Shown here: in pieces, positions 1 to 64,000 of the stretch
How the letters are laid out: the number at the start of each line of letters is the position of its first letter
How positions within the stretch are numbered: position 1 is the stretch's first letter
From: Desulfobacteraceae bacterium
Lineage (GTDB): Bacteria; Desulfobacterota; Desulfobacteria; Desulfobacterales; Desulfosarcinaceae
Length of the DNA: 64,000 bases
Direction of reading: 5' to 3'
Assembly (NCBI GenBank): GCA_024230435.1
Contig: JAAERL010001167.1
Span: 1 to 64,000, forward strand
Program-made: the position numbers and the translations under genes
The notes under the pieces: generated by a model
Seen by the model: the letters and a program-made list of their open reading frames with translations, nothing else
The model's database searches: none
Told to the model about the DNA's origin: nothing

Positions 1-1
1 A

Positions 2-292
2 TTTAAAAGCTTAACAATTTTAAAGGCCGAAAAAGAGGTTAATAAAAATGCTATTGAACGAATAGTTTCAAAATTTGATGAAATGAAACATGTGTACGAA
101 TTTATGCATCCGATGAAAAGATATGTTTCAGATCTTAAACTAACAATTGCCAATTTGGCTAAAGTGGTTAGAAAACAGCAAGAAGAAGCAAACATAAAAA
201 GTATAGAACATAAAAATAAATATGATAATTTGATCAAGGAATTGGATAAGTATAAAAACTTTAGTAGTGCTCCAAATGTAAGGATGGAGTAA
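2..292 (+). CDS. Partial hypothetical protein, C-terminal end only
   Basis: The window opens inside this reading frame, which is uninterrupted from base 2 to the TAA at 290-292, so only the last 96 residues are visible and the true start lies outside. The internal ATG at 83 need not be a start. The visible part is rich in Lys, Glu, Ile and Asn with heptad-like hydrophobic spacing, no Cys and no membrane segment. It looks like an alpha-helical or coiled-coil tail. I recognise no family and assign no function. Confidence 0.5.
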   Translation, partial: FKSLTILKAEKEVNKNAIERIVSKFDEMKHVYEFMHPMKRYVSDLKLTIANLAKVVRKQQEEANIKSIEHKNKYDNLIKELDKYKNFSSAPNVRME

Positions 293-654
293 ATATTTGT
301 GTACATAGGATATTTGGCCATATTCATGCCAATTGATTTCAATAAGATAAATTGCCAAACAAAGTGTTCGAGCCCTTGTCTATAAGGGTTTCATAAATTC
401 TAAATCGGTTAAAAAGTTAAAAATATACGATCATGAAAAAAACATATATTTTCTAACCCACTAATATTTTGCTATTTTTCACCACTACATTTGGAGCGCC
501 ACCAAAACTTTTATTGGAGAGTTCTAAGCGGAAAATTCAATTGAAAGATGATATGAAAAAAATAACGAAACAAAATTAACAATTAGGGTCGAGGAAAAAA
601 AGTTAAAGTTTCTAGATATAACGGATTTGGTAAAAAGTAAAATTGGTCCTGCAG
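293..654. other. Gene-free stretch
   Basis: AT-rich DNA with stop codons in all frames between the partial gene and the pqiC remnant. I see no convincing gene, RNA or hairpin terminator here. Confidence 0.4.
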
Positions 655-970
655 ATGAATCTCGGCCTCGGTCCTGTGACCCTGCCCGAATACCTGAAAC
701 GGCCACAAATGATCCGGCGGCGTAGGCCACAAAATCCATTATAGCGATTTTCATCAATGGGCGGCGCCATTGCAGGAAAATATCACCCGCGTGATGGCTG
801 AAAATCTGTCGAGATTGACCGGAGTAAAATTTGTGTATCCTTTTCCATGGCGCTCGTCTATCCCAATAGATGCCGGGGTTATCGTGGACATCATGCAATT
901 TGTTCAAGACCGGGATGGCCGTATCACACTCGCGGCCCATTGGAGTATCATAGACGCCAAAGGCAAAAAA
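655..970 (+). pseudogene. pqiC-like (YmbA/DUF330) lipoprotein remnant, frameshifted
   Basis: Two adjacent frames together encode a recognisable PqiC segment. From 655 the frame reads LGPVTLPEYLKRPQMI, the typical start of the mature PqiC domain. Between about 720 and 731 the reading frame changes, and the next frame reads HQWAAPLQENITRVMAENL followed by PFPWRSSIPIDAGVIVDI and an LAAHWSIID-like strand. PqiC proteins are outer-membrane lipoproteins that work with PqiA/PqiB MCE-type lipid transport. Here the signal peptide and lipobox, the C-terminus and any pqiA/pqiB neighbours are missing, so this is a decayed fragment. Homology after about 970 disappears. Confidence 0.7.
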
Positions 971-1169
971 ACTGTTCCCATCTGTCTGTATTATTCTTCA
1001 CTGCTCCATGTTTACAATTGTATACATCACGCTGGTTGCCAGCATCCTATGCAGTTTCTATCTATTTGGAAAAAATAAGTTATTTAAAAAAAGCAAATCA
1101 GGAACAGTTTTTGCTTGGAATCTATGCGATATAGAAACGGCAAAATTTATTAGATTATCTAAAAGCCTG

Positions 1170-1200
1170 TTTGGGAAAGCCCAAATTAGATATTTTTTTT
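1170..1200 (+). terminator. Possible Rho-independent terminator
   Basis: TTTGGG (1170-1175) pairs with CCCAAA (1180-1185) around an AAAG loop, and a run of eight T follows at 1193-1200. The spacing between stem and T-run is longer than ideal. It lies in an otherwise gene-free stretch (971-1438) and shares the word AAGCCTGTTTGGGAA with other repeats in the window. Confidence 0.35.
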
Positions 1201-1438
1201 GAGACATAAAATTATCTAATAAAAAAATTGGATAATAACTATTAGCTATGATTTTTATTGAATCATTCCAAAATCACAATGAAAACCGGCTTTGCAAATA
1301 CAATAAAAAGCGGTTCAGGTGATTTATCAAAAAACGCTTTGTAATATGAAGCGTTTACGATGCGCTACTGGGCATTCATTGGAGTGGATGTGGATTTGAG
1401 ATTTAACGATGAGCGAAAGTTGAAGGAGGCCATCAGTT

Positions 1439-2815
1439 ATGCGAAAATTGAATTTATTGGTAATCATGTTTTTTCTTTTCCTGGTGCTTGCTGGCTGTAA
1501 CCTCGACAGTACCGAAGATATCGGCGATGATAACGGATTTGCTTTAGAGGAAGATACCGGCGATGATAACGGATTTGCTTTAGAGATAGAAGCAACAATC
1601 ACACATGAAAACGAAGAAATTACCTTGCTAATGACACAAGAGAGTGTCCGCGGGGAAAACTTTGAAGTTCTGGTCCAGAATGAATCCGGAACATATGACA
1701 GCTATACCCTTGGCGAGGCGCAAACCTTCATTGGCTCAGTAGAGGAGTATCCTGGAGCGATTGCGGCCGGTATTCTGAAGGCAGACGGTACGCTTTGGGC
1801 ACAGGTCTATTTTGACCGCGGGCTTACTTGGAAAATTTTGGGTGATTCAGTTTATGACGTTAAAGGCGATTTTGAACCAACTTTTTCTTTTCCAACCTCT
1901 TCAACGGTTTCAGCGGGGGATGCGGGTTTCAATACATATCGATTTGATATAGGAATCGATTTGGATTACAATTATTACAGGCAAAGAACCGATGTGGCCG
2001 AGTGCCTCGAAGCTGTAGAATTTACTATCAGCCAAATCAAGGCTATGTATTTAAGAGACGTCCTTTTGCAGCCAGCCTTGGGCCGTGTGATCATCCGTAC
2101 ATCCCGAGAACATTGCCCTTATAACAGTGCATCAGATACCCGTGAATTGTTAAGGCGTCTCAGAATAGAATGGAGCACGAATCATACAGACGCTGACCGT
2201 GATCTTGCCGCTTTATCATCAGCGAACATAAATGGCGGCATAGCGCAACTTAAACAAGTTGGAACCGCATACGCATATTCTGTTAATAAGTGTGATATAA
2301 GCACTGGTGCGTTTGACAGTATTCTGAAACATGAGATGGCACATAACTGGAGCGTCCGTGATCATCAGGCAGGTGATCCTGAAGGAAAAACAATCGCGTG
2401 TGGTAATCAATATGGACGATTTGCCGGCCCGTCGGTAAAAAATGTATTTGCATACCGGGATAATAGGCTCGGTGTATTGGATAATATGGGTATTTATACA
2501 ACTGTTAACATTCCCCCTTATGCTGCTCTGGATACATTTGAATATTCGGATAATCAAAATTCTGAGCTGATAATTTATCCCTTAGAAAACGACCACGATG
2601 TCAATGGCGACAATCTCTCACTGGTATCGTTTGATACTTTTACAGAAAATGACGGTTTCATCGAAAAGATTTCTGGTACAACCAGCAGTACAACCGGACT
2701 GCTTTATACACCACCATCCGATGCCATGATTGGGCAAGAGGATTGGTTCTATTATACTATTGAGGATAGCGATGGAAAAGTGGCAACTGGAGTTGTTACG
2801 ATCCAAAAAAAGTGA
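1439..2815 (+). CDS. Putative secreted lipoprotein, zinc-metallopeptidase-like, with C-terminal cadherin/Ig-like domain
   Basis: 458 residues. ATG at 1439 follows a strong AAGGAGG at 1422. The N-terminus is a lipoprotein signal (hydrophobic residues 5-16, lipobox LAGC at 17-20), so the protein should be exported and lipidated at C20. Residues 28-51 hold a near-perfect duplication of a 12-residue acidic unit. A zincin-like helix HEMAHNWSVRDH lies at 298-309. Its HExxH fits a zinc peptidase, but the Gly of the metzincin signature is Ser and the third His is one residue late, so activity is uncertain. Residues about 357-458 resemble the Ig/cadherin-like repeats of large surface proteins. The substrate is unknown and no operon partner is visible. 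It could be a peptidase or a binding lipoprotein derived from one. Confidence 0.65.
   Translation: MRKLNLLVIMFFLFLVLAGCNLDSTEDIGDDNGFALEEDTGDDNGFALEIEATITHENEEITLLMTQESVRGENFEVLVQNESGTYDSYTLGEAQTFIGSVEEYPGAIAAGILKADGTLWAQVYFDRGLTWKILGDSVYDVKGDFEPTFSFPTSSTVSAGDAGFNTYRFDIGIDLDYNYYRQRTDVAECLEAVEFTISQIKAMYLRDVLLQPALGRVIIRTSREHCPYNSASDTRELLRRLRIEWSTNHTDADRDLAALSSANINGGIAQLKQVGTAYAYSVNKCDISTGAFDSILKHEMAHNWSVRDHQAGDPEGKTIACGNQYGRFAGPSVKNVFAYRDNRLGVLDNMGIYTTVNIPPYAALDTFEYSDNQNSELIIYPLENDHDVNGDNLSLVSFDTFTENDGFIEKISGTTSSTTGLLYTPPSDAMIGQEDWFYYTIEDSDGKVATGVVTIQKK
1514..1585 (+). repeat. 36-bp in-frame tandem duplication
   Basis: Two 36-bp units (1514-1549 and 1550-1585) differ at one base (ATC versus ACC codon). 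Together they encode two copies of a 12-residue Glu/Asp-rich segment just after the lipobox of the lipoprotein. This looks like a recent slippage duplication in a surface linker. Confidence 0.85.
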
Positions 2816-3093
2816 TGATTTTCCGACGATAGGAAAAAAATGGGGGCATTCTATAATTTGATTGTCAAGCTGCATTTGAAAAAAAGGGAATTTTCAGGAA
2901 GGACTTTTTTTCTCTTTCTTTCTCAGGGACGGGTTGATTACGTCCTTAGACCTTTTTATTTAAATACATTCAAATGAATCATAAAGAATTCGTATATTTT
3001 TTACCACCAGGGAGAGGTACGGTCGTGGTTGGGCGGGGGAGCTATTGTTTTTTACTTGACAATACTTATCATGGATGTCCCAATTAGTCCCTC

Positions 3094-3158
3094 TGTCCCA
3101 ATTTCCTGTCCTGTCCCAATTTCCTGTCCTGTACCAATTTCCTGTCCTGTACCAATTT
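3094..3158. repeat. 18-bp tandem repeat, about 3.6 copies
   Basis: Units TGTCCCAATTTCCTGTCC at 3094-3111 and 3112-3129, the variant TGTACCAATTTCCTGTCC at 3130-3147, then a partial unit to 3158. There are no spacers, so this is a minisatellite and not a CRISPR. The short minus-strand frame across it is only the translated repeat. The rest of 2816-3389 holds no gene that I can support. Confidence 0.8.
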
Positions 3159-3188
3159 TTTCCACAGGCATATAGCTAATATTCTGAG

Positions 3189-3245
3189 AATAAAATTTTT
3201 CGCTCACAACAAAGATACCGGGAAAATTGGCCATTTATTAGGCAC
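3189..3245 (-). repeat. Fragment of dispersed repeat family B
   Basis: The segment matches, in reverse complement, the left end of the repeat at 25912-26070: the words AAAATTTTTCGC, CACAAC, GATACCGGG and AAATTGGCCATTTAT occur in the same order. Only one end of the element is present. Confidence 0.55.
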
Positions 3246-3389
3246 GAAATAGTTCCTTGATCTCAGAGCTGCAGGGGTTTTAGTATAGATGAATTTTAGC
3301 CCCAAACCCATCTGTTCAAAACAAAGGCAACGCTATAATCCCTAAAAATAATTTTCCTTTCGCACCTGCCTATTTTTGGATTAAATAGC

Positions 3390-3417
3390 TTGCTTTAACA
3401 ACAAAACGTGTTATTGT
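3390..3417 (+). promoter_or_regulatory. Candidate sigma-70 promoter for the cold-shock gene
   Basis: TTGCTT (3390-3395), a 16-base spacer, and TATTGT (3412-3417). Transcription from here would give a leader of about 120 bases before the cold-shock ATG at 3545. Long leaders are typical of cspA-type mRNAs. The call is made by eye. Confidence 0.35.
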
Positions 3418-3434
3418 AAAAAAAATTCAACATG

Positions 3435-3465
3435 GCTCCGCATAATAATCCGGAGCGATTTTTTT
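3435..3465 (+). terminator. Hairpin plus T-run in the cold-shock gene leader
   Basis: GCTCCG (3435-3440) pairs with CGGAGC (3451-3456), followed by GATTTTTTT. It has the form of an intrinsic terminator but lies between the candidate promoter and the cold-shock gene, so it may act as an attenuator or a temperature-responsive leader hairpin. Alternatively it could end an upstream transcript. Confidence 0.45.
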
Positions 3466-3544
3466 CTGAAGGAATCAAGTTTTGTAAATGCAACATCCTC
3501 CAGTTTAAAATCTTGAACAAATTTTAAGAAAGGAGGATGTCAGC

Positions 3545-3745
3545 ATGGCTAACGGTACAGTTAAATGGTTTAATAACGAAAAAGGGTTCGGTTTTATAGA
3601 ACAAGAAAACGGTCCTGATGTATTTGTTCACCATTCGGCAATTAACGCAAGCGGTTTTAAAAGTCTCAATGAAGGCGACCGGGTATCTTTTGACATTGAG
3701 CAAGGACAAAAAGGTCCTTCCGCTGTAAATGTCACTGTAGTTTAA
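3545..3745 (+). CDS. Cold-shock protein, CspA family
   Basis: A 66-residue single cold-shock domain that binds single-stranded RNA and DNA and acts as an RNA chaperone. RNP1 (KGFGFI, residues 13-18) and RNP2 (VFVHH, 26-30) are intact, as are the N-terminal GTVKWF and the C-terminal beta strand ending in VNVTVV. Length is normal for the family. The ATG at 3545 follows AAGGAGG at 3531. The long leader with a hairpin suggests post-transcriptional control. The next gene downstream also encodes a small RNA-binding protein on the same strand. Confidence 0.95.
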
Positions 3746-3768
3746 TTTCCGGCTTCATCACAAAAAAG

Positions 3769-3795
3769 GGTGTACCTCCAAGCTCAGGGGACACC
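3769..3795 (+). terminator. Possible terminator after the cold-shock gene
   Basis: GGTGT (3769-3773) can pair with ACACC (3791-3795), followed by a short T-rich run. The stem is short and no long U-tract follows, so the call is weak. Confidence 0.25.
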
Positions 3796-3868
3796 TTTAT
3801 CGTTTTGAGACAATTTAGAGTTATGAGAAATTTAAATCTCTCACTCTTGATTGCATTTGAATTTGCCT

Positions 3869-3900
3869 GATGCGTCAATGGATACGTCCATTGACGCATC
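3869..3900. repeat. Perfect inverted repeat (14-bp arms, TACG loop)
   Basis: GATGCGTCAATGGA at 3869-3882 and its exact reverse complement at 3887-3900 flank TACG. The same GCGTCAATG...CATTGACGC hairpin occurs at 54704-54744 and 62327-62369 and, degenerate, near 15640, so it is a dispersed palindromic element. Here it lies between two small RNA-binding-protein genes. Confidence 0.85.
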
Positions 3901-3976
3901 TTAAAAATAAATTTAAAAACAAGCAAAAACGAGCGGTTTACATCGTTCACACCCCCCTTCAGAAAAGGCATTTTAT

Positions 3977-4261
3977 ATGAATATCTACATCGGGAATTTA
4001 TCCATCAGTACTACGGAAGAGGCTTTAAAGACACTGTTCACACCCTTTGGAGATATCGATAGTATAAAAGTGATAAAGGATAGGTTTACCGGCAAATCAA
4101 AGGGCTTTGGTTTCATTGAAATGCCCAGCAACTCAGAGGCCGACCAGGCCATCAAGGCGTTGAACGGAAACCGGATAGACGGGAATCACATTAAAGTAAG
4201 ACCTGCAGATTCCGGGGGAAAGAAACGTAAAAAACGCACTTTTCGCAGAAAAAGCTACTGA
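3977..4261 (+). CDS. Small RRM-domain RNA-binding protein
   Basis: 94 residues: one RNA recognition motif followed by a basic tail. RNP2 (IYIGNL, 3-8) and RNP1 (KGFGFIEM, 42-49) are both canonical. The tail from about residue 76 is rich in Lys and Arg and probably adds nonspecific RNA affinity. Such short RRM proteins are frequent in cyanobacteria and Desulfobacterota and are often linked to cold or stress responses. The ATG at 3977 has only a weak AAAAGG-type ribosome site. It lies downstream of the cold-shock gene on the same strand and converges on the radical SAM gene with 14 bases between stops. Confidence 0.92.
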   Translation: MNIYIGNLSISTTEEALKTLFTPFGDIDSIKVIKDRFTGKSKGFGFIEMPSNSEADQAIKALNGNRIDGNHIKVRPADSGGKKRKKRTFRRKSY

Positions 4262-4275
4262 AACATTAATTTTTA

Positions 4276-5997
4276 TCAGCCGCAAACACCGCAAAGCTTG
4301 CATTTAGAAGGTTCCATGGGACATGGAACTGTAGTCTGCGCTAACTTGGCCTTTTGATATTCATTCCAAAGAAATTCTTTTTTCACGCCGTTGTCGATAA
4401 AATCCCAAGGCAAGCGCTCATCCTGATTGCGTTGCCGATGGACATAAAAAGAAGGGTTGAGTTGCGAATTTTTAAACGTCTGGGGCCAGTTACCTTTGAA
4501 TTTATGAACCAGTAGTAAAAGTTGGGCCACCCGGCGATCCCCGCGGGAAAGTAATCCCTGGATATGCGCCCATCTGGGGATATCGGCATGCACCCGCACA
4601 TTTGCGACTTTACCGAGCCCTTTTTTCACACGCTTAATTTTATCTTTCAAAACATTGATTTCATCCATTGGCGCCCATTGAAAAGGCGTAAACGGCTTTG
4701 GGACAAAAGCATTCAAACTGACCGTGATAATCCCCATACGGCCTTTTTTTTGGCTGGCTTTGAGGAATTGATGTTTGATCTTTTTTACCAGATCAACAAT
4801 GGCTTCCACATCATCTGCGGTTTCAGTCGGAAGACCAATCATAAAATACAGCTTAAGGTTTGGAATACCGGCCGTTACCAGAGCTGAGGCGGCTTTGAAA
4901 ATGTTATCATGCGTTAGCCCCTTATTGATGACTTTGAGCATTCTATCTGAACCGGCTTCTGGAGCGATGGTTGCTGTTTTGACACGCCCGGACTTTAAAG
5001 CCGCCGCCATTTGTTCATCCAATGCGTCGGCCCGAAGCGAGCTGAACGAAACCTGCACGCCCAATTGTTCACCTTCATGGCACAGACGTTTGAGGCCCGG
5101 CAAATCGGACACGGCCGTACCTAACAGACCGATCTTAGATGAGCGTTGCGCCCCCTGCTGCATGGATTCGGCAATTTTGTCTGCAGATCGTACCCGTGGG
5201 GGACGGTAAACAAATCCGGCGCTGCAAAACCGGCAGCCGTGAGGACATCCCCGGCTCACTTCAATTAAATGCGCATTTTCAAAAGAAGTATTCTGCGACA
5301 GGATGACACTTTGAGTCGAAAATTGACTTAAGTCCGGGCTGTAACTTCTTTTTACGGTGGACGGTATTCCGGCAGCAGGTTCGAACGTCTTAAGGCGTCC
5401 GTCCCCGAAATAGGTTTCCCGGTAAAAGCCGGGAACATATAAACCGGGGACCTTTCCAACCAGCTCAAGCAACTGGCTCTGTTTATCAGCCCCAGGATTA
5501 TAATTTTCAAAAAAAGTCCTGACGCAGGTTTCCGCTTCGCCCAAGACAAAGCAGTCAAAAAAAGGAGCTATTGGTTCAGGATTCAGAAAGCTGGCAACCC
5601 CTCCCGCCATAATGAGCGGAAAATTTGCGCCGCGATCCACGGCAAACATTGGAAGCCCTGCTTGATCAAGAAGGGGCAATATGTTGGCATAATCATTTTC
5701 AAAGGAAAGCGAAAAGGCTATGCAATCATATTCGAGCAAAGGACGTCCGGATTCAATGGACCTGGGTTTTGCATTCTGATGGCCGCGGGTATCCTCCGGC
5801 AAAAAAAACCTTTCACATACCACATGATCCATTTCATTAAGCAGTTGGTAAACTGTTTGAAAACCCAGGTTCGACATGCCCACTGAATAATAGTTCGGAT
5901 AAACCAACGCAATTCGTATACGATCTTTCCAGCGTTTAAGGATTGTTCCGGTCTCTGTATCGATTATTTTTTTTCTCTTATCTTCAATTGAAGTCAT
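4276..5997 (-). CDS. B12-binding radical SAM protein, TIGR03960-like
   Basis: 573 residues. The N-terminal 150 or so residues form a cobalamin-binding-type Rossmann domain (RIALVYPNYYSVGMSNLGFQ). The radical SAM core follows, with the cluster motif CPHGCRFC (C251, C255, C258). The C-terminus is Cys-rich (CPMEPSKCKLCGVCG). This matches the uncharacterised family usually annotated as TIGR03960. In some genomes it is fused or adjacent to a DUF2344/TIGR03936 domain, which is not visible here. The chemistry is unknown; methylation or another radical modification is possible. It starts 21 bases after ftsZ and is probably the last gene of the division cluster transcript. Confidence 0.82.
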   Translation of the reverse strand: MTSIEDKRKKIIDTETGTILKRWKDRIRIALVYPNYYSVGMSNLGFQTVYQLLNEMDHVVCERFFLPEDTRGHQNAKPRSIESGRPLLEYDCIAFSLSFENDYANILPLLDQAGLPMFAVDRGANFPLIMAGGVASFLNPEPIAPFFDCFVLGEAETCVRTFFENYNPGADKQSQLLELVGKVPGLYVPGFYRETYFGDGRLKTFEPAAGIPSTVKRSYSPDLSQFSTQSVILSQNTSFENAHLIEVSRGCPHGCRFCSAGFVYRPPRVRSADKIAESMQQGAQRSSKIGLLGTAVSDLPGLKRLCHEGEQLGVQVSFSSLRADALDEQMAAALKSGRVKTATIAPEAGSDRMLKVINKGLTHDNIFKAASALVTAGIPNLKLYFMIGLPTETADDVEAIVDLVKKIKHQFLKASQKKGRMGIITVSLNAFVPKPFTPFQWAPMDEINVLKDKIKRVKKGLGKVANVRVHADIPRWAHIQGLLSRGDRRVAQLLLLVHKFKGNWPQTFKNSQLNPSFYVHRQRNQDERLPWDFIDNGVKKEFLWNEYQKAKLAQTTVPCPMEPSKCKLCGVCG

Positions 5998-6018
5998 CTT
6001 CCTCTGTATAGCCGGCTT

Positions 6019-7209
6019 CTAATCAGCTTTGCGCCTTAGAAACGTGGGCACATCAAGATCATCATTATCAATAATCATGCCTTTATAGCCTTTATATTGT
6101 GAACCGCCGGATTCATTAGCCGCTTTTTTTCTGCGCACCCGCCTGAAGGCCGGTTCTTCAAGATCTTCTTTATCGATGATATCAGCAGGTGTTAAATCAC
6201 GTACTTTTCCGCCAAACGTAGGATCGTTTTCAAAGTTATTTTTTTGTTCTTCATTTTCATTGCCGATTCCGGTAGCTATGACAGTTACGCGCATTTCATC
6301 GCCTATTTCGTCATCAATAACAGCTCCCCAGATAATTTCGGCATCTTCTCCGACTTCATTGTAGATACGCTCTGAAGCTTCGGTCATCTCTTCCATCGTG
6401 ATGTCGCTGTTACTTGTGATATTCATCAAAACGCCCCTGGCGCCGCAAATATTGATATCTTCCAGCAACGGGTGGGATATAGCTCTTTCGGCTGCGTCCA
6501 CGGCACGGTTTTCACCGCTGGCCGCTCCAATTCCCATGATGGCCATACCGGCCTTTGACATGGTGGTTTTGACATCGGCGAAATCCAGATTCACCAGTCC
6601 CGGACGCATAATCAGATCCGTGATGCCCTTGACTGAGTGCAATAGAATTTCATCCGCCTTTCTGAACATGTCCACCATTTTGGCGTTTTTGGAAGCAAGG
6701 CCCCGGAGCCGGTCATTTGGAATAATGATCACAGTATCCGCCAGCTTTTTCAATTCAGCAATCCCCTCATCGGCCTGCCGAGCCCGTTTCTTGCCTTCAA
6801 AGGAAAAAGGCCGCGTAACCACCGCAACATTTAAAATACCCATTTCTTTGCACAGTCCGGCAATTACGGGAGCGGCGCCGGTTCCGGTGCCTCCGCCGAA
6901 ACCGGCTGTAATAAATACCATGTGACTGTCTGCAAGGGACGCCTTGATCACTTCGGCGCTTTCGATGGCGGCATCCCTTCCGATCTGTGGATTGGCGCCG
7001 GCTCCCAGACCTTCTGTGAGCCTTTCGCCAATCTGAATTTTGACTTCGGACTGCGAAGCATCCAAAGCCTGGATGTCGGTATTGCCAATAATGAACTTGA
7101 CTCCTTGTAAGTTACTGGCAATCATGTTGTTAATAGCGTTACCACCTGCGCCGCCAACACCAATTACTTTGATCTTGGCTGATTTGTCAGGTTCAACATA
7201 CGAAAACAT
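6019..7209 (-). CDS. ftsZ: Cell division protein FtsZ
   Basis: 396 residues. This is the tubulin-like GTPase that forms the Z ring. The GTP-binding tubulin signature GGGTGTGAAP is at 105-114, the N-terminal Rossmann part starts with KVIGVGGAGGNA, and the T7-loop NLDFADVKT is present. The tail ends in DDLDVPTFLRRKAD, the conserved peptide that binds FtsA and other partners. The ATG at 7209 has a strong GGGGAGGG ribosome site. There are 144 bases between ftsA and ftsZ, the largest gap late in the cluster, so an extra ftsZ promoter could lie there. Confidence 0.98.
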   Translation of the reverse strand: MFSYVEPDKSAKIKVIGVGGAGGNAINNMIASNLQGVKFIIGNTDIQALDASQSEVKIQIGERLTEGLGAGANPQIGRDAAIESAEVIKASLADSHMVFITAGFGGGTGTGAAPVIAGLCKEMGILNVAVVTRPFSFEGKKRARQADEGIAELKKLADTVIIIPNDRLRGLASKNAKMVDMFRKADEILLHSVKGITDLIMRPGLVNLDFADVKTTMSKAGMAIMGIGAASGENRAVDAAERAISHPLLEDINICGARGVLMNITSNSDITMEEMTEASERIYNEVGEDAEIIWGAVIDDEIGDEMRVTVIATGIGNENEEQKNNFENDPTFGGKVRDLTPADIIDKEDLEEPAFRRVRRKKAANESGGSQYKGYKGMIIDNDDLDVPTFLRRKAD

Positions 7210-7353
7210 AAATCCCTCCCCTTTTTACTATATAGCACCCGTACTACAAGTACTCGGCTATGGTTCGATTTGCGCCGATTTTTTGACGGCCGCATAAATT
7301 GCAGCCAAATTTATGACATCCTGATTATAACTGTTCCCCCAACATGAAGCTGA

Positions 7354-8580
7354 TCAGACAACTTCTTGGAACCATTTTTTCATACGGTGAATAATACTGT
7401 TAAAAATATTACGGTCGCGAATTCGAAACTTTTTCATTGGCGTTTTGTTAGCACCGTAGACAACCAATCCAACCCCGGTTGCATACATTGGATTATTCAC
7501 CATGTCCGTTAGCCCCACAATTCCCTGGGGTTTACCCATTCTGGTGGGAGCGCCTAAAACAGATTCGGCAATATCCGTAACGCCGTCCAATAGAGATGTT
7601 CCTCCGGTGACGACAACACCTGAAGAGATATAATTTTCCATTTCGGCCCGATAGATTTCCCTTTTGATCAACGTGAAAATCTCTTCCATACGCGGCTCCA
7701 GGATTTCACCTAAAATCTGCCGTGAAAGTTTACGAGGTTTGCGCCCGCCCATTCCAGGAACTTCAAGACTTTCATCACTGCCGATGTTGGCTGCAACGCA
7801 ACTGCCGTACTTTTTCTTTATTTTTTCAGCCTCCGCCAAGGGTGCGCGAAGTCCGACGGCGATATCATTCGTCAAATTATCGCCACCTAAAGCCAATACG
7901 AATGTATGCTTGATATTTTGCCCTGAAAACATAGCCAGGTCAGATGTTCCCCCCCCCAAGTCGATCAGCGCCGTTCCCAATTGTTTTTCTTCCTCGGACA
8001 ACACGGCCTCGCCCGAAGCAAGCGATTCTAATACGATGTCGCAAACATCCAGTCCAGCCTTGTTTGCGCATTTGACGATATTGTGTGCTGAAGTGACCGC
8101 ACCGGTGACGATATGAATCTTGGCTTCCAGCCGGACACCGGCCATACCCACCGGATTCAGGATGCCGGCTTGATCATCAACAATATATTCCTGGGAAAGA
8201 ACATGAATCACTTCACGATCCATGGGAATCGCCACGGCCCTTGCGGCGTCAATTACCCGGTCAACATCCGCGGGCATAATTTCAGCTCCCTTGACCGCAA
8301 CAATTCCCCGGCTGTTGAACCCTGTAATATGCCCTCCGGCAATACCGGCATATACAGATGAAATTTCACAACCGGCCATCAGTTCGGCTTCTTCAACGGC
8401 TTTCTTGATCGAATCCACGGTGGATTCGATATTGACAACCACCCCTTTGCGCAATCCGACCGATGGATGAGTCCCAATACCAATGATATTTATCTCCCGG
8501 CCACTTACCTCGCCCACCACGCAACAGATCTTTGTCGTTCCGATATCAAGTCCGACAATAATATTTTCCTGATGCTGCAC
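7354..8580 (-). CDS. ftsA: Cell division protein FtsA
   Basis: 408 residues. FtsA is an actin-like ATPase that tethers FtsZ filaments to the membrane. The phosphate-1 segment GLDIGTTKICCVVGE, the LIDLGGGTSDLAMF phosphate-2 segment and VVTGGTSLLDGV are all present. The C-terminus (about 388-408, RNIFNSIIHRMKKWFQEVV) fits the amphipathic membrane-targeting helix. It sits between ftsQ and ftsZ as in most Gram-negative dcw clusters. Confidence 0.98.
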   Translation of the reverse strand: MQHQENIIVGLDIGTTKICCVVGEVSGREINIIGIGTHPSVGLRKGVVVNIESTVDSIKKAVEEAELMAGCEISSVYAGIAGGHITGFNSRGIVAVKGAEIMPADVDRVIDAARAVAIPMDREVIHVLSQEYIVDDQAGILNPVGMAGVRLEAKIHIVTGAVTSAHNIVKCANKAGLDVCDIVLESLASGEAVLSEEEKQLGTALIDLGGGTSDLAMFSGQNIKHTFVLALGGDNLTNDIAVGLRAPLAEAEKIKKKYGSCVAANIGSDESLEVPGMGGRKPRKLSRQILGEILEPRMEEIFTLIKREIYRAEMENYISSGVVVTGGTSLLDGVTDIAESVLGAPTRMGKPQGIVGLTDMVNNPMYATGVGLVVYGANKTPMKKFRIRDRNIFNSIIHRMKKWFQEVV

Positions 8581-8625
8581 TCTATTACCTCCTTAACTGT
8601 AGTTAAAAAAAGGATGGGAGCTCCG

Positions 8626-9441
8626 TTAAAATTGCACCACAATCCTGTCCGGGTCGTTTAAATCTATGGCGCGGTACTTTTGCCATTGCGGGTTACTGGC
8701 CAATTGGGGCTTAAGCCGGGAAAGACTTTTAAATTTGGCTTCCAGGTTTTGCGCCCCTATTCTTATTTGCCGCCCAGACACACGTTCGGTCACCGTGAGG
8801 CCTAAATCGGGATCATAATGGATATTTTCAATGGTCTTATAGGGTAAAATTTTTGTTTCTTTTCGGCTGATAGCCAAAACCTCCAATACTTTTGATAAGG
8901 CTGGGCTGAGATTATCTTCTCCTAAATTTATATCTGCATAAATCATGCCTGAAACCTGGGGAAAATCTTTCGGATCATCTTTTGTTTGCTCTTTAAAAAT
9001 ACGGCCTTTTTCATTTAAAAGAAATTTGCGTCCCAAGTCCACCACTGCTATAGCATTTTGCTCTTCTATATGAATATGTATCGCGCCCGGCATTTGCCTG
9101 CTGACCCGCGCCGAAGCAATCCACGGATGTGCAATAAGCCTTTTACGCGCCATCGATAAATTGACGGCCAGGATATTATCTCCTAATTTCAATCCCGCCT
9201 GGGTTAACACCATTTTGACCGGCAACTTTAAATTGCCGGATACCTTCACTGTTTCGGCTTGAAAGTAATTCGAATTGCTAACCACAGCATAACCGGCTAT
9301 AAACAAGACGCTGAGTGCGAGCATCACAAAAAACACCCCGCAAAGTTTAGCACCCGGTATGGAATGGCTACATAACATCACAAAGGGCTTCCATTTGTTT
9401 GTCTTGTATTTGTTTCTGCGCGTTTTTTTGTTTTTTCGCAT
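8626..9441 (-). CDS. ftsQ: Cell division protein FtsQ
   Basis: 271 residues from the ATG at 9441; a TTG two codons upstream is possible but less likely. FtsQ is a bitopic inner-membrane protein of the FtsQLB complex. The N-terminus is basic (RKNKKTRRNKYK), one membrane helix spans roughly 30-52, and the periplasmic POTRA domain (VKVSGNLKLPVKMVLTQAG) and FtsQ domain follow. Sequence conservation is modest as usual, but order between murC and ftsA supports the call. No murB or ddl lies between murC and this gene. Confidence 0.93.
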   Translation of the reverse strand: MRKNKKTRRNKYKTNKWKPFVMLCSHSIPGAKLCGVFFVMLALSVLFIAGYAVVSNSNYFQAETVKVSGNLKLPVKMVLTQAGLKLGDNILAVNLSMARKRLIAHPWIASARVSRQMPGAIHIHIEEQNAIAVVDLGRKFLLNEKGRIFKEQTKDDPKDFPQVSGMIYADINLGEDNLSPALSKVLEVLAISRKETKILPYKTIENIHYDPDLGLTVTERVSGRQIRIGAQNLEAKFKSLSRLKPQLASNPQWQKYRAIDLNDPDRIVVQF

Positions 9442-9465
9442 AACCAAAACCTGACCAGAGATAAC

Positions 9466-10845
9466 TTAAACTCCATTTTTTAGACGGCCTACGACTTGTT
9501 CGGCCACCCGGTAGACATTACCAGCCCCCAACGTCAGCACGATATCATCTTTTTTTGCTGTCGCCATTATCGTTTCAACGGCTTGATTCAAGTCCCGCAT
9601 GTACCGGACATCCTTATGCCCGTGGGCTTGCAGGCTTTCACAGAGCCTGATGCTGTCCACCCCCTCAATGGGTTGTTCACTGGCCGCATAAATCGGCATC
9701 ACCAGCAAGATGTCCGAAAGATAAAAACTACGTGCAAAATCATCAAAAAGCGCTTGAGTTCTAGAATAGCGGTGGGGCTGGAATATCACCACCTTGCGCC
9801 GGCTAGGCCAGGCTTGTTCCATTGCTGTCAAGGTGGCTTTGACTTCCGTGGGATGATGCCCGTAATCATCCACTACCGTTATTCCGGCGATCTGACCTTT
9901 GATTTCCAAACGGCGCTGAACGCCCTGCGCTTGTTCAAGGGCCGTTTTGATCTCCTTGAATTTGATACCCAGCTCCAACCCCACGGCGACAGCCGCCATG
10001 GCATTGTATACGTTATGTATGCCAGGCAAGTTGAGGGTAATTTCACCCAACGGCTTTGCCTGGTAGATAATGTTGAACCGGCTGGACATCCCGCTGCTTG
10101 TAACATTGCGGGCCTGCAAGTCAGCCTGGGGGCTTTTACCATAAGTGATGAACCGTCTGCTAATGTGAGGAATCAAATCCTGAACGAATTCATCGTCTAA
10201 ACACAATACGGCCAGTCCATAAAAAGGTATCCTGTCAATAAACGTCAGAAATGCCTGCTTGATATCTTCCAAGTCTTTGTAAAAGTCAAGGTGTTCGCGA
10301 TCTATATTTGTCACAACGGCAATGGCCGGTGAATATCTCAGAAACGATCCATCACTTTCATCAGCCTCGGCCACAATATAGTCACCTTTTCCCAAAACGG
10401 CATTTGAGCCGATGCCCAAAAGTTTTCCGCCAATGACAACCGTCGGGTCCAAACCGCCCTGAGCAAGAACAGAGGCGACCAATGACGTGGTAGAGGTTTT
10501 TCCATGTGCGCCTGAAATCGCCACACTGTATTTGAGCCGCATCAGCTCCGCAAGCATTTCAGCCCTTGGGATAACAGGCAGTGAGGCTTGTATGGCTGCG
10601 CGGACTTCGGAATTACTTTCGTCTATGGCCGAAGAAACCACCACGACATCGGCTCCTTCTATCTGCCCTGCATGATGCCCTTCGTAGATATCGCCTCCCA
10701 GCTTAGCAAGGCGTTTTGTAATTTCAGATTTGCGTAAATCAGAACCGGAGACTTTATACCCCAGATTGAGCAACAGTTCGGCAATCCCGCTCATTCCAAT
10801 GCCGCCGACTCCTACAAAATGAATATGATATTTTTTTTGGTACAT
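9466..10845 (-). CDS. murC: UDP-N-acetylmuramate--L-alanine ligase
   Basis: 459 residues. MurC adds L-Ala to UDP-MurNAc in the cytoplasm using ATP. It has the N-terminal UDP-binding GVGGIGMSGIAELL, the ATP loop GAHGKTSTTSL, the DESDGSF segment and the C-terminal HPTEVKATL and FQPHRYSRT motifs. Length is normal. The ATG at 10845 follows a GGAG ribosome site. It lies between murG and ftsQ on the minus strand. Confidence 0.98.
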   Translation of the reverse strand: MYQKKYHIHFVGVGGIGMSGIAELLLNLGYKVSGSDLRKSEITKRLAKLGGDIYEGHHAGQIEGADVVVVSSAIDESNSEVRAAIQASLPVIPRAEMLAELMRLKYSVAISGAHGKTSTTSLVASVLAQGGLDPTVVIGGKLLGIGSNAVLGKGDYIVAEADESDGSFLRYSPAIAVVTNIDREHLDFYKDLEDIKQAFLTFIDRIPFYGLAVLCLDDEFVQDLIPHISRRFITYGKSPQADLQARNVTSSGMSSRFNIIYQAKPLGEITLNLPGIHNVYNAMAAVAVGLELGIKFKEIKTALEQAQGVQRRLEIKGQIAGITVVDDYGHHPTEVKATLTAMEQAWPSRRKVVIFQPHRYSRTQALFDDFARSFYLSDILLVMPIYAASEQPIEGVDSIRLCESLQAHGHKDVRYMRDLNQAVETIMATAKKDDIVLTLGAGNVYRVAEQVVGRLKNGV

Positions 10846-10875
10846 AATTTATTCTCCAACTACCTGACTCCACTT

Positions 10876-12003
10876 TCATTCGGCGCCATTGAATATATTG
10901 TATAAATCCTTGACAATCATTTCCGCTGCATCAGGCCGGCCAAGATCAAGAGCCTTTTGCTCCATTTGCTTGCGCAATTGGCGATTGTGTTTCAAAGTTT
11001 CTATTGTTTCGGTCAACGTTTCAGGTGTCAGCTTGTCTTGAGGTATTATCCGAGCAGCTCCGGCGTTTACCAGGCTTTGGGCGTTACCGGTTTGATGGTC
11101 ATCAGCGGCAAATGGGTAAGGGATAAAAACTGCCGCCTTGCCGATAGTTGTTATCTCAGCAACCGTTGTTGCGCCTGACCGGCAGATAATCAGATCCGCC
11201 TGCTGATAGCATGCCGCCATATCATTAAAAAAAGCTTTCACCTGATTTTTTATTCCCGCGTTGCAGTATGCCTGGCGAACCAGCTCTTGATCCTGTTCAC
11301 CGGTTTGGTGAATAAAATGATAGACGTTTTTATTCTTAAAAAGTTTCAAAGATTCCATGACCGCTTGGTTAATCGCCCGGGCCCCCTGGCTGCCGCCGAC
11401 GATCAAAACAGTAAATTCGCTCCCGGTTTTATCTTTCCGCGTTTTTCCGGCCAGGGACAATATCTCGTTGCGAACCGGGTTACCGGTCACAATTGTCTTG
11501 TTTGGTGAAAAATAAGCCCGGCTTTGTTCAAACGATAGATAAACCCGACGGCTTAAATTGCCCAGCCATCGATTGGTGACTCCCGGAATCTGGTTTTGCT
11601 CATGAACCGCAAAAGCAATACCTTTGATCCAGGCTGACAAAACTACCGGACCTGAGGAATAACCTCCCACCCCCAAAACCATATCCGCTTGGAAACCGCG
11701 CAAAAGGCTTGCTGAACGCCATAAGGCGGCGGGCAGTTTAAATCCGGCCAGAGCCTGCCGGAATAATTCCCGGCCTTTAATTCCTTCAATGGCAATGGTT
11801 TTCATCGGCCACCCTTGCTCAGATAACACATTGCGGTCCAGAGGACGCCCGGAGTTTATAAAAAGCACTCGATTGCGCTGGTCCTTGTTCAAAAAAGCCT
11901 GGGCCACGGCAATTGCGGGGAAAAGATGTCCTCCGGTTCCTCCACCGGCAATGACCAGATGCAGGCCGCGCCCGGACTTTTGAATCGTGCGGTACTCAAC
12001 CAT
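10876..12003 (-). CDS. murG: UDP-GlcNAc:lipid I GlcNAc transferase MurG
   Basis: 375 residues. MurG is a peripheral membrane glycosyltransferase that makes lipid II. The N-terminal glycine-rich GGGTGGHLFPA and the C-terminal nucleotide-sugar region (VGGSQGARAINQ, ICRSGATTVAEI, PYPFAADDHQTGNA) are intact. The ATG at 12003 overlaps the end of ftsW by 8 bases, which suggests translational coupling. Confidence 0.98.
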   Translation of the reverse strand: MVEYRTIQKSGRGLHLVIAGGGTGGHLFPAIAVAQAFLNKDQRNRVLFINSGRPLDRNVLSEQGWPMKTIAIEGIKGRELFRQALAGFKLPAALWRSASLLRGFQADMVLGVGGYSSGPVVLSAWIKGIAFAVHEQNQIPGVTNRWLGNLSRRVYLSFEQSRAYFSPNKTIVTGNPVRNEILSLAGKTRKDKTGSEFTVLIVGGSQGARAINQAVMESLKLFKNKNVYHFIHQTGEQDQELVRQAYCNAGIKNQVKAFFNDMAACYQQADLIICRSGATTVAEITTIGKAAVFIPYPFAADDHQTGNAQSLVNAGAARIIPQDKLTPETLTETIETLKHNRQLRKQMEQKALDLGRPDAAEMIVKDLYNIFNGAE

Positions 12004-13111
12004 TGCCGGCTCCGATATTCATCAGCATTCCGATGCATGCCATATTGATTATCAACGAAGTGCCTCCGTAGCTAATAAAGGGCAACGTCAATCCCTTGGT
12101 AGGCAAAAGGCCCAGGGTCACGCCCATATTAATGGAGATATGCAGGCTCAGGGCGAAAGTAAGGCCCGCCGCAAGCAGTATGCCAAAATTTTCCTTGCAG
12201 CGTAAAGAGATCAGTGTTCCACGCCAAAGAACAATACCATATAGCCCAATGATACTCAGCACACCTATAAATCCCAATTCTTCTCCAATCACTGCAAAAA
12301 TAAAATCCGTATGGGGTTCTGGCAGATAAAAAAGTTTCTGATAGCCTTTACCGAACCCGGTTCCCCAAACACCACCGGTTCCGAAGGCCATTAACGAATG
12401 AATCATCTGATAGCCTTCTGCTGCCGGATTTTTCCAGGGATCTAAAAAACTAACCAAGCGCTTTAGGCGATAATCTGCGCTCATAATCAAAAAGTATGCC
12501 ACAGGGACAGAAACAAGCAGCGCTCCGGTCAAATGCAGCAATGGCACACCGGCCACAAACATCATCAGCCAGGTAATCGCGCCAAAGATAATCGCAGATC
12601 CGAAATCCGGCTGAAGCATGAACAATGCTATAAAAAATATCAGCAGTATTACATGAGGAATAAAACCGATACTTATCCGTTTCAGCGAATCTTGTTTTTT
12701 ATTCAGGGAATAGGCCAAAAAGATGATCAATCCCACACGGACAACTTCCCCTGGCTGAAAACAAATCGGCCCGAGCCGCAACCATCGTTGGGAACCGCCC
12801 GCGGATATCGCCAAAGAAGAAAACGCTACGGCAAGCAATAATCCAAAGGCTATGATCAAAACCGGATACGCTAGAAAACGATAAATCCGATAAGAAATAT
12901 TGCTAAACGTTATCAGCGCAAGAATACCGAAAAAAGAAAACAGCGCCTGCCTTTTCAAGTAGTAGTAGCCGCTGCCGTATTTTTTTAAGGCCAGGGCTGA
13001 ACTGGCGCTGTAGACCATAACAAGACTGATTCCAACAAGAAATAAAACGGCGAACAACATTTGAATGTCATAAACCATAGGCGCCGTTTTTCCCTTGTTG
13101 CTGGTCTTCAC
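11996..13111 (-). CDS. ftsW: Septal lipid II polymerase FtsW (SEDS family)
   Basis: 371 residues with about ten membrane helices. It polymerises glycan strands with FtsI at the septum. SEDS signatures are present: RWLRLG, QPGEVVRVGLI, a periplasmic LDPWKNPAAEGYQ loop, LPEPHTDFIFAVIGEELG and LPFISYGGTSLI. The start is a GTG at 13111 forming a GTGA overlap with the murD stop. Residue choice in QPGEVVR differs slightly from the commoner QPSE/QPAE..K motif. Confidence 0.97.
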   Translation of the reverse strand: MKTSNKGKTAPMVYDIQMLFAVLFLVGISLVMVYSASSALALKKYGSGYYYLKRQALFSFFGILALITFSNISYRIYRFLAYPVLIIAFGLLLAVAFSSLAISAGGSQRWLRLGPICFQPGEVVRVGLIIFLAYSLNKKQDSLKRISIGFIPHVILLIFFIALFMLQPDFGSAIIFGAITWLMMFVAGVPLLHLTGALLVSVPVAYFLIMSADYRLKRLVSFLDPWKNPAAEGYQMIHSLMAFGTGGVWGTGFGKGYQKLFYLPEPHTDFIFAVIGEELGFIGVLSIIGLYGIVLWRGTLISLRCKENFGILLAAGLTFALSLHISINMGVTLGLLPTKGLTLPFISYGGTSLIINMACIGMLMNIGAGNG

Positions 13112-14475
13112 GTCAATTCTCCCACCAATCTGCGAAATGTATCGCCCCGCTGAGCATAACTGGTGAACATATCAAAGCTGGCGCATCCCGGCGACAGCAG
13201 CACAGTATCTCCCTTTTCTGCGGATTTGTATGCCTGAACGACTGCCGCCTCCAGATCCGGTGTCATCTCGGTTCCATGCGCCGGATAGTTACCAAGACAT
13301 GCCATAATTTGCGAACCGGCCTGACCAAGAACAAACAGCTTTTTGACATGCCTTCGGATTAAGTTTTTTAAGGAGGAAAAATCATATCCTTTGTTACGAC
13401 CGCCCATAATCAATAAAATCGGCCTGTCAAAACATTCCAGAGCCCGGATGACGGCATCGGTATTGGTAGCTTTGGAATCATTTACGAAATCAACACCGTT
13501 AACGGTTCCAACCGGCTCGAGCCGATGCGCCAATGCGTGAAACTGATCCACGGCCGATTGCAAGCTTTCCAGAGCCGCTCCTGCCGAAAGGGCAGCCAAT
13601 CCGGCTGCTGCTATATTTTCATGATTATGAGGTCCGGTTAACCCTGTTTTACTCAAATCGATTTTTCCAGTGGCCAATCCGGGAATATAAAAGTGAATTG
13701 CACCAGGCATAATGGTGGCGCAGGGTCTTGGTTTATCTTCTTGCGGCAATGATCTGCAAAACAAGAGCAACCGGCTGGCAATTCTGCTGCATTGTTGCTT
13801 TACAGTGTCATCATCCCCATTGCAAATGGCAAAATCTTCGATGCCCTGATTTTTAAACAGGCGGCCCTTTGAGCGGGCATAATCTTCCAGGCTTGAATAA
13901 CGGTCAAGATGATCGGGCGTAATATTCAGCAATACCGCCACATGGGGTTTGAAGCTGTCTGCGGTGTCGAGTTGGAAACTGCTGATTTCGGCGATAACCA
14001 CATCCAGGCTCTCATCCGCCCCGGCGATTTCAATCAGCGGCGTACCGATGTTGCCTCCCGTAAAAACTTTCAAACCTGATGAAACCAGCATTCTGGTCAG
14101 CAGTTCCGTAGTTGTTGTTTTTCCATTGGTGCCGCTGACTGCTATTATGGGTGTTTTTATAAACCGGCATGCCAGCTCTATCTCGCCGATTACCTCAACG
14201 TTGCGCTGGCGGGCCTGATTAAGCGGTTCTATGGTATGGGCGACCCCCGGACTGATAACTACCAAATCGGCGCTGGTAAGGGTATCGGAGCAATGGCCGC
14301 CCAATTCGAGTTCAGCGCCCAATTGGCTGGCCGTTTCAACGAAATCGCCCAGTTCTTTCGGCCCGGCCTGATCCGTAATGGTAACCCTGGCTCCGCGGGA
14401 TCTTAAAAAACGAGTGACCGCCAAACCTGAGCGGCCAAGTCCAAACACAACAACATGGCGGTCTTTTAAGTGCAT
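13108..14475 (-). CDS. murD: UDP-N-acetylmuramoyl-L-alanine--D-glutamate ligase
   Basis: 455 residues. MurD adds D-Glu to UDP-MurNAc-L-Ala. Motifs: N-terminal GLGRSGLAV, ATP loop GTNGKTTTTEL, LNITPDHLDRY, FVNDSKATNTDAV and LSPGCASFDMF. The 4-base overlap with ftsW and 4-base gap from mraY place it firmly in the operon. Confidence 0.98.
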   Translation of the reverse strand: MHLKDRHVVVFGLGRSGLAVTRFLRSRGARVTITDQAGPKELGDFVETASQLGAELELGGHCSDTLTSADLVVISPGVAHTIEPLNQARQRNVEVIGEIELACRFIKTPIIAVSGTNGKTTTTELLTRMLVSSGLKVFTGGNIGTPLIEIAGADESLDVVIAEISSFQLDTADSFKPHVAVLLNITPDHLDRYSSLEDYARSKGRLFKNQGIEDFAICNGDDDTVKQQCSRIASRLLLFCRSLPQEDKPRPCATIMPGAIHFYIPGLATGKIDLSKTGLTGPHNHENIAAAGLAALSAGAALESLQSAVDQFHALAHRLEPVGTVNGVDFVNDSKATNTDAVIRALECFDRPILLIMGGRNKGYDFSSLKNLIRRHVKKLFVLGQAGSQIMACLGNYPAHGTEMTPDLEAAVVQAYKSAEKGDTVLLSPGCASFDMFTSYAQRGDTFRRLVGELT

Positions 14476-14479
14476 TGGT

Positions 14480-15559
14480 CTACCTGAGCTTAAGTGTACT
14501 TAATGATATCAACGCCAAGGCAATGGCAATAATCCAGAACCTGACGATAACTTTTGGCTCCGGCCACCCCTTCAATTCAAAGTGATGGTGCAGAGGGGCC
14601 ATTCGAAAAATTCTTTTCCCGTTAGTCATTTTAAAAAAACTGACTTGAAAAATAACGGACAGGGCTTCTATGACAAACAGTCCTCCAACAAGAGCGAGCA
14701 AAATTTCCTGTTTAGTGATTACAGCAACGGTTCCCAGACTTGCTCCTAAGGATAGAGACCCCACATCTCCCATGAAAATCTGGGCCGGATAGGCGTTAAA
14801 CCATAAAAAGCCCAATCCCGCGCCAGCTAATGCTCCGCAAAAGACGGTAACTTCTCCGCTCAGGGCAACATAATTGATTTGCAGGTAGTCGGCTATTTTC
14901 ATATGCCCTGCCACATAGGCAAAAATCATGTAGGTAACGGCCGCGATAATTGTAGGTCCGATAGCCAAACCATCGAGCCCGTCCGTTAAATTTACGGCAT
15001 TGGAGGCTCCCACGATGACAAAAGCGGCAAAAAACACATATCCCCAAGACAAGTTCAGACTTATATTCTTGAAAAAGGGCACTGTGACCTGGGTGCTGAA
15101 GTCGGGACTCAACACCAGCAAAAGGCCTGCAATCAAAGCCAGCAACGTTTGCAGAAAAAGTTTGCCCCTTGCTGTAAGTCCTTTGCTGTGTTTTTTTACC
15201 TGCATCAGATAGTCATCAATAAAACCGATGGCTCCAAAGCCCAGCAATACTAAAAGTGTGATCCACATAAAAACGTTGGACAAATCAGCCCACAAAAGTG
15301 TGGCGCCGGCAACCGAGCCGATAATCAGGGTACCGCCCATGGTAGGTGTGCCGGCTTTTTGATGATGACTCTGGGGGCCATCATCGCGTATATACTGACC
15401 GATTTGCATATAGCTGAGTTTGCGGATGACCCAGGGTCCAAATAAAAAACAAATTAAAAAAGCTGTTAAGCTCGCGTAAATAGTACGAAACGTTATATAA
15501 CGAAAGACATTGAAAGCCGAAATCGTTGTATGCAGTGGGTACAGTAAGTGATAAAGCAT
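14480..15559 (-). CDS. mraY: Phospho-N-acetylmuramoyl-pentapeptide transferase MraY
   Basis: 359 residues from the preferred ATG at 15559; an upstream ATG at 15601 would add 14 residues not seen in the family, whose proteins start close to a MLYxLL-type N-terminus. MraY makes lipid I at the membrane. About ten helices are present, with [27 protein letters not shown] and the C-terminal [14 protein letters not shown] histidine motif. A 230-base gap with a dispersed repeat separates it from murF upstream, so an additional promoter there is possible. Confidence 0.96.
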
Positions 15560-15616
15560 CTTTCGCTGACTCGCTTTAGAGCCGTGGAAAATAAAAATCA
15601 CCCGTTATTGCTCCGA

Positions 15617-15685
15617 ATTCGGATTCGTTTTCAAGGCGCGCCTATGAGTGTATACTCATTGCCTGTTCCATTGACGCGACAGACA
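15617..15685. repeat. Partial dispersed repeat in the murF-mraY gap
   Basis: The segment beginning GGATTCGTTTTCAAGGCGCG, followed by TGTATACTCATTGCCTGT and CATTGACGCGACA, matches the middle of the copy at 54688-54750. It is a degenerate member of family A and inserts a possible hairpin inside the dcw transcript. Confidence 0.6.
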
Positions 15686-15788
15686 AAAACAGATTCAAAA
15701 CCAATATAGATCAAGCCAATATAAATTAAGTCAAGCAAGATTGGGTGTTTTGCAACTTCCACGCCCCTTAGTTAGATTGATAAATGAT

Positions 15789-17225
15789 TTATTGTTTATT
15801 GTTTATTGTTTCAATTGCCGTATTATTCTCAGACTGGTGTTTTATTGCCTGCACAACGGTCTCCATGGCCATGCCGCGCGATCCCTTGACCAAAATCCAG
15901 AGACCGGCTTTCAGGCGTTGTGTCAGGTCTGCGGTAATATCTTCCTTGGAACCGGTAACTATCCTTTCAGCTGGCAGACCCGAATAAAGGGCGCCATCTG
16001 CAACATCCTCAGAAAAATCACCATAAACATACAATCTGCTAATTCCGATAGCTGCTGCCCTGCGGCCGATCTGACGATGCAACTCGGCGGATTGTTCGCC
16101 AAGCTCCAACATATCCGCCAACACGATAACCGCCTCGTCATTGCCTTTCAAACCGGCCAGGGTGTCAAAGGCGGCCCGCATGGATGCGGGGTTGGCGTTA
16201 TAAGTATCATCGATCATATGCACACCGTTGCCGTAGGTGGTTACATTCAATCGCCCTTTTACGGCTGTGAATGATTCCAGCCCGGCCTTGATCTGCTCCA
16301 GGGAAAAACCGCAGGCATAGCCTGCCGCGGCGGCCGCCAAAGCATTGGGCACCATGAACCGCCCAGGTATTTGCAGCCGAACCATGACTGCGCCAATAGG
16401 TAAAAACAACTCAAAGTCAATACCCTGCGAGTTATTTCGAATCCTTTCCGCGCGAACATCAGCTTTTTTTTCCATGCCGAAATAAATGACTTTGCCTAAC
16501 GCTTGACTTGCAAGAGACGCCACATAAGGATCATCTTTGTTCAAGATCAGCGTACCTTGTTCATCGATGTGCTGGACAAGTTCCCCCTTGGCCTTTGCGA
16601 TATTTTCCAATGAGCCCAAAAACTCAAGATGCGCTGGAGCCACGTTGAGGATCATTCCTATGCTGGGCTGGCAAATCGCGCCTAAACGGCCGATTTCGCC
16701 CGAATGATTCATGCCCAGTTCCAAAACGGCGGCTTGGTGTTCGCCGCCAAGATTGAACAAGGTTAATGGAACACCCACTTCATTGTTGAAATTTCCATAA
16801 GGCGTGAGTGTATTAAACCGCCGGTCAAAGATACTGGCAGTCATTTGACGCGTGGAGGTCTTGCCATTGGAACCGGTGACAGCCACCACGGGAATGTTGT
16901 ATTGCCTGCGCTGGAAAGCGGCCAAGGCGCCCAGGGCGCGCAGTGTGTCTTCCACGGCGATGCATACTGCCGCCTGACTCTCCAGCATCGCCATATCCTG
17001 ATCAGCGACACGATCTGTTTGAATCAAAACTGCGCGAACCCCGGCCTTGATAACCGGCTTTATGAACGTGTGCCCATCATAACGTTCTCCACATAATGGC
17101 ACATAACACTGGTTCGTGCGAATTGTTCTAGAATCGATGCCCACCGAATCAAAAAGATGTTCTGTGCCTCCACAAATCAACCGTCCGCCGGTTGCTTCCA
17201 GAATCTGATCAACAGACCATTTCAT
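15789..17225 (-). CDS. murF: UDP-MurNAc-tripeptide--D-alanyl-D-alanine ligase
   Basis: 478 residues. MurF adds D-Ala-D-Ala to complete the UDP-MurNAc pentapeptide. The ATP loop is GSNGKTSTRQM, and LELGMNHSGEIGRL, NVAPAHLEFLG and MIDDTYNANPASM are conserved. An ATGA overlap with the murE stop shows coupling. The last 15 or so residues (ENNTAIETINNKQ) extend past the conserved end and come from repeat-like AT-rich DNA. Confidence 0.97.
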   Translation of the reverse strand: MKWSVDQILEATGGRLICGGTEHLFDSVGIDSRTIRTNQCYVPLCGERYDGHTFIKPVIKAGVRAVLIQTDRVADQDMAMLESQAAVCIAVEDTLRALGALAAFQRRQYNIPVVAVTGSNGKTSTRQMTASIFDRRFNTLTPYGNFNNEVGVPLTLFNLGGEHQAAVLELGMNHSGEIGRLGAICQPSIGMILNVAPAHLEFLGSLENIAKAKGELVQHIDEQGTLILNKDDPYVASLASQALGKVIYFGMEKKADVRAERIRNNSQGIDFELFLPIGAVMVRLQIPGRFMVPNALAAAAAGYACGFSLEQIKAGLESFTAVKGRLNVTTYGNGVHMIDDTYNANPASMRAAFDTLAGLKGNDEAVIVLADMLELGEQSAELHRQIGRRAAAIGISRLYVYGDFSEDVADGALYSGLPAERIVTGSKEDITADLTQRLKAGLWILVKGSRGMAMETVVQAIKHQSENNTAIETINNKQ

Positions 17226-18775
17226 TTCAACTCCGATAATGCTTGTTCAGCTTCAAAACGATCATCAAACGGATATTTTTTTCGTCCGATAATCTGATAT
17301 GGTTCATGCCCCTTGCCCGCAATAAGAATGGTATCTCCGGGCCGGGAGGTATTAACGCTTAATCTAATTGCTTTCCTGCGGTCGATTTCAACCGCGTATC
17401 CTTTGCCATTAAATCCGTTTCGCAGTAATTCGGAACCGGTATAAACCTTATTTTCCGAATTGCGAACGCCTTCGAGAATGCCGTTGATAATTTGCCCGGG
17501 CTGTTCGGTACGGGGATTATCCGATGTCACCACCGTCAGATCGCTTAAACGGGCTGCAATTGCGCCCATTTGGGATCGTTTATTTTTATCCCGGTCACCA
17601 CCACAGCCGAATACACAAAAAATTCTATCCCTGGTCAAAGCGCGAAGCGCTGATAAAACATTTTCCAGGGCATCCGGGGTATGAGCATAATCCACATATA
17701 CAAAACGGCGGCCGGAGTTGGTGATACGTTCAAGGCGTCCCGGCACATTCGCCAGGGCCTCAATGCCGGTTCGGATATACTCGAGGGGCAAATCAAGACA
17801 GGCTCCTGCGCCCACAGCGTTCAGAATATTTTCCAAGTTGTGTTTTCCCGTAAGCTGTGACCGGATTTGAATATTTGCGCTGGCAGTGGCAATGGAGCAA
17901 GTGATGCCGTTTAGATCAAACCGGGCCTCCTCAGCCCGGACACAGTCCGGTGTATTGAGCCCGGTGTATAAAAATGGAATTTTAATCTGAGCGCCGAGTT
18001 CCATTCCTTTAGGATCATTTCCGTTAATTACGGCTTTAGGGCGCTTTAGCTTGCATGCATCCGGCAAAAAATCTGTAAACAGAAGCTTTTTACAATTCCA
18101 GTATGACGCCATATCTTTGTGGTAATCCAAATGATCCTGGGTCAAATTGGTAAACACGCCGATATCAAAAACACAACCTTGCACCCGGTGTAAATCCAGG
18201 GCGTGGGATGAGACTTCCATGACCACATGTGTCACCCCGGCTGCATGCATATCCGCCAGTATGCGCTGCAAATCCAAAGATTCCGGTGTAGTCACCGAAT
18301 TTTCGAAGATTTGACCGCCATAACGATAATTAATGGTGCCAATGACACCGCAATTTATACCGGCGGATTGCAATATGCTTTCAATTAAATACGAAACAGT
18401 GGTTTTACCATTTGTGCCCGTAATTCCAATCAGTTTAAGCTCAATGGACGGATGTTGATAGTAAGCCGCACTGATGTGCGCCAAGGCCTTGCGCGAGTCA
18501 TCCACCAAGAGTTGACATACATCGATTTTGACCCGCCGCTCGCACACCACTGCAATTGCTCCGCGCTTGACCGCCTCTTGCACAAAGTCATGCCCGTCAG
18601 CGCAAAATCCTTTCACCGCGACAAACAGACCGCCGGGCGTAACGTCCTGGGCCCGGTAGTGCACGGAGCTGATATCCAGATCCGGTACCAGAGAGCCATA
18701 AGTGGCTTTCTTTTGGCGCTGTTGTTTCCCGTCAGCTTCAACGCATACGCTTTTCATCAATTGAGCCAGTTTCAT
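17222..18775 (-). CDS. murE: UDP-MurNAc-tripeptide synthetase MurE (meso-DAP type)
   Basis: 517 residues. MurE adds the third stem amino acid. The ATP loop is GTNGKTTVSYL and the substrate-specificity motif is DNPR (TSDNPRTEQP), which in characterised enzymes selects meso-diaminopimelate. The wall is therefore predicted to be DAP-type. FGCGGDRDKNKR and AGKGHEPYQ are also conserved. The ATG overlaps the ftsI stop (ATGA). Confidence 0.97.
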   Translation of the reverse strand: MKLAQLMKSVCVEADGKQQRQKKATYGSLVPDLDISSVHYRAQDVTPGGLFVAVKGFCADGHDFVQEAVKRGAIAVVCERRVKIDVCQLLVDDSRKALAHISAAYYQHPSIELKLIGITGTNGKTTVSYLIESILQSAGINCGVIGTINYRYGGQIFENSVTTPESLDLQRILADMHAAGVTHVVMEVSSHALDLHRVQGCVFDIGVFTNLTQDHLDYHKDMASYWNCKKLLFTDFLPDACKLKRPKAVINGNDPKGMELGAQIKIPFLYTGLNTPDCVRAEEARFDLNGITCSIATASANIQIRSQLTGKHNLENILNAVGAGACLDLPLEYIRTGIEALANVPGRLERITNSGRRFVYVDYAHTPDALENVLSALRALTRDRIFCVFGCGGDRDKNKRSQMGAIAARLSDLTVVTSDNPRTEQPGQIINGILEGVRNSENKVYTGSELLRNGFNGKGYAVEIDRRKAIRLSVNTSRPGDTILIAGKGHEPYQIIGRKKYPFDDRFEAEQALSELK

Positions 18776-20508
18776 CCGCTACCTCTGAATCTGCTGGAAA
18801 CCCTGAGTTTTTTTACATCAGTGCCGGGAGCGATATCGAGACAACTCAAGGTTTCTTTAACAATTTGCTTAAACGCCGGAGCCGCCGCCAAGCCGCCATA
18901 TAAGCTTTTCCTGGGTTCGTCCACCACCACCAAAACGGCCAAAGCCGGATTTTCCGCGGGAGCAAAGCCGAGAAAAGAGGCCACATAGCGATCTTTGGCA
19001 TATTTGCCTGTGGCATCAATCTTTTGAGCAGTTCCGGTTTTACCACAAACTGAATAACCTTCCAATGCGGCTCTTTCCCCTGTTCCGCCAGAGGCAATTA
19101 CCGTCTTCATAATTCGCCGTATGATACGGGATGTTTCAGCAGACACAACCCGCCTGATAATATCATGATTTACAGTGCGAACCGTTCTGCCATTGGAATC
19201 GGTTACCGCCTTTACAATATAAGGACGCATCATAACGCCATCATTGGCCAAAGCGCAAGCAGCCGTAATCAGCTGCAGCGCAGTTGCCGAAACCCCTTGC
19301 CCAAAAGCAATGGCAGCAGTATCAACGCGAGTCCAGCGCCGAAAATGGGGTAAACTGCCGGCGGATTCACCCGGACAATCAATTTTTGTACGATTTCCAA
19401 AGCCAAATGATTGCAAATAGTCATGATAATTTTTCTGACCGACCTTTTCGATAATCTTTACCGTTCCGATATTGCTGGAATATTTGATAATTTGCTGTAA
19501 AGAAAGCCATCCGTGGGGTTTGGTGTCGTTTACGGTGTGCCCTCCCAAAGCATAGCTTCCGTTTTCGCAATAAAAAATCGTATTGACATTGCTGACCCCA
19601 TTTTCAAGAGCTGCGGCCGCACTGAATATTTTCATGGTTGAGCCGGGTTCAAACGGATCTGTAATCGCCCTGTTGCGCCAAAGCGTGCGATCGTACTTTC
19701 GAAACGTGTTAGGATTAAAAAACGGATAATGAGCTACGGCCAGCAAAGCGCCGGTTTGGGGCTCCATGACGATAGCCATCCCGCTAACCGCCTCATTTTC
19801 AGTAACGGCCTGGGCCAGGGCGTTTTCCACAATATATTGGATCTGCCGGTCAATGGTCAGTATCAGATTATTGCCTGCCCGGCTCTCGGCTACCCATTGA
19901 TCGGTTTCAAAACCCCGCCCGAGAGCATCCTTGAGCATCGTAATTGTATACTCTTCGCCCTTCAAATCCTTATCAAAGTAAAATTCCAATCCTTCCAGGC
20001 CATGTCCGTCGATGCCTGTAAAGCCAAGCAATTGAGCGGCCAGTGTAGTATTTGGATAAAACCGGCTATGCCCGGATAAAAAGTCAATGCCTTTTATTTT
20101 ATATTTCTTAACAGCGTTGACCTGCCTGGGCGTGGCCTGCCGTTTTAGCCATACAAAAGAGCGTTTGGAGGCAAGCTTTTGTTCAACGTGTTTTTTGGGC
20201 ACGCCCAGGGCCTTGGCAAGCTTGGCGGCCGCTTGGAGTTTATTTTCCACCATGGGCGGATAAGCGGCCACCGAAGTTGTCTCAATACTGACAGCCATGG
20301 CTTGATGACGCCTGTCGTAAATCGCTCCGCGCTTGCCGTGAATGGTCAATTCCCGTTCATATTGAACCGCAGCCTTATTCGACAACCAGGGTCCCCGGTA
20401 AATTTGCAAATAGCCCGCCCTGGCGCCGATTACTGCCAGCCAAAGCATAAACAAAGCCACTACAATAGCTGTCCGCGATGCATATCCTTTGTTTGTTTTT
20501 TTCGTCAT
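18772..20508 (-). CDS. ftsI: Septal peptidoglycan transpeptidase FtsI/PBP3
   Basis: 578 residues. It has one N-terminal membrane helix (about 12-33), then a PBP dimerisation domain and a transpeptidase domain in the periplasm. Catalytic motifs are complete: STMK (S290), SSN (344-346) and KTGT (490-493). No PASTA repeats are present, consistent with a Gram-negative PBP3. The ATG at 20508 overlaps the ftsL stop. It cross-links septal wall made by FtsW. Confidence 0.97.
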   Translation of the reverse strand: MTKKTNKGYASRTAIVVALFMLWLAVIGARAGYLQIYRGPWLSNKAAVQYERELTIHGKRGAIYDRRHQAMAVSIETTSVAAYPPMVENKLQAAAKLAKALGVPKKHVEQKLASKRSFVWLKRQATPRQVNAVKKYKIKGIDFLSGHSRFYPNTTLAAQLLGFTGIDGHGLEGLEFYFDKDLKGEEYTITMLKDALGRGFETDQWVAESRAGNNLILTIDRQIQYIVENALAQAVTENEAVSGMAIVMEPQTGALLAVAHYPFFNPNTFRKYDRTLWRNRAITDPFEPGSTMKIFSAAAALENGVSNVNTIFYCENGSYALGGHTVNDTKPHGWLSLQQIIKYSSNIGTVKIIEKVGQKNYHDYLQSFGFGNRTKIDCPGESAGSLPHFRRWTRVDTAAIAFGQGVSATALQLITAACALANDGVMMRPYIVKAVTDSNGRTVRTVNHDIIRRVVSAETSRIIRRIMKTVIASGGTGERAALEGYSVCGKTGTAQKIDATGKYAKDRYVASFLGFAPAENPALAVLVVVDEPRKSLYGGLAAAPAFKQIVKETLSCLDIAPGTDVKKLRVSSRFRGSG

Positions 20509-20804
20509 GGCAACACGATAATCTGCCGATGTTCCGGCATCTTCATTTTTAACCGGGTTCGTGCGATATGCGATATCCTTTCGGGCGCTTTTAACCTCGC
20601 CATCTCTATTTTCAAACTATTGTTCAGCGTTTTGAGCTTTTTCGCCTGCCGCGAGACCTGCCCTATGCATATTCCCACCTGAACGTATTGAACCCGGCAC
20701 CAAGTATAAAACAGCAACTCAGCAATAAACAGACTCAACACAATTACCCACGTGCCCGTCATGCGTTTACCTTTGGGCGTTGCTTTTTTTTTATTGACCG
20801 CCAT
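20505..20804 (-). CDS. ftsL: Cell division protein FtsL-like
   Basis: 99 residues from the ATG at 20804, which has a GGAG ribosome site; a longer frame to 20840 adds 12 unlikely residues. The layout is that of FtsL: basic cytoplasmic N-terminus, one membrane helix (about 18-38), then a periplasmic leucine-zipper-like coiled coil ending in a RISHIARTRLKMKMPE segment. Sequence identity in this family is low, so the call relies on topology and on position between rsmH and ftsI. Confidence 0.85.
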   Translation of the reverse strand: MAVNKKKATPKGKRMTGTWVIVLSLFIAELLFYTWCRVQYVQVGICIGQVSRQAKKLKTLNNSLKIEMARLKAPERISHIARTRLKMKMPEHRQIIVLP

Positions 20805-20876
20805 ACCTGCTCCGTGGATTGAAATACAATTAAAATACAATTATCCCTAATACCGGAGATGCTGTGAGGACGGGCT

Positions 20877-21827
20877 TCAGCTTAAAGATAGTTTTTCGAT
20901 GGCCCTGAGCCGTGTGCTGCGAGCCATGGGGTTCCGGCTGATTTCGTCCTGACTTGGCTTCACCGCCTTTTTCGTAATCAATCGCGCCTGACGCTGGTGA
21001 TTGCACGCGCATATGGGCAGACCCGGCGGACAAATGCACCTCGTGGCCAGCTTCTTGAAGTATTGTTTCACCAGCCGGTCCTCCAGGGAATGAAATGATA
21101 ACACCACCAAACGTCCTCCGGGTTTCAAAAGTCCGACAGCCAAAGGCAAAATAGTTTTCAGCCTTTCCAGCTCTTTGTTAACAACAATCCGTAAAGCCAT
21201 AAAAACTCGCGTGGCCGGATGAATTTTGTGTCTTCCTCCCGGGCGCCGCCGTACGGTTTTAATTATCAAATCGGACAGTTGACGTGATGTTTTAATAGGG
21301 GCACGCTTCCTTTGCGCCACCACCGCTCGTGCTATGGGCTTGGCCCATCGTTCTTCGCCGTAATCCTTAAAAATGCGTGCAAGCTGGTCTTCTTTGAATG
21401 TATTGAGAAGATCGTCCGCCCGCGTTTTAACACGTATGTCCATTCTCATGTCCAAGGGTTCGTCTTTCTGGAAACTAAACCCGCGGCCACTCGACTCTAA
21501 TTGGTATTGCGACATACCTAAGTCGAGTAGAATTCCATGGACGGAGTCGATCTTCAACTGAGCCAGATATTCAGGCAAGCGATCAAAATTTCCATGGAAC
21601 AAACGTATATTTTCAGCAAAAGAGCCAAGCCTTTCTGAGGCGTTGGCTATGGCATCGGCATCCTGATCGATACCAATGAATAAACCACCAGGTAATATCT
21701 TTTCACAAATCGTCCGGGCATGACCTGCGCCACCCAGCGTACCGTCTACAAAAATGCCCCCCGGACGGCAGGCTAAACACTCTAAGGCTTCTTCAAGCAT
21801 TGCGCTTTCATGCCTGTAGGTAACCAT
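20877..21827 (-). CDS. rsmH: 16S rRNA (cytosine-1402-N4)-methyltransferase RsmH
   Basis: 316 residues (MraW). It methylates C1402 of 16S rRNA with SAM. The SAM motif DGTLGGAGHA, LLDLGMSQYQLE, GRGFSFQKDEPLDMRM, RVFMALRIVVNKEL and LSFHSLEDRLVKQYF are all characteristic. It lies 3 bases downstream of mraZ and 72 bases upstream of ftsL. Confidence 0.98.
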   Translation of the reverse strand: MVTYRHESAMLEEALECLACRPGGIFVDGTLGGAGHARTICEKILPGGLFIGIDQDADAIANASERLGSFAENIRLFHGNFDRLPEYLAQLKIDSVHGILLDLGMSQYQLESSGRGFSFQKDEPLDMRMDIRVKTRADDLLNTFKEDQLARIFKDYGEERWAKPIARAVVAQRKRAPIKTSRQLSDLIIKTVRRRPGGRHKIHPATRVFMALRIVVNKELERLKTILPLAVGLLKPGGRLVVLSFHSLEDRLVKQYFKKLATRCICPPGLPICACNHQRQARLITKKAVKPSQDEISRNPMARSTRLRAIEKLSLS

Positions 21828-21830
21828 ATA

Positions 21831-22277
21831 TCACAACCCTAATCTGGCAATTTCTTCGTGAACAACCCCCTTTTGCAAATCGATTTCCATCTGGCCGTTT
21901 TCTTTATCCCAATTTTCACGAGACCAGATTTCAAAATGATCCAGCAAACCGACCAATACTATCTCTTTAACTAAAGCGGCATAATCACGCAGCGTTGGCG
22001 GGATCAACACCCTGCCCTGCTTATCGCAGTTACATTCAAAAGCGCCGCCCACAAAATATCTCCGGATACGGCGCATATTCTTGCTCATGTCGGCTAAACT
22101 TAATATACGTTCTTCGATTTTGTTCCATTCGGCCAATGTGTAAAAAAAGAGGCTTTTATCCATGCGGGTGATCATCACAGCATCTCTACCGCTTGCCTTT
22201 ATAACATCTTTAAACCGGGACGGTATGATAATGCGCCCCTTATCGTCGATGGTATGAATGGAACTGCCTCGAAACAT
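21831..22277 (-). CDS. mraZ: Transcriptional regulator MraZ
   Basis: 148 residues with two SpoVT/AbrB-like half-domains, each with the DxKGR-type core (DDKGRIIIPSRF near the N-terminus, CDKQGRVLIPPTLRD in the middle). MraZ forms a ring-shaped oligomer and binds short direct repeats in front of its own operon. It is the first gene of the dcw cluster here, and candidate binding repeats lie just upstream. Confidence 0.97.
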   Translation of the reverse strand: MFRGSSIHTIDDKGRIIIPSRFKDVIKASGRDAVMITRMDKSLFFYTLAEWNKIEERILSLADMSKNMRRIRRYFVGGAFECNCDKQGRVLIPPTLRDYAALVKEIVLVGLLDHFEIWSRENWDKENGQMEIDLQKGVVHEEIARLGL

Positions 22278-22281
22278 AAAT

Positions 22282-22300
22282 CACCATATTGCTCCACTTT
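22282..22300 (-). promoter_or_regulatory. Candidate MraZ binding repeats upstream of mraZ
   Basis: On the minus strand AAAGTGGAG and TGGTG form TGGAG-N5-TGGTG (TGGAG at 22292-22296, TGGTG at 22282-22286), a 10-base period as in known MraZ boxes. They end within about 5 bases of the start codon, overlapping the ribosome-binding region. A similar pair, TGGCG-N5-TGGAG, is on the plus strand at 22405-22419. Confidence 0.4.
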
Positions 22301-22307
22301 GAATCAC

Positions 22308-22334
22308 ATAATATCAGCATCACTAATAAGTCAA
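22308..22334 (-). promoter_or_regulatory. Candidate dcw cluster promoter
   Basis: Minus strand TTGACT (22329-22334) with TATTAT (22308-22313) at a 15-base spacing, or TATGTG (22305-22310) at 18. It lies immediately upstream of the putative MraZ boxes. Spacing is not ideal in either reading. The rest of 22335-22859 is AT-rich with no gene that I can support. Confidence 0.35.
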
Positions 22335-22859
22335 GAAAAAATTCATATCTGGAAGCTAACTAATCGTTTATATATATTTGATGTTAAAAGGATATTATCA
22401 ATTGTGGCGTAAAGTGGAGCGCCAATTGCAATCAATTGTATTGCATGTATTGCAGAAAAAATTAGATAACAATTCTGAAAAACGCATACCGGCAATGCCG
22501 TCAGTCCAAAACGTAAAGATTCAGGGATAATTGTCTGTTTGGCAATTCCAAGACCCAAGGCTAACGCCGGAAACTTGGAAGAGTCAAATCAGCCCGTTGT
22601 ATTATCTTGATCTTAAATCGTGTTTTCGGCTATATTTGCTAACTTGTTGACGTCATATGCATGACGGAGTTTTCTTTGGTATTAGCGTTGGATTGAGAAA
22701 ACATTGCGATTTCATTTTCTTAGAATCTTGGACGCTACAAATTACCCGATATTGAGAAGACAACAGATTGCATTCTGCTTAGAATAGGAAAACATATTTT
22801 TAAGAGGCGCCGTTTTCCCTGCGGCATAATTGCCGTAGTCTCTGCGATGTTTGGTTTTG

Positions 22860-23576
22860 ATGAATCAGAAACATTCAACTAACAACAATACAGGATCGGC
22901 CGCGGCCATCATACAGCCCGGCCGAAGCCAGGACGATGATGCTTTAACGGCATCGGTTCGTAAGATTGCCCAAAAGGCTTTCACCGATGCGCGTGGAAGC
23001 CATGATTGGGATCATAGCTTGCGAGTTGTGGCGCTATGTGAGCGCATTGGGCCCTTGGAAAACGCAGACATGCTTGTGTTAAGGCCAGCAGCCTACCTGC
23101 ATGATATCGGCAGAGCGGCACAGGATGCATCCAATGGATCGATTTGCCATGCCGTCAAAGGAGCCCGGATTACAAGTGATCTTCTTGAACCCATGCCTTT
23201 GAGCCATGCTCGTAAAGAGAACATCATCCATTGCGTTCGCAGCCACCGTTTTAGAGACAGACATCGCCCAAAAACCAAAGAGGCCATGGTCTTGTTCGAT
23301 GCCGATAAACTTGACGCCATTGGAGCAGTGGGCATCGCACGGGCATATCTGTTTGCAGGCGAGTTGGGAGCCTGCCTTCACAATTATGATATTCCCGTGG
23401 AAAAAGCCGAGCCTTATTCCAAAAACGATACCGGTTTCCGTGAATATGCCGTCAAACTGTCAAAGATTAAAAACCGAATTTTGACAAAAGAGGGGCAGCG
23501 GCTGGCTAATGAACGGCACGCATTTATGGAAGCGTTCTTTAAACGTTTTTTACTGGAAATTAAAGGAAAAGACTAA
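22860..23576 (+). CDS. HD-domain phosphohydrolase
   Basis: 238 residues from the ATG at 22860; a TTG at 22851 is an alternative and no clear ribosome site marks either. The HD metal-binding residues are visible: HDWDH near 48-52, HDIGR at 81-85 and a distal DADKLDAIG segment. The pattern fits small HD proteins of the YedJ type, which hydrolyse phosphoesters of unknown natural substrate. It is divergent from mraZ and is followed by repeats, so it is probably monocistronic. Confidence 0.85.
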   Translation: MNQKHSTNNNTGSAAAIIQPGRSQDDDALTASVRKIAQKAFTDARGSHDWDHSLRVVALCERIGPLENADMLVLRPAAYLHDIGRAAQDASNGSICHAVKGARITSDLLEPMPLSHARKENIIHCVRSHRFRDRHRPKTKEAMVLFDADKLDAIGAVGIARAYLFAGELGACLHNYDIPVEKAEPYSKNDTGFREYAVKLSKIKNRILTKEGQRLANERHAFMEAFFKRFLLEIKGKD

Positions 23577-23614
23577 ATAGAGACTATCTGTGAAATAGAA
23601 AAATTTATTCGAGA

Positions 23615-23776
23615 TAAGGCGATTGGCGGCAAAAAAAATATAGCATCTTAACAGATACCTTATTGCGTAGGATTTTTTTTCGTCTTCAAGGCGCGCCAAA
23701 GTTTGCATACTTAACGTATTCGCACCTTTGGCATAACACACAAGACGGGAAAAAAGACATGCAAGACGGTATATTG
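23615..23776 (+). repeat. Dispersed repeat family A, copy 1
   Basis: It starts TAAGGCGATTGGCGGCAAAA, continues with ATAGCATCTTA and TTCAAGGCGCGCCAAAG, and ends CACAAGACGGGAAAAAAGAC then ATGCAAGACGGTATATT. The inner part can fold because CCAAAG pairs with CTTTGG. It directly follows a family B end (23576-23614), so two repeat types are nested. Together they occupy the gap before the IMP cyclohydrolase gene. Confidence 0.8.
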
Positions 23777-23905
23777 TTTACTAACTTCAATCCAGCAAGT
23801 ATTGCCTATTGTTGCATCATGCTAATGCCTGCAACTATCAACAGGAAAAAGGAGGCGGTGTTTGCACTGTGGCATAAATGCCGGAGTCTTCACACCGAAT
23901 TTTAG

Positions 23906-24583
23906 ATGACAATCAATGTAGTTCAAAAGATAGACGACATAGTACCGGTTCGCCATGTTTTAATCAGTGTTTCCGATAAAACCGGACTGGATGTTCTGGT
24001 TCCCCAATTAGTCAAAATCAATCCCAAGGTGCGTATTTTTTCCACTGGAGGTACGTATAGCCGGATCAAAGACATTTTGGGCGCCGCGGCCGATAATTGC
24101 CTTGTCCAGGTTTCAGATTATACAGGTCAGCCGGAAACTCAGGGCGGATTAGTAAAAACCCTTGATTTCAAAATCTATTTGGGTTTATTGACGGAAAAAT
24201 ATAACGATGCTCATCAAGATGATTTAAAACGCACCAATGCCGTTGCCATCGATATGGTAGCCGTAAACCTGTATCCTTTCCGGGAAACTGTTGCCAAACC
24301 GGACATCAGCCCGGAAAATGCCCGCGGCAACATTGATATTGGCGGACCGTGCATGATACGCGCGTCAGCTAAAAATTATATCCGGGTGGCCAGTGTTGTT
24401 GACCCTGCAGATTACGATCGCATAATACGCGAATTAGCTCTAAACCAGGGCTGCACGAGTTTGAAACTGCGTTTCGATTTGGCCCGTAAAGCGTTTGACC
24501 ATACGGCAGAATATGACCGCGCCATTGCTGATTACCTGGCCAAACAGACCGATGCGCAAATCAGCGGATGCTATACTTCTTAG
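23906..24583 (+). CDS. IMP cyclohydrolase (PurH N-terminal domain as a separate protein)
   Basis: 225 residues. It closes FAICAR to IMP, the last step of purine synthesis. The MGS-like fold is recognisable: VLISVSDKTGLDVLV, IFSTGGTYSRI, VSDYTGQPETQGGLVKTL and NIDIGGPCMIRASAKN. In most bacteria this is the N-terminal half of PurH; here it ends in its own stop, which lies in a family D repeat (TTAGAGCTTGTTTGGGAA). The transformylase is the next gene. The TTAG-derived end suggests that the last residues (GCYTS) may be repeat-derived. Confidence 0.93.
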   Translation: MTINVVQKIDDIVPVRHVLISVSDKTGLDVLVPQLVKINPKVRIFSTGGTYSRIKDILGAAADNCLVQVSDYTGQPETQGGLVKTLDFKIYLGLLTEKYNDAHQDDLKRTNAVAIDMVAVNLYPFRETVAKPDISPENARGNIDIGGPCMIRASAKNYIRVASVVDPADYDRIIRELALNQGCTSLKLRFDLARKAFDHTAEYDRAIADYLAKQTDAQISGCYTS

Positions 24584-24612
24584 AGCTTGTTTGGGAAATA
24601 AGCTCTTAACCA
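24583..24612 (+). repeat. Short family D hairpin between the two PurH-domain genes
   Basis: GAGCTT at 24584-24589 pairs with AAGCTC around GTTTGGGAAAT, with further weak pairing outside. The start of the repeat supplies the TAG stop of the IMP cyclohydrolase gene. It could also act as a processing or termination hairpin inside the purine transcript. Confidence 0.5.
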
Positions 24613-24644
24613 AAGCCCATTCAGAAAAACCAAGGAGACCTTCG

Positions 24645-25895
24645 ATGGCTGAAGACTTAAAAAAAATGTACCGCACAATTGTTGAAGATAATTTTCCGTC
24701 CAAAATGGAAATCAGTTTTGTTGAAGATAAGCAGCGCCAAACCCTTTTTTACGAAAAAGTTTTATGGACTGTTGACGGTGTAGAAAAAGGATTGCGGTAC
24801 GGAGAAAATCCCGGTCAGCCAGCCGCCCTGTACAAGCTGATCAACGGCAACCTTATTTTGGGTGAAACACGCACAATTTTACCAGGTAATTATCTGGTAT
24901 CGGATATTGAATTGCTTCAATCCGGCAAACATCCCGGCAAAACGAACCTGACAGATGCGGACAATGCACTTAATATTATACGTTATTTCACGGACAAAGC
25001 CACAGCGGTCATTGTAAAACATAACAATCCCTGCGGAGCCGCCCAGGCCGATACGCTGGAACAAGCATACATCAAAGCCAATCTGGCCGACCGGCTCGCC
25101 GCATTTGGGGGATGCATCGGCCTAAACCACCCGGTTGATCTTGCAACCGCTGAGGCCATATCTCATCAGTATGCCGAAGTGGTGGTGGCCCCGGACTTTG
25201 AAGAAGGGGTTATGGACATTTTCAGCCGTAAACCCAATCTGAGGGTTATTCAAATCAACAACATCAGCAGACTGCAGCAGTTTGTGGGACAGCGTTGCGT
25301 TGAATTCAAAAGCCTAATTGACGGCGGCATCGTAGCGCAATGGTCTTTTGTTCCAAACACCCTTACAAAGCAAGATCTCAAACCGGCCCAATGCGAATAC
25401 AAAGGCCGGACCTGCCAGGTCAATCGTCAACCCACGGAACATGAATACCAGGATTTGTTATTCGGCTGGTTTATCGAATCGGGCGTTACCTCCAATTCGG
25501 TTCTTTATGTAAAAGATTTGGTTACCATTGGTATCGGCGCCGGGGAGCAAGATCGTGTGGGTGTCGCCCAAATCGCCAGAGATAAAGCCTATCGCAAACT
25601 TACCGACCGGTATTGTTTCGAGCAGTTTGGCGTCGCTTTCAACGAGCTCAAAGATGAAGATAAACGCAAAGACCTTGAATCGCGGGTTGTCCGGGAAAAA
25701 GGAGGCTTAACCGGCTCTTCTATGGTCAGTGACGCTTTTTTTCCTTTTAGGGACGGCATAGACGTGGGCTTGCGAGAGGGCGTTTGCGCTGTCATTCAAC
25801 CGGGTGGATCAAATAATGACTATCAATCAATTCAAGCCTGCAACGAATACAAAGCAACCATGGTTTACACCGGGCAGCGCAGTTTTAAACATTAG
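24645..25895 (+). CDS. purH: AICAR transformylase (PurH C-terminal domain as a separate protein)
   Basis: 416 residues from the ATG at 24645, which follows AAGGAGA; the frame is open further upstream but has no good start. It transfers formyl from 10-formyl-THF to AICAR. Diagnostic motifs are RYGENPGQPAALY, AVIVKHNNPCGAA, AFGGCIGLN, GEQDRVGVAQIA and SDAFFPFRDGID. The IMP cyclohydrolase is encoded separately just upstream, so the bifunctional PurH is split. A residue segment of about 40 before the conserved domain is extra. Confidence 0.94.
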   Translation: MAEDLKKMYRTIVEDNFPSKMEISFVEDKQRQTLFYEKVLWTVDGVEKGLRYGENPGQPAALYKLINGNLILGETRTILPGNYLVSDIELLQSGKHPGKTNLTDADNALNIIRYFTDKATAVIVKHNNPCGAAQADTLEQAYIKANLADRLAAFGGCIGLNHPVDLATAEAISHQYAEVVVAPDFEEGVMDIFSRKPNLRVIQINNISRLQQFVGQRCVEFKSLIDGGIVAQWSFVPNTLTKQDLKPAQCEYKGRTCQVNRQPTEHEYQDLLFGWFIESGVTSNSVLYVKDLVTIGIGAGEQDRVGVAQIARDKAYRKLTDRYCFEQFGVAFNELKDEDKRKDLESRVVREKGGLTGSSMVSDAFFPFRDGIDVGLREGVCAVIQPGGSNNDYQSIQACNEYKATMVYTGQRSFKH

Positions 25896-25911
25896 TTTTT
25901 AAACATAAGTA

Positions 25912-26070
25912 TAGTGTCCATCCATAATTGGCCAATTTGCCCGATATCATCGTTGTGCGCGAAAAATTTTATCCCTGCAATATCGCCGCTTCGGAATATC
26001 GATCAGATGTCGTGGGCAAAATTTTTCGTACACGTTGATCCCGAACAAATTTTCCTGTTTCGCCGATGGA
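25912..26070 (+). repeat. Dispersed repeat family B, copy 1 (MITE-like)
   Basis: The left end TAGTGTCCATCCATAATTGG and the right end (reading out) TTTCGCCGATGGA match the ends of the repeats at 57506-57593 and 59354-59530. The interior CGTTGTGCGCGAAAAATTTT also recurs at 59400. It fills the gap between the AICAR transformylase gene and the antiporter. Confidence 0.75.
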
Positions 26071-26100
26071 AACTACTCTAAAAATCAGGTGCTAAATTTT

Positions 26101-27165
26101 ATGATTCGATGGATTGTTAGCGAAACCGCTTTGCAACAGCTTTTGTCTGGCGCGCCTGTCTATCTTTTGCTTGTAATTACCGGCGTATGTATAATTACGT
26201 TGTCAAAAGGCGCCGACTGGATGGTTGATGGAATTGTTTGCCTGGCGCGGCGAACCGGGGTACCAAAAATTGTTATCAGTGCGACCATTGTCTCGCTGGG
26301 CACTACGGCGCCTGAAGCTTTTGTATCCGTTATGGCCGCTTTTTTGGGCAATCCCGGCCTGGCTCTTGGCAACGGAGTCGGCTCAATTATCGCCGACACG
26401 GGTTTAATCTTTGGTTTAACCTGCATGATCACCAGAATTCCCATTAACCGGTTTATCCTGAACCGTATGGGCTGGGTTCAGGTTGGCTCCGCGACACTGC
26501 TTGTAGTTGTGGCCTCAGCCATAGCCCTGACGGCCACCGGTACTCCCATGTTTCCGCGATGGGCAGGAGTGCTGTTTCTCATGCTTCTGGGCGGCTATAT
26601 GTATCTTGTCTACCGGTGGTCCTTGCAAGGCGGCGGCCAACTGGAAAAAAACAGTCAGGAGGCTGACGATGCATCGGAAAAATTTCAGGCATCCGTGCTC
26701 ATGCCAACTTTAAAAATGTTCGGCGGACTGACAGTGGTTATTGTTTCGGCACGATTTTTAGTGCCGGCAGCTGCTGAAATAGCAGTTCGCATAGGTGTTC
26801 CGGAAGATGTCATTGCAGCTACCATGGTGGCGTTCGGGACATCTTTGCCGGAGCTGACCACGGCTATAGCGGCAATTCGCCGAAAGCACCCTGAAATCGT
26901 GGTCGGCAACGTGGTAGGAGCCGATGTATTAAACTGCCTTTTTGTTATTGGCGCTGCTGCAACGGCAAGACCTTTGGCTATTCCTGATAGCTTTTTCTAT
27001 TTTCATTTCCCGGCCATGCTTTTAATTCTTTATTCATTGCGTGTGTTTATTGCTGTAAACCGACGCAACCGGTTTGCCTCCTGGCAAGGAGCCTGGTTGT
27101 TCATAATTTATTTAATTTATGTAGTTGCACAATATAGTACAACCATCAACTGCGGTAATGCATGA
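26101..27165 (+). CDS. Calcium/sodium antiporter, CaCA family (YrbG-like)
   Basis: 354 residues from the ATG at 26101; the longer frame from 26035 starts inside the repeat and is rejected. About ten membrane helices are arranged as two homologous halves. The alpha-repeats carry the family signature GTTAPEAFVS in half one and GTSLPELTTA in half two, with GNGVGSIIADT and GNVVGADVLN following. It exchanges Na+ or K+ for Ca2+ across the inner membrane. No partner gene is evident. Confidence 0.94.
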   Translation: MIRWIVSETALQQLLSGAPVYLLLVITGVCIITLSKGADWMVDGIVCLARRTGVPKIVISATIVSLGTTAPEAFVSVMAAFLGNPGLALGNGVGSIIADTGLIFGLTCMITRIPINRFILNRMGWVQVGSATLLVVVASAIALTATGTPMFPRWAGVLFLMLLGGYMYLVYRWSLQGGGQLEKNSQEADDASEKFQASVLMPTLKMFGGLTVVIVSARFLVPAAAEIAVRIGVPEDVIAATMVAFGTSLPELTTAIAAIRRKHPEIVVGNVVGADVLNCLFVIGAAATARPLAIPDSFFYFHFPAMLLILYSLRVFIAVNRRNRFASWQGAWLFIIYLIYVVAQYSTTINCGNA

Positions 27166-27204
27166 TGCCGATTGATGCTCAGATAGTAATCAAAGCCATA
27201 GTTA

Positions 27205-27345
27205 ACGGCGAAGCTTGCAAGAACACAGCTTCTGCGCCAGTTAAGGCACAGGCGCCAAGGGCAACCGTGACAGGGTTGCGTTACTGCCAAGGCGCCTTGG
27301 GATGATCCGCCAGCCCCGGAGAGGGGACTTAAACCCGGATAACTT
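27205..27345. ncRNA. Candidate structured RNA or complex hairpin region
   Basis: A GC-rich island inside an AT-rich 670-base gap. It contains nested inverted repeats: GAAGCT/AGCTTC, GGCGCC/GGCGCC enclosing GCAACC/GGGTTGC, and GCCCC/GGGG around GGAGA. I could not match it to a known riboswitch or to a tRNA, although the 3' part vaguely resembles an antisense tRNA T-arm. Strand is unknown. The remaining bases to 27835 hold no other gene that I can support. Confidence 0.3.
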
Positions 27346-27835
27346 CATCAATGCAACCAATATTTGTTATAGCCAAAAACAAAGGGCTCATGTCAGATTC
27401 CGGGGCCATATTATTTTAAACATTACAACCATTTGATTTTATAAAAACATATAGGCAAAAAAACAAGGCCCTGATCATAAACAATATAAAATCAATTGAT
27501 TATTTTCCATATTGAGATTGCAAGACCCTGAAACACAACATAAACCAAATCAAGTTTTTATCTCACAAGGTCCTCTACAGTCAAAAAAACCCGATCAGCG
27601 GGTAATTGCATCATCGGCCCTGCCGTGTTACGATTAAATACTTAGTTTTTGCAAAATGAATGAGAACCCTTTTCTTTTGTTAAAATCATTGCGATTCGAA
27701 TCAAGAATCGCGCATATGAAATTTACACGCTGACCAGCGGATCAATAGTATTCATCCCTTACTAATGTCCATCGCCGATGGGCCTTTACTATTTTAAATT
27801 CACTGAACGATTACCATTACAACAAGGCGGTTTTT

Positions 27836-29452
27836 ATGACTTTAAAGCCAACTCATGGAAAAATTTTAGACAAAAAAAACAAAAGTTTATCAGACATCGC
27901 CGAATACAAAAATACTAAAGAGGCTTTGGACCAGGCACATCAAAGCCTTCTTACTGTCATGAACAATATCGATGCCTGCATTTACGTCACAGACCTGCAA
28001 ACCCAGGAAATATTGTTCATGAATCGCCCTGCAAAAGAAAAGTTTGGTGGAGACTACACCGGCCAGGTCTGCTGGCGGGCATTTTACGAACTTACGCGCC
28101 CGTGTGATGATTGTAATAAAGACCAGCTAATCGATCAAACCGGTCAGCCTACAGGTTTGCATGTCCGGGAAAAATTAAATGCTGACACGGGCTGCTGGCA
28201 TATTAATCATGATCGCGCTGTCAAATGGATTGACGGCCGCTATGCGCGTGTCCAAATTGCCACAGATATAACTAAAGTTAAGGAGTTTGAAAAAGAACGT
28301 ATAGACGCGGAGGCCCAGATGCGGCAGGCCCAAAAATTAGAGGCAATGCAAACCCTGGCTGCAGGAATCGCAAAAGATTTTAATGGTATGTTATCGTCAA
28401 TTCTGAACTATGCCGGCAGCGCCCTGGATGAAGCACAGAACAACCGCACATCGGTTCCTTTTTTGCGCGAGATTATAAAAGCAGGTCACCAGGCCAAAGA
28501 GCTGGCGCATCAAATACTCACTTACAGCAGACGGACGGAAAACATATTCAAACCTATTCAAATAAAACCTATCATCAATGAAGCCTTAAAATCGCTAAAA
28601 ACCTCTTTACCGTCAACTATCAAAATTGAAAGCAATTTAATCAGCGAGGCCATTGTAGAAGCCGATTCAACTCAAATACACCAAGTCATAATGAATCTTT
28701 TCTCCAATGCATGTCACGCCATGCGCGAGCAAGGCGGTGTGCTGACCGTAGGGCTCACCAAAGAAGTCCTGTCAAACAATTTTACACGTCATTATCCAGG
28801 TATGTTACCGGGAAACTATCTCCGGCTTGAGGTCAGCGACACAGGGCACGGCATTTGCCCGTCCATCGTCGACAAACTATTCGACCCTTATTTTACAACA
28901 AAAACAGATAAAAAAGGCTCTGGAATTGGCTTGTCAGTTGTTCAAGCAATTATTCAAAACTGTGGCGGCGCTATTTCAGTAGGCAGCCGGGCCGGTGAAT
29001 TGACGACATTTAAAATCTATTTACCCATTTTTCTTCAGACAGCAGTCTATTCACCCGCAGATGAAAGTATTGCAGCCTCAGGCAATGAACGAATCTTATT
29101 TGTTGATGATGAACCGGACTTAGCCGAGCTTGGCGGGCGCCTGCTAAAAAAAATGGGCTATCAAGCCACCATTTGCACAAGCAGCGCCGACGCATTGGCC
29201 TTGTTTAAAAAAACACCGAATGAATTCGATCTGCTTGTTACCGATATGACCATGCCCACTATGACGGGAGATATCCTGTCAAAAAAAATACGCGCCATAC
29301 GGCCCGATATCCCAATTGTAATCTGTACGAGTTACAGTGAAAAGGTCACCTGGGAAATGATTGAACAATTGGCAATCCGTTCGGTTATCATGAAGCCGCT
29401 GGCGCTCAATGAAATGGCGCTTTGCATTCGGCAAGCGTTAGATGACAAATGA
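27836..29452 (+). CDS. PAS hybrid histidine-kinase-like protein with Lys at the phospho-acceptor site
   Basis: 538 residues, no membrane helix. PAS domain (about 38-150) with a Cys-containing loop (CWRAFYELTRPCDDC), DHp (about 165-235), ATPase domain (about 275-400) with NLFSNACHAM, DTGHGI and GSGIGLSVV boxes, and a C-terminal receiver (about 420-536) with DDE, TDMTMP phospho-acceptor Asp and KPL lysine. The H-box reads AAGIAKDFNG: the His expected in GGIAHDFNN is Lys180. Normal autophosphorylation at His is therefore not expected; it may act as a pseudokinase, a phosphatase, or a receiver partner of other kinases. Convergent with the ferredoxin gene. Confidence 0.9.
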   Translation: MTLKPTHGKILDKKNKSLSDIAEYKNTKEALDQAHQSLLTVMNNIDACIYVTDLQTQEILFMNRPAKEKFGGDYTGQVCWRAFYELTRPCDDCNKDQLIDQTGQPTGLHVREKLNADTGCWHINHDRAVKWIDGRYARVQIATDITKVKEFEKERIDAEAQMRQAQKLEAMQTLAAGIAKDFNGMLSSILNYAGSALDEAQNNRTSVPFLREIIKAGHQAKELAHQILTYSRRTENIFKPIQIKPIINEALKSLKTSLPSTIKIESNLISEAIVEADSTQIHQVIMNLFSNACHAMREQGGVLTVGLTKEVLSNNFTRHYPGMLPGNYLRLEVSDTGHGICPSIVDKLFDPYFTTKTDKKGSGIGLSVVQAIIQNCGGAISVGSRAGELTTFKIYLPIFLQTAVYSPADESIAASGNERILFVDDEPDLAELGGRLLKKMGYQATICTSSADALALFKKTPNEFDLLVTDMTMPTMTGDILSKKIRAIRPDIPIVICTSYSEKVTWEMIEQLAIRSVIMKPLALNEMALCIRQALDDK

Positions 29453-29496
29453 ATGATTGGCCTTCGATTTTAGGCAATTGGCCGAAAAAAAAACGC

Positions 29497-29787
29497 CTAA
29501 CAACAGCCCGAGTCTCCGCAAGATGCATTTTCCTTACCCTTAATCCATGACTGAATAATATAGCTTGCGCAACCTACTCCGGGGGTTACGGACAGGGCCC
29601 CTGTGGAGCAATTATTTGTACAAGCGCCACACTCCATGCAGCCGTCAAGATCCGCAATATGTGCTTTTTTACTGTTCATGGCCAATACGCCATGAGGGCA
29701 AACCTGGGTACAAACACTGCAGCCAACGCAAAGCTCTGAATTCAAGGCCAAGGTTACAACGTTATTGATATAGCGAAGTTCTTTCAT
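29497..29787 (-). CDS. hgcB: HgcB-like 2[4Fe-4S] ferredoxin (mercury-methylation type), hgcA not adjacent
   Basis: 96 residues. Two cluster motifs: C20-x2-C23-x2-C26-x3-C30-P and C50-MECGAC-C60, followed by C73 in GVGCASYIIQSW and a terminal Cys pair C95-C96 with C90 nearby. The CMECGAC motif, the lone Cys at 73 and the vicinal Cys tail are the hallmarks of HgcB, the electron donor to the corrinoid protein HgcA in mercury methylation. HgcA is normally encoded just upstream, but here 366 bases without an intact gene are followed by a CheY-like gene. It could be HgcB with hgcA elsewhere, or a look-alike ferredoxin. The ATG has an AAGGAA ribosome site. Confidence 0.65.
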   Translation of the reverse strand: MKELRYINNVVTLALNSELCVGCSVCTQVCPHGVLAMNSKKAHIADLDGCMECGACTNNCSTGALSVTPGVGCASYIIQSWIKGKENASCGDSGCC

Positions 29788-29812
29788 CTTTATTTATTTC
29801 CTTATGATTTGC

Positions 29813-30054
29813 TTATGTCAGATTATAAGGCAAAACTTGGTTCATGGCAATCCGGCGGGTATCCAATACCACGCTTGCGGTGGGATAAGCTGTGTTGTCA
29901 CAGGTATACCGGCTGTCCAGGATCGCAACATTGTGTCATGCGGCCCGAGTTGGCGCAGGCGCCAGTCCAATCCCCGATGTTTTCCTGTTGTGTGCATATA
30001 CCAAGGCCTTGAACCTGAAAATATCAGGTGCAGCAAAGTCAACAAGACCTTATT
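29813..30054 (-). pseudogene. Possible decayed coding remnant upstream of the ferredoxin
   Basis: One minus-strand frame reads protein-like sequence (GLVDFAAPDIFRFKALVYAH, then a TGA at 29936-29938, then HNVAILDSRYTCDN and RRIAMNQVLPYNLT) up to a TAA at 29813-29815. A neighbouring frame provides a plausible upstream continuation (ALFVLDNKV). This pattern of a broken frame with low-complexity-free sequence suggests a gene remnant. I do not recognise the family, and it does not resemble HgcA. Confidence 0.3.
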
Positions 30055-30153
30055 GTCCAAAACAAATAGCGCTCATTTCCAGATTAAAATATAATGGTGA
30101 GGCATGACTTGGCAAAAAAAATTTAGAAAAGGTAATGCTCCATAAGCAAAGCA

Positions 30154-30534
30154 TCAATCTTTGGGTTTTAATTTCAAAATACCCTTGGCGCGTTCTAACA
30201 ATTGGTCACCCTTAAAGGGTTTGACCACATAATCGCGAACTCCCATTTTAACAATTTTCATTACATTTTCCTTGCCGGACTCAGCAGTGAGCATGATGAC
30301 GGGAATTCCTTTTAATTCTTTCTCAGATTTCATTTTTTCCAGCATTTCAATACCTGTCATAACCGGCATGGTAATATCAAGAACGATTAGGTCCGGTTTT
30401 TCTTTGTTCGCCAAAGCCAAACCTTCAACACCATTTTCCGCTTCAAATAGCTGACAATTATACGGTGAAAAAGCTTTTTTTACAATCATTCGAATGGTTT
30501 TACTATCATCTACGGTTAAAACTTTATAAGCCAT
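30154..30534 (-). CDS. CheY-like single-domain response regulator
   Basis: 126 residues, one receiver domain only. The acidic pair is in TVDDSKTIR, the phospho-acceptor Asp is in LIVLDITMPVMTG, the switch Thr is in MLTAESG and the lysine is in VVKPFKG. With no output domain it must act by protein contact, for example at a flagellar motor, a kinase or as a phosphate relay step. It is divergent from a hybrid kinase and Hpt pair 660 bases away that could phosphorylate it (inference). Confidence 0.92.
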   Translation of the reverse strand: MAYKVLTVDDSKTIRMIVKKAFSPYNCQLFEAENGVEGLALANKEKPDLIVLDITMPVMTGIEMLEKMKSEKELKGIPVIMLTAESGKENVMKIVKMGVRDYVVKPFKGDQLLERAKGILKLKPKD

Positions 30535-30600
30535 AGTGTTCCTCCAGAGACTTGTTCTGTATCCTTAAATAATTTACTTTTCATGAATCATACACATTGG

Positions 30601-30735
30601 GCACTGGTTCAGTTGTATGGCAACAATTATAAAATCAAAAACTTACGATTAAAGTTGGGTCAACGCAAACTTCTTGACTTTTCAGAGAAAAATAGTTTGT
30701 CCAGCCATTGGTTTGCATATAGCTAAATCAGCGCC
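30601..30735 (-). repeat. Dispersed repeat family C, copy 1 (reverse orientation)
   Basis: Read on the minus strand this contains AGCTATATGCAAACCAATGG followed by ACAAACTATTTTTCTCT and, near its end, TTGATTTTATAATTGTTG and CTGAACCAGTGC. A second copy lies at 62384-62512 on the plus strand. It fills part of the gene-free stretch 30535-31196, in which I see no gene. Confidence 0.75.
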
Positions 30736-31196
30736 ACCGATTGAACATCATTTGAATATCGTTCCAATATTATCAAGTTCCTATTGTTTAACGGCATTTC
30801 CAGAAATATCTTTAGATATTTTCATTCTGAAAACAGATTTTTTCCTAACCTTAAGTTTACCTTCATTACTTATTTTTAAAGCCGGTCAGCTTAAACAGTA
30901 TCATCCAGGCGCAGTTGCAAAACATGATCTTATGATAAAAACGGATTCTTATATGTGATGGATGATCCAATTGTTGATGTGCGGTATATTTTCATATTAT
31001 TTCCCGCTTATTGGATTAAAGTGGGTCCGGATAATGACCGATATACAATTCGATAAACAAAACCGGCGGCAAATGCATCCTCGGCAAATGCTTTCTAAGA
31101 GCTTGAAAGTGATCTGCGCTTTAATTGTTGGATTCAAAAAACTATAGAATGAATCTGATATTTTTCAATTAGGCAAAACAGCTCAGGAATCTTCGG

Positions 31197-33278
31197 ATGT
31201 CAGACAGGACCACTATTTTAGAATTGGTCAAACGGGTGCAGACTCTTGAAATTGAGCAGGAAAAATCAAGACTCACTCAAAAAGATTTAAAAAAAGGCGA
31301 AGAGCGTTTCCGGCTTATCTCCGAAACGATTCATTTCGGTGTTTTTGAAATCAATAATTCCGGCAGCTGTTTATATACCAATACCCGCTACCAACAAATC
31401 TTTCAAATCGATCTTATAAAAAGCCTGACAACGCTGTGGATTGATTATGTAGATGAACAGGACAAAGAGCATATACTGGAGAAGTGGCAAGACTCAGTTG
31501 AAAATATGGTAACCTTTTCTGAAGATTTGCGCATTGTAACAACAAAGGGAAACAGGCTTTGGGTACACGTTCACAGTTCACCTGTTTTTTCGGATGAAGG
31601 TGCGCGCTATACCGGAACCATTGAAGACATTACCGAACGAAAAAAAAATGAGCATGAGCTCAAAGTCGCCATGAAAGCCGCTGAGACCGCCAATCTGGCA
31701 AAAAGCCAGTTCCTGGCGAACATGAGCCATGAAATCCGCACGCCAATGAACGGTGTTATTGGTTTTACAGACCTTTTGCTGGAAACCGGACAAAGCGAGC
31801 TTCAGGTAGATTACACCAAAACCATCAAACGCAGCGGCGAAGCTTTGCTTTCCCTGATCAACGATATTCTAGACTTTTCAAAGATTGAGTCCGGCGAACT
31901 GGAATTTGAAGTCATTGAATTCGATCCAGAATTGCTGGCCTATGATGTTTGTGAATTGATCCGCCCTAAAATCATAGATAAACCTATTGAATTGTTATGC
32001 AACATCGGTGAAGAAGTACCGACGCTGGTCAAAGGCGATCCTTTACGATTCAGGCAGGCCTTGACCAATTTGATGGGCAATGCTCCAAAATTCACACAAA
32101 AAGGGGAAATCAGCCTGTCCATGGATTTAGAGAAACAAAACGATGAAAAGCTACTGATTCATGTCCGGGTGTCGGATACCGGTATTGGCATTTCCCCGGA
32201 AAAAAGAAAAACCATTTTCGAACCCTTTCAGCAAGCCGATGGTTCCACCACTCGTAAATTCGGAGGAACCGGCCTGGGCCTATCCATCTGCAAACAACTC
32301 GCCACGTTGATGGGAGGTGACACCTGGGTGGAAAGCCAAGAGGCAAAAGGCAGTATTTTTCATTTGACTGCCTGGTTTTTTAAAGCCGCTAATCATAGTC
32401 CTCAACGTTTTGCGCCGGCCAATTTAACTGGAAAACGAACCTTGCTTGCTGAAGACCACGCCGGAAATCGCAAAATTCTGGAAAAAATGCTAATCAATGC
32501 AAAAATGGAAGTTTTCAGTCTCAACGGCGGGATGAATGTCATCGAAGCCCTTCAACACGCGGATGATAAGGGCAATCCATTTGATCTTTGCTTGTTGGAT
32601 ATGGACATGCCTGACATTGACAGCCATACGATGGCCCGACAAATAAGATCTTCAGATACCGGCATTAAATCAATCCAACTCATTGCCTTGTCAGCTACTC
32701 TGGAAAGAGACGCTCCAAAATGTGAGCAGTCCGGATTCAATGGATTTTTGGCCAAACCTGTGCGCCGTGAACGCCTTATTCAAATGATCAGCCGCCTATT
32801 GGCTGAAAAAACGGCAGGCGTTACAAGCAAAAATAAAGCAACCAAGCATCCCGGCAAAATGCACACCCAGTATAGTGTTCGCGAAGCCATGAAACACTCG
32901 GTGCGCATTCTTTTAGCTGAGGATAACCCCGTTAACCAAAAACTGGCAATTATGATGCTGGGTAAAGCAGGTTATAAGGTTGATGTGGCGGCCACTGGTA
33001 AAGAGGCCGTTCTTAAGTACTCATCTGCGCCTAAAGATTACGATCTTGTTTTCATGGATGTGCAAATGCCGGAAATGGACGGAACAGAGGCTACGAAATT
33101 GATACGCGAAATGGGATATATGGACGTTCCAATCGTAGCCATGACAGCCCACGCCATGAAAGGGGACCGGGAAAAATGTATTAACTCCGGAATGAACGAT
33201 TACATTACAAAACCTATTAAACGAGAAACTGTTTTCGAAATGATTGATAAATTTATCTTAAGAAAGGGTGCGTCATGA
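31197..33278 (+). CDS. Cytoplasmic hybrid sensor histidine kinase (PAS-HisKA-HATPase-REC-REC)
   Basis: 693 residues with no membrane helix. A short coiled coil (1-35) is followed by a PAS/PAC domain (about 36-150), DHp with MSHEIRTPMNG (H178), an ATPase domain with NLMGNAPKFT, DTGIGIS and GGTGLGLSI, and two receivers. The first receiver has D468 in LLDMDMPD but an AEDHAGN front, and the second has a canonical AEDNPVNQ, D621 in FMDVQMPEMDG and KPI. The architecture is that of BarA/ArcB-like phosphorelay kinases. The stop overlaps the Hpt gene start (ATGA), so the two are coupled. Confidence 0.93.
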   Translation: MSDRTTILELVKRVQTLEIEQEKSRLTQKDLKKGEERFRLISETIHFGVFEINNSGSCLYTNTRYQQIFQIDLIKSLTTLWIDYVDEQDKEHILEKWQDSVENMVTFSEDLRIVTTKGNRLWVHVHSSPVFSDEGARYTGTIEDITERKKNEHELKVAMKAAETANLAKSQFLANMSHEIRTPMNGVIGFTDLLLETGQSELQVDYTKTIKRSGEALLSLINDILDFSKIESGELEFEVIEFDPELLAYDVCELIRPKIIDKPIELLCNIGEEVPTLVKGDPLRFRQALTNLMGNAPKFTQKGEISLSMDLEKQNDEKLLIHVRVSDTGIGISPEKRKTIFEPFQQADGSTTRKFGGTGLGLSICKQLATLMGGDTWVESQEAKGSIFHLTAWFFKAANHSPQRFAPANLTGKRTLLAEDHAGNRKILEKMLINAKMEVFSLNGGMNVIEALQHADDKGNPFDLCLLDMDMPDIDSHTMARQIRSSDTGIKSIQLIALSATLERDAPKCEQSGFNGFLAKPVRRERLIQMISRLLAEKTAGVTSKNKATKHPGKMHTQYSVREAMKHSVRILLAEDNPVNQKLAIMMLGKAGYKVDVAATGKEAVLKYSSAPKDYDLVFMDVQMPEMDGTEATKLIREMGYMDVPIVAMTAHAMKGDREKCINSGMNDYITKPIKRETVFEMIDKFILRKGAS

Positions 33279-33592
33279 ATTTTAAACAGCTTGGCGCTGA
33301 TTTAGGCCTGGAAGAGGACGAATACCGGGAACTTATAGATATTTTCATTGAATCTACTGGCGTTGCTTTAAAACAGCTGCGAAATGCGATAACTGAAAAC
33401 GACTTTGAAAACATGCTCCTCAGCGCGCACACCATAAAAGGCGCCTCAGGAAATCTGGGTTTGAAAGATATCAATGCTTTGGCATGTAAAATAGAATTGC
33501 AGGTAATAAACGAAAAATTGGATTCCATTTATGAAGATATAAAAGATTTAAGCGCGTATTTCAAAAGGATAGAATCTTTTGTAAGCTCTTAG
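33275..33592 (+). CDS. Hpt phosphotransfer protein
   Basis: 105 residues, a single histidine-containing phosphotransfer four-helix domain. The active site is AHTIKGASGNLG with H52. It should shuttle phosphate between the receivers of the preceding hybrid kinase and a separate response regulator. Its start overlaps the kinase stop by 4 bases. The TAG stop overlaps the first bases of a family D repeat, so the original C-terminus may have been trimmed. Confidence 0.92.
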   Translation: MNFKQLGADLGLEEDEYRELIDIFIESTGVALKQLRNAITENDFENMLLSAHTIKGASGNLGLKDINALACKIELQVINEKLDSIYEDIKDLSAYFKRIESFVSS

Positions 33593-33750
33593 AGCCTGTT
33601 TGGGAATTATTAAATCGGCTGCTAAAGCGCCAAAACTGCCCAAGATGCCATATATTTCGCCAAATAGGCCGGTTATGCATCTCAAATTGCGGCATTTTGT
33701 CCCCGCCCTGGCGCGTTTTCGTCAAATTTGCTAATTACCAAACAGGTGCT
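33591..33750 (+). repeat. Dispersed repeat family D, full-length MITE-like copy
   Basis: It starts AGAGCCTGTTTGGGAATTAT and ends TAATTACCAAACAGGTGCT, imperfect terminal inverted repeats about 160 bases apart. The inner segment AAATCGGCTGCTAAAGCGCC and the next bases recur, inverted, near 62690-62730. No coding capacity. Confidence 0.65.
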
Positions 33751-33808
33751 TGAAAAAAACGATCCCAATATGGTAAAAGTATAATCTTTTTGATACCGTG
33801 GAATCGTC

Positions 33809-34720
33809 ATGAAGCCAAACAAACGCCCTGCCGAACTCGCCCTTTGGGTAAGCCGCACTATAGAAACAGGCATAAACGCCGGTCATGATGTCCTGCACTA
33901 TTTAGAGACCACATTTGGATCTGCAAATCTTGAACATGTGCTATCAACCGGCAGCGATGGTGAAACCGAATCGCTGATTGACCTGATCTTTTTCCCGGAT
34001 AAATCTATCCAGGCAGCTTATGAGCAAACCTGGGGAAAATTTGTTTTTTCGATTCCCGAACAACAACAGGTTATCGATCACGTCAATGCTGGTAAGCTGG
34101 TGGCAACCGTATCAATGCCGAAACACTCAGGCTCGCCTGTGAGCTTGAAGGTTCCTGATTTTGCCATAGCATCTTTTGTTCACCGGCTGAACATCACCCG
34201 GAAAATTCCTCATTCCATTCTTACACTTGTTGAAAAACATTATCCGCAAAGCCGGCAAACGGCCATCAGGGTCCACCTGCGCAACACCGCAGTAAATTGG
34301 CATCGGACACAAACCGAATTGATGAGCCAATACATGACCAAAATGCCACAGACGCATCAAGATTATAACACCGGATTATCGCTGTTGCTAAGTCTGCTTT
34401 GGGAACAAAAAACAGATGAACCGCCTTACGATTTTTTAATTCGAAAAAAAAACTACTATTTTCAAATATTATGCAAGGCCGAAGAGTTTGAACGAAAACG
34501 CATGGCGGGCAACATGGAAATTCTCATGCTCCAGGGAGAGCGTAACGTATACGGTCAAGACAAAGAATTAAAGCAATCTATGAAACTCATTGATAAAATA
34601 TGTCAAAACCTTTTCGGGAGAACCGAATTCTTTACCCAGCCGATGAATCATTATATCCAAAACAGTCTGGACAACACACCGGCAGCAAGCATAGATACAA
34701 TTTTGAAAACAATCCTATAG
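33809..34720 (+). CDS. Conserved-looking hypothetical protein
   Basis: 303 residues, soluble, no signal peptide, no Cys cluster and no motif that I recognise. The sequence is mixed alpha/beta in composition, with a helical, charged C-terminal half (EEFERKRMAGNMEILMLQGE). Codon use and lack of low-complexity sequence support a real gene. It precedes lolA and nadA on the same strand with a 66-base gap, so it may be co-transcribed with them, but no functional link is evident. I cannot assign a role. Confidence 0.7.
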   Translation: MKPNKRPAELALWVSRTIETGINAGHDVLHYLETTFGSANLEHVLSTGSDGETESLIDLIFFPDKSIQAAYEQTWGKFVFSIPEQQQVIDHVNAGKLVATVSMPKHSGSPVSLKVPDFAIASFVHRLNITRKIPHSILTLVEKHYPQSRQTAIRVHLRNTAVNWHRTQTELMSQYMTKMPQTHQDYNTGLSLLLSLLWEQKTDEPPYDFLIRKKNYYFQILCKAEEFERKRMAGNMEILMLQGERNVYGQDKELKQSMKLIDKICQNLFGRTEFFTQPMNHYIQNSLDNTPAASIDTILKTIL

Positions 34721-34786
34721 CTGAAAGAAGCTGTTTACAAATCATGACAACTGCCGTAAACAGTATTTTTTTGAATGGAGAACGAC

Positions 34787-35452
34787 ATGAAAAAATATTA
34801 TATAAGTATAGGTATTATCTGTCTAATGTTATCTGGCATCCCGGTCTGGGCGGCGCAACCCAATACCGGTTCGATCGATAAAATTCTTAAAGGAATAGAA
34901 AAACGCTACGAGGGCAAAGGATTTTCAGCCACTTTTTTTCAGGAATCAACCCTGAAAGCCATGCAAATCACCGATACAGCCGAGGGAAACCTGACAGTGA
35001 AACGTCCTGGCAAAATGCGCTGGCAATATATCTCGCCTGACGAGCAGACCATTATTACCGATGGCAATTCACTATGGGTCTACAGACCTGCGGATAATCA
35101 GGTAATGATAGGCAAGGCGCCTGATTTTTTCGGTCAAGGTAATGGGGCAGGCTTTTTATCGGATATTGCATCGATTAGGAGCAATTTTGAAATTACCTTG
35201 CACACCGCCAAAAATGACCAATACCACAGGTTGCAGTTGTTACCCAAAAATCCTACGCCGGATTTAACCAAAATCATTCTCTCGATTGACAAATCAACCT
35301 ACCAAGCAGATCAGGTTTTGACATATAACACTTATGGTGATCAAACCCGTATCATCCTGAAAAAATACCGTTACAATCTCGATTTTAATGACGCTTTATT
35401 CAATTTTACGATACCTGAGGGAGTTGACATTGTTCACATTGATAAGCCATGA
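34787..35452 (+). CDS. lolA: Outer-membrane lipoprotein carrier protein LolA
   Basis: 221 residues from the ATG at 34787, preceded by GGAG; four extra codons upstream are unlikely. It has a signal peptide of about 24 residues ending in VWAAQ. LolA is the periplasmic chaperone that carries lipoproteins from LolCDE to the outer membrane. Family signatures: FSATFFQEST, GNLTVKRPGKMRWQY, IITDGNSLWVY and FLSDIASI. The stop overlaps the nadA start (ATGA). Confidence 0.93.
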   Translation: MKKYYISIGIICLMLSGIPVWAAQPNTGSIDKILKGIEKRYEGKGFSATFFQESTLKAMQITDTAEGNLTVKRPGKMRWQYISPDEQTIITDGNSLWVYRPADNQVMIGKAPDFFGQGNGAGFLSDIASIRSNFEITLHTAKNDQYHRLQLLPKNPTPDLTKIILSIDKSTYQADQVLTYNTYGDQTRIILKKYRYNLDFNDALFNFTIPEGVDIVHIDKP

Positions 35453-36363
35453 GCTTTGGAGTAAGTAAAATGCAACAAGAAATAAAAAAACTGGCCGGGC
35501 AACGCAAGGCGATCATCCTTGCGCATAACTATCAACCACCACAAATCCAGGACATTGCCGACTTGTGCGGTGATTCTCTGGAATTAAGCCGCAAGGCGGC
35601 CCAAACCGATGCTGAGGTTATTGTTTTTTGCGGTGTGCATTTTATGGCGGAAACCGCTTCAATTCTCTCTCCGGATAAAAAAGTGCTTTTACCACGCCAG
35701 GACGCGGGCTGCCTGATGGCCGATATGATTACAGCCGAGTGCCTAAAAGCAAAAATTGATGATTTGCCGCCCATGCCGGTAGTCACCTATGTCAACTCAA
35801 CGGCTGAAGTTAAAGCGCTTTCAACCATTTGCTGCACCTCGGCAAATGTTGTTCAGGTTGTAAACACTCTGGATTCCAATGAAATGTTACTGACTCCTGA
35901 CCGGAACCTGGCCATGTACGCAGCTTCCCAAACCGGGAAAAAAATACATATATGGGATGGCTATTGCCCGACTCATGAGTGGCTCAAACCCGAGGATGTT
36001 CAAAAGGCAAAGGCGGCTCATCCCAACGCGATTTTTATAGCTCACCCGGAATGCCGTCCTGAAATCCTGCAATTGGCCGATAGTATTGCCAGTACATCCG
36101 GCATGCTGCGCATGGCCGCTAAATCCGATGCCGATGAATTTATTGTGGGAACTGAAAACGGTCTGCTCTATCCTCTCCAAAAGGCCAATCCCGGCAAAAC
36201 GTTCTATCCGGCCTCTGAAAAAATGATTTGCAAAAACATGAAAAAAATAAGCCTGTCCGATGTCTTACACTGCCTTGAAAGCTTGGAAGGCGAAGTTAAA
36301 GTGGACGAGAAAATACGCCGGCCGGCCCTTAAAGCCGTTGAGCGCATGCTTGAAACTATTTAG
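35449..36363 (+). CDS. nadA: Quinolinate synthase NadA
   Basis: 304 residues. NadA condenses iminoaspartate with DHAP to give quinolinate for NAD synthesis, using a [4Fe-4S] cluster. The three Cys ligands expected in the short NadA type are visible: C88 (DAGCLMADM), C173 (GYCPTHEW) and C261 (MICKNMKK). AHNYQPPQIQD and CGVHFMAETA are also conserved. It is translationally coupled to lolA. nadB and nadC are not in the window. Confidence 0.97.
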   Translation: MSFGVSKMQQEIKKLAGQRKAIILAHNYQPPQIQDIADLCGDSLELSRKAAQTDAEVIVFCGVHFMAETASILSPDKKVLLPRQDAGCLMADMITAECLKAKIDDLPPMPVVTYVNSTAEVKALSTICCTSANVVQVVNTLDSNEMLLTPDRNLAMYAASQTGKKIHIWDGYCPTHEWLKPEDVQKAKAAHPNAIFIAHPECRPEILQLADSIASTSGMLRMAAKSDADEFIVGTENGLLYPLQKANPGKTFYPASEKMICKNMKKISLSDVLHCLESLEGEVKVDEKIRRPALKAVERMLETI

Positions 36364-36429
36364 AGGTCTAAAAAAAGGGCTATATTTTCTTTAAATAGAT
36401 CAATCAGCCTCTATGGGCTTAAAAGTTTA

Positions 36430-36472
36430 CCCCTGCATACCCGGCATATGCGCCGTGCGTGCAGGGGCTTTT
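36430..36472 (+). terminator. Rho-independent terminator after nadA
   Basis: CCCCTGCA (36430-36437) pairs with TGCAGGGG (36460-36467), with further pairing of CCGGC with GCCG inside, followed by CTTTTAG. It is well placed to end the lolA-nadA transcript. Confidence 0.7.
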
Positions 36473-36535
36473 AGATAGTAAAAATTATTGGGAGCGTTTA
36501 GCGTTAGCCGATTTGCTGGCGCCTTAAAAATCAAC

Positions 36536-36693
36536 TTAGGCGATTGGCGGAAAAGAATATACCAGATTGAGCTTCGATTTTTTTTCGTATTCAAGGCGCG
36601 CCAAAGTTTTACTGATCAGTTTGCATACTTTACGTATTCGCACCTTTGGCATAACGCACAAGACGGGAAAAAAGACATACGAGATGGTATTCT
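36536..36693 (+). repeat. Dispersed repeat family A, copy 2
   Basis: It starts TTAGGCGATTGGCGGAAAAG, then TTCAAGGCGCGCCAAAG, CCTTTGGCATAACGCACAAG and ends GACGGGAAAAAAGAC plus ATACGAGATGGTAT. It has about 17 extra bases in the hairpin loop compared with copy 1. It lies between nadA and yebC. Confidence 0.8.
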
Positions 36694-36716
36694 TTAACTG
36701 CAAATCAACTTAACTA

Positions 36717-37454
36717 TCACATCATCAAATCATCCGGTATATCAGCATTGGTATGTACTTTTTGCACATCGTCGCAATCTTCCAACATATCGATGAGCCG
36801 GAAAAGCTTTTCAGCGGTTTCACCATCCACAGCCGTTATATTCTTAGGCAACATCGTCACTTCCGCGACTGTATGGCCGATGCCGGATTCTTCAATGACC
36901 TGTTTAATATCTTCAAAATCCGAAGGCGCGGTAATTACCTCAAAATTATCGCCATCTTCGCGCACATCTTCCGCCCCGGCATCCAGTGCCACTTCCATCA
37001 GTTTTTCCTCATCGACAAGTCCCTTTTCAATAACCACATAACCTTTTTGCTCAAATATCCAGGCTACGCTACCGCTTTCGCCCATACTTCCACCATACTT
37101 GGTTAAAATATGGCGAACTTCGGAAACCGTCCTGTTTTTATTATCCGATAAGGATTCAATCAATATGGCAACACCGCCGGGGCCATAACCTTCGTAATTG
37201 GATTCTTCGTAATTAACGCCCTCTAACTCACCCGTGCCTTTCTTGATGCCACGCTCAATATTATCTTTGGGCATATTTTCCGCCTTGGCGGCCGCAATTG
37301 CACAACGAAGCCTTGGATTCGAGTTAGGGTCTCCTCCCCCAATACGAGCGGCAACAGTTATTTCTTTTATAAGTCTTGTAAAAATTTTGCCGCGCTTTGC
37401 ATCAGCGGCTCCCTTTTTATGGCGTATATTGGCCCACTTGCTATGACCGGCCAT
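36717..37454 (-). CDS. YebC/PmpR family protein
   Basis: 245 residues. It starts with the signature [20 protein letters not shown] and contains [12 protein letters not shown] and [15 protein letters not shown]. Members have been described as DNA-binding regulators and, more recently, as ribosome-associated factors helping translation of proline-rich stretches, so the exact role is open. It is the first gene of a minus-strand run with rlmE and radA transcribed toward it, and probably has its own transcript end at the repeat. Confidence 0.95.
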
Positions 37455-37611
37455 GACACCCTCCTTTTTTAATTCTATTTATTTTTCATCAGCAAATGGC
37501 TAATTTGTATCTTCCAGGACATTTTATCCTATACCTGTCAACACTGCAGATACGGTAAAAATCTTCGCGCTGCTTAAGGGGCTTGGAAACTGCCTATTTC
37601 GTTAATGGAGA

Positions 37612-38211
37612 CTAATTGGGCTTTTTTTCCAAGCCTATGACAAAAATCTCCCGGCTGCCTTTCCGGCTGCTTTGGGGCTTAAAAATTACCATGCGCTGGT
37701 AGGATTTTTTAACCTGGTCACAAAAAGCCTTAAAATCATCTCCTTGAAATATTTTTGTTACAAACCGGCCTCCGGGAACCAAAATTTGCTCAGCCACGGA
37801 CAAGGCTGTCCGGCACAACTCAAAAGAACGCGCCGTGTCCGTTATTTTCGAACCGGTAGTTGCAGGCGCCATATCGCTTAAAACAACTGCTACATTTTCA
37901 CCCGCAATTTCGGCCATTTTCGGCTGTAGATCATATATATCACCTGCGATAACAGTCACATGCTCTGGCAACTGAATTTTTACCGGCTTAAGGTCGATAC
38001 CGGTTACCCGTCCACCAGGACCGGTAAGCTGGGCTGCATACTGAAGCCATGAACCCGGGCTGCAGCCCAAATCAAGAACCCGGTCCGCTTTACAGATAAT
38101 TCGGTATTTTTTCTGAATCTCGGCTAATTTATAAACCGAGCGGGCCGCATAGTTCTCTTTTTGAGCTTTCCGGGTGTAGTAATCGCTCCACCGGTTTTTG
38201 GTTCGTTTCAT
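37612..38211 (-). CDS. rlmE: 23S rRNA 2'-O-methyltransferase RlmE (FtsJ)
   Basis: 199 residues. It methylates U2552 of 23S rRNA with SAM. Motif I VLDLGCSPGSWLQY, the catalytic Asp in LSDMAPATTG, the Lys in FVTKIFQGDD and the Glu in SRKGSREIFVIG give the K-D-K-E tetrad together with an N-terminal Lys. It lies 21 bases downstream of radA, so it is probably co-transcribed with it. Confidence 0.96.
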   Translation of the reverse strand: MKRTKNRWSDYYTRKAQKENYAARSVYKLAEIQKKYRIICKADRVLDLGCSPGSWLQYAAQLTGPGGRVTGIDLKPVKIQLPEHVTVIAGDIYDLQPKMAEIAGENVAVVLSDMAPATTGSKITDTARSFELCRTALSVAEQILVPGGRFVTKIFQGDDFKAFCDQVKKSYQRMVIFKPQSSRKGSREIFVIGLEKKPN

Positions 38212-38232
38212 AACTTTAAATCCAATAAATTG

Positions 38233-39603
38233 TCAAAACAAGGCATGCATAGCCTGTTCCACGTTTTGTAGTCCAACAAAATTTATACCAGGAAAAGCTT
38301 TGATTCGCTTTAAATTTCCGGATGGTACAATACATCGTTCAAATCCCATTTTTTGCGCTTCCATAAGACGGGTTTGAAAATTTCCCACGGCCCTGACCTC
38401 GCCTGTTAATCCCACCTCTCCAATAACTAACGTTTGGCCTTCTAAAGACTTATTCAGAAAACTGGATGCAATGGATAACAGCACTCCAAGATCCACTGCA
38501 GGCTCCAGGACCCTAACCCCACCGGCAACATTCATAAAAATATCATGCCCCATCAATTGCATCCCGATCTTTTTTTCCAACACGGCTACCAGTAGACCCA
38601 CCCGGTGCTGATCCAGCCCCAAAACCGTTCGTCTGGGCGTTCCCAGGCTGGTATTACAGGCCAGGGCTTGAATCTCCACAAGAATCGGACGAGTTCCCTC
38701 CATGCTGGCAGTCACCACCGAACCGGGTGCGCTCTGGGGACGTTCAGATAAAAAAACAGCCGATGGATTGGCAACTTGCTCCAAACCTGCGCTTCGCATC
38801 TCAAATACACCGATTTCATTGGTAGATCCAAACCGGTTTTTTACAGTGCGCAAAATTCGAAACACGTGGTTACGGTCACCTTCAAAATAAAGAACAGTAT
38901 CGACCATATGTTCCAATAATTTAGGGCCTGCAATGGCGCCGTCTTTGGTAACATGGCCTACTATCAGTGTGGGCACACCACTTTTTTTAGCATTGAGCAT
39001 CAAGCGCATGGCCGATTCACGAACCTGCCCAATACTTCCCGGCGCGGAGGACACATCGCTGCTATACATTGTTTGAATGGAATCAATTACCAGCACATCG
39101 GGTTTGGTTTCAGTTATTATTGCCAAAATGGCATCAAGGTTGATTTCCGATAACACCAGCAACCCCGGCGCATCGGCGCTAAGGCGCCGGCTTCGCAACC
39201 GCAATTGCTCAACGGACTCCTCTCCCGATACATATAATACACGATGCCCACGGTTTGCCATGCCATGCAGAGCCTGCAGCATAAGTGTTGATTTACCGAT
39301 TCCGGGATCACCGCCGATCAGAACCAATGAACCGGCCACTAAACCGCCCCCAAGGACACGATCAAACTCCTGAATGCGGGTCACAAGGCGTTTGTTTTCT
39401 ATAATCTGCACATCATCAATGGGAACTGGCCTGGACGCAGCATGGGAAAATCCGCGCGAAAGCCTGCTTTTTCCAGTGGAAGCTGTTTTATGCTCGGAAA
39501 AATTATCCCACTGCCCGCACCCCGGACACCGCCCAAGCCATTTGGCGGATTGGTAACCACATGCCTGGCAGGTAAAAAAGGATTTAACTGTTTTTTGGGT
39601 CAT
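38233..39603 (-). CDS. radA: DNA repair protein RadA
   Basis: 456 residues. RadA is a RecA-like ATPase that drives branch migration in recombination. The N-terminal zinc finger CQACGYQSAKWLGRCPGC, Walker A GDPGIGKSTLML, the RadA-specific KNRFG motif (KNRFGSTNEIGVFEM) and the C-terminal Lon-protease-like domain are present. Full length. The ATG at 39603 begins divergently from the transglycosylase gene. Confidence 0.97.
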   Translation of the reverse strand: MTQKTVKSFFTCQACGYQSAKWLGRCPGCGQWDNFSEHKTASTGKSRLSRGFSHAASRPVPIDDVQIIENKRLVTRIQEFDRVLGGGLVAGSLVLIGGDPGIGKSTLMLQALHGMANRGHRVLYVSGEESVEQLRLRSRRLSADAPGLLVLSEINLDAILAIITETKPDVLVIDSIQTMYSSDVSSAPGSIGQVRESAMRLMLNAKKSGVPTLIVGHVTKDGAIAGPKLLEHMVDTVLYFEGDRNHVFRILRTVKNRFGSTNEIGVFEMRSAGLEQVANPSAVFLSERPQSAPGSVVTASMEGTRPILVEIQALACNTSLGTPRRTVLGLDQHRVGLLVAVLEKKIGMQLMGHDIFMNVAGGVRVLEPAVDLGVLLSIASSFLNKSLEGQTLVIGEVGLTGEVRAVGNFQTRLMEAQKMGFERCIVPSGNLKRIKAFPGINFVGLQNVEQAMHALF

Positions 39604-39747
39604 AAAAATCAGTAACCGAATAGTTCCTCATGTACTCAAGATTATCAATTGACAGGCCGCACCATAGCATGTCATGTTGCACCTATCAAGTTTAGCGAAA
39701 CAGACAACTTGCTGAAATCCAATGAGTTCGTAGCATTTAAAAAAAAA

Positions 39748-40665
39748 ATGATAAAAAAGAATATGCCCTCATATAAGAAGACAATATTTTTGCATTTTAA
39801 TCTTAGGAATTTATGCGCCATAAGCACACTGTTGATAATTGCACTTAATACTATTGTCAGCCCCGCAATGGCCTCAGATACAGAAAAATCCTTTTTTAAC
39901 ACCCTTACCAACCGGCTTATCGAGGATGGTTTCAACGCCCAGTGGATTAAAAATCTCTACAAAGACGAAAAGGTCTTTTTCGAAAGCAAAGGAGTAAGCG
40001 CCTATTTTCTGTACACAGAAGCCAGTCTCAATTATAAAAAAATGACAAAAAGGCCCTGGATTCATGAAGCAAAGGGTTACATGAAAAAACATAAAAACAC
40101 GCTTTCCCTTGCTGAAAAACGCTACGGCGTCAATGCCAGAGTGATCACAGCCATAATTCTGGTGGAAACAAAATTCGGGCGCTATGTCGGCAATCGATCT
40201 ATTCTCAACACGCTTTCAACCATGTCGGTTCTAACAGAATCCGCTCCCAGAGAATTTTTGTGGAACAAACTTCCCGCGCAACGCCGTTTTGAACGTATAG
40301 AATACGACAAAAAAGCCGATAGAAAATCGGCTTGGGCCTATAATGAACTTAAAGCGTTTTTAATTTATACAAAAAAACACCAATTTGATCCTCTCAATAT
40401 AGTAGGTTCCTATGCTGGAGCACTAGGAATTGCCCAGTTCATGCCCAGTAACATCCTGACATATGGGCAAGACGGTAACGGTGATGGGAAAATTGATCTT
40501 TTTCATGATGCCGATTCCATATTCAGCATTGCCAATTACCTGAAAAATTTCGGCTGGAAACCGGGAATTAACAGAAAAGCGGCTTACAAAGTCGTTTACC
40601 AATACAACCATAGCTCCTATTATGTTAACACAATACTTGAAATTACTGACCTGCTAAAGGCCTGA
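39748..40665 (+). CDS. Lytic murein transglycosylase (MltB-like, SLT_2 type)
   Basis: 305 residues if started at the ATG at 39748; ATG 39763 and an upstream in-frame start at 39649 are alternatives, and none has a strong ribosome site. An N-terminal hydrophobic segment ending in SPAMAS is a likely signal peptide. The catalytic Glu is in AIILVETKFGRYVGN, and GSYAGALGIAQFMPSN plus DGNGDGKIDLFHDADSI match MltB-type enzymes. It cleaves the MurNAc-GlcNAc bond in the periplasm. It is followed by a small membrane protein 6 bases downstream. Confidence 0.9.
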   Translation: MIKKNMPSYKKTIFLHFNLRNLCAISTLLIIALNTIVSPAMASDTEKSFFNTLTNRLIEDGFNAQWIKNLYKDEKVFFESKGVSAYFLYTEASLNYKKMTKRPWIHEAKGYMKKHKNTLSLAEKRYGVNARVITAIILVETKFGRYVGNRSILNTLSTMSVLTESAPREFLWNKLPAQRRFERIEYDKKADRKSAWAYNELKAFLIYTKKHQFDPLNIVGSYAGALGIAQFMPSNILTYGQDGNGDGKIDLFHDADSIFSIANYLKNFGWKPGINRKAAYKVVYQYNHSSYYVNTILEITDLLKA

Positions 40666-40671
40666 TTGAAC

Positions 40672-40881
40672 ATGAACTCCAATGCTATTCTCATTGTAAT
40701 CGGTTTCTTATTCTGGGTACTTACATGTTTTGCTATTGTGGACATTGCCCGCAAAGACTTCGGCGGCATCGAGAAAAAAGCCGCTTGGGCGTTTGTTGTC
40801 CTAATTCCTTTCCTTGGCGCAATCATTTATTTTTCCATAGGTTTTCGCAAAGGGGAAAAAAAACACGCTATCGAACAATAA
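40672..40881 (+). CDS. Small membrane protein, PLDc_N-like
   Basis: 69 residues from the ATG at 40672; a TTG two codons upstream is possible. Two membrane helices (about 4-24 and 36-57) flank a short basic loop, and FWVLTCFAIVDIARKDF plus the second helix and FRKGEKK tail resemble the phospholipase-D N-terminal membrane domain family, which often occurs alone as a tiny protein. Function unknown. It probably shares a transcript with the transglycosylase. Confidence 0.7.
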   Translation: MNSNAILIVIGFLFWVLTCFAIVDIARKDFGGIEKKAAWAFVVLIPFLGAIIYFSIGFRKGEKKHAIEQ

Positions 40882-41149
40882 CCACCTGAACGCGGGCATA
40901 TGGTCCACCTGAGCAATTATCCCTATTTTCCAGCCTCCAACCGCCATCCAATTTATTTTACACTCATTTAAGATATCAGGCTCACGGCCGATATTATCTG
41001 TGTATTTCCAAATGGTAATTTGGGTATGATCAGGATTTTAAGAGGGAAAAAAAATTGTGATAATCGTGCAGCCTGATAACCAAAATCTTTTTCTATTCTT
41101 GCCTTAACTTTTCTAAAGTACCTGAAAATCCTTATTGTCAATTCCAGGA

Positions 41150-41178
41150 TTGCCCCAAATTACTACTGTTTTTATATT
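41150..41178 (+). promoter_or_regulatory. Candidate sigma-70 promoter for the membrane hybrid kinase
   Basis: TTGCCC (41150-41155), a 17-base spacer and TATATT (41173-41178) lie about 38 bases before the ATG at 41216. The leader holds a small hairpin ACTCC/GGAGT (41191-41205, loop GAAAG) that overlaps the ribosome-binding AGGGAG. The rest of 40882-41149 holds no gene that I can support. Confidence 0.4.
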
Positions 41179-41215
41179 TTTTGTTGCGCCACTCCGAAAG
41201 GGAGTAAAAAAATCT

Positions 41216-43156
41216 ATGCCCGCTGTTTTCTCAAAAAAACCGGCATTTATGTCATTGATCGTGATATTTTTACTTGCTGCAAGCTTGATCCAGGCCGAAG
41301 AAAGACACCTTGATACTGCAATCGCCGATCAAACACCTGTCCAAAGAGGTTTTTTTTCCTCACCAAGTAACCAGTTCACGCCGTTTAATAACCCTAACGA
41401 CTATTTTATCATGGATATTGAGCGCGAACTGCAACAACAGATGGCGGAAAAACAAAAAGCGGTAAAACAAATCAGCTATTTGAAATTGTACCTGATAATT
41501 TTTGCAGCTATTTTAATCCTGCTGATGGCCGGTATTTTTTTCCTGAGTCATCGATATCGCAACTCAAATAAACAGTTCGCGGAAACAAGTGAAGAATTAG
41601 AAAAAGAAATAGGTAAAAGCGAAAAGATACAAGACTCCCTCCTGCAATCAGAAAAAAGTTATCGCTTGGTTATGGATAACACGATAGACCTGATTCTGAT
41701 TGTACAAGATGGATACTTGCGCTTTGTCAACCCCAGTGTTGAAAGAACATTAGAATTTTCACGATCCGAACTTTCCGTCATGCAGATTGTGGACATCATC
41801 CATAATTCAGACAAAAGCTTTGTATTTAAACGGCTAACCACTTTGCCCAACAGACCGGGAACCACAATCACACAGTCGGTCAAAGTCTTAACCAAAAAAA
41901 ATGAACTGCTGCAAATGGATCTTCACGCTACTTCCATAACCTGGGAAAATCGACCGGCTGCCCTGTGTTTCCTGCGCGATACCACCAAAACCAAACAACT
42001 TGAATCCAAGGTCATCCAATCCCAAAAACTACAAGCCATCGGAACCCTGGCAGGTGGAATTGCTCACGATTTCAACAATATTTTAGCTGCTATAATGGGC
42101 TATACCGAAATCTCCATTCACCAAGCAAGAAAAGGCAGCCGGATGGAGCAACGGCTAAACCATGTTCTACAAGCCTGTGATCGGGCAAAAGACTTGGTTC
42201 ACCAGATCCTTACCTTCAGCCGTCAACATGTCCAGGAAAAGCGCCCCCTGAGAATGGCTCCCATCGTCAAAGAAACATTGCATCTGCTCAGGGCTTCTTT
42301 GCCCTCTACGATCATATTTCATTATAAAATTGAAAAGGATAAGGGTGTGGTGCTCGCAGATCCCACAAATATTCATCAAGTTATCATGAACCTGTGCACC
42401 AATGCCTATCATGCCATGAAAGATAAAGGCGGTAATCTTAATATAAATGTGAAAACTGTTAATATTAAAAATGATCCGGAAAACAGGCTTTTGGAATTGG
42501 AAACCGGCGACTATGTGCAATTAACTGTCTCGGATACAGGTCATGGCATGTCCAAAGCCACCATTGAAAGAATCTTCGATCCTTACTTCACCACCAAAAA
42601 ACAAGGCGAAGGAACCGGCTTGGGTTTATCTGTAGCCCACGGAATAGTCAAAGAAATGGGAGGCGCCATAAAAGTTTACAGCGAAGCGGGCATAGGCGCC
42701 ACATTCCATGTTTACTTCCCGATTATTAGGGCTCAAGAGCAGGAAAAATTACAAATTCATGAAAAGCTGCCCACTGGCTCCGGCACTATCCTGCTGATCG
42801 ATGATGAGCAAATGATCATCGAAATAATCCAGGAAATGCTTGAAAGCCTGGGCTATACAGTTGTTACCAGAGTCAGCGCCATAGAAGCCCTTCATAGCTT
42901 CACCAATGATCCGGATAAGTATGACCTGATTCTAACAGACCTTACTATGCCACAAATGACGGGAATAGAATTGAGCGAAAACGTTAAAAAAATAAGGCCT
43001 GACATCCCAATTATTCTATGCTCGGGCTTCAGCACCAAAATATCTGAAGAAAAAGCCTCTATATTGGGTATCATCGCAGTAATGAACAAACCCATCTTAA
43101 AATACGATTTAGCTCACACCGTATACGATACCTTCCAGCAATCTAATTCAAATTAA
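41216..43156 (+). CDS. Membrane hybrid sensor histidine kinase (PAS-HisKA-HATPase-REC)
   Basis: 646 residues from the ATG at 41216, which has an AGGGAG ribosome site; the longer TTG-started frame is rejected. Signal-like helix at about 11-27, short periplasmic part, second helix at about 91-111, then coiled coil, PAS (about 145-260), DHp with GGIAHDFNN (H284), ATPase domain with NLCTNAYHAM, DTGHGM and GEGTGLGLSV, and a receiver with DDEQ, TDLTMPQMTG and KPI. It is complete and should be active, in contrast to the Lys-containing paralogue at 27836-29452, with which it shares the DHp-ATPase-receiver arrangement. Confidence 0.92.
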   Translation: MPAVFSKKPAFMSLIVIFLLAASLIQAEERHLDTAIADQTPVQRGFFSSPSNQFTPFNNPNDYFIMDIERELQQQMAEKQKAVKQISYLKLYLIIFAAILILLMAGIFFLSHRYRNSNKQFAETSEELEKEIGKSEKIQDSLLQSEKSYRLVMDNTIDLILIVQDGYLRFVNPSVERTLEFSRSELSVMQIVDIIHNSDKSFVFKRLTTLPNRPGTTITQSVKVLTKKNELLQMDLHATSITWENRPAALCFLRDTTKTKQLESKVIQSQKLQAIGTLAGGIAHDFNNILAAIMGYTEISIHQARKGSRMEQRLNHVLQACDRAKDLVHQILTFSRQHVQEKRPLRMAPIVKETLHLLRASLPSTIIFHYKIEKDKGVVLADPTNIHQVIMNLCTNAYHAMKDKGGNLNINVKTVNIKNDPENRLLELETGDYVQLTVSDTGHGMSKATIERIFDPYFTTKKQGEGTGLGLSVAHGIVKEMGGAIKVYSEAGIGATFHVYFPIIRAQEQEKLQIHEKLPTGSGTILLIDDEQMIIEIIQEMLESLGYTVVTRVSAIEALHSFTNDPDKYDLILTDLTMPQMTGIELSENVKKIRPDIPIILCSGFSTKISEEKASILGIIAVMNKPILKYDLAHTVYDTFQQSNSN

Positions 43157-43204
43157 AAAAAATAGCCTAAAAAACCGCCATTTTTTCCTTGCTCCTTACT
43201 TTAA

Positions 43205-44287
43205 CTATTTCCGATTTGCCTTATTTTTCATTACTGTTTTACAGAATTTTCCAAACTGCCGGTCTTTTTGTTTTTTTTCAAGATATGACATCTCATTGAA
43301 AATGGATTCTTTTTTCATTTTGATATAGTTCTTATATCTTTTCTCAGAAAGTTGAGCATCTTTAACGGCATTTAAAACGGCACAGTCTTTTTCATGAATA
43401 TGGCTGCAATTACGAAATCGGCATGTTTTTGCCAGCTGTGTAATCTCTGCAAAAGTTTCATCAAGGCCGGATTCCACAGAAAAATTCCCAAGTTCTCTCA
43501 TCCCTGGAGTGTCTATCAGCATTGCGCCGCATTCTAACTGAATCAATTGCCTATACGTTGTAGCGTGCCTTCCCTTATTATCTTTTTCTCTAACCGTTTT
43601 TGTATCAAATAAAGCTTCTCTTATAAGATTATTTAGTAAGGTTGTTTTTCCCACGCCTGAAGATCCCAGCAAACAGTATGTGTGTCTTGGATTCAGAAAT
43701 TTCTCAACGTTTTTCGATCCGAATTCAATTTTATTACTAAACGGCTGCACAACAATATTCGGCATCAACTTGTGTATTTCGTTAATCCGGTTATCAATTT
43801 CTTCCTCACAGAGAAGATCACTCTTGCTTAATAATACAATTGGCCGGATATTGCTTTCATTAACCATTACCAAATATCGCTCAAGCCTTCTTATATTAAA
43901 ATTTTCGTTTAACGACTGGACAATAAATGCCACATCAATATTAGCTGCAATTAATTGAAAATCAATTTTCTTACCTGGTGTTTTTCTTTTAAGAAGGGAT
44001 TTCCTTGGTAAAACCTCATGTATTATTGCAAATGTTTTATCATCAAAAAAATTAACGAGCACCCAATCCCCAACAGTAGGATAATCAACAGGAGAAGCCG
44101 CACTGTAAATAATTTTTCCTGCCAACTCGGCTAAAACATTAATATCGCCGTTGTTAATGGTATAGCTGTCTTTGTGAACCGCAGTCACTCTGGCTATCTC
44201 AAGCTGCTCCAGAGACTCAGGTATATTTTTATACTGAAAAAAACCATCAAAACCAAGCAATTCTAATTTTTTAGAAAAGTCTGTCAT
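43205..44287 (-). CDS. rsgA: Ribosome small-subunit GTPase RsgA
   Basis: 360 residues from the ATG at 44287; a TTG at 44299 is an alternative. RsgA is a circularly permuted GTPase that helps 30S maturation. Order of motifs is G4 (LLSKSDL), G1 (GSSGVGKTTLLN), G2/KD..GRHAT (KDNKGRHATTYRQ), G3 (DTPGMRE). The C-terminal zinc site is CRFRNCSHIHEKDC. An OB-fold precedes the GTPase domain. It appears monocistronic, and 44288-44547 upstream holds no gene. Confidence 0.94.
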   Translation of the reverse strand: MTDFSKKLELLGFDGFFQYKNIPESLEQLEIARVTAVHKDSYTINNGDINVLAELAGKIIYSAASPVDYPTVGDWVLVNFFDDKTFAIIHEVLPRKSLLKRKTPGKKIDFQLIAANIDVAFIVQSLNENFNIRRLERYLVMVNESNIRPIVLLSKSDLLCEEEIDNRINEIHKLMPNIVVQPFSNKIEFGSKNVEKFLNPRHTYCLLGSSGVGKTTLLNNLIREALFDTKTVREKDNKGRHATTYRQLIQLECGAMLIDTPGMRELGNFSVESGLDETFAEITQLAKTCRFRNCSHIHEKDCAVLNAVKDAQLSEKRYKNYIKMKKESIFNEMSYLEKKQKDRQFGKFCKTVMKNKANRK

Positions 44288-44547
44288 AATAAAATACAAA
44301 CTGCCTTTCTCTGCAGATACTCATCTGCACCAATTGTATCGCTTTATCTAAGATGCTCTATAAATACTTTTTTTTAAATTTAATAAATCCGGACAGTTTA
44401 CATATCCAAATTGATGAGTTTCTGAATTCGAATTGAACCCGGCCATCTTGACAAAGCACTGCCCCAAAAACATCCTTTACCCCATGGAGTTCCAAGCGGT
44501 TTTCTTTTTTTGTAAACAGATACCAAAATCAGCACAATCCCTATGGA

Positions 44548-44979
44548 TTAGAAAAACTTTTTTTTGGATTCTATTTCCTGAAACTGGTCATTAAATTTTA
44601 TACCGGCTAAATGCCACTTATCTTTTGGTTTATAAAAATAAAACTCCCAGACAATTGGCATTCGTTCAGATTTTAATACATAAACAAGTCTGGTTATTGA
44701 ACCTCCGAATTTCTCCATCGTTATTTTTTCATGACCTAAAACTGCTCCATATATTTTCAAACCTGATGCGGTTTGGTTTTGAAGAAGCTTAATAGCGTCA
44801 GGCTTTGAGACGGGGCCGGTTGAATTTTTTAACAGCATATCATACGCTTGATTTATTTTACCGTCTTTAATCATAGTAAAAAATTGTTCTGTAATTTTTA
44901 TCGGATCATTTTGTTTTGCATAGGAAACTGATGAAATGAGCAGTATCATCAGACTTAATAAAAAAACGAGTCTTTTCAT
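44548..44979 (-). CDS. Secreted hypothetical protein
   Basis: 143 residues with a clear signal peptide (MKRLVFLLSLMILLISSVSYA, cleavage near 21). The mature part looks like a small alpha+beta NTF2/DUF4864-type domain (ITEQFFTMIKDGKINQAYDML, then strands ending WHLAGIKFNDQFQEIE). Likely periplasmic. No catalytic motif is visible and the function is unknown. It stands alone between rsgA and the AraC-type regulator. Confidence 0.75.
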   Translation of the reverse strand: MKRLVFLLSLMILLISSVSYAKQNDPIKITEQFFTMIKDGKINQAYDMLLKNSTGPVSKPDAIKLLQNQTASGLKIYGAVLGHEKITMEKFGGSITRLVYVLKSERMPIVWEFYFYKPKDKWHLAGIKFNDQFQEIESKKKFF

Positions 44980-45259
44980 AGCATTCTCCCTTTTTTGTAT
45001 TGAAGATATGTGATGCTGTTAATTTGCCCTTTTTTCTTGAACTTGAAAAAGACGGGAACCAAGTCTTTTTTTTACTCTATTTATAAAGGTTTCGATCCTT
45101 TCTTGAAGATTCCAGTTTTACAAATACCGGTACATGGAAAACTGGTTTTCCAATGTTGCAATTTGGGCTTTCCTCGGATAGATGCAGTATTTGAAGACTT
45201 TTCCAATGACGATTTGCATGGTTGCAAAATACAAAAATATCTGTTTATTGTCAAATTCT

Positions 45260-45304
45260 TAGAAAGATTTTTCAAATTTACTATTTTCCAAACAAGCTCT
45301 AAAC
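45260..45304 (-). repeat. Family D repeat end behind the AraC-type regulator
   Basis: On the minus strand AGAGCTTGTTTGGAAAATAG begins 4 bases after the TAA of the regulator gene. It matches the ends at 24583 and 33591. The other end of the element is not clear in 44980-45260, where I see no gene. Confidence 0.45.
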
Positions 45305-45306
45305 CC

Positions 45307-46302
45307 TTATTCTTGATAATCAGGCGCGCCTACTTTGAACCGGCTCCTGTATTCCTTAGGAGATAGTGTGGTAAACTTTTTAAAAAGCTTTCGAAAAAAG
45401 CTGCTGTCCTGGTACCCGATTTGCCAGGTAATTTCATCGATTGTGCATTGGGTTGTCTCCAATTTTTTTTTTGCTGCCTCAATACGGATATGCTGCAGAC
45501 AGCCCAGCGGAGACATACCGGTGGCTTTTTTAAATCGCCTTTTAAAATGGCGCTGACTGATTCCCACTGCTCTGGCTATATCGTCAATAAAAATTTTCTC
45601 GGTATAATTTTTTTCCATCCACAGTTGGGCCTGTAAGATTTGTAAGTCTCCGTGGCTCTTTTGAATTTCGGAAAGAATGTATGGAGTTTGAGTATTTCTG
45701 CTTGGGTCTACCAGCAGCGCTTTAGAACAAGCACTAGCAAGCTCCTGGGAACCGAACATTTTGATAACATATAAGGCCAGATTGAGAACCGCCATGGCGG
45801 CCCCGGAACAGATCAATCCGTTGTCATGGGTAACAACTCGCTCCGGCATAAGATTCACCTTTGGATACTTGCGCTGAAACATCCTTACAAATTGCCAATT
45901 GGTTGTAGCAATCCTGCCATCTAACAATCCGGTTTCAGCCAAAATAAATGTACCGGTACACATAGCTCCAATGGGTACGCCATTTTCATAACAAGAAACA
46001 ATCCAGGCCAGCACTGTATCAATATCTTCAGCTTGTGATTCAATGTGAGGCAAAAACGGCGGAATAAGAATTAAATCCGTAGAACCAGAATGCTCAAGGC
46101 AGCCATCGGGCTGGATCTTCATATTACCGAATGCATTCACCGCTTTACCATTGGTAGTCAAAATTTGCGTTTCGAACAATGGCGATGCGGCTTCACCGTT
46201 TATGGTCTGATTCCAAAGATTCGCTATAACTAACGCATCCTTGAGGCAAGCGATTCCCGAAAAAAGGCATTCATGCCCAGCCCAGAACGTAACGCGTGTC
46301 AT
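45307..46302 (-). CDS. GlxA-type transcriptional regulator (DJ-1/PfpI + AraC)
   Basis: 331 residues. The N-terminal DJ-1/PfpI-like domain (about 1-190) has the nucleophile-elbow Cys C115 in GAMCTGTFILAE. The C-terminal AraC/XylS DNA-binding domain (about 225-325) has both HTHs (IDDIARAVGISQRHFKRRFKKATG and IDEITWQIGYQDSSFFRKLFKK, each partly quoted). Members typically control catabolism of small metabolites such as betaines or amino acids. The ligand is unknown here. It is divergent from an Fe-S protein gene 320 bases away, a possible target. Confidence 0.93.
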   Translation of the reverse strand: MTRVTFWAGHECLFSGIACLKDALVIANLWNQTINGEAASPLFETQILTTNGKAVNAFGNMKIQPDGCLEHSGSTDLILIPPFLPHIESQAEDIDTVLAWIVSCYENGVPIGAMCTGTFILAETGLLDGRIATTNWQFVRMFQRKYPKVNLMPERVVTHDNGLICSGAAMAVLNLALYVIKMFGSQELASACSKALLVDPSRNTQTPYILSEIQKSHGDLQILQAQLWMEKNYTEKIFIDDIARAVGISQRHFKRRFKKATGMSPLGCLQHIRIEAAKKKLETTQCTIDEITWQIGYQDSSFFRKLFKKFTTLSPKEYRSRFKVGAPDYQE

Positions 46303-46625
46303 ATGTCACTCCTTATCCATTTTGCCCGTTGCCGGCTCAAGACAATTTTTTCCGCCAATGACCTAACATTACACCAAAATGGCCATTTTGACCCTAAATA
46401 TGGCATTTATGCCACTTTTAATTTGCTCAGATCAATGTATTTTTGTCTTTAGGGGTTTAAAAATTGAAAATGATCCCTTACTATGCAGATTTTAGAATCA
46501 GATTTCAAAACACAATCAATGGAAGTATTCATTGTTATGTTTTTTGACGCATCGCAGGTAACGGATTCAAACCATAGAGATTCTAGGCTGCAAAATTCAT
46601 CTTAATAAGAAAGAAAGCATATATC

Positions 46626-47684
46626 ATGACGGATATTTATCAAAAATTAGCAACCCATCTGAATAACTTGCCAGCAGGATACCCGGCTACAGAATCCGGT
46701 GTTGAATTACGCATTTTAAAAAGACTGTTTTCCAGGAAGGAAGCTCAAACGGCACTTGGGCTGACCATGATCACAGAGCCGGCATCCGGGATAGCCAAAC
46801 GCCTTGGCAAAACCGAAAATGAAATAGCCCCCCTTTTAGAATCGATGTCCAAAAAAGGTCTGATATTCAGGGTCTCCAAGGCAGAAAACACGTTATACAT
46901 GGCCGCCCAATTCATCATCGGCATTTGGGAGTACCATCTTAATGATCTTGATGAAGGACTTATTCGCGATGTCAACGAATATATTCCCCACCTTATGGAA
47001 AAAAACTGGCTGGCAAACAAGACAAAACAGCTCAGGGTTATTCCTTTATCCAGGAAACTCACAACTCAAATGCAGATTACCGCTTATGAGGACGCCGAAG
47101 AGATTATTAAAAAACAGGCCAAAATCGTTGTATCTTCCTGCATCTGCCGCAAGGAAAATCAAATGATTGGAAAAGGCTGCGATAATCCCTTGGAGGTATG
47201 TTTTGCATTCGGCACAGGAGCATATTACTATGAAGACAATGGGCTGGGCCGGTCAATAGATCAGCAGGAAGCATTGGAAATTTTAAATAAAGGACGTCAG
47301 GCAGGACTGGTCCTCCAACCGGGCAATGCAAAAAAAACTGCCAATATCTGCATGTGTTGCGGATGTTGCTGCCAAGTACTGAAAAATTTAAAAACACTGC
47401 CTAACCCGGCTCATGTGGTACATAGCAATCATTTCGCCCAAGTAGATGAAGAAAAATGTATTGCCTGTGAAGAATGTACTGATTTTTGCCACGTGGATGC
47501 AATCAGTATAGAACAAGCCGCCCGGATAGATTTAGACCGCTGTATCGGATGCGGAGTATGTATTCAACAATGCCCGGCACAAGCAATCATCTTCAAACAA
47601 AAGGATTCCGATGAAAAATATGATCCTCCTGCCAACACGGTTAGTACTTATATTAACATAGCACGGGAAAGAGGTCTTATTTAG
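46626..47684 (+). CDS. Multi-cluster 4Fe-4S protein with N-terminal winged-helix region
   Basis: 352 residues. Residues about 20-95 resemble a winged helix. Cysteines fall in several groups: C172, C174, C185, C192; a cluster MCCGCCC (C244-C249, with C242); and two ferredoxin motifs C278-x2-C281-x2-C284-x3-C288 and C306-x2-C309-x2-C312-x3-C316-P. At least three Fe-S clusters are likely. Proteins of this layout are frequent in sulfate reducers and are annotated only as 4Fe-4S binding proteins; electron transfer or redox sensing are possible. The ATG follows AAGAAAG. The adjacent divergent GlxA-type gene may regulate it. Confidence 0.85.
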   Translation: MTDIYQKLATHLNNLPAGYPATESGVELRILKRLFSRKEAQTALGLTMITEPASGIAKRLGKTENEIAPLLESMSKKGLIFRVSKAENTLYMAAQFIIGIWEYHLNDLDEGLIRDVNEYIPHLMEKNWLANKTKQLRVIPLSRKLTTQMQITAYEDAEEIIKKQAKIVVSSCICRKENQMIGKGCDNPLEVCFAFGTGAYYYEDNGLGRSIDQQEALEILNKGRQAGLVLQPGNAKKTANICMCCGCCCQVLKNLKTLPNPAHVVHSNHFAQVDEEKCIACEECTDFCHVDAISIEQAARIDLDRCIGCGVCIQQCPAQAIIFKQKDSDEKYDPPANTVSTYINIARERGLI

Positions 47685-47696
47685 CGCAAGAGGACT

Positions 47697-48125
47697 TTAC
47701 CACCCTTTTCTTTTTAGAATACCGTTAACCTCGGCCTTTCTTATTCTTTTCTCGTGATCGCTTTTGAGAGCGTGGGCTTTTTTGATTTTACCGATGAGTT
47801 CATCAGCTTCAATAGGTTTCATTAGAAAATCATAAGCGCCCAACTTCATGCCCTTTATGGCTGTTTCGACTGTGGCGTGCCCCGTTAACATAATAACCTC
47901 GATAAGCGGAGTTTCCACTTTTATTTCCCGAAGAGTATCGATACCGCTTTTTCCAGGCATTAATACATCCAGCACAATCACATCCAAATTGCCGTTTTTG
48001 ACGATATCCAGTGCTTCTTCTCCCGTGTAAGCGGTTTTGACATCAAATCCCCTAAGCTCCAGACGCTGCTTTAAGGAATTGATAAAGTCCTTTTCATCAT
48101 CCACGAGCAAGACCTTGATAGTCAT
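47697..48125 (-). CDS. Single-receiver response regulator
   Basis: 142 residues from the ATG at 48125, which has an AAAGGA site; a frame to 48182 adds 19 unlikely residues. Receiver: LLVDDEKDF, phospho-acceptor Asp in VIVLDVLMPGKSG, switch Thr in MLTGHAT, and Lys in FLMKPIE. The C-terminal 25 residues are a basic helix with no known output domain. It is a close paralogue of the regulator at 54861 and of the second receiver at 51565. No kinase lies next to it. Confidence 0.9.
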   Translation of the reverse strand: MTIKVLLVDDEKDFINSLKQRLELRGFDVKTAYTGEEALDIVKNGNLDVIVLDVLMPGKSGIDTLREIKVETPLIEVIMLTGHATVETAIKGMKLGAYDFLMKPIEADELIGKIKKAHALKSDHEKRIRKAEVNGILKRKGW

Positions 48126-48356
48126 TTCATTGATCCTTTCCATTTTACATGTTTGCAGACCGCTTACGTCAATTATAGCCACTATTTCATTTGTTTTTAA
48201 GGTACTCTTTATTCAAATCACCCAAACCCCTTGTGACCATCAACGAAACAGCCAATTTGACGGAATTGGAAATTCACATTCCATATTTTCCATATGAGCG
48301 CCACTGTGACGGCAAGCCTTTTTTTTTATAATACCTGACAAGTAAAAAAGATGAAA

Positions 48357-48492
48357 CTTGATGTTCAAGTTTTTTCATCGCTATGTGTAATAACGTCATT
48401 TAACTCATTAATATTATAATAACACAAAACTTAATAGGTAAATTTTCATATCTAATAAATTAAAATAGTTAGCCAAAAACTTGAACATCGAG
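48357..48492. mobile_element. MITE-like element with 18-bp terminal inverted repeats (family E)
   Basis: CTTGATGTTCAAGTTTTT at 48357-48374 and AAAAACTTGAACATCGAG at 48475-48492 are inverted copies matching at 17 of 18 positions, enclosing about 100 AT-rich bases with no gene. Each end contains its own small palindrome (ACTTGA TGT TCAAGT). No target-site duplication is obvious. Confidence 0.6.
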
Positions 48493-48678
48493 TAAAAACA
48501 ATTTTTTAATTTTTTAATTCAACACTTTTTTATTTTAACATTTTCCGTGAGCCGGAGGCTTCTATCTTCCGGGACAAGCAACAATTATATATTCGCTTCT
48601 CCCACTGCCCTGGCTGCTATGGCTTATCGCTTGCCAATAAAAAACTCCGGCTCGTTTCAGATTCAGATCTTGTCAGAA

Positions 48679-48835
48679 AATATAACACCTTGTCTGTCTT
48701 TTTTTTGTCTGATTAAGTCGAACCAAAGCTGCGAATATGCCAGACATGCAACCTTTGGTGCGCCTTGAAGACGAAAAAACCTAAGCACAAAATTTTATTT
48801 GTTAAGATGTTTTATTTTTTCCGCCAATCGCCTAA
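48679..48835 (-). repeat. Dispersed repeat family A, copy 3 (reverse orientation)
   Basis: On the minus strand it begins TTAGGCGATTGGCGGAAAAA, then AACATCTTAAC, TTCAAGGCGCACCAAAGG and ends AAGACAGACAAGGTGTTATATT-like. It is more diverged than copies 1 and 2. The rest of the stretch 48493-48902 contains no gene that I can support. Confidence 0.65.
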
Positions 48836-48902
48836 CCATTTTCCATTCCATATTTTTACCATCAATTTTTTTCGTTTTATCTATCATTTTAAATATTGTC
48901 AC

Positions 48903-50375
48903 TTATTGCAATTGGACCGGCATTCCCATGGCCGGCCATATAAAATAACACGCCAAGCCTGTTATAATCATTAAAAGCATGCTTGCCGGAATTCCATAGA
49001 GAAAAAATTCTCCGGTGGTGAACATTTTTGAGTTATACGCAATAGCATTTGGCGCCGCACCCACCAGAAGCAAAAATGGCATCCCGGCAACCATCAATGA
49101 GGCAAAAAACACAACTTCCGGCGCCACACCCAGATAAGGCGCGATAACAAGAGCCACAGGAAGAGAAATGGCGATAGCAGCCACATTCATGATAAAATTG
49201 GTCATCATCATAACAAAAAATGCGATACTCATCACAAATATAAACCAGTTGGCTTCTTTGAACATTGCCAGCCAGTTGACGGCCAGCCAGTTGGCCGCGC
49301 CTGTTTCCCAAAGACAAAACCCAATACTCATTGCGCCTGCAAAAAGCAAAATAATGTTCCAGGGAATTTCCTCCAAATCTTTTAAATCAAGTATCCCAGT
49401 AATAAAAAACAATATGGTTGCGGTTAAAATAATAGCCGTCTTATCCACTGGTTCCAGAAAAGGTATGAATGAGCGCAGAGACAAGATCAGGATACATAAA
49501 AATACAATAGTTGCTGCAATGATTTCTTTTTGAGTTATGGGGCCGAGTTCAGCATTCAAGGCGCTGACCTTTTCCTTAAGACCCGTAATGATTTTTTTTT
49601 CCGGTTTAAAAAAAATCATAAAAAAGCCCCAAAGGGCAAACACCATGATCCAGCCGACAGGTAACATGTAATATGAGAGTTCAAAAAAAGAGACACTTCT
49701 TCCAACGATATCAGTAAAAAACCCCATAGCCACAGCGCCCCTGGCCGAGCCTAAAAGAGTAACAATACTTCCTGCGCCAGCCACATAGGCCATTCCCATA
49801 AAAAGCCCTTTGCCGAACTTGGTGGGCTTGTCACCTTCTCCATAAAGGCTGTAGATGGCAAACAGGAGCGGATATATAGTGGCCGCAACAGCCGTATGGG
49901 CCATGATATGGGTTAAAGCGGCTGTCACGATAAAACAGCCTAAGTAAATCATACTGGTTTTTTCACCCACAATAGATAGCATTTTATATGCCAGACGGGT
50001 GGTAAGCCCAGTTTTTGTAAAAACAAGACCTATGGTAATGGAAGCGAAAATAAAAAGCACAGAAGGGTCCATATAATCCTTAAAAGCCACTTTGGCCGGA
50101 CGAATCAGAAAAAGCGCTTGAAGCACTCCGATGGCAAGGCTGGTGACCCCGATAGGTATTACTTCGAAAACCCACCATGTTCCGGCTAAAAGAAAAACTG
50201 CAAGAGCACCTTTTGCCTCACGTGTAAGCACAAAATGCTTTCCTTCCGGATCAACGGCGTCTGCCCAGGGCGGGGAATAATAGACGATCACAAATAAAAG
50301 AATACCAAATGAAAGCCAAACAAACCGTTTCCACTGGGAGCCTTCGGAATTATCAACGGCAGTAGTCGTTGTCAT
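48903..50375 (-). CDS. DASS/SLC13-family anion:sodium symporter
   Basis: 490 residues with about 12 membrane helices. It belongs to the divalent anion:Na+ symporter family (Na_sulph_symp; CitT, SdcS and related). The two half-repeats carry diverged substrate motifs: AHTAVAATIYPL and GSARGAV in the first, TNFIMNVAAIAISLPV and GAAPNAIAYNSK in the second, instead of the common SNT/GTPPN forms. Candidate substrates are sulfate, succinate/malate or similar anions; the sequence does not decide. It is the last gene of a minus-strand run with a carbonic-anhydrase-like and a CBS gene upstream. Confidence 0.88.
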   Translation of the reverse strand: MTTTTAVDNSEGSQWKRFVWLSFGILLFVIVYYSPPWADAVDPEGKHFVLTREAKGALAVFLLAGTWWVFEVIPIGVTSLAIGVLQALFLIRPAKVAFKDYMDPSVLFIFASITIGLVFTKTGLTTRLAYKMLSIVGEKTSMIYLGCFIVTAALTHIMAHTAVAATIYPLLFAIYSLYGEGDKPTKFGKGLFMGMAYVAGAGSIVTLLGSARGAVAMGFFTDIVGRSVSFFELSYYMLPVGWIMVFALWGFFMIFFKPEKKIITGLKEKVSALNAELGPITQKEIIAATIVFLCILILSLRSFIPFLEPVDKTAIILTATILFFITGILDLKDLEEIPWNIILLFAGAMSIGFCLWETGAANWLAVNWLAMFKEANWFIFVMSIAFFVMMMTNFIMNVAAIAISLPVALVIAPYLGVAPEVVFFASLMVAGMPFLLLVGAAPNAIAYNSKMFTTGEFFLYGIPASMLLMIITGLACYFIWPAMGMPVQLQ

Positions 50376-50474
50376 TTTTACAAATCCTTTCCCTTGTCAG
50401 CATTTAACACTTTCAGAACCGGAAAGGCATGTGAATTGGCTTCTTTCCGGTTAAAATTATCAATCATCATCTTA

Positions 50475-50855
50475 CTAATTAGTAACAGCCTCGTGAACGG
50501 TCCAATTTTCATCAACCCAAAGACCTATGATCTCCATGCTGGCAAACTTTCCACGAAGAAAATCAACTGCCTTTTCCAGTTGTTTTATCTGCTGTCCGTA
50601 TTCCGCGCTATTTCCAGCACAATCATAATGACCTACGATGGCGATGCCAGCAGAATTATGACCATTGATGGATATTTCGAGTCTTTTTATTATGGAAACC
50701 ACTGATTGCGGATCGTTTCTTTCCGATAAAATCAGATTGGGTCCCGGTTCCGTAATTGTATCCACACAGTCGGCATTAAACCGTTTAGTTAAAAAATGAT
50801 TGACCGGCAACTGAACCCGCCCGTCCATGCAGTTTATTGCTGTACAGAATCGCAT
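50475..50855 (-). CDS. Small beta-carbonic-anhydrase-like protein
   Basis: 126 residues. It has the beta-class zinc-site arrangement in short form: C9 with D11 and R13 in NCMDGR, and H76-x2-C79 in GHYDCAG. This is the layout of the short Pro_CA_2-type family, usually labelled putative carbonic anhydrase. The domain is about half the length of a classic enzyme, so activity is unproved. It is placed between a CBS protein (20-base gap) and a DASS transporter (99-base gap), which suggests a link with anion or bicarbonate handling. Confidence 0.75.
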   Translation of the reverse strand: MRFCTAINCMDGRVQLPVNHFLTKRFNADCVDTITEPGPNLILSERNDPQSVVSIIKRLEISINGHNSAGIAIVGHYDCAGNSAEYGQQIKQLEKAVDFLRGKFASMEIIGLWVDENWTVHEAVTN

Positions 50856-50875
50856 TCCATCTCCTCAATAATTTT

Positions 50876-51439
50876 TTAAATTTTTACAAGTTTACCTTCC
50901 TTGATTTCATTAACAATAAGCCTAAACATATCAGACAGCCGCAATATTCCTACTATATCTCCTTTTCTGGTAACAAGAAGTGATTGATGACTGCCCACAA
51001 CAAACTGGTGAATTGCTTCATTCAGATTTGAGTTTTCATCGACACATTCGCCTATCATCGGACTCTGCATAAAGTTTGCGACTTTAAACTCCGCTGCTTT
51101 GCGGCAAAGATCACCCAGCGGTTTATCCCAAAGGCGGTATTGTTCTGTCAGTATTTTCCGATACATCGGGCTCAAGCCCGTACGTTCGAAAGATTTGTCT
51201 TCAAAAAACTTGTCATATTTAGGCTCAAGAACCCTTAATACGTCTATTTGCCCAATTTTACCGATAATTTTTCCATTCTTTTCATAAACCAGGATGCCTC
51301 TGTGCCGGGGCAAAGATGGATCAAAACCGGCATCTGCTTTTTCAAGCGCCAACACAGCCTCATAGAGCGAAGCATCGATTGACACAGTGGCATATTCGGA
51401 TACCGGAATCATCAGTTCCTTTATTGTCTGTATTTTCAT
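50876..51439 (-). CDS. CBS-domain-pair protein
   Basis: 187 residues with two CBS motifs (about 1-70 and 120-187): LMIPVSEYATVSID...GKIIGKIGQIDVLRVL and FMQSPMIGECVDEN...GDIVGILRLSDMFRLI. CBS pairs bind adenine nucleotides and gate partner transporters or enzymes. The insert between the two motifs (75-115) is charged and helical. It sits 20 bases upstream of the carbonic-anhydrase-like gene and could be an energy-state sensor for the transporter (inference). Confidence 0.88.
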   Translation of the reverse strand: MKIQTIKELMIPVSEYATVSIDASLYEAVLALEKADAGFDPSLPRHRGILVYEKNGKIIGKIGQIDVLRVLEPKYDKFFEDKSFERTGLSPMYRKILTEQYRLWDKPLGDLCRKAAEFKVANFMQSPMIGECVDENSNLNEAIHQFVVGSHQSLLVTRKGDIVGILRLSDMFRLIVNEIKEGKLVKI

Positions 51440-51564
51440 TTATCCACTCCTTGATTTTAGTCACAATAAATCCCGGAGGAAAACGTAATCGTTTAATTAT
51501 AAAAGAACATTAGAACTTTTAAAATGTACAGCGGGATTTTTAAAAAACTTATTACAATCTTGTC

Positions 51565-52527
51565 TTAAAAAGTTTCATCTTTTTTATTATTTTCTGTATT
51601 ATTAATGGCCTTTTTTTCAAAGTCGGCTAACTTCAAACTGTCTTGCTTTTTTAACATATAAGCTCTCTTGATATTTTCAATCAAAATATTGATATCCGTT
51701 GGCTTTTTAAGGTAACCGAATGCTCCGATCCGGCGGACCTCCATTTCATCCTTGACAGACCCATGGCCCGTCAGAATAATGACTTGAACCTGCGGATATG
51801 TTTTTTTTACTTTTCTTAAAACTTCGAATCCGTCAATACCTGGCATTTTAAGATCGAGAACCATAACATCGGGAACCTGATCCTCAATGTACCTTAATGC
51901 CTCTTCCCCGTTTAAGGCCACGTCAGATTTAAGTTTGCGTAATTTTATACGTTCGGCAAGAGACTTAACAAACTCTTCCTCATCATCAACAAGAAGTACT
52001 TTTATCTGTTCCTTATTTATATTCACTGCATTCGTCTCCGTTTTTTTCGCAGTTTCTAAATACTGAAAAACCATCTCAGGATATCCCCCCTCCTCAAAGA
52101 CTTCGGCTGACAGCGTTTCCATAATCCTGTCAAATGATTTTTTTGTTTTTTGGCTTTGTATTTTTCTATTAAGAAAAGCTTCAAGTATCCGCATTTTTAA
52201 AACATCAACGGCGATAGGTTCCAGAAAATCATCGAAAGCCCCCAACTTCATTGCCTTGATTGAAAGACCTATTTGTTCTTTAGCGCTAATGGTGATGACT
52301 TCAAGATGAGGATATTTTCTTTTGATCATCGTCAAAAATTCAAGCCCTTCATTTTTAAGCGAATCAAGACCTAAAAGCACCACATCTATCTTTTTTCGCC
52401 TTATTATTTTCTCAGCCTGCTTTTTTCCGCCGGTTGTAAAAATGCGCATTTCTTTAGACGAAAGCCGCTTTACAAGATTTGGCCGGAAAAAAGGGTCTGG
52501 CTCAATAATCATGACATTGATTTCCAT
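51565..52527 (-). CDS. Double-receiver response regulator with degenerate first receiver
   Basis: 320 residues from the ATG at 52527; a GTG at 52542 is possible. The first receiver (about 3-120) keeps the fold pattern but has MIIEPDP at the acidic pocket, Gly53 where the phospho-acceptor Asp should be (VVLLGLDSLKNEG) and Glu103 in place of the conserved Lys (FLEPIA), so it cannot be phosphorylated normally. A linker of about 50 residues follows. The second receiver (about 175-295) is intact: LLVDDEEEF, D225 in VMVLDLKMPG, LTGHGS and YLKKPTD. It has no DNA-binding domain. It lies upstream of the CBS/carbonic-anhydrase-like/DASS genes on the same strand. Confidence 0.88.
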   Translation of the reverse strand: MEINVMIIEPDPFFRPNLVKRLSSKEMRIFTTGGKKQAEKIIRRKKIDVVLLGLDSLKNEGLEFLTMIKRKYPHLEVITISAKEQIGLSIKAMKLGAFDDFLEPIAVDVLKMRILEAFLNRKIQSQKTKKSFDRIMETLSAEVFEEGGYPEMVFQYLETAKKTETNAVNINKEQIKVLLVDDEEEFVKSLAERIKLRKLKSDVALNGEEALRYIEDQVPDVMVLDLKMPGIDGFEVLRKVKKTYPQVQVIILTGHGSVKDEMEVRRIGAFGYLKKPTDINILIENIKRAYMLKKQDSLKLADFEKKAINNTENNKKDETF

Positions 52528-52620
52528 CGCGCTTAACAGCACCCGGCATTAACCTGCCGTAACTAAGCCGTAACAGACTTTAATATCGCTAAGTCCTATA
52601 TTTTCAGGCAATTATTTCAA

Positions 52621-52821
52621 TTAACCGGCTTCAGAACAGTGCCTTTTCCTTTCATTCAAAAATGCAATCGCCGTATCCTCAAAACCTGCTTCTGATGATG
52701 CGGCGACAAAAAAAATTTCAACAGACGCGAATATTTTATGTATTGCATTGTGTCTTTGATTGGAGCCAGCATAATAAAGAGCTGCTTCACGTTCACAAGT
52801 TTCAGAGAATGCTACGGACAT
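52621..52821 (-). CDS. Small hypothetical protein, possibly N-terminally shifted
   Basis: 66 residues from the ATG at 52821, helical, Ala/Glu rich, with TCEREAALYYAG and EAGFEDTAIAFLNERKRHC segments. There is no known domain. A much better start (GAGGAG then ATG at 52856) lies just upstream in another frame and encodes MKKIRQYLEKTLCP before a TAG at 52812-52814; this reads like the natural N-terminus, so there may be a frameshift in the gene or in the assembly. Function unknown; located between a kinase-like gene and the double receiver. Confidence 0.5.
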   Translation of the reverse strand: MSVAFSETCEREAALYYAGSNQRHNAIHKIFASVEIFFVAASSEAGFEDTAIAFLNERKRHCSEAG

Positions 52822-53032
52822 AAAGTTTTTTCCAGGTATTGTCTTATTTTTTTCATAACACTCTCCTCGATTTACAATTCATAAATCCAGGTTATTAGCA
52901 ATAGCCATTCCATATTTATTTCTTTCTATAAATACAGATGGATAAAACATTACACGAATGCCGTATCAACAATCTGCATCAATATGAAACATTTTGACAC
53001 ACTTCAAACAATACACTTTAAAACATTTTGAA

Positions 53033-53722
53033 TCATTTTTTGAAAAGCGTAGATTCCGGCAAAATAACCCTTACGATGAATGCTTCCTCGTCCATATTAA
53101 TAGATCCTTGCATGGATCGAACCTGTTCGTGCACATTATTCTGCGTGATCTTTTTTTGGAAGACGTCTTTGAAATGTTGCCGCCGAGACAAATCTGTTTG
53201 AATGGATAGCCAAACAACTACACCGGCATGACTTTTTTGGACTTCAAAAAAAATTTGCGTTGAAGGCGGCAAGGTTTCAAGAGCGCATTCAAGCAGGGAA
53301 AAAAGCATCATAAGAAGTTTAAGCGGATGGATATCCAAAGTAACGTCCACGGATACGGGACGAATTGTCAGCATTATATTTTTATTCCTGGAAAACCGCG
53401 TTGAAAGAGACAGAAAAATATCCAGAACATCCCCAATATTAATTCTCTCATTGGGATTATCTGTAAGATGGGCAAACCGGTTTAAATGATTCATAATCCC
53501 GGTTCCCCTTTGGATCTGGTTAATGATAATAGTCAGCGTGCTAAGCAATTTTTCATGGTATGGTGAAGGACTATCACCGGACAATTTTAAAAAGTCCTCC
53601 ATAAGTCCTGACGATTCTTTGATCACGGCCAGCACATTTTTAATTTCATGCGTACTTGCAGCGACCATTTTTCCAAAAAACGCAATATCTTGCTGATCAT
53701 TTTCCGGCATGTATTCCCTCAT
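53033..53722 (-). CDS. Histidine-kinase-like protein lacking a recognisable ATP-binding domain
   Basis: 229 residues. The DHp helix is present with STHEIKNVLAVIKES (H25). The C-terminal half has ATPase-domain-like strands, but the N-box asparagine, the DxGxG and the GxGxG boxes that bind ATP cannot be found. It resembles phosphotransfer proteins that evolved from kinases (as Spo0B and ChpT did), so it may relay phosphate rather than autophosphorylate. ATG 53722 or 53710. It heads the minus-strand run toward the double receiver. Confidence 0.7.
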   Translation of the reverse strand: MREYMPENDQQDIAFFGKMVAASTHEIKNVLAVIKESSGLMEDFLKLSGDSPSPYHEKLLSTLTIIINQIQRGTGIMNHLNRFAHLTDNPNERINIGDVLDIFLSLSTRFSRNKNIMLTIRPVSVDVTLDIHPLKLLMMLFSLLECALETLPPSTQIFFEVQKSHAGVVVWLSIQTDLSRRQHFKDVFQKKITQNNVHEQVRSMQGSINMDEEAFIVRVILPESTLFKK

Positions 53723-54128
53723 TTCAACTTGAGCTGTCGAAAATACACCGCTCCTGTGAATTGCGTGAATGGCAAAAAATACACATCACCCTGTATCTAT
53801 TTATATTTCTAACTATTTTGACGCACATGGCTTTTAAAATTAAAGCATGCTCTTACATTAACGGAAAAGCATTTTGACTTCAAGCACGAAAAAAATTGTC
53901 TTTGATCACTCCTTTCATGATTTGAAAAAATAATTGCCTTTTACCACATCACGGTACTGGAATCCAACATGAGTCTTTTTCTGTAAAATAACTGGTTGCA
54001 AGTTTTCGATTCAGAAAAAGCCAATCGCCGATTGCGAATCATCAGTTTATTGGAAAGTAGTATTTTCTAAAAACTCAATTTAAAAATTTAGACACTCTGA
54101 CGTGAAACGTTGAACACAATCGTAAAAA
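53723..54128. other. Gene-free stretch
   Basis: AT-rich DNA upstream of the kinase-like gene and downstream of the transposase remnant. No gene, clear promoter or repeat seen, apart from a weak resemblance near 54020 to the GCCAATCGCC word of family A. Confidence 0.4.
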
Positions 54129-54480
54129 TTAAAAACACGTATCCATCAACAAGGATTTTTTCAAATTTGGGGATATTGCTTGTGATATGTTACGGTTGGT
54201 AGAACTGTGACGTATGCTTATCATGGTATAGGCCAACAGTTTGAAGGTAAAACGCCGGAATTGAATTTTCCCGAAACGAAGCAGTAACCGTTTAAACTTG
54301 CCCTGCCAGGCAAATGTCCTTTCCAACGTTATGCAAAGCGCATGAACAGCTTTATCAAACAGTCTTTTCGATGCCGCGTTTGGTGTTCTTTCGGTTGGGC
54401 TTGTTTTCGGCAATATTTGGAATCATACGCCGGTTGAAAATATGTTTGCGGTTCTTTTTCGCCATCAAGATTAAGTTTCG
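54129..54480 (-). pseudogene. DDE transposase C-terminal remnant, frameshifted
   Basis: The frame 54129-54413 encodes LERTFAWQGKFKRLLLRFG and KLLAYTMISIRHSS, the typical C-terminus of IS5-like DDE transposases. Just upstream another frame reads KHIFNRRMIPNIAENKPNRK and KNTKRGIEK, the expected preceding segment, so one frameshift near 54360 separates them. The N-terminal two thirds, including most DDE residues, and the element ends are missing. This is an old IS fragment. Confidence 0.65.
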
Positions 54481-54610
54481 CCCCCTTTAGGCGATTTGTG
54501 TTCCGGAATCATCAAATCGACTGCGAAAGGACGATAACGATCTAAAATGACGAAAATTTTCGACAAAAATCCCCTCTATTCATCTTAGAATTGCAGATTT
54601 TTGTCTCACT

Positions 54611-54847
54611 TTAGGCGATTGGCGGAAAAAAACATAACATCTTAGGATCCTGGAAGGCGCCAATATACCGTTATTGCGCCGGACTTGGATTCGTTTTCAA
54701 GGCGCGTCAATGGGTGCATACTCATTGTCTGTGCACATTGACGCAACATAACGAAAACGAATTTAAGGACAAGCATAAGTGGTGCATTCGCACCTTTGTG
54801 CATAACACACAAAACGGAAAAAAAGACATGCAAGATGGTATATTATT
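54611..54847 (+). repeat. Dispersed repeat family A, copy 4 (long form)
   Basis: It starts TTAGGCGATTGGCGGAAAAA, has AACATCTTAGG, then GGATTCGTTTTCAAGGCGCG and the hairpin GCGTCAATG...CATTGACGC (54704-54744), and ends CACAAAACGGAAAAAAAGAC then ATGCAAGATGGTATATT. It is about 75 bases longer than copy 1 because of an extra segment around the hairpin. Confidence 0.8.
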
Positions 54848-54860
54848 TGACACAAATCGC

Positions 54861-55223
54861 CTAATTAACGTTTTCTTCTATCTTCCTAATGAGTTCTTCT
54901 ATATCAATAGGTTTGACAAGATAATCCAAGGCGCCCAACCTCATACCCTTAATGCCGTCTTCAGTAGAGCTTCGCCCGGTTAAGAGGATGACCGGCAGGT
55001 TTTTGTATAGCGCTTTTATTTGTTTCAATATATCAAGTCCGCCAATGCCCGGCATCATGACATCCAGAAAGACAATGTCCGGAAGCCCTCTTGCTAACCG
55101 GTCCATAGCCTCCTCGCCGTTAATAGCTGTTTGAACATTAAATCCTCTCAATTCCATCCGCTCCGCCAAAGTATTGATAAATTCATCCTCATCATCCACA
55201 AGAAGCACTTGCAAATTTTTCAT
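54861..55223 (-). CDS. Single-receiver response regulator
   Basis: 120 residues from the ATG at 55223 (GGTGG seven bases upstream) or 122 from ATG 55229. The receiver is complete: LLVDDEDEF, Asp in IVFLDVMMPGIGG, Thr in LLTGRSS and Lys in YLVKPIDI. No output domain. It begins a few bases after the stop of the Cache-domain kinase, so it is the cognate regulator of that kinase by position. It is a paralogue of the regulator at 47697. Confidence 0.93.
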   Translation of the reverse strand: MKNLQVLLVDDEDEFINTLAERMELRGFNVQTAINGEEAMDRLARGLPDIVFLDVMMPGIGGLDILKQIKALYKNLPVILLTGRSSTEDGIKGMRLGALDYLVKPIDIEELIRKIEENVN

Positions 55224-55236
55224 AATCATCCACCGG

Positions 55237-56952
55237 CTATTGTTTTGGTTGTTTTAATAGATACAAATAAAAGGTGGTCCCTATGTTTTCTTTACTCTCC
55301 ACCTTAATATCCCCTCCCAGTTTTTTTACAATACCGTATGTAATGGCAAGCCCCAAGCCCGTACCATAGCCCTTTTTGGTGGTGAAAAACGGCTCGAAAA
55401 TATGTTTAAGGGTTTCTTCCGACATACCCGTTCCGTTATCCTGTATTGAAATAGCTATGGTTTCCGCATCCTTTTCCCAGGTGGTTATTGAAATAGCGCC
55501 GTTATTATCAATCGCCGCAATGGCGTTTGAAATAATATTCAAAAAAACCTGCTGAAGCTGTCCCATGTCTGAAGAAATTTTAGGAAGTTCTTCAGCAAGC
55601 TGTAAAACCACCTCAATATTTCTGTAAATGTATTCCTTCTCAAGAAAGGTCAATACTTCCTTGAGGACATCGTTTACGTCCAAAACTTCAAATTGAATTT
55701 CCATGCGGCGTGCGAACCCGAGAAGCCTTTGCGTTATATTTTTACAACGCTCGACAGAAGATTGAATGGAAATCGTCAATTTTATAAACCTTTCGTTTAA
55801 TGGGAAGTTTTCGTGCCTTTCGATCAAATCTTTCATTAACCCAGCCTTCTCATTGATAATGGCAAGAGGATTATTGATCTCGTGGGCGACTCCGGCAGCC
55901 AGCCGGCCGATGGAAGAAAGCTTTTGAGAATGCTCCAATTCCCTGTATGCCATTTCACGCCGCTCGTCCGATTCCCGGGTCTTTTTCACCAATATGCCGG
56001 TCGATTTAAAAATAACGATAATGATAAAAAGCGTGCTAAAAATATAAACAAAAAACATCTCGCTTTTAAGCACGAACCATTTTTTTAAAATCACTGATTT
56101 GGGATTGATAAATACGAGAGAATATCTTAGTTTGTCAAAATGAGTATACACCGAAATTACGGAAAGACCTTCGGGGTCTTTTTCCTCGGTTACATAGCTT
56201 CCGTAATTTCCGGGCGGAGGATTGAAGGGGCATTTTGACAATACTTCACCGTAAAACTTTGAATTGGTTTGCAGCTCGCCATTATCATTAATCAAAAATG
56301 CGTCACTGGAAGGATCGAGCAGCATTGAGGCAATCAAGTTATCAAAGATCACAGTATCAATCGTTGCTCTTAACACCCATCCGTCGCAATCGCCTTCGGT
56401 AATATGCACTGCTATTGCAATATGAGGAAATTTTCTGTATCCCATAAAAACATCGCTGATATAGATCCCTCTAATTTTTACTTCATGATACCAGCTTTGT
56501 TCGGAATAATTTTTCTTTATAAGATCATATGGCCCCGCATAGTTGACCTGAATGCCTTTGCAGTCAATCAGCCCTAAATCAACAAAGCCTCGAAATTCAT
56601 TTTTCAGCGCCCGGAAAATATAGTTTAATCCATCTCTAGTCTTAAGCACATCAATTGAATAGGCGGATGCAATAAAACGGACATTAGACAGCTTTTCTCC
56701 AAGAAAAAGTTCGAATGTGTGCTTGGTCTTGCTGGCAAGCACCTGCATGGGGCTTACGATCTCTTCCTTAAGGCCAGACTGATACTGGTGATAATTAATT
56801 AGAGCCATCAACGTAAGAGGAATGATTGTAACAGCAGTCATTAAAAGAACTAAGTTACGGCGCAAAAGATGATAACGCTCAATATCCTGGTCTTTGGTTT
56901 TATGGGTAAAAATACTCGGCGACAAACGCTGAGACCAATTATGTTCAGGCAT
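55237..56952 (-). CDS. Membrane sensor histidine kinase with periplasmic Cache-like domain
   Basis: 571 residues. Membrane helices at about 33-53 and 298-317 flank a periplasmic double-Cache-like sensor (DGLNYIFRALKNEFRGFVDL, SEQSWYHEVKIRGIYISDVF). Next come a DHp with AAGVAHEINNP (H357) and an ATPase domain with NIISNAIAAI, DNGTGM and GYGTGLGLAI. It is an orthodox, apparently active kinase of the NtrB/ZraS-like type. It lies between a NifX-like gene (12-base gap) and its response regulator (8-base gap) in one minus-strand operon. Confidence 0.93.
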   Translation of the reverse strand: MPEHNWSQRLSPSIFTHKTKDQDIERYHLLRRNLVLLMTAVTIIPLTLMALINYHQYQSGLKEEIVSPMQVLASKTKHTFELFLGEKLSNVRFIASAYSIDVLKTRDGLNYIFRALKNEFRGFVDLGLIDCKGIQVNYAGPYDLIKKNYSEQSWYHEVKIRGIYISDVFMGYRKFPHIAIAVHITEGDCDGWVLRATIDTVIFDNLIASMLLDPSSDAFLINDNGELQTNSKFYGEVLSKCPFNPPPGNYGSYVTEEKDPEGLSVISVYTHFDKLRYSLVFINPKSVILKKWFVLKSEMFFVYIFSTLFIIIVIFKSTGILVKKTRESDERREMAYRELEHSQKLSSIGRLAAGVAHEINNPLAIINEKAGLMKDLIERHENFPLNERFIKLTISIQSSVERCKNITQRLLGFARRMEIQFEVLDVNDVLKEVLTFLEKEYIYRNIEVVLQLAEELPKISSDMGQLQQVFLNIISNAIAAIDNNGAISITTWEKDAETIAISIQDNGTGMSEETLKHIFEPFFTTKKGYGTGLGLAITYGIVKKLGGDIKVESKENIGTTFYLYLLKQPKQ

Positions 56953-56964
56953 AACCGTTCCTTC

Positions 56965-57312
56965 TTATTTAAGAATATCCCCCTGCTTAAGCGTCTGCCC
57001 AAAATACCGGTCAAGGGCCTTGCGCCAAAGACCTATGACAGAATCAATAACAAGCACGCGTTTCCATTTCAGATACTGATAATGCTCATCTTCAATGCCA
57101 CTGCATATCACTGCATCAACTTTTTCGGCAAGAATCAGCTGGCACAGTTGTTCGGCAGAAGACTTGGTAAGCACAACGATATTTTCTTTGCGATTTTTCC
57201 CGCTCTCATCCGCTTCGGCAATCATCGCCTCAGTGGCCAAATCGAACCTTGGCGCCACTTCATTGCCATAAAGCGGTATGAGCACTCTTTTTGATTGCTT
57301 TAATAGCAACAT
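56965..57312 (-). CDS. NifX/NifB-like iron-molybdenum-cluster-binding domain protein
   Basis: 115 residues. The N-terminal RVLIPLYGNEVAPRFDLATEAMIAEAD and the later AEQLCQLILAEKVDAVICSGIEDE match the dinitrogenase Fe-Mo cofactor biosynthesis domain fold (DiNase_FeMo-co). Such stand-alone proteins are common in sulfate reducers, often without nitrogenase, and their role is poorly known. Here it is translated immediately before the Cache kinase gene, which suggests a signalling or metal-sensing partner. No nif gene is in the window. Confidence 0.8.
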   Translation of the reverse strand: MLLLKQSKRVLIPLYGNEVAPRFDLATEAMIAEADESGKNRKENIVVLTKSSAEQLCQLILAEKVDAVICSGIEDEHYQYLKWKRVLVIDSVIGLWRKALDRYFGQTLKQGDILK

Positions 57313-57411
57313 TTAACCCTTTCGAATTATAGAATATTCGCCAAATTTCTTATTTACCAAATAAACTCTTAAGGCCGTAACAAATGCAAATCATGCAAAA
57401 TTAAGCCCGAT

Positions 57412-57475
57412 TTGGATTCGTTTTCAAAACATGTCGCCAGGCGCACACGCATTGTCACAACCAATTGAATACGGG
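57412..57475. repeat. Degenerate family A fragment
   Basis: GGATTCGTTTTCAAAACATG followed by CACACGCATTGTCACAACCA resembles the central part of the copy at 54688. It lies in the 57313-57661 gap, which holds no gene. Confidence 0.4.
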
Positions 57476-57505
57476 AAAAACGGCTGGTACAAGCGCAGAA
57501 TTTGA

Positions 57506-57593
57506 TAGCGTCCATCGGCGAAATAGAAAAATTTGTTCGAGATCAAGGAGTACGAAAATATCGGACAAATTGGCCATTTATGGATGGGCGCTA
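57506..57593. repeat. Dispersed repeat family B, short 88-bp copy
   Basis: It starts TAGCGTCCATCGGCGAAATA and ends GGCCATTTATGGATGGGCGC plus TA, so the two outer 11 bases are imperfect inverted repeats. It has the family ends but lacks the inner part of the longer copies, that is, an internally deleted element. Confidence 0.7.
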
Positions 57594-57661
57594 AATGATT
57601 TTCATCTTTTACGGCCATTGCGTTTTATATCGTAGCATTTTGTTTTTATGTTAAGCAAATT

Positions 57662-59122
57662 TTATTTGGCATATATGTCGTATTGCTTCATTTTTCTCCA
57701 CAAGGTGCTCCTTCCCCACCCCAGAATTTCAGCGGCCTTGCTACGCTTTCCACCCGCTTTAATTAATGCGTTTATAATCATTTTACGTTCCACATTGTCC
57801 CATGTTGTTCCAGAATGAATGGATTCGGCGACAGGATGAAACCGTTGATCTTGCCTTGAACCAATTTTTCCACTAAAATTATTTTGGGTTGAAATATTTG
57901 CCGTTTCAAGAAGGTATGCGGGAAGATGATCGGGAAGGATCTTATTTCCCTGGCAAATATTAACGGCATATTCAATAATGTTCCTAAGCTCCCTTACATT
58001 TCCCGGATAAGTGTAAAATAATAGGATATCAAGGGCTTTTTCCGAAAACAGATGTACATTTTTGCCAAGCCGGTCATTCAGGACATTTAAAAAATGGTCC
58101 ATTAACAGACGAACATCGCCGTCGCGCGCTCTTAACGGCGGAATATGAATCCGGACTACATTGAGCCTGAAAAGCAGATCTTGCCTGAAACGCTGTTCTT
58201 TCACCATTTGTTCCAGTTTTCTATGAGTGGCTGCAATCACCCTGACGTCTGCCTGAAACCCTTTGGTGCTTCCCAGCGGATAGACCACCCGGTCGTCTAA
58301 AAAGGTAAGCAATTTAACCTGAAGCGGAAGCGGAAGGTCTCCGATTTCCGTAAGGTAAAGCGTCCCGCCATGGGCCAGGCGGAACCTTCCAGGCTTATTT
58401 TCCATCGCGCCTGTAAAGGCTCCTTTAGTGTGACCGAAAAGCTCGGATTCCAAAAGGGTCTCGGGAAAGGCGCCACAGTTGACTTTGATAAACGGACCTT
58501 TTGCTCTGGTAGAAGCGTTGTGAACGGCTTCGGCAAGAAGATCCTTGCCGGCCCCGGTTTCTCCTGTAACCAAAATAGAGGAATCATTTAAAGCAAGGGC
58601 AGGCAGGATATTGAAAATTTTTTCCATCTCAGGGCTACGGCCCACCATATCGGCAAAGCTGTAAGACTTAGCCGCAACCATGCTAAATTCGCGTACCGGC
58701 CTTAAATCTTCAATGGTTTCAATAAAACCGGCAAGGTTGCCTTCCATATCCTTAAGCGGGCCGATGCTGATGTTAACCGGCAAAAGACTTCTATCCCGGT
58801 TGATCAGATCGCTTTCAAACATTACTGTTTGAGCGTCCGCTTTCATCTTCAAAGCTGGGCACCGCTTAAGACAGGCTCTGTGCCGCAAAACCATATGACA
58901 CGGGATATCTTTAACCTGCTCACGGGAAAAGCCTGTAAGAGCCTCCAGCGCCCGGTTCATGAAAAGAATGCGCCGTCTGGAATCAAGAACCGCGACCCCC
59001 GCGGGTATCCTGTCGATAAAAGATTCAAAATCAACATCAAGACTTACATTATCATTAACCAGAATAAGCTTTGATATATCCAACGAGTTTTCTTTCAATT
59101 CACTATTTTGGTTTTTGGCCAT
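57662..59122 (-). CDS. Sigma-54-dependent regulator (PAS-AAA+-Fis) with altered Walker B
   Basis: 486 residues from the ATG at 59122; a TTG at 59179 is an alternative. PAS domain (about 32-145) with Cys at 75, 84 and 88 (CHMVLRHRACLKRC), AAA+ domain (about 160-390) with Walker A GETGAGKD (187-194) and the sigma-54 contact GAFTGA (234-239), and a Fis-type HTH at the C-terminus (GGKRSKAAEILGWGRSTLWR). The Walker B segment reads GGTLYLTEIGDLP: the Asp of the usual LDEIG is Thr258, although Glu259 remains. ATP hydrolysis may be reduced. It lies upstream of the NifX-like/kinase/regulator genes on the same strand. Confidence 0.9.
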   Translation of the reverse strand: MAKNQNSELKENSLDISKLILVNDNVSLDVDFESFIDRIPAGVAVLDSRRRILFMNRALEALTGFSREQVKDIPCHMVLRHRACLKRCPALKMKADAQTVMFESDLINRDRSLLPVNISIGPLKDMEGNLAGFIETIEDLRPVREFSMVAAKSYSFADMVGRSPEMEKIFNILPALALNDSSILVTGETGAGKDLLAEAVHNASTRAKGPFIKVNCGAFPETLLESELFGHTKGAFTGAMENKPGRFRLAHGGTLYLTEIGDLPLPLQVKLLTFLDDRVVYPLGSTKGFQADVRVIAATHRKLEQMVKEQRFRQDLLFRLNVVRIHIPPLRARDGDVRLLMDHFLNVLNDRLGKNVHLFSEKALDILLFYTYPGNVRELRNIIEYAVNICQGNKILPDHLPAYLLETANISTQNNFSGKIGSRQDQRFHPVAESIHSGTTWDNVERKMIINALIKAGGKRSKAAEILGWGRSTLWRKMKQYDIYAK

Positions 59123-59353
59123 CGTTTTTTCCAAAAAGGTCAAATTTAAAAAAATATCAAACCATCTTGCAATGATCAATTCCTTATCACAGCCCGGCCC
59201 GCATAGGCTGCATCTTCACCAATGCGAGCAAGACCCCTCAAGGCGGAAGAACACAATTGCCTTCAAAGGCGGCCATCGGGTAATAAGCCTAAAAACTAAG
59301 TATCAGAGTATGATTGATTAGGGGCTGGAAGTATTAAACCACCAGATGTTGTT

Positions 59354-59530
59354 TAGTGCGGTGATCCATCCCATAAATAGCCAATTGGGTCCGATATCTT
59401 CGTTGTGCGCAAAAATTTTATCCTCGCAATCAAATATCAACCTTTGAGTATACTAATTACGATGCCTGTGATAAAATTTTTCGAACGCTTTGATCTCGAA
59501 CAAATTTTCCTATTTATGGATGGGCACTAG
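59354..59530. repeat. Dispersed repeat family B, long copy
   Basis: It contains CCATCCCATAAATAGCCAAT, CGATATCTTCGTTGTGCGC, TTTTTCGAACGCTTTGATC and ends ATTTATGGATGGGCACTAG. It corresponds to 25912-26070. Its right end overlaps the 3' end of the small frame at 59510-59761 and provides that frame's stop. The remainder of 59123-59353 has no gene. Confidence 0.75.
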
Positions 59531-59761
59531 TGTAATTGGAATTTTCCACAACGCTAAATGCTCGGCATGGAATGCAGACTCATTGTCCATAGCCATAGCC
59601 ATGGCCATGGCCATTGAATCAACATATTCCAAATCCCTTAACTGATGAATTTCACCTGTATTGGATCGCAGTACAGCAATAGGCATAGCATCTACCCCGG
59701 CAGGTTCAGTTTCGTAAAAATCTGCTACCAGCTTTTCATCCCTTCGGGCATACACAGCCAT
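59510..59761 (-). CDS. Small uncharacterised reading frame overlapping the Lrp gene end
   Basis: 83 residues from an ATG at 59761, 37 bases inside the Lrp-type gene. It contains ETEPAGVDAMPIAVLRSNTG and then SMAMAMAMAMDNES, encoded by a hexanucleotide repeat. The last residues and the stop come from the family B repeat, so if this was a gene, its end was replaced by the insertion. No known domain. It may be a translationally coupled small protein or a pseudogene. Confidence 0.35.
   Translation of the reverse strand: MAVYARRDEKLVADFYETEPAGVDAMPIAVLRSNTGEIHQLRDLEYVDSMAMAMAMAMDNESAFHAEHLALWKIPITLVPIHK
59587..59616. repeat. Hexanucleotide repeat, 5 units
   Basis: CCATAG, CCATAG, CCATGG, CCATGG, CCATTG in tandem. 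In the minus-strand frame it encodes alternating Met-Ala. Confidence 0.85.
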
Positions 59762-60201
59762 TTTTCACTGGAGCGCATAACTACAAACGTCTCGCAGTGT
59801 TTTACCTTTACAATAGTAGGTAATACGCGGGAGGCAAAATCAAATAAATCCTCTACTCCTCCCGTTACAACCACCTCCGCGATGATATCAAAACGGCCTG
59901 TAACAGCAGCAGCCCAATGTACTTGTTCAAGGCGTGTCAATGCGTCCAGCTGTATTTCCAATCGCTCCTGTGAATCTGTGTCGACACCAATGATAGCCAT
60001 GGTCAGATTGGGGGCATACTTTGAGTTAATCATGCCGGCCACACGCATTACCCCCCTGCCAATCAAGCCTTTCATTCGTGATCGGATAGTGGGGGTAGTA
60101 ACATCAAGCCTTTCCGCCAAATGCGCGATGGAAATGCGTCCATCATTTTTCAAAAGACGGATGATGCGTTTGTCAAGACGATCAAAAGGTGTTTTTTTCA
60201 T
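59725..60201 (-). CDS. Lrp/AsnC-family transcriptional regulator
   Basis: 158 residues. N-terminal HTH (LDKRIIRLLKNDGRISIAHL, AERLDVTTPTIRSRMKGL) followed by the RAM-type ligand and oligomerisation domain (GVDTDSQERLEIQLDALTRL, VTGRFDIIAEVVVTGGVEDL). Such regulators bind amino acids or related ligands. The conserved RAM-domain glycine region is present. It is divergent from the universal-stress/NhaC genes 290 bases away, so it may control them (inference). Confidence 0.92.
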   Translation of the reverse strand: MKKTPFDRLDKRIIRLLKNDGRISIAHLAERLDVTTPTIRSRMKGLIGRGVMRVAGMINSKYAPNLTMAIIGVDTDSQERLEIQLDALTRLEQVHWAAAVTGRFDIIAEVVVTGGVEDLFDFASRVLPTIVKVKHCETFVVMRSSEKWLCMPEGMKSW

Positions 60202-60488
60202 ACCAACAACCCTTAAAATAACCTTTTTAAAAAAATACTACACCATTGATTTATCAATTCATAAAATCTATGTCAACTTTATTATCGCAACAATAAACCA
60301 AGAAAGGAGATTCCTTATCATAATTGTGCAAACACTGCAAATCATCACTTGACAGCTACAATTCGATCATATAATTAGCGTTTTACGTATATTGCTCTAA
60401 ATTAACACCTTCGATTGGAATAAACCTGAATTAGACCCGGTTAAATGAGTGTGCTTACTGCTTATGGCACGGCATTTAAGGAGGTGAA

Positions 60489-60770
60489 ATGCTCAACTTC
60501 AATAAAATTCTGTTCCCAGTCAGCCTAACTTGCATACCTACCAAATTCGCTCCTTACATTTTATCGATGGCCAGCAAGTATGCTTCAAAAATTCATCTTT
60601 TGCATACCTCACGCCAATTTGACAAATACATGAGCGCCTACATTAATCAAGCTCAAATCACTGAATTCAAAAAAGGCGCCAGCAGTTTCGGGAAAGAATT
60701 TACTTTTGGAGCAAATAAAAAGCTTTTGGAATTCAAAGAGAAGCATTTCAAGGATGTTTCTAAAAAATAA
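60489..60770 (+). CDS. Truncated universal stress protein (N-terminal half)
   Basis: 93 residues with an excellent AAGGAGG ribosome site. The start FNKILFPVSLTCIPTKFAPY, then ILSMASKYASKIHLLH, is the beta1-alpha1-beta2 segment of UspA-type proteins, and the later KKLLEFKEKHFKD fits the middle helix. A normal protein has about 150 residues; the C-terminal ATP-binding GxxGxxxxxxxxxG(S/T) segment is absent, and the next gene begins 34 bases after the stop. It may be a functional short form coupled to the antiporter, or a truncated gene. Confidence 0.65.
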   Translation: MLNFNKILFPVSLTCIPTKFAPYILSMASKYASKIHLLHTSRQFDKYMSAYINQAQITEFKKGASSFGKEFTFGANKKLLEFKEKHFKDVSKK

Positions 60771-60803
60771 AATTACATTGAATGACAAAGGAAGGAATAT
60801 TTA

Positions 60804-62258
60804 ATGGCTGCTAACACAGAAGAAAGAACTCCTTACGCCTGGGAAGCTTCGATTTCAATTTTGGGTCTAATTGCCGCTATCAGCTTGGGCGTCCTAAAAT
60901 TTGAAACCGATCCGCAAATCCCCCTCCTTATGGGTGTTTTAGTCGCTGCCCTGATAGGTCTAAAGGCTGGTTTTTCGTGGAAAGAAATTGAACAAAGCAT
61001 GCTCAACGGCATTGCCAATTCGCTGCAGGCCATAGTCATCCTTGCTATTATCGGCATACTGATCGGGGTATGGATAATGGCAGGTGTCGTTCCGACCCTT
61101 CTGTTCTATGGTTTAAAAATTTTGCACCCAAAAATCTTTTTGCCCGCAACGGTGCTCATTTGCGCGATCACATCGCTGGCGACAGGAACATCCTGGGGAA
61201 CATCCGGCACCATCGGCATCGCCTTGATCGGTATCGGTTCAGGACTGGGCTTTCCCCTTCCGCTGGTTGCTGGCGCCGTTTTGTCTGGCGCCTATTTCGG
61301 CGACAAAATGTCTCCTTTGTCAGATACAACCAATCTTGCGCCGGCCATGGCCGGCACCGATCTTTACACCCATATCAGGCACATGACTTACACAACCGCT
61401 GTCAGCTTTGGGCTTACAATGATCATAGAATTTGTCATAGGGCTATTTTACAACGGAGGGACGGTCAATACACAAAGTGTCAACAGCATCATTGCAGGAC
61501 TTGAGGCTCAGTTTACAATCAGCCCGATCCTATTGCTTCCTGCCTTGATCGTGCTTTTCCTGGCATTGAAAAAAATATCCGCTATTCCGGGAATCACCAT
61601 AGGAATTATTACGGCGGCCATCCTGGGAGCGATTTTACAGAACAACTCCCTTAGCGACATTATCTCCGCAGCCTATAGCGGCTATGTCAGCGAAACAGGA
61701 GTCAAAGCCGTAGACAGCCTGATTACGAAAGGCGGTTTCAGTTCCATGATGTACACCATATCTTTAATTCTTTGCGCCATGATGTTCGGCGGGATCATGG
61801 AAGGAACCAATCAGCTCAGAGCTATTGTGAACAAGTTGCTTGAAAAATCCAAATCCACCGGCTCTTTGTTTGCCGCAACAATTTTCACAGCAGTTGCTTC
61901 AAACCTGGTGCTTTGCGACCAGTACATGTCCATTGTTATGACCGGAAAAATGTACGCCCAATCCTTTAAAGACCGTGGCCTGCATCCTAAAAACCTTTCC
62001 AGGGCAATTGAAGACGGAGCCACCGTCACCGCAAACCTTGTACCCTGGAACTCCGGAGGAGCTTATCAATCAGCAACTTTGGGCGTTCCAACCATAGCTT
62101 ATCTGCCCTTTAATTTCTTTTGCTGGCTTTCACCAATTGTCTCTTTAATTTTCGGCATCTTCAATATTACCATTGAACGGGTTGAAGAAAGTAATGAAGA
62201 AAATCTTCAAAACAGTGAAGACAATAAAATTTCTGTTCATCTAACACAAGACAACTAA
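60804..62258 (+). CDS. nhaC: Na+/H+ antiporter, NhaC family
   Basis: 484 residues with about 11-12 membrane helices. Family signatures are present: TSLATGTSWGTSGTIG, GAVLSGAYFGDKMSPLSDT, LCDQYMSIVMTGKMY and ATVTANLVPWNSGG. NhaC proteins exchange Na+ (or malate/lactate in MleN-type members) with H+. The ATG follows AAGGAAGGA. The gene is preceded by the short universal stress protein, an arrangement that suggests coupled regulation. The acidic C-terminal tail (VEESNEENLQNSEDN) is cytoplasmic. Confidence 0.93.
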   Translation: MAANTEERTPYAWEASISILGLIAAISLGVLKFETDPQIPLLMGVLVAALIGLKAGFSWKEIEQSMLNGIANSLQAIVILAIIGILIGVWIMAGVVPTLLFYGLKILHPKIFLPATVLICAITSLATGTSWGTSGTIGIALIGIGSGLGFPLPLVAGAVLSGAYFGDKMSPLSDTTNLAPAMAGTDLYTHIRHMTYTTAVSFGLTMIIEFVIGLFYNGGTVNTQSVNSIIAGLEAQFTISPILLLPALIVLFLALKKISAIPGITIGIITAAILGAILQNNSLSDIISAAYSGYVSETGVKAVDSLITKGGFSSMMYTISLILCAMMFGGIMEGTNQLRAIVNKLLEKSKSTGSLFAATIFTAVASNLVLCDQYMSIVMTGKMYAQSFKDRGLHPKNLSRAIEDGATVTANLVPWNSGGAYQSATLGVPTIAYLPFNFFCWLSPIVSLIFGIFNITIERVEESNEENLQNSEDNKISVHLTQDN

Positions 62259-62326
62259 TCCCTAACGTTGCAACAAACAATGCCTGTGAAAGATACAAAT
62301 CATTCAATAATGCACCGTTTTAGAAA

Positions 62327-62369
62327 TGCGTCAATGGGTGAACACTCCCTGTATGTACCCATTGACGCA
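62327..62369 (+). repeat. Palindromic GCGTCAATG hairpin behind nhaC
   Basis: TGCGTCAATGGGT (62327-62339) and ACCCATTGACGCA (62357-62369) are perfect inverted 13-base arms with a 17-base loop. It is the same palindrome as at 3869-3900 and could also terminate the nhaC transcript, although no T-run follows. Confidence 0.8.
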
Positions 62370-62383
62370 ACTTAAAAACTGCT

Positions 62384-62512
62384 GACACTGGTTCAGCTAT
62401 ATGCAAACCAATGGCTGAACAAACTATTTTTCTCTAAAAAATCAAGGATTTGGCGCCGATCTATCGTTAATCGTAACCCCTTGATTTTATTATTGTTGTC
62501 ATGCAGCTCAAC
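62384..62512 (+). repeat. Dispersed repeat family C, copy 2
   Basis: It contains CACTGGTTCAGCTATATGCA, AACCAATGGCTGAACAAACT and later TTGATTTTATTATTGTTG. It matches the inverted copy at 30601-30735. Confidence 0.75.
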
Positions 62513-62589
62513 CGCCGCCAAACCGCTTATTTTGATCAAAATAAGCAATACTGAATGGTTTGTAACTTTCATAATTCTGTCTTGAGGAT

Positions 62590-62800
62590 AAAATTGCCTA
62601 AAAGCCTGTTTAATCGCAAAACCAAAATGTTACAAATTTGTGATACAGCCAGCCTATTTTTGTAGTGTTTTGACGTGAATTTTCGGCATTTTAGCTGTTT
62701 TTGCACTTTTACAGCCGATTTATCAGTTTACGTCCATCGGCTAAATTGGCAAATTTGATCGAAATCAAGGCGTTCGAAAGATTTTATCAAAACTATTCTC
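62590..62800. repeat. Composite of degenerate family D and B segments
   Basis: AAAAGCCTGTTTAATCGC, then TTTTAGCTGTTTTTGCACTT and ACAGCCGATTTAT, resemble family D in part inverted. From 62733 ACGTCCATCGGCTAAATTGG followed by GAAATCAAGGCGTTCGAAAG resembles family B. No gene is visible in 62259-62945. Confidence 0.4.
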
Positions 62801-62945
62801 CATCCAGTATTGGCTGAACTATTGCCACCGGAACTTCTCATAGAGCCGCGCAGCTGAATCTTTTTTTGTAATGACACCGCTGTTAATATCGTTTATAATG
62901 TATTTTTTATAGTTTCCAAAAAACTAAGGATTTACCACGTACTAT

Positions 62946-64000
62946 ATGAAGCGCAGATGTAAAAAAAAAATAAGCTTCATGCCCAAGTTCTCGAACTTCA
63001 TAGTTTTCAACATACTGATAATGTTCGTATTCATAAACGGGTGTGCAACATTGCCGAGAGGTTTTGAGCGAACTGCGTCCTATGCCTATCCCAATACCGA
63101 AAACACTGTTTTCGGTAAAATGTTCGCCGATGACATAAAAAAATATTCCGGCAAATCCGGATTCGTTTTGTTAGCGAGCGGATTGGATGCTTTCGCATCC
63201 CGCATCGTTTTGGCTAATTGCGCCCAACGCAGTATCGATGCGCAATACTACTTATATCATGACGACTTCATTGGCCGGATATTTACATATCACTTGCTTA
63301 AGGCGGCCGATCGCGGCGTAAGGATCCGTTTACTTGTTGACGATATTAATCTTGCCGGCCGTGATTTGGGAGCAGCGGCGCTCGACAGCCATCCCAACAT
63401 GCAAGTTCGGATTTTTAATCCATTCAGCCGAAACATGGGCCGGGCCATACAGTTTGTTACCCGGTTGGGGCAAGTAACACGAAGAATGCATAACAAGACG
63501 TTTATTGCCGACAATCAGGCGGCTATTCTTGGAGGACGCAATATCGGCAATGAATACTTTGAAGCCGACCCCAATATCTCATTTGCTGATCTGGATGTAT
63601 TATCCATTGGTCCGGTGGTCAGCAAGGTGTCATCGTCTTTTGATCTATATTGGAATAGCGAGCTGGCCTATCCTGCAGTAGTACTCCGCGGGAAAAAACC
63701 GACCCCCGGACAAATTCAGAAAAACCGTCAAGAACTTACCGATTTTGCAAACAAGCATGCCGGCTCTTCTTATATGCAGGCCCTTGAAGATTCGGACCTT
63801 GGAAAACGCATTCGCAATAACCAGCTAAACTACAGTTGGGGTGAAGCTAAAATCGTCTACGATCAACCGGAAAAAATTCTTCAAAGCTACGACAAGACTG
63901 AATATCATTTATCTCCACATCTGAGGCCTTACTTTGAAGCAGTCAAAAAAGAGCTTGTGATCTTTTCAGCTTATTTTGTTCCCGGCAAAAGAGGAACCGC
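62946..64000 (+). CDS. Phospholipase-D-family lipoprotein, 3' end outside the window
   Basis: The frame is open from the ATG at 62946 to the window edge (about 351 residues seen). A lipoprotein-type signal (hydrophobic stretch, then FINGCATLP) suggests export and lipid attachment. The first HKD motif is intact: HNKTFIADNQAAILGGRN, preceded by RSIDAQYYLYHDDFIG and RGVRIRLLVDDI. A second HKD motif should lie downstream. The family includes cardiolipin-synthase-like and YmdC-type enzymes; the substrate is not deducible. There is no good ribosome site before the ATG, so the start is tentative. Confidence 0.88.
   Translation, partial: MKRRCKKKISFMPKFSNFIVFNILIMFVFINGCATLPRGFERTASYAYPNTENTVFGKMFADDIKKYSGKSGFVLLASGLDAFASRIVLANCAQRSIDAQYYLYHDDFIGRIFTYHLLKAADRGVRIRLLVDDINLAGRDLGAAALDSHPNMQVRIFNPFSRNMGRAIQFVTRLGQVTRRMHNKTFIADNQAAILGGRNIGNEYFEADPNISFADLDVLSIGPVVSKVSSSFDLYWNSELAYPAVVLRGKKPTPGQIQKNRQELTDFANKHAGSSYMQALEDSDLGKRIRNNQLNYSWGEAKIVYDQPEKILQSYDKTEYHLSPHLRPYFEAVKKELVIFSAYFVPGKRGT

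Follow-up and report, generated by a model that had tools for sequence, protein, structure and literature searches.

An HgcB gene beside a broken sfsA

The window, meaning the whole 64,000-nucleotide stretch of DNA analysed here, carries on its minus strand an open reading frame whose bounds are exactly 29497-29787 (contig C1166). The gene and its surroundings display the following features.

27836-29452, plus strand: histidine kinase/response regulator gene, convergent with hgcB and its ancestral right neighbour (48-50% identical relative in G006/L080)
29497-29787, minus strand: hgcB, 96 aa (profile score and cysteine positions, see below)
29798-29803, minus strand: AAGGAA, probable ribosome-binding site of hgcB, read from the sequence
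29822-29850, minus strand: promoter-like site TTGCCA-17-TATAAT before hgcB, matching the consensus at 11 of 12 positions
29874-29966, minus strand: sfsA remnant covering SfsA residues 43-73, and interrupted by a TGA (51-61% identity to the SfsA of three relatives)
30154-30534, minus strand: cheY-like response regulator gene, which ancestrally lay to the left of sfsA (relatives have orthologs of 82-91% identity, with sfsA coming after them in G004 and G005)
31197-33278, plus strand: hybrid histidine kinase gene, a marker of the cheY block (in relatives, orthologs of 59-65% identity also lie next to cheY)

A promoter-like site of this quality arises in 120 nt of simulated sequence with P of about 0.002. 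No Rfam RNA was found in the gap between hgcB and cheY. Elsewhere in the window, a purH-like gene (AICAR transformylase/IMP cyclohydrolase; 23906-25895, plus strand) is split into two overlapping frames, 23906-24583 and 24495-25895, reflecting either a frameshift or a sequencing error.

The 96-residue product scores 119.8 bits (E 3.2e-35) against NF040864, the curated HgcB equivalog model of NCBIfam, whose cut-off is 99 bits. In a 60-genome scan, this model gives true HgcBs 115-129 bits; the matches next in line, all under the cut-off, are a truncated HgcB (74 bits) and other ferredoxins (57 bits or less). The model separates HgcBs from other ferredoxins cleanly in these 60 genomes. Against NF043039, the model of HgcAB-like fusion proteins, the window protein reaches 53.5 bits (cut-off 285). 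Judged by its profile score, it is an authentic HgcB.

The cysteines agree with this assignment. There are 12, at positions 20, 23, 26, 30, 50, 53, 56, 60, 73, 90, 95 and 96. Two CX2CX2CX3C motifs, formed by Cys 20/23/26/30 and Cys 50/53/56/60, include the CMECGAC segment; the lone Cys73 is kept, and the C-terminal part holds Cys90, Cys95 and Cys96, the last two being a Cys-Cys pair. The HgcB layout claimed by the first-pass annotation is thus confirmed in each of its elements. Cys73 is strictly conserved and important in HgcB (PMC7305189), and both the cluster ligands and Cys73 of the window protein are numbered identically to those of the HgcAB model in that study. One residue is unusual: a Pro normally comes after each cluster motif, and position 61, following the second, is Ser in the window protein and Pro in 97% of 80 relatives. 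This position is not a cluster ligand, and about 3% of relatives also deviate from Pro there.

HgcA is encoded on another contig of the same genome

In the canonical arrangement, hgcA lies directly upstream of hgcB on the same strand. Here, the sfsA remnant and cheY occupy the upstream side. We found no tblastn match to hgcA within the 64,000-nt window, and an hgcA remnant inside the decayed stretch upstream of hgcB was excluded on the same ground. In the window's own assembly, a draft of 1238 contigs and 6.13 Mb, a search returned a protein on contig C797 that was first found as a CdhD-type domain. It is a full-length HgcA of 402 aa that carries GINVWCAAGKGTF and has the cap helix GINVWCAAGK; with the HgcA equivalog model, whose cut-off is 275 bits, it reaches 433.4 bits. 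The HgcA of C797 and the HgcB of C1166 are each the sole protein in the genome above their own cut-off. Near-invariant columns are largely kept: 1 of 28 differs in HgcB and 3 of 96 in HgcA.

The first-pass annotation had described hgcB as an orphan without hgcA. This holds locally, as hgcA is absent from the window, and fails for the genome, where HgcA is encoded on C797. Among the options it offered, loss of hgcA is contradicted by the full-length protein. A location elsewhere proved correct: the search it proposed, for an HgcA with N(V/I)WCA(A/G)GK, yields NVWCAAGK on C797 in a protein of curated-level score.

Both genes lie mid-contig, on different contigs that are unjoined in the draft, and are not adjacent. 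On C797, hgcA is preceded at a distance of 22 nt by an rlpA-like gene and followed by a sigma-54-dependent regulator gene; no second hgcB was found near hgcA on this contig. In several relatives, an ArsR-like regulator is located directly upstream of hgcA (L079 8425-8757, L080 8497-8805, L136 8474-8740). No such regulator stands beside hgcA in the window's genome, where the rlpA-like gene takes its place. Ahead of the corrinoid domain, the HgcAs of L077 (9399-10607) and L079-L082 carry extra N-terminal sequence that includes a conserved CCGPPAGPPS-like segment and additional cysteines.

A dispersed repeat, about 165 bp long, occurs on both C797 and the window contig at 94-97% identity and is present on other contigs too, which argues that the two contigs come from one organism. 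Their base and tetranucleotide make-up is similar. Across the genome, copies of this intergenic repeat are 80-97% identical and occur on many contigs; both breakpoints discussed below are free of it. The copies in the two regions are as follows.

Window: 36538-36700, 23674-23780, 54786-54851
L077: 5769-5908, 12935-13098

On contig C235 of the same draft (G000; locus L078, 7579-8763, plus strand), we notice an HgcAB-like fusion protein that scores 341 bits with NF043039 (cut-off 285) and has NVWCAAGM in place of NVWCAAGK. Its gene sits in an apparent nonribosomal-peptide cluster with a PLP enzyme, an ornithine-cyclodeaminase-like protein, a condensation protein, two adenylation proteins, a radical SAM protein, an ATP-grasp protein and an MFS transporter. 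With a GC content of 36%, compared with 44-46%, and the dispersed repeat absent from its 18 kb, this contig could be of foreign origin or wrongly binned.

Rarity of the split and relatedness of the two proteins

To see how rare such a separation is, we surveyed 291 genomes of the order and close relatives from the first scan, 114 of which have both hgcA and hgcB. The two genes lie on one contig and one strand in all but 3 of the 114, with a median gap of 46 bp between profile matches. Two of the exceptions, G116 and G048, were ruled out as true splits, both genes lying at contig ends in each. The window's genome is the only real hgcA/hgcB split among the 114. Meanwhile, hgcA lies just upstream in 79 of 80 named HgcB loci. 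The exception is L142, from a Desulfotignum draft genome, with a lone hgcB (10001-10285, plus strand) and no HgcA found anywhere in the genome. The downstream flank of L142 matches that of L144 at 92%, and hgcA is missing from the upstream side, owing to either a recent hgcA deletion or an incomplete genome.

The nearest relatives of HgcA are also the nearest of HgcB: L079-L082 and L118, all Desulfatitalea-type loci, with moderate SH-aLRT support for the placement (90 for HgcA, 85 for HgcB). L080-L082 are from genomes of the window's own family. This agreement is as expected of a pair inherited together. In the HgcB tree, the window protein falls among Desulfatitalea-type HgcBs; ordinary ferredoxins were discarded as an outgroup, as they did not align usefully and gave very long branches, and the tree therefore speaks to placement within HgcB rather than to the border with other ferredoxins. 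Given the profile score and the nearest relatives in common with its own HgcA, the suggestion of a repurposed HgcB relative gives way to a true HgcB.

Two junctions with exchanged halves

The decayed stretch that had been noted between hgcB and the CheY gene is real, and it is a broken sfsA. Nothing else in the 6.13-Mb genome matches SfsA (the remnant does so with E 5.9e-7), and no intact sfsA was found there. Its score is 106, against 30 ± 4 in shuffled sequences. It lies between cheY and hgcB on the expected strand, with shifted frames, a stop and only 31 recognisable residues. Decayed sfsA sequence probably extends to both sides of 29874-29966, within 29840-30020.

Gene order in relatives reveals what sfsA was once part of. 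The order cheY - sfsA - sigma-54 regulator is complete only in G004; cheY - sfsA occurs in G005, and sfsA - sigma-54 regulator in G006, G009 and G012. In the window's genome, the halves are swapped: cheY and the broken sfsA are joined to hgcB in the window, and hgcA is joined to the sigma-54 regulator on C797. In L080 (genome G006, an uncultured Desulfatitalea), the gene after hgcB also encodes a histidine kinase and is convergent with it; its product is 48-50% identical to that of the window, so the window retains the ancestral right flank of hgcB. L080 also has an RlpA-like gene 4 kb upstream of hgcA, a weak hint of the ancestral left flank of hgcA.

A repeat common to both junctions was ruled out, since they have no word of at least 10 bases in common. 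The idea that cheY and hgcAB once stood in a common neighbourhood was dropped as well: the two are 18 kb apart in G014 only, and the arrangement is not conserved.

A probable two-locus HgcAB, with a proposed origin by rearrangement

On the basis of these results, we consider it highly likely that the window carries an authentic hgcB whose partner hgcA lies elsewhere in the same genome, that the pair was parted by one rearrangement, and that the proteins still act as HgcAB. A single reciprocal exchange would account for both junctions: the chromosome would have broken at two points, one separating hgcA from hgcB and the other within sfsA, and the ends would have been joined crosswise. An inversion would be its simplest form, and the gene directions fit if the two loci had opposite orientation. 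sfsA, located at the second break, is destroyed. After the exchange, hgcB would be transcribed from its own promoter, and hgcA is probably cotranscribed with the rlpA-like gene 22 nt upstream.

HgcA and HgcB were each insoluble in E. coli without the other (PMC11588087). In the window's organism, the two would come together in the membrane as HgcAB. For the linked pair, a mechanism of mercury methylation has been described (PMC7305189, PMC11588087), in which the HgcB clusters reduce the HgcA corrinoid and S-adenosylmethionine is the methyl donor (PMC11588087). The two [4Fe-4S] clusters of the window's HgcB would likewise reduce the corrinoid of HgcA. Hg(II) and methylmercury would be handled by Cys73 and the C-terminal Cys pair, in line with what has been proposed for linked HgcA and HgcB. 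The intactness of both proteins and their agreement in nearest relatives make a functional mercury methyltransferase, built from two loci, the most likely state.

A further reading is that mercury methylation proceeds with hgcA and hgcB in separate transcription units, HgcB being under its own control and perhaps having a second partner as well, for instance the HgcAB-like fusion protein of this draft; we regard it as unlikely. If true, it would show that the complex can be built without joint transcription of the two genes. That hgcB is a leftover, no longer working with HgcA and either heading for loss or serving another redox partner, seems quite improbable. Ser61 in place of Pro and the solitary hgcB of the Desulfotignum draft would fit such a course, but all functional cysteines were kept while the neighbouring sfsA decayed, a promoter-like site and a ribosome-binding site precede the gene, and HgcA is intact too, with no other HgcB in the genome.

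The fragmentation of the draft raises the question of whether mis-joined contigs or a foreign hgcA contig conceal a normal hgcAB pair. This is very improbable: both junctions would have to be wrong reciprocally, yet they lack any common word long enough to mislead an assembler; the stop and shifted frames in the sfsA half are not expected from a mis-join, nor is an intact sfsA present; and the repeat and composition link C797 to the window contig. Separate gain of hgcA or hgcB by horizontal transfer, such that the two never formed one pair in the lineage, is scarcely credible: hgc genes are believed to pass from one lineage to another (PMC7573106), but HgcA and HgcB have their closest relatives at the same loci, three of them from the window's own family, and the right flank of hgcB is common to the window and L080/G006.

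Comparison with known HgcAB systems

The rearranged pair provides a natural test of why hgcA and hgcB almost never part. Both proteins stayed intact after separation, whereas sfsA, broken by the same event, decayed. In one large survey, a confident hgcB count required hgcA on the same contig and no more than five ORFs away (PMC7438021); the broad PCR for hgcAB likewise runs across the two genes (PMC5038027, PMC7573106). Because such surveys and PCR demand proximity of the two genes, organisms with a split pair are discounted or missed. We found no account of this split or of a traced hgcA/hgcB breakpoint in the mainly open-access literature searched.

Compared with the canonical hgcAB of Pseudodesulfovibrio mercurii ND132 and of L079-L082, the window's genome has the same two protein families, functional cysteines and cap helix. 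Its pair, however, is non-adjacent, does not form one transcription unit, and has no ArsR-like regulator beside hgcA. The HgcAB-like fusions of the Pyrococcus type (NF043039), one of which is encoded in the same draft, contain the same types of corrinoid and ferredoxin domain, whereas the window's HgcB is free-standing.

The closest parallels are Desulfovibrio inopinatus, whose hgcA and hgcB are separated by many genes, and D. africanus Walvis Bay, where a single gene lies between them (PMC5038027). Like the window's genome, both have the two genes in non-adjacent positions. They belong to a different order of bacteria. In the window's genome, by contrast, the pair lies on different contigs, and the break is traced to a cross-over with the cheY-sfsA-sigma-54 locus that destroyed sfsA. 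The window's genome is thus a further case of the rare, known separation of hgcA and hgcB, one whose origin is unusually readable.
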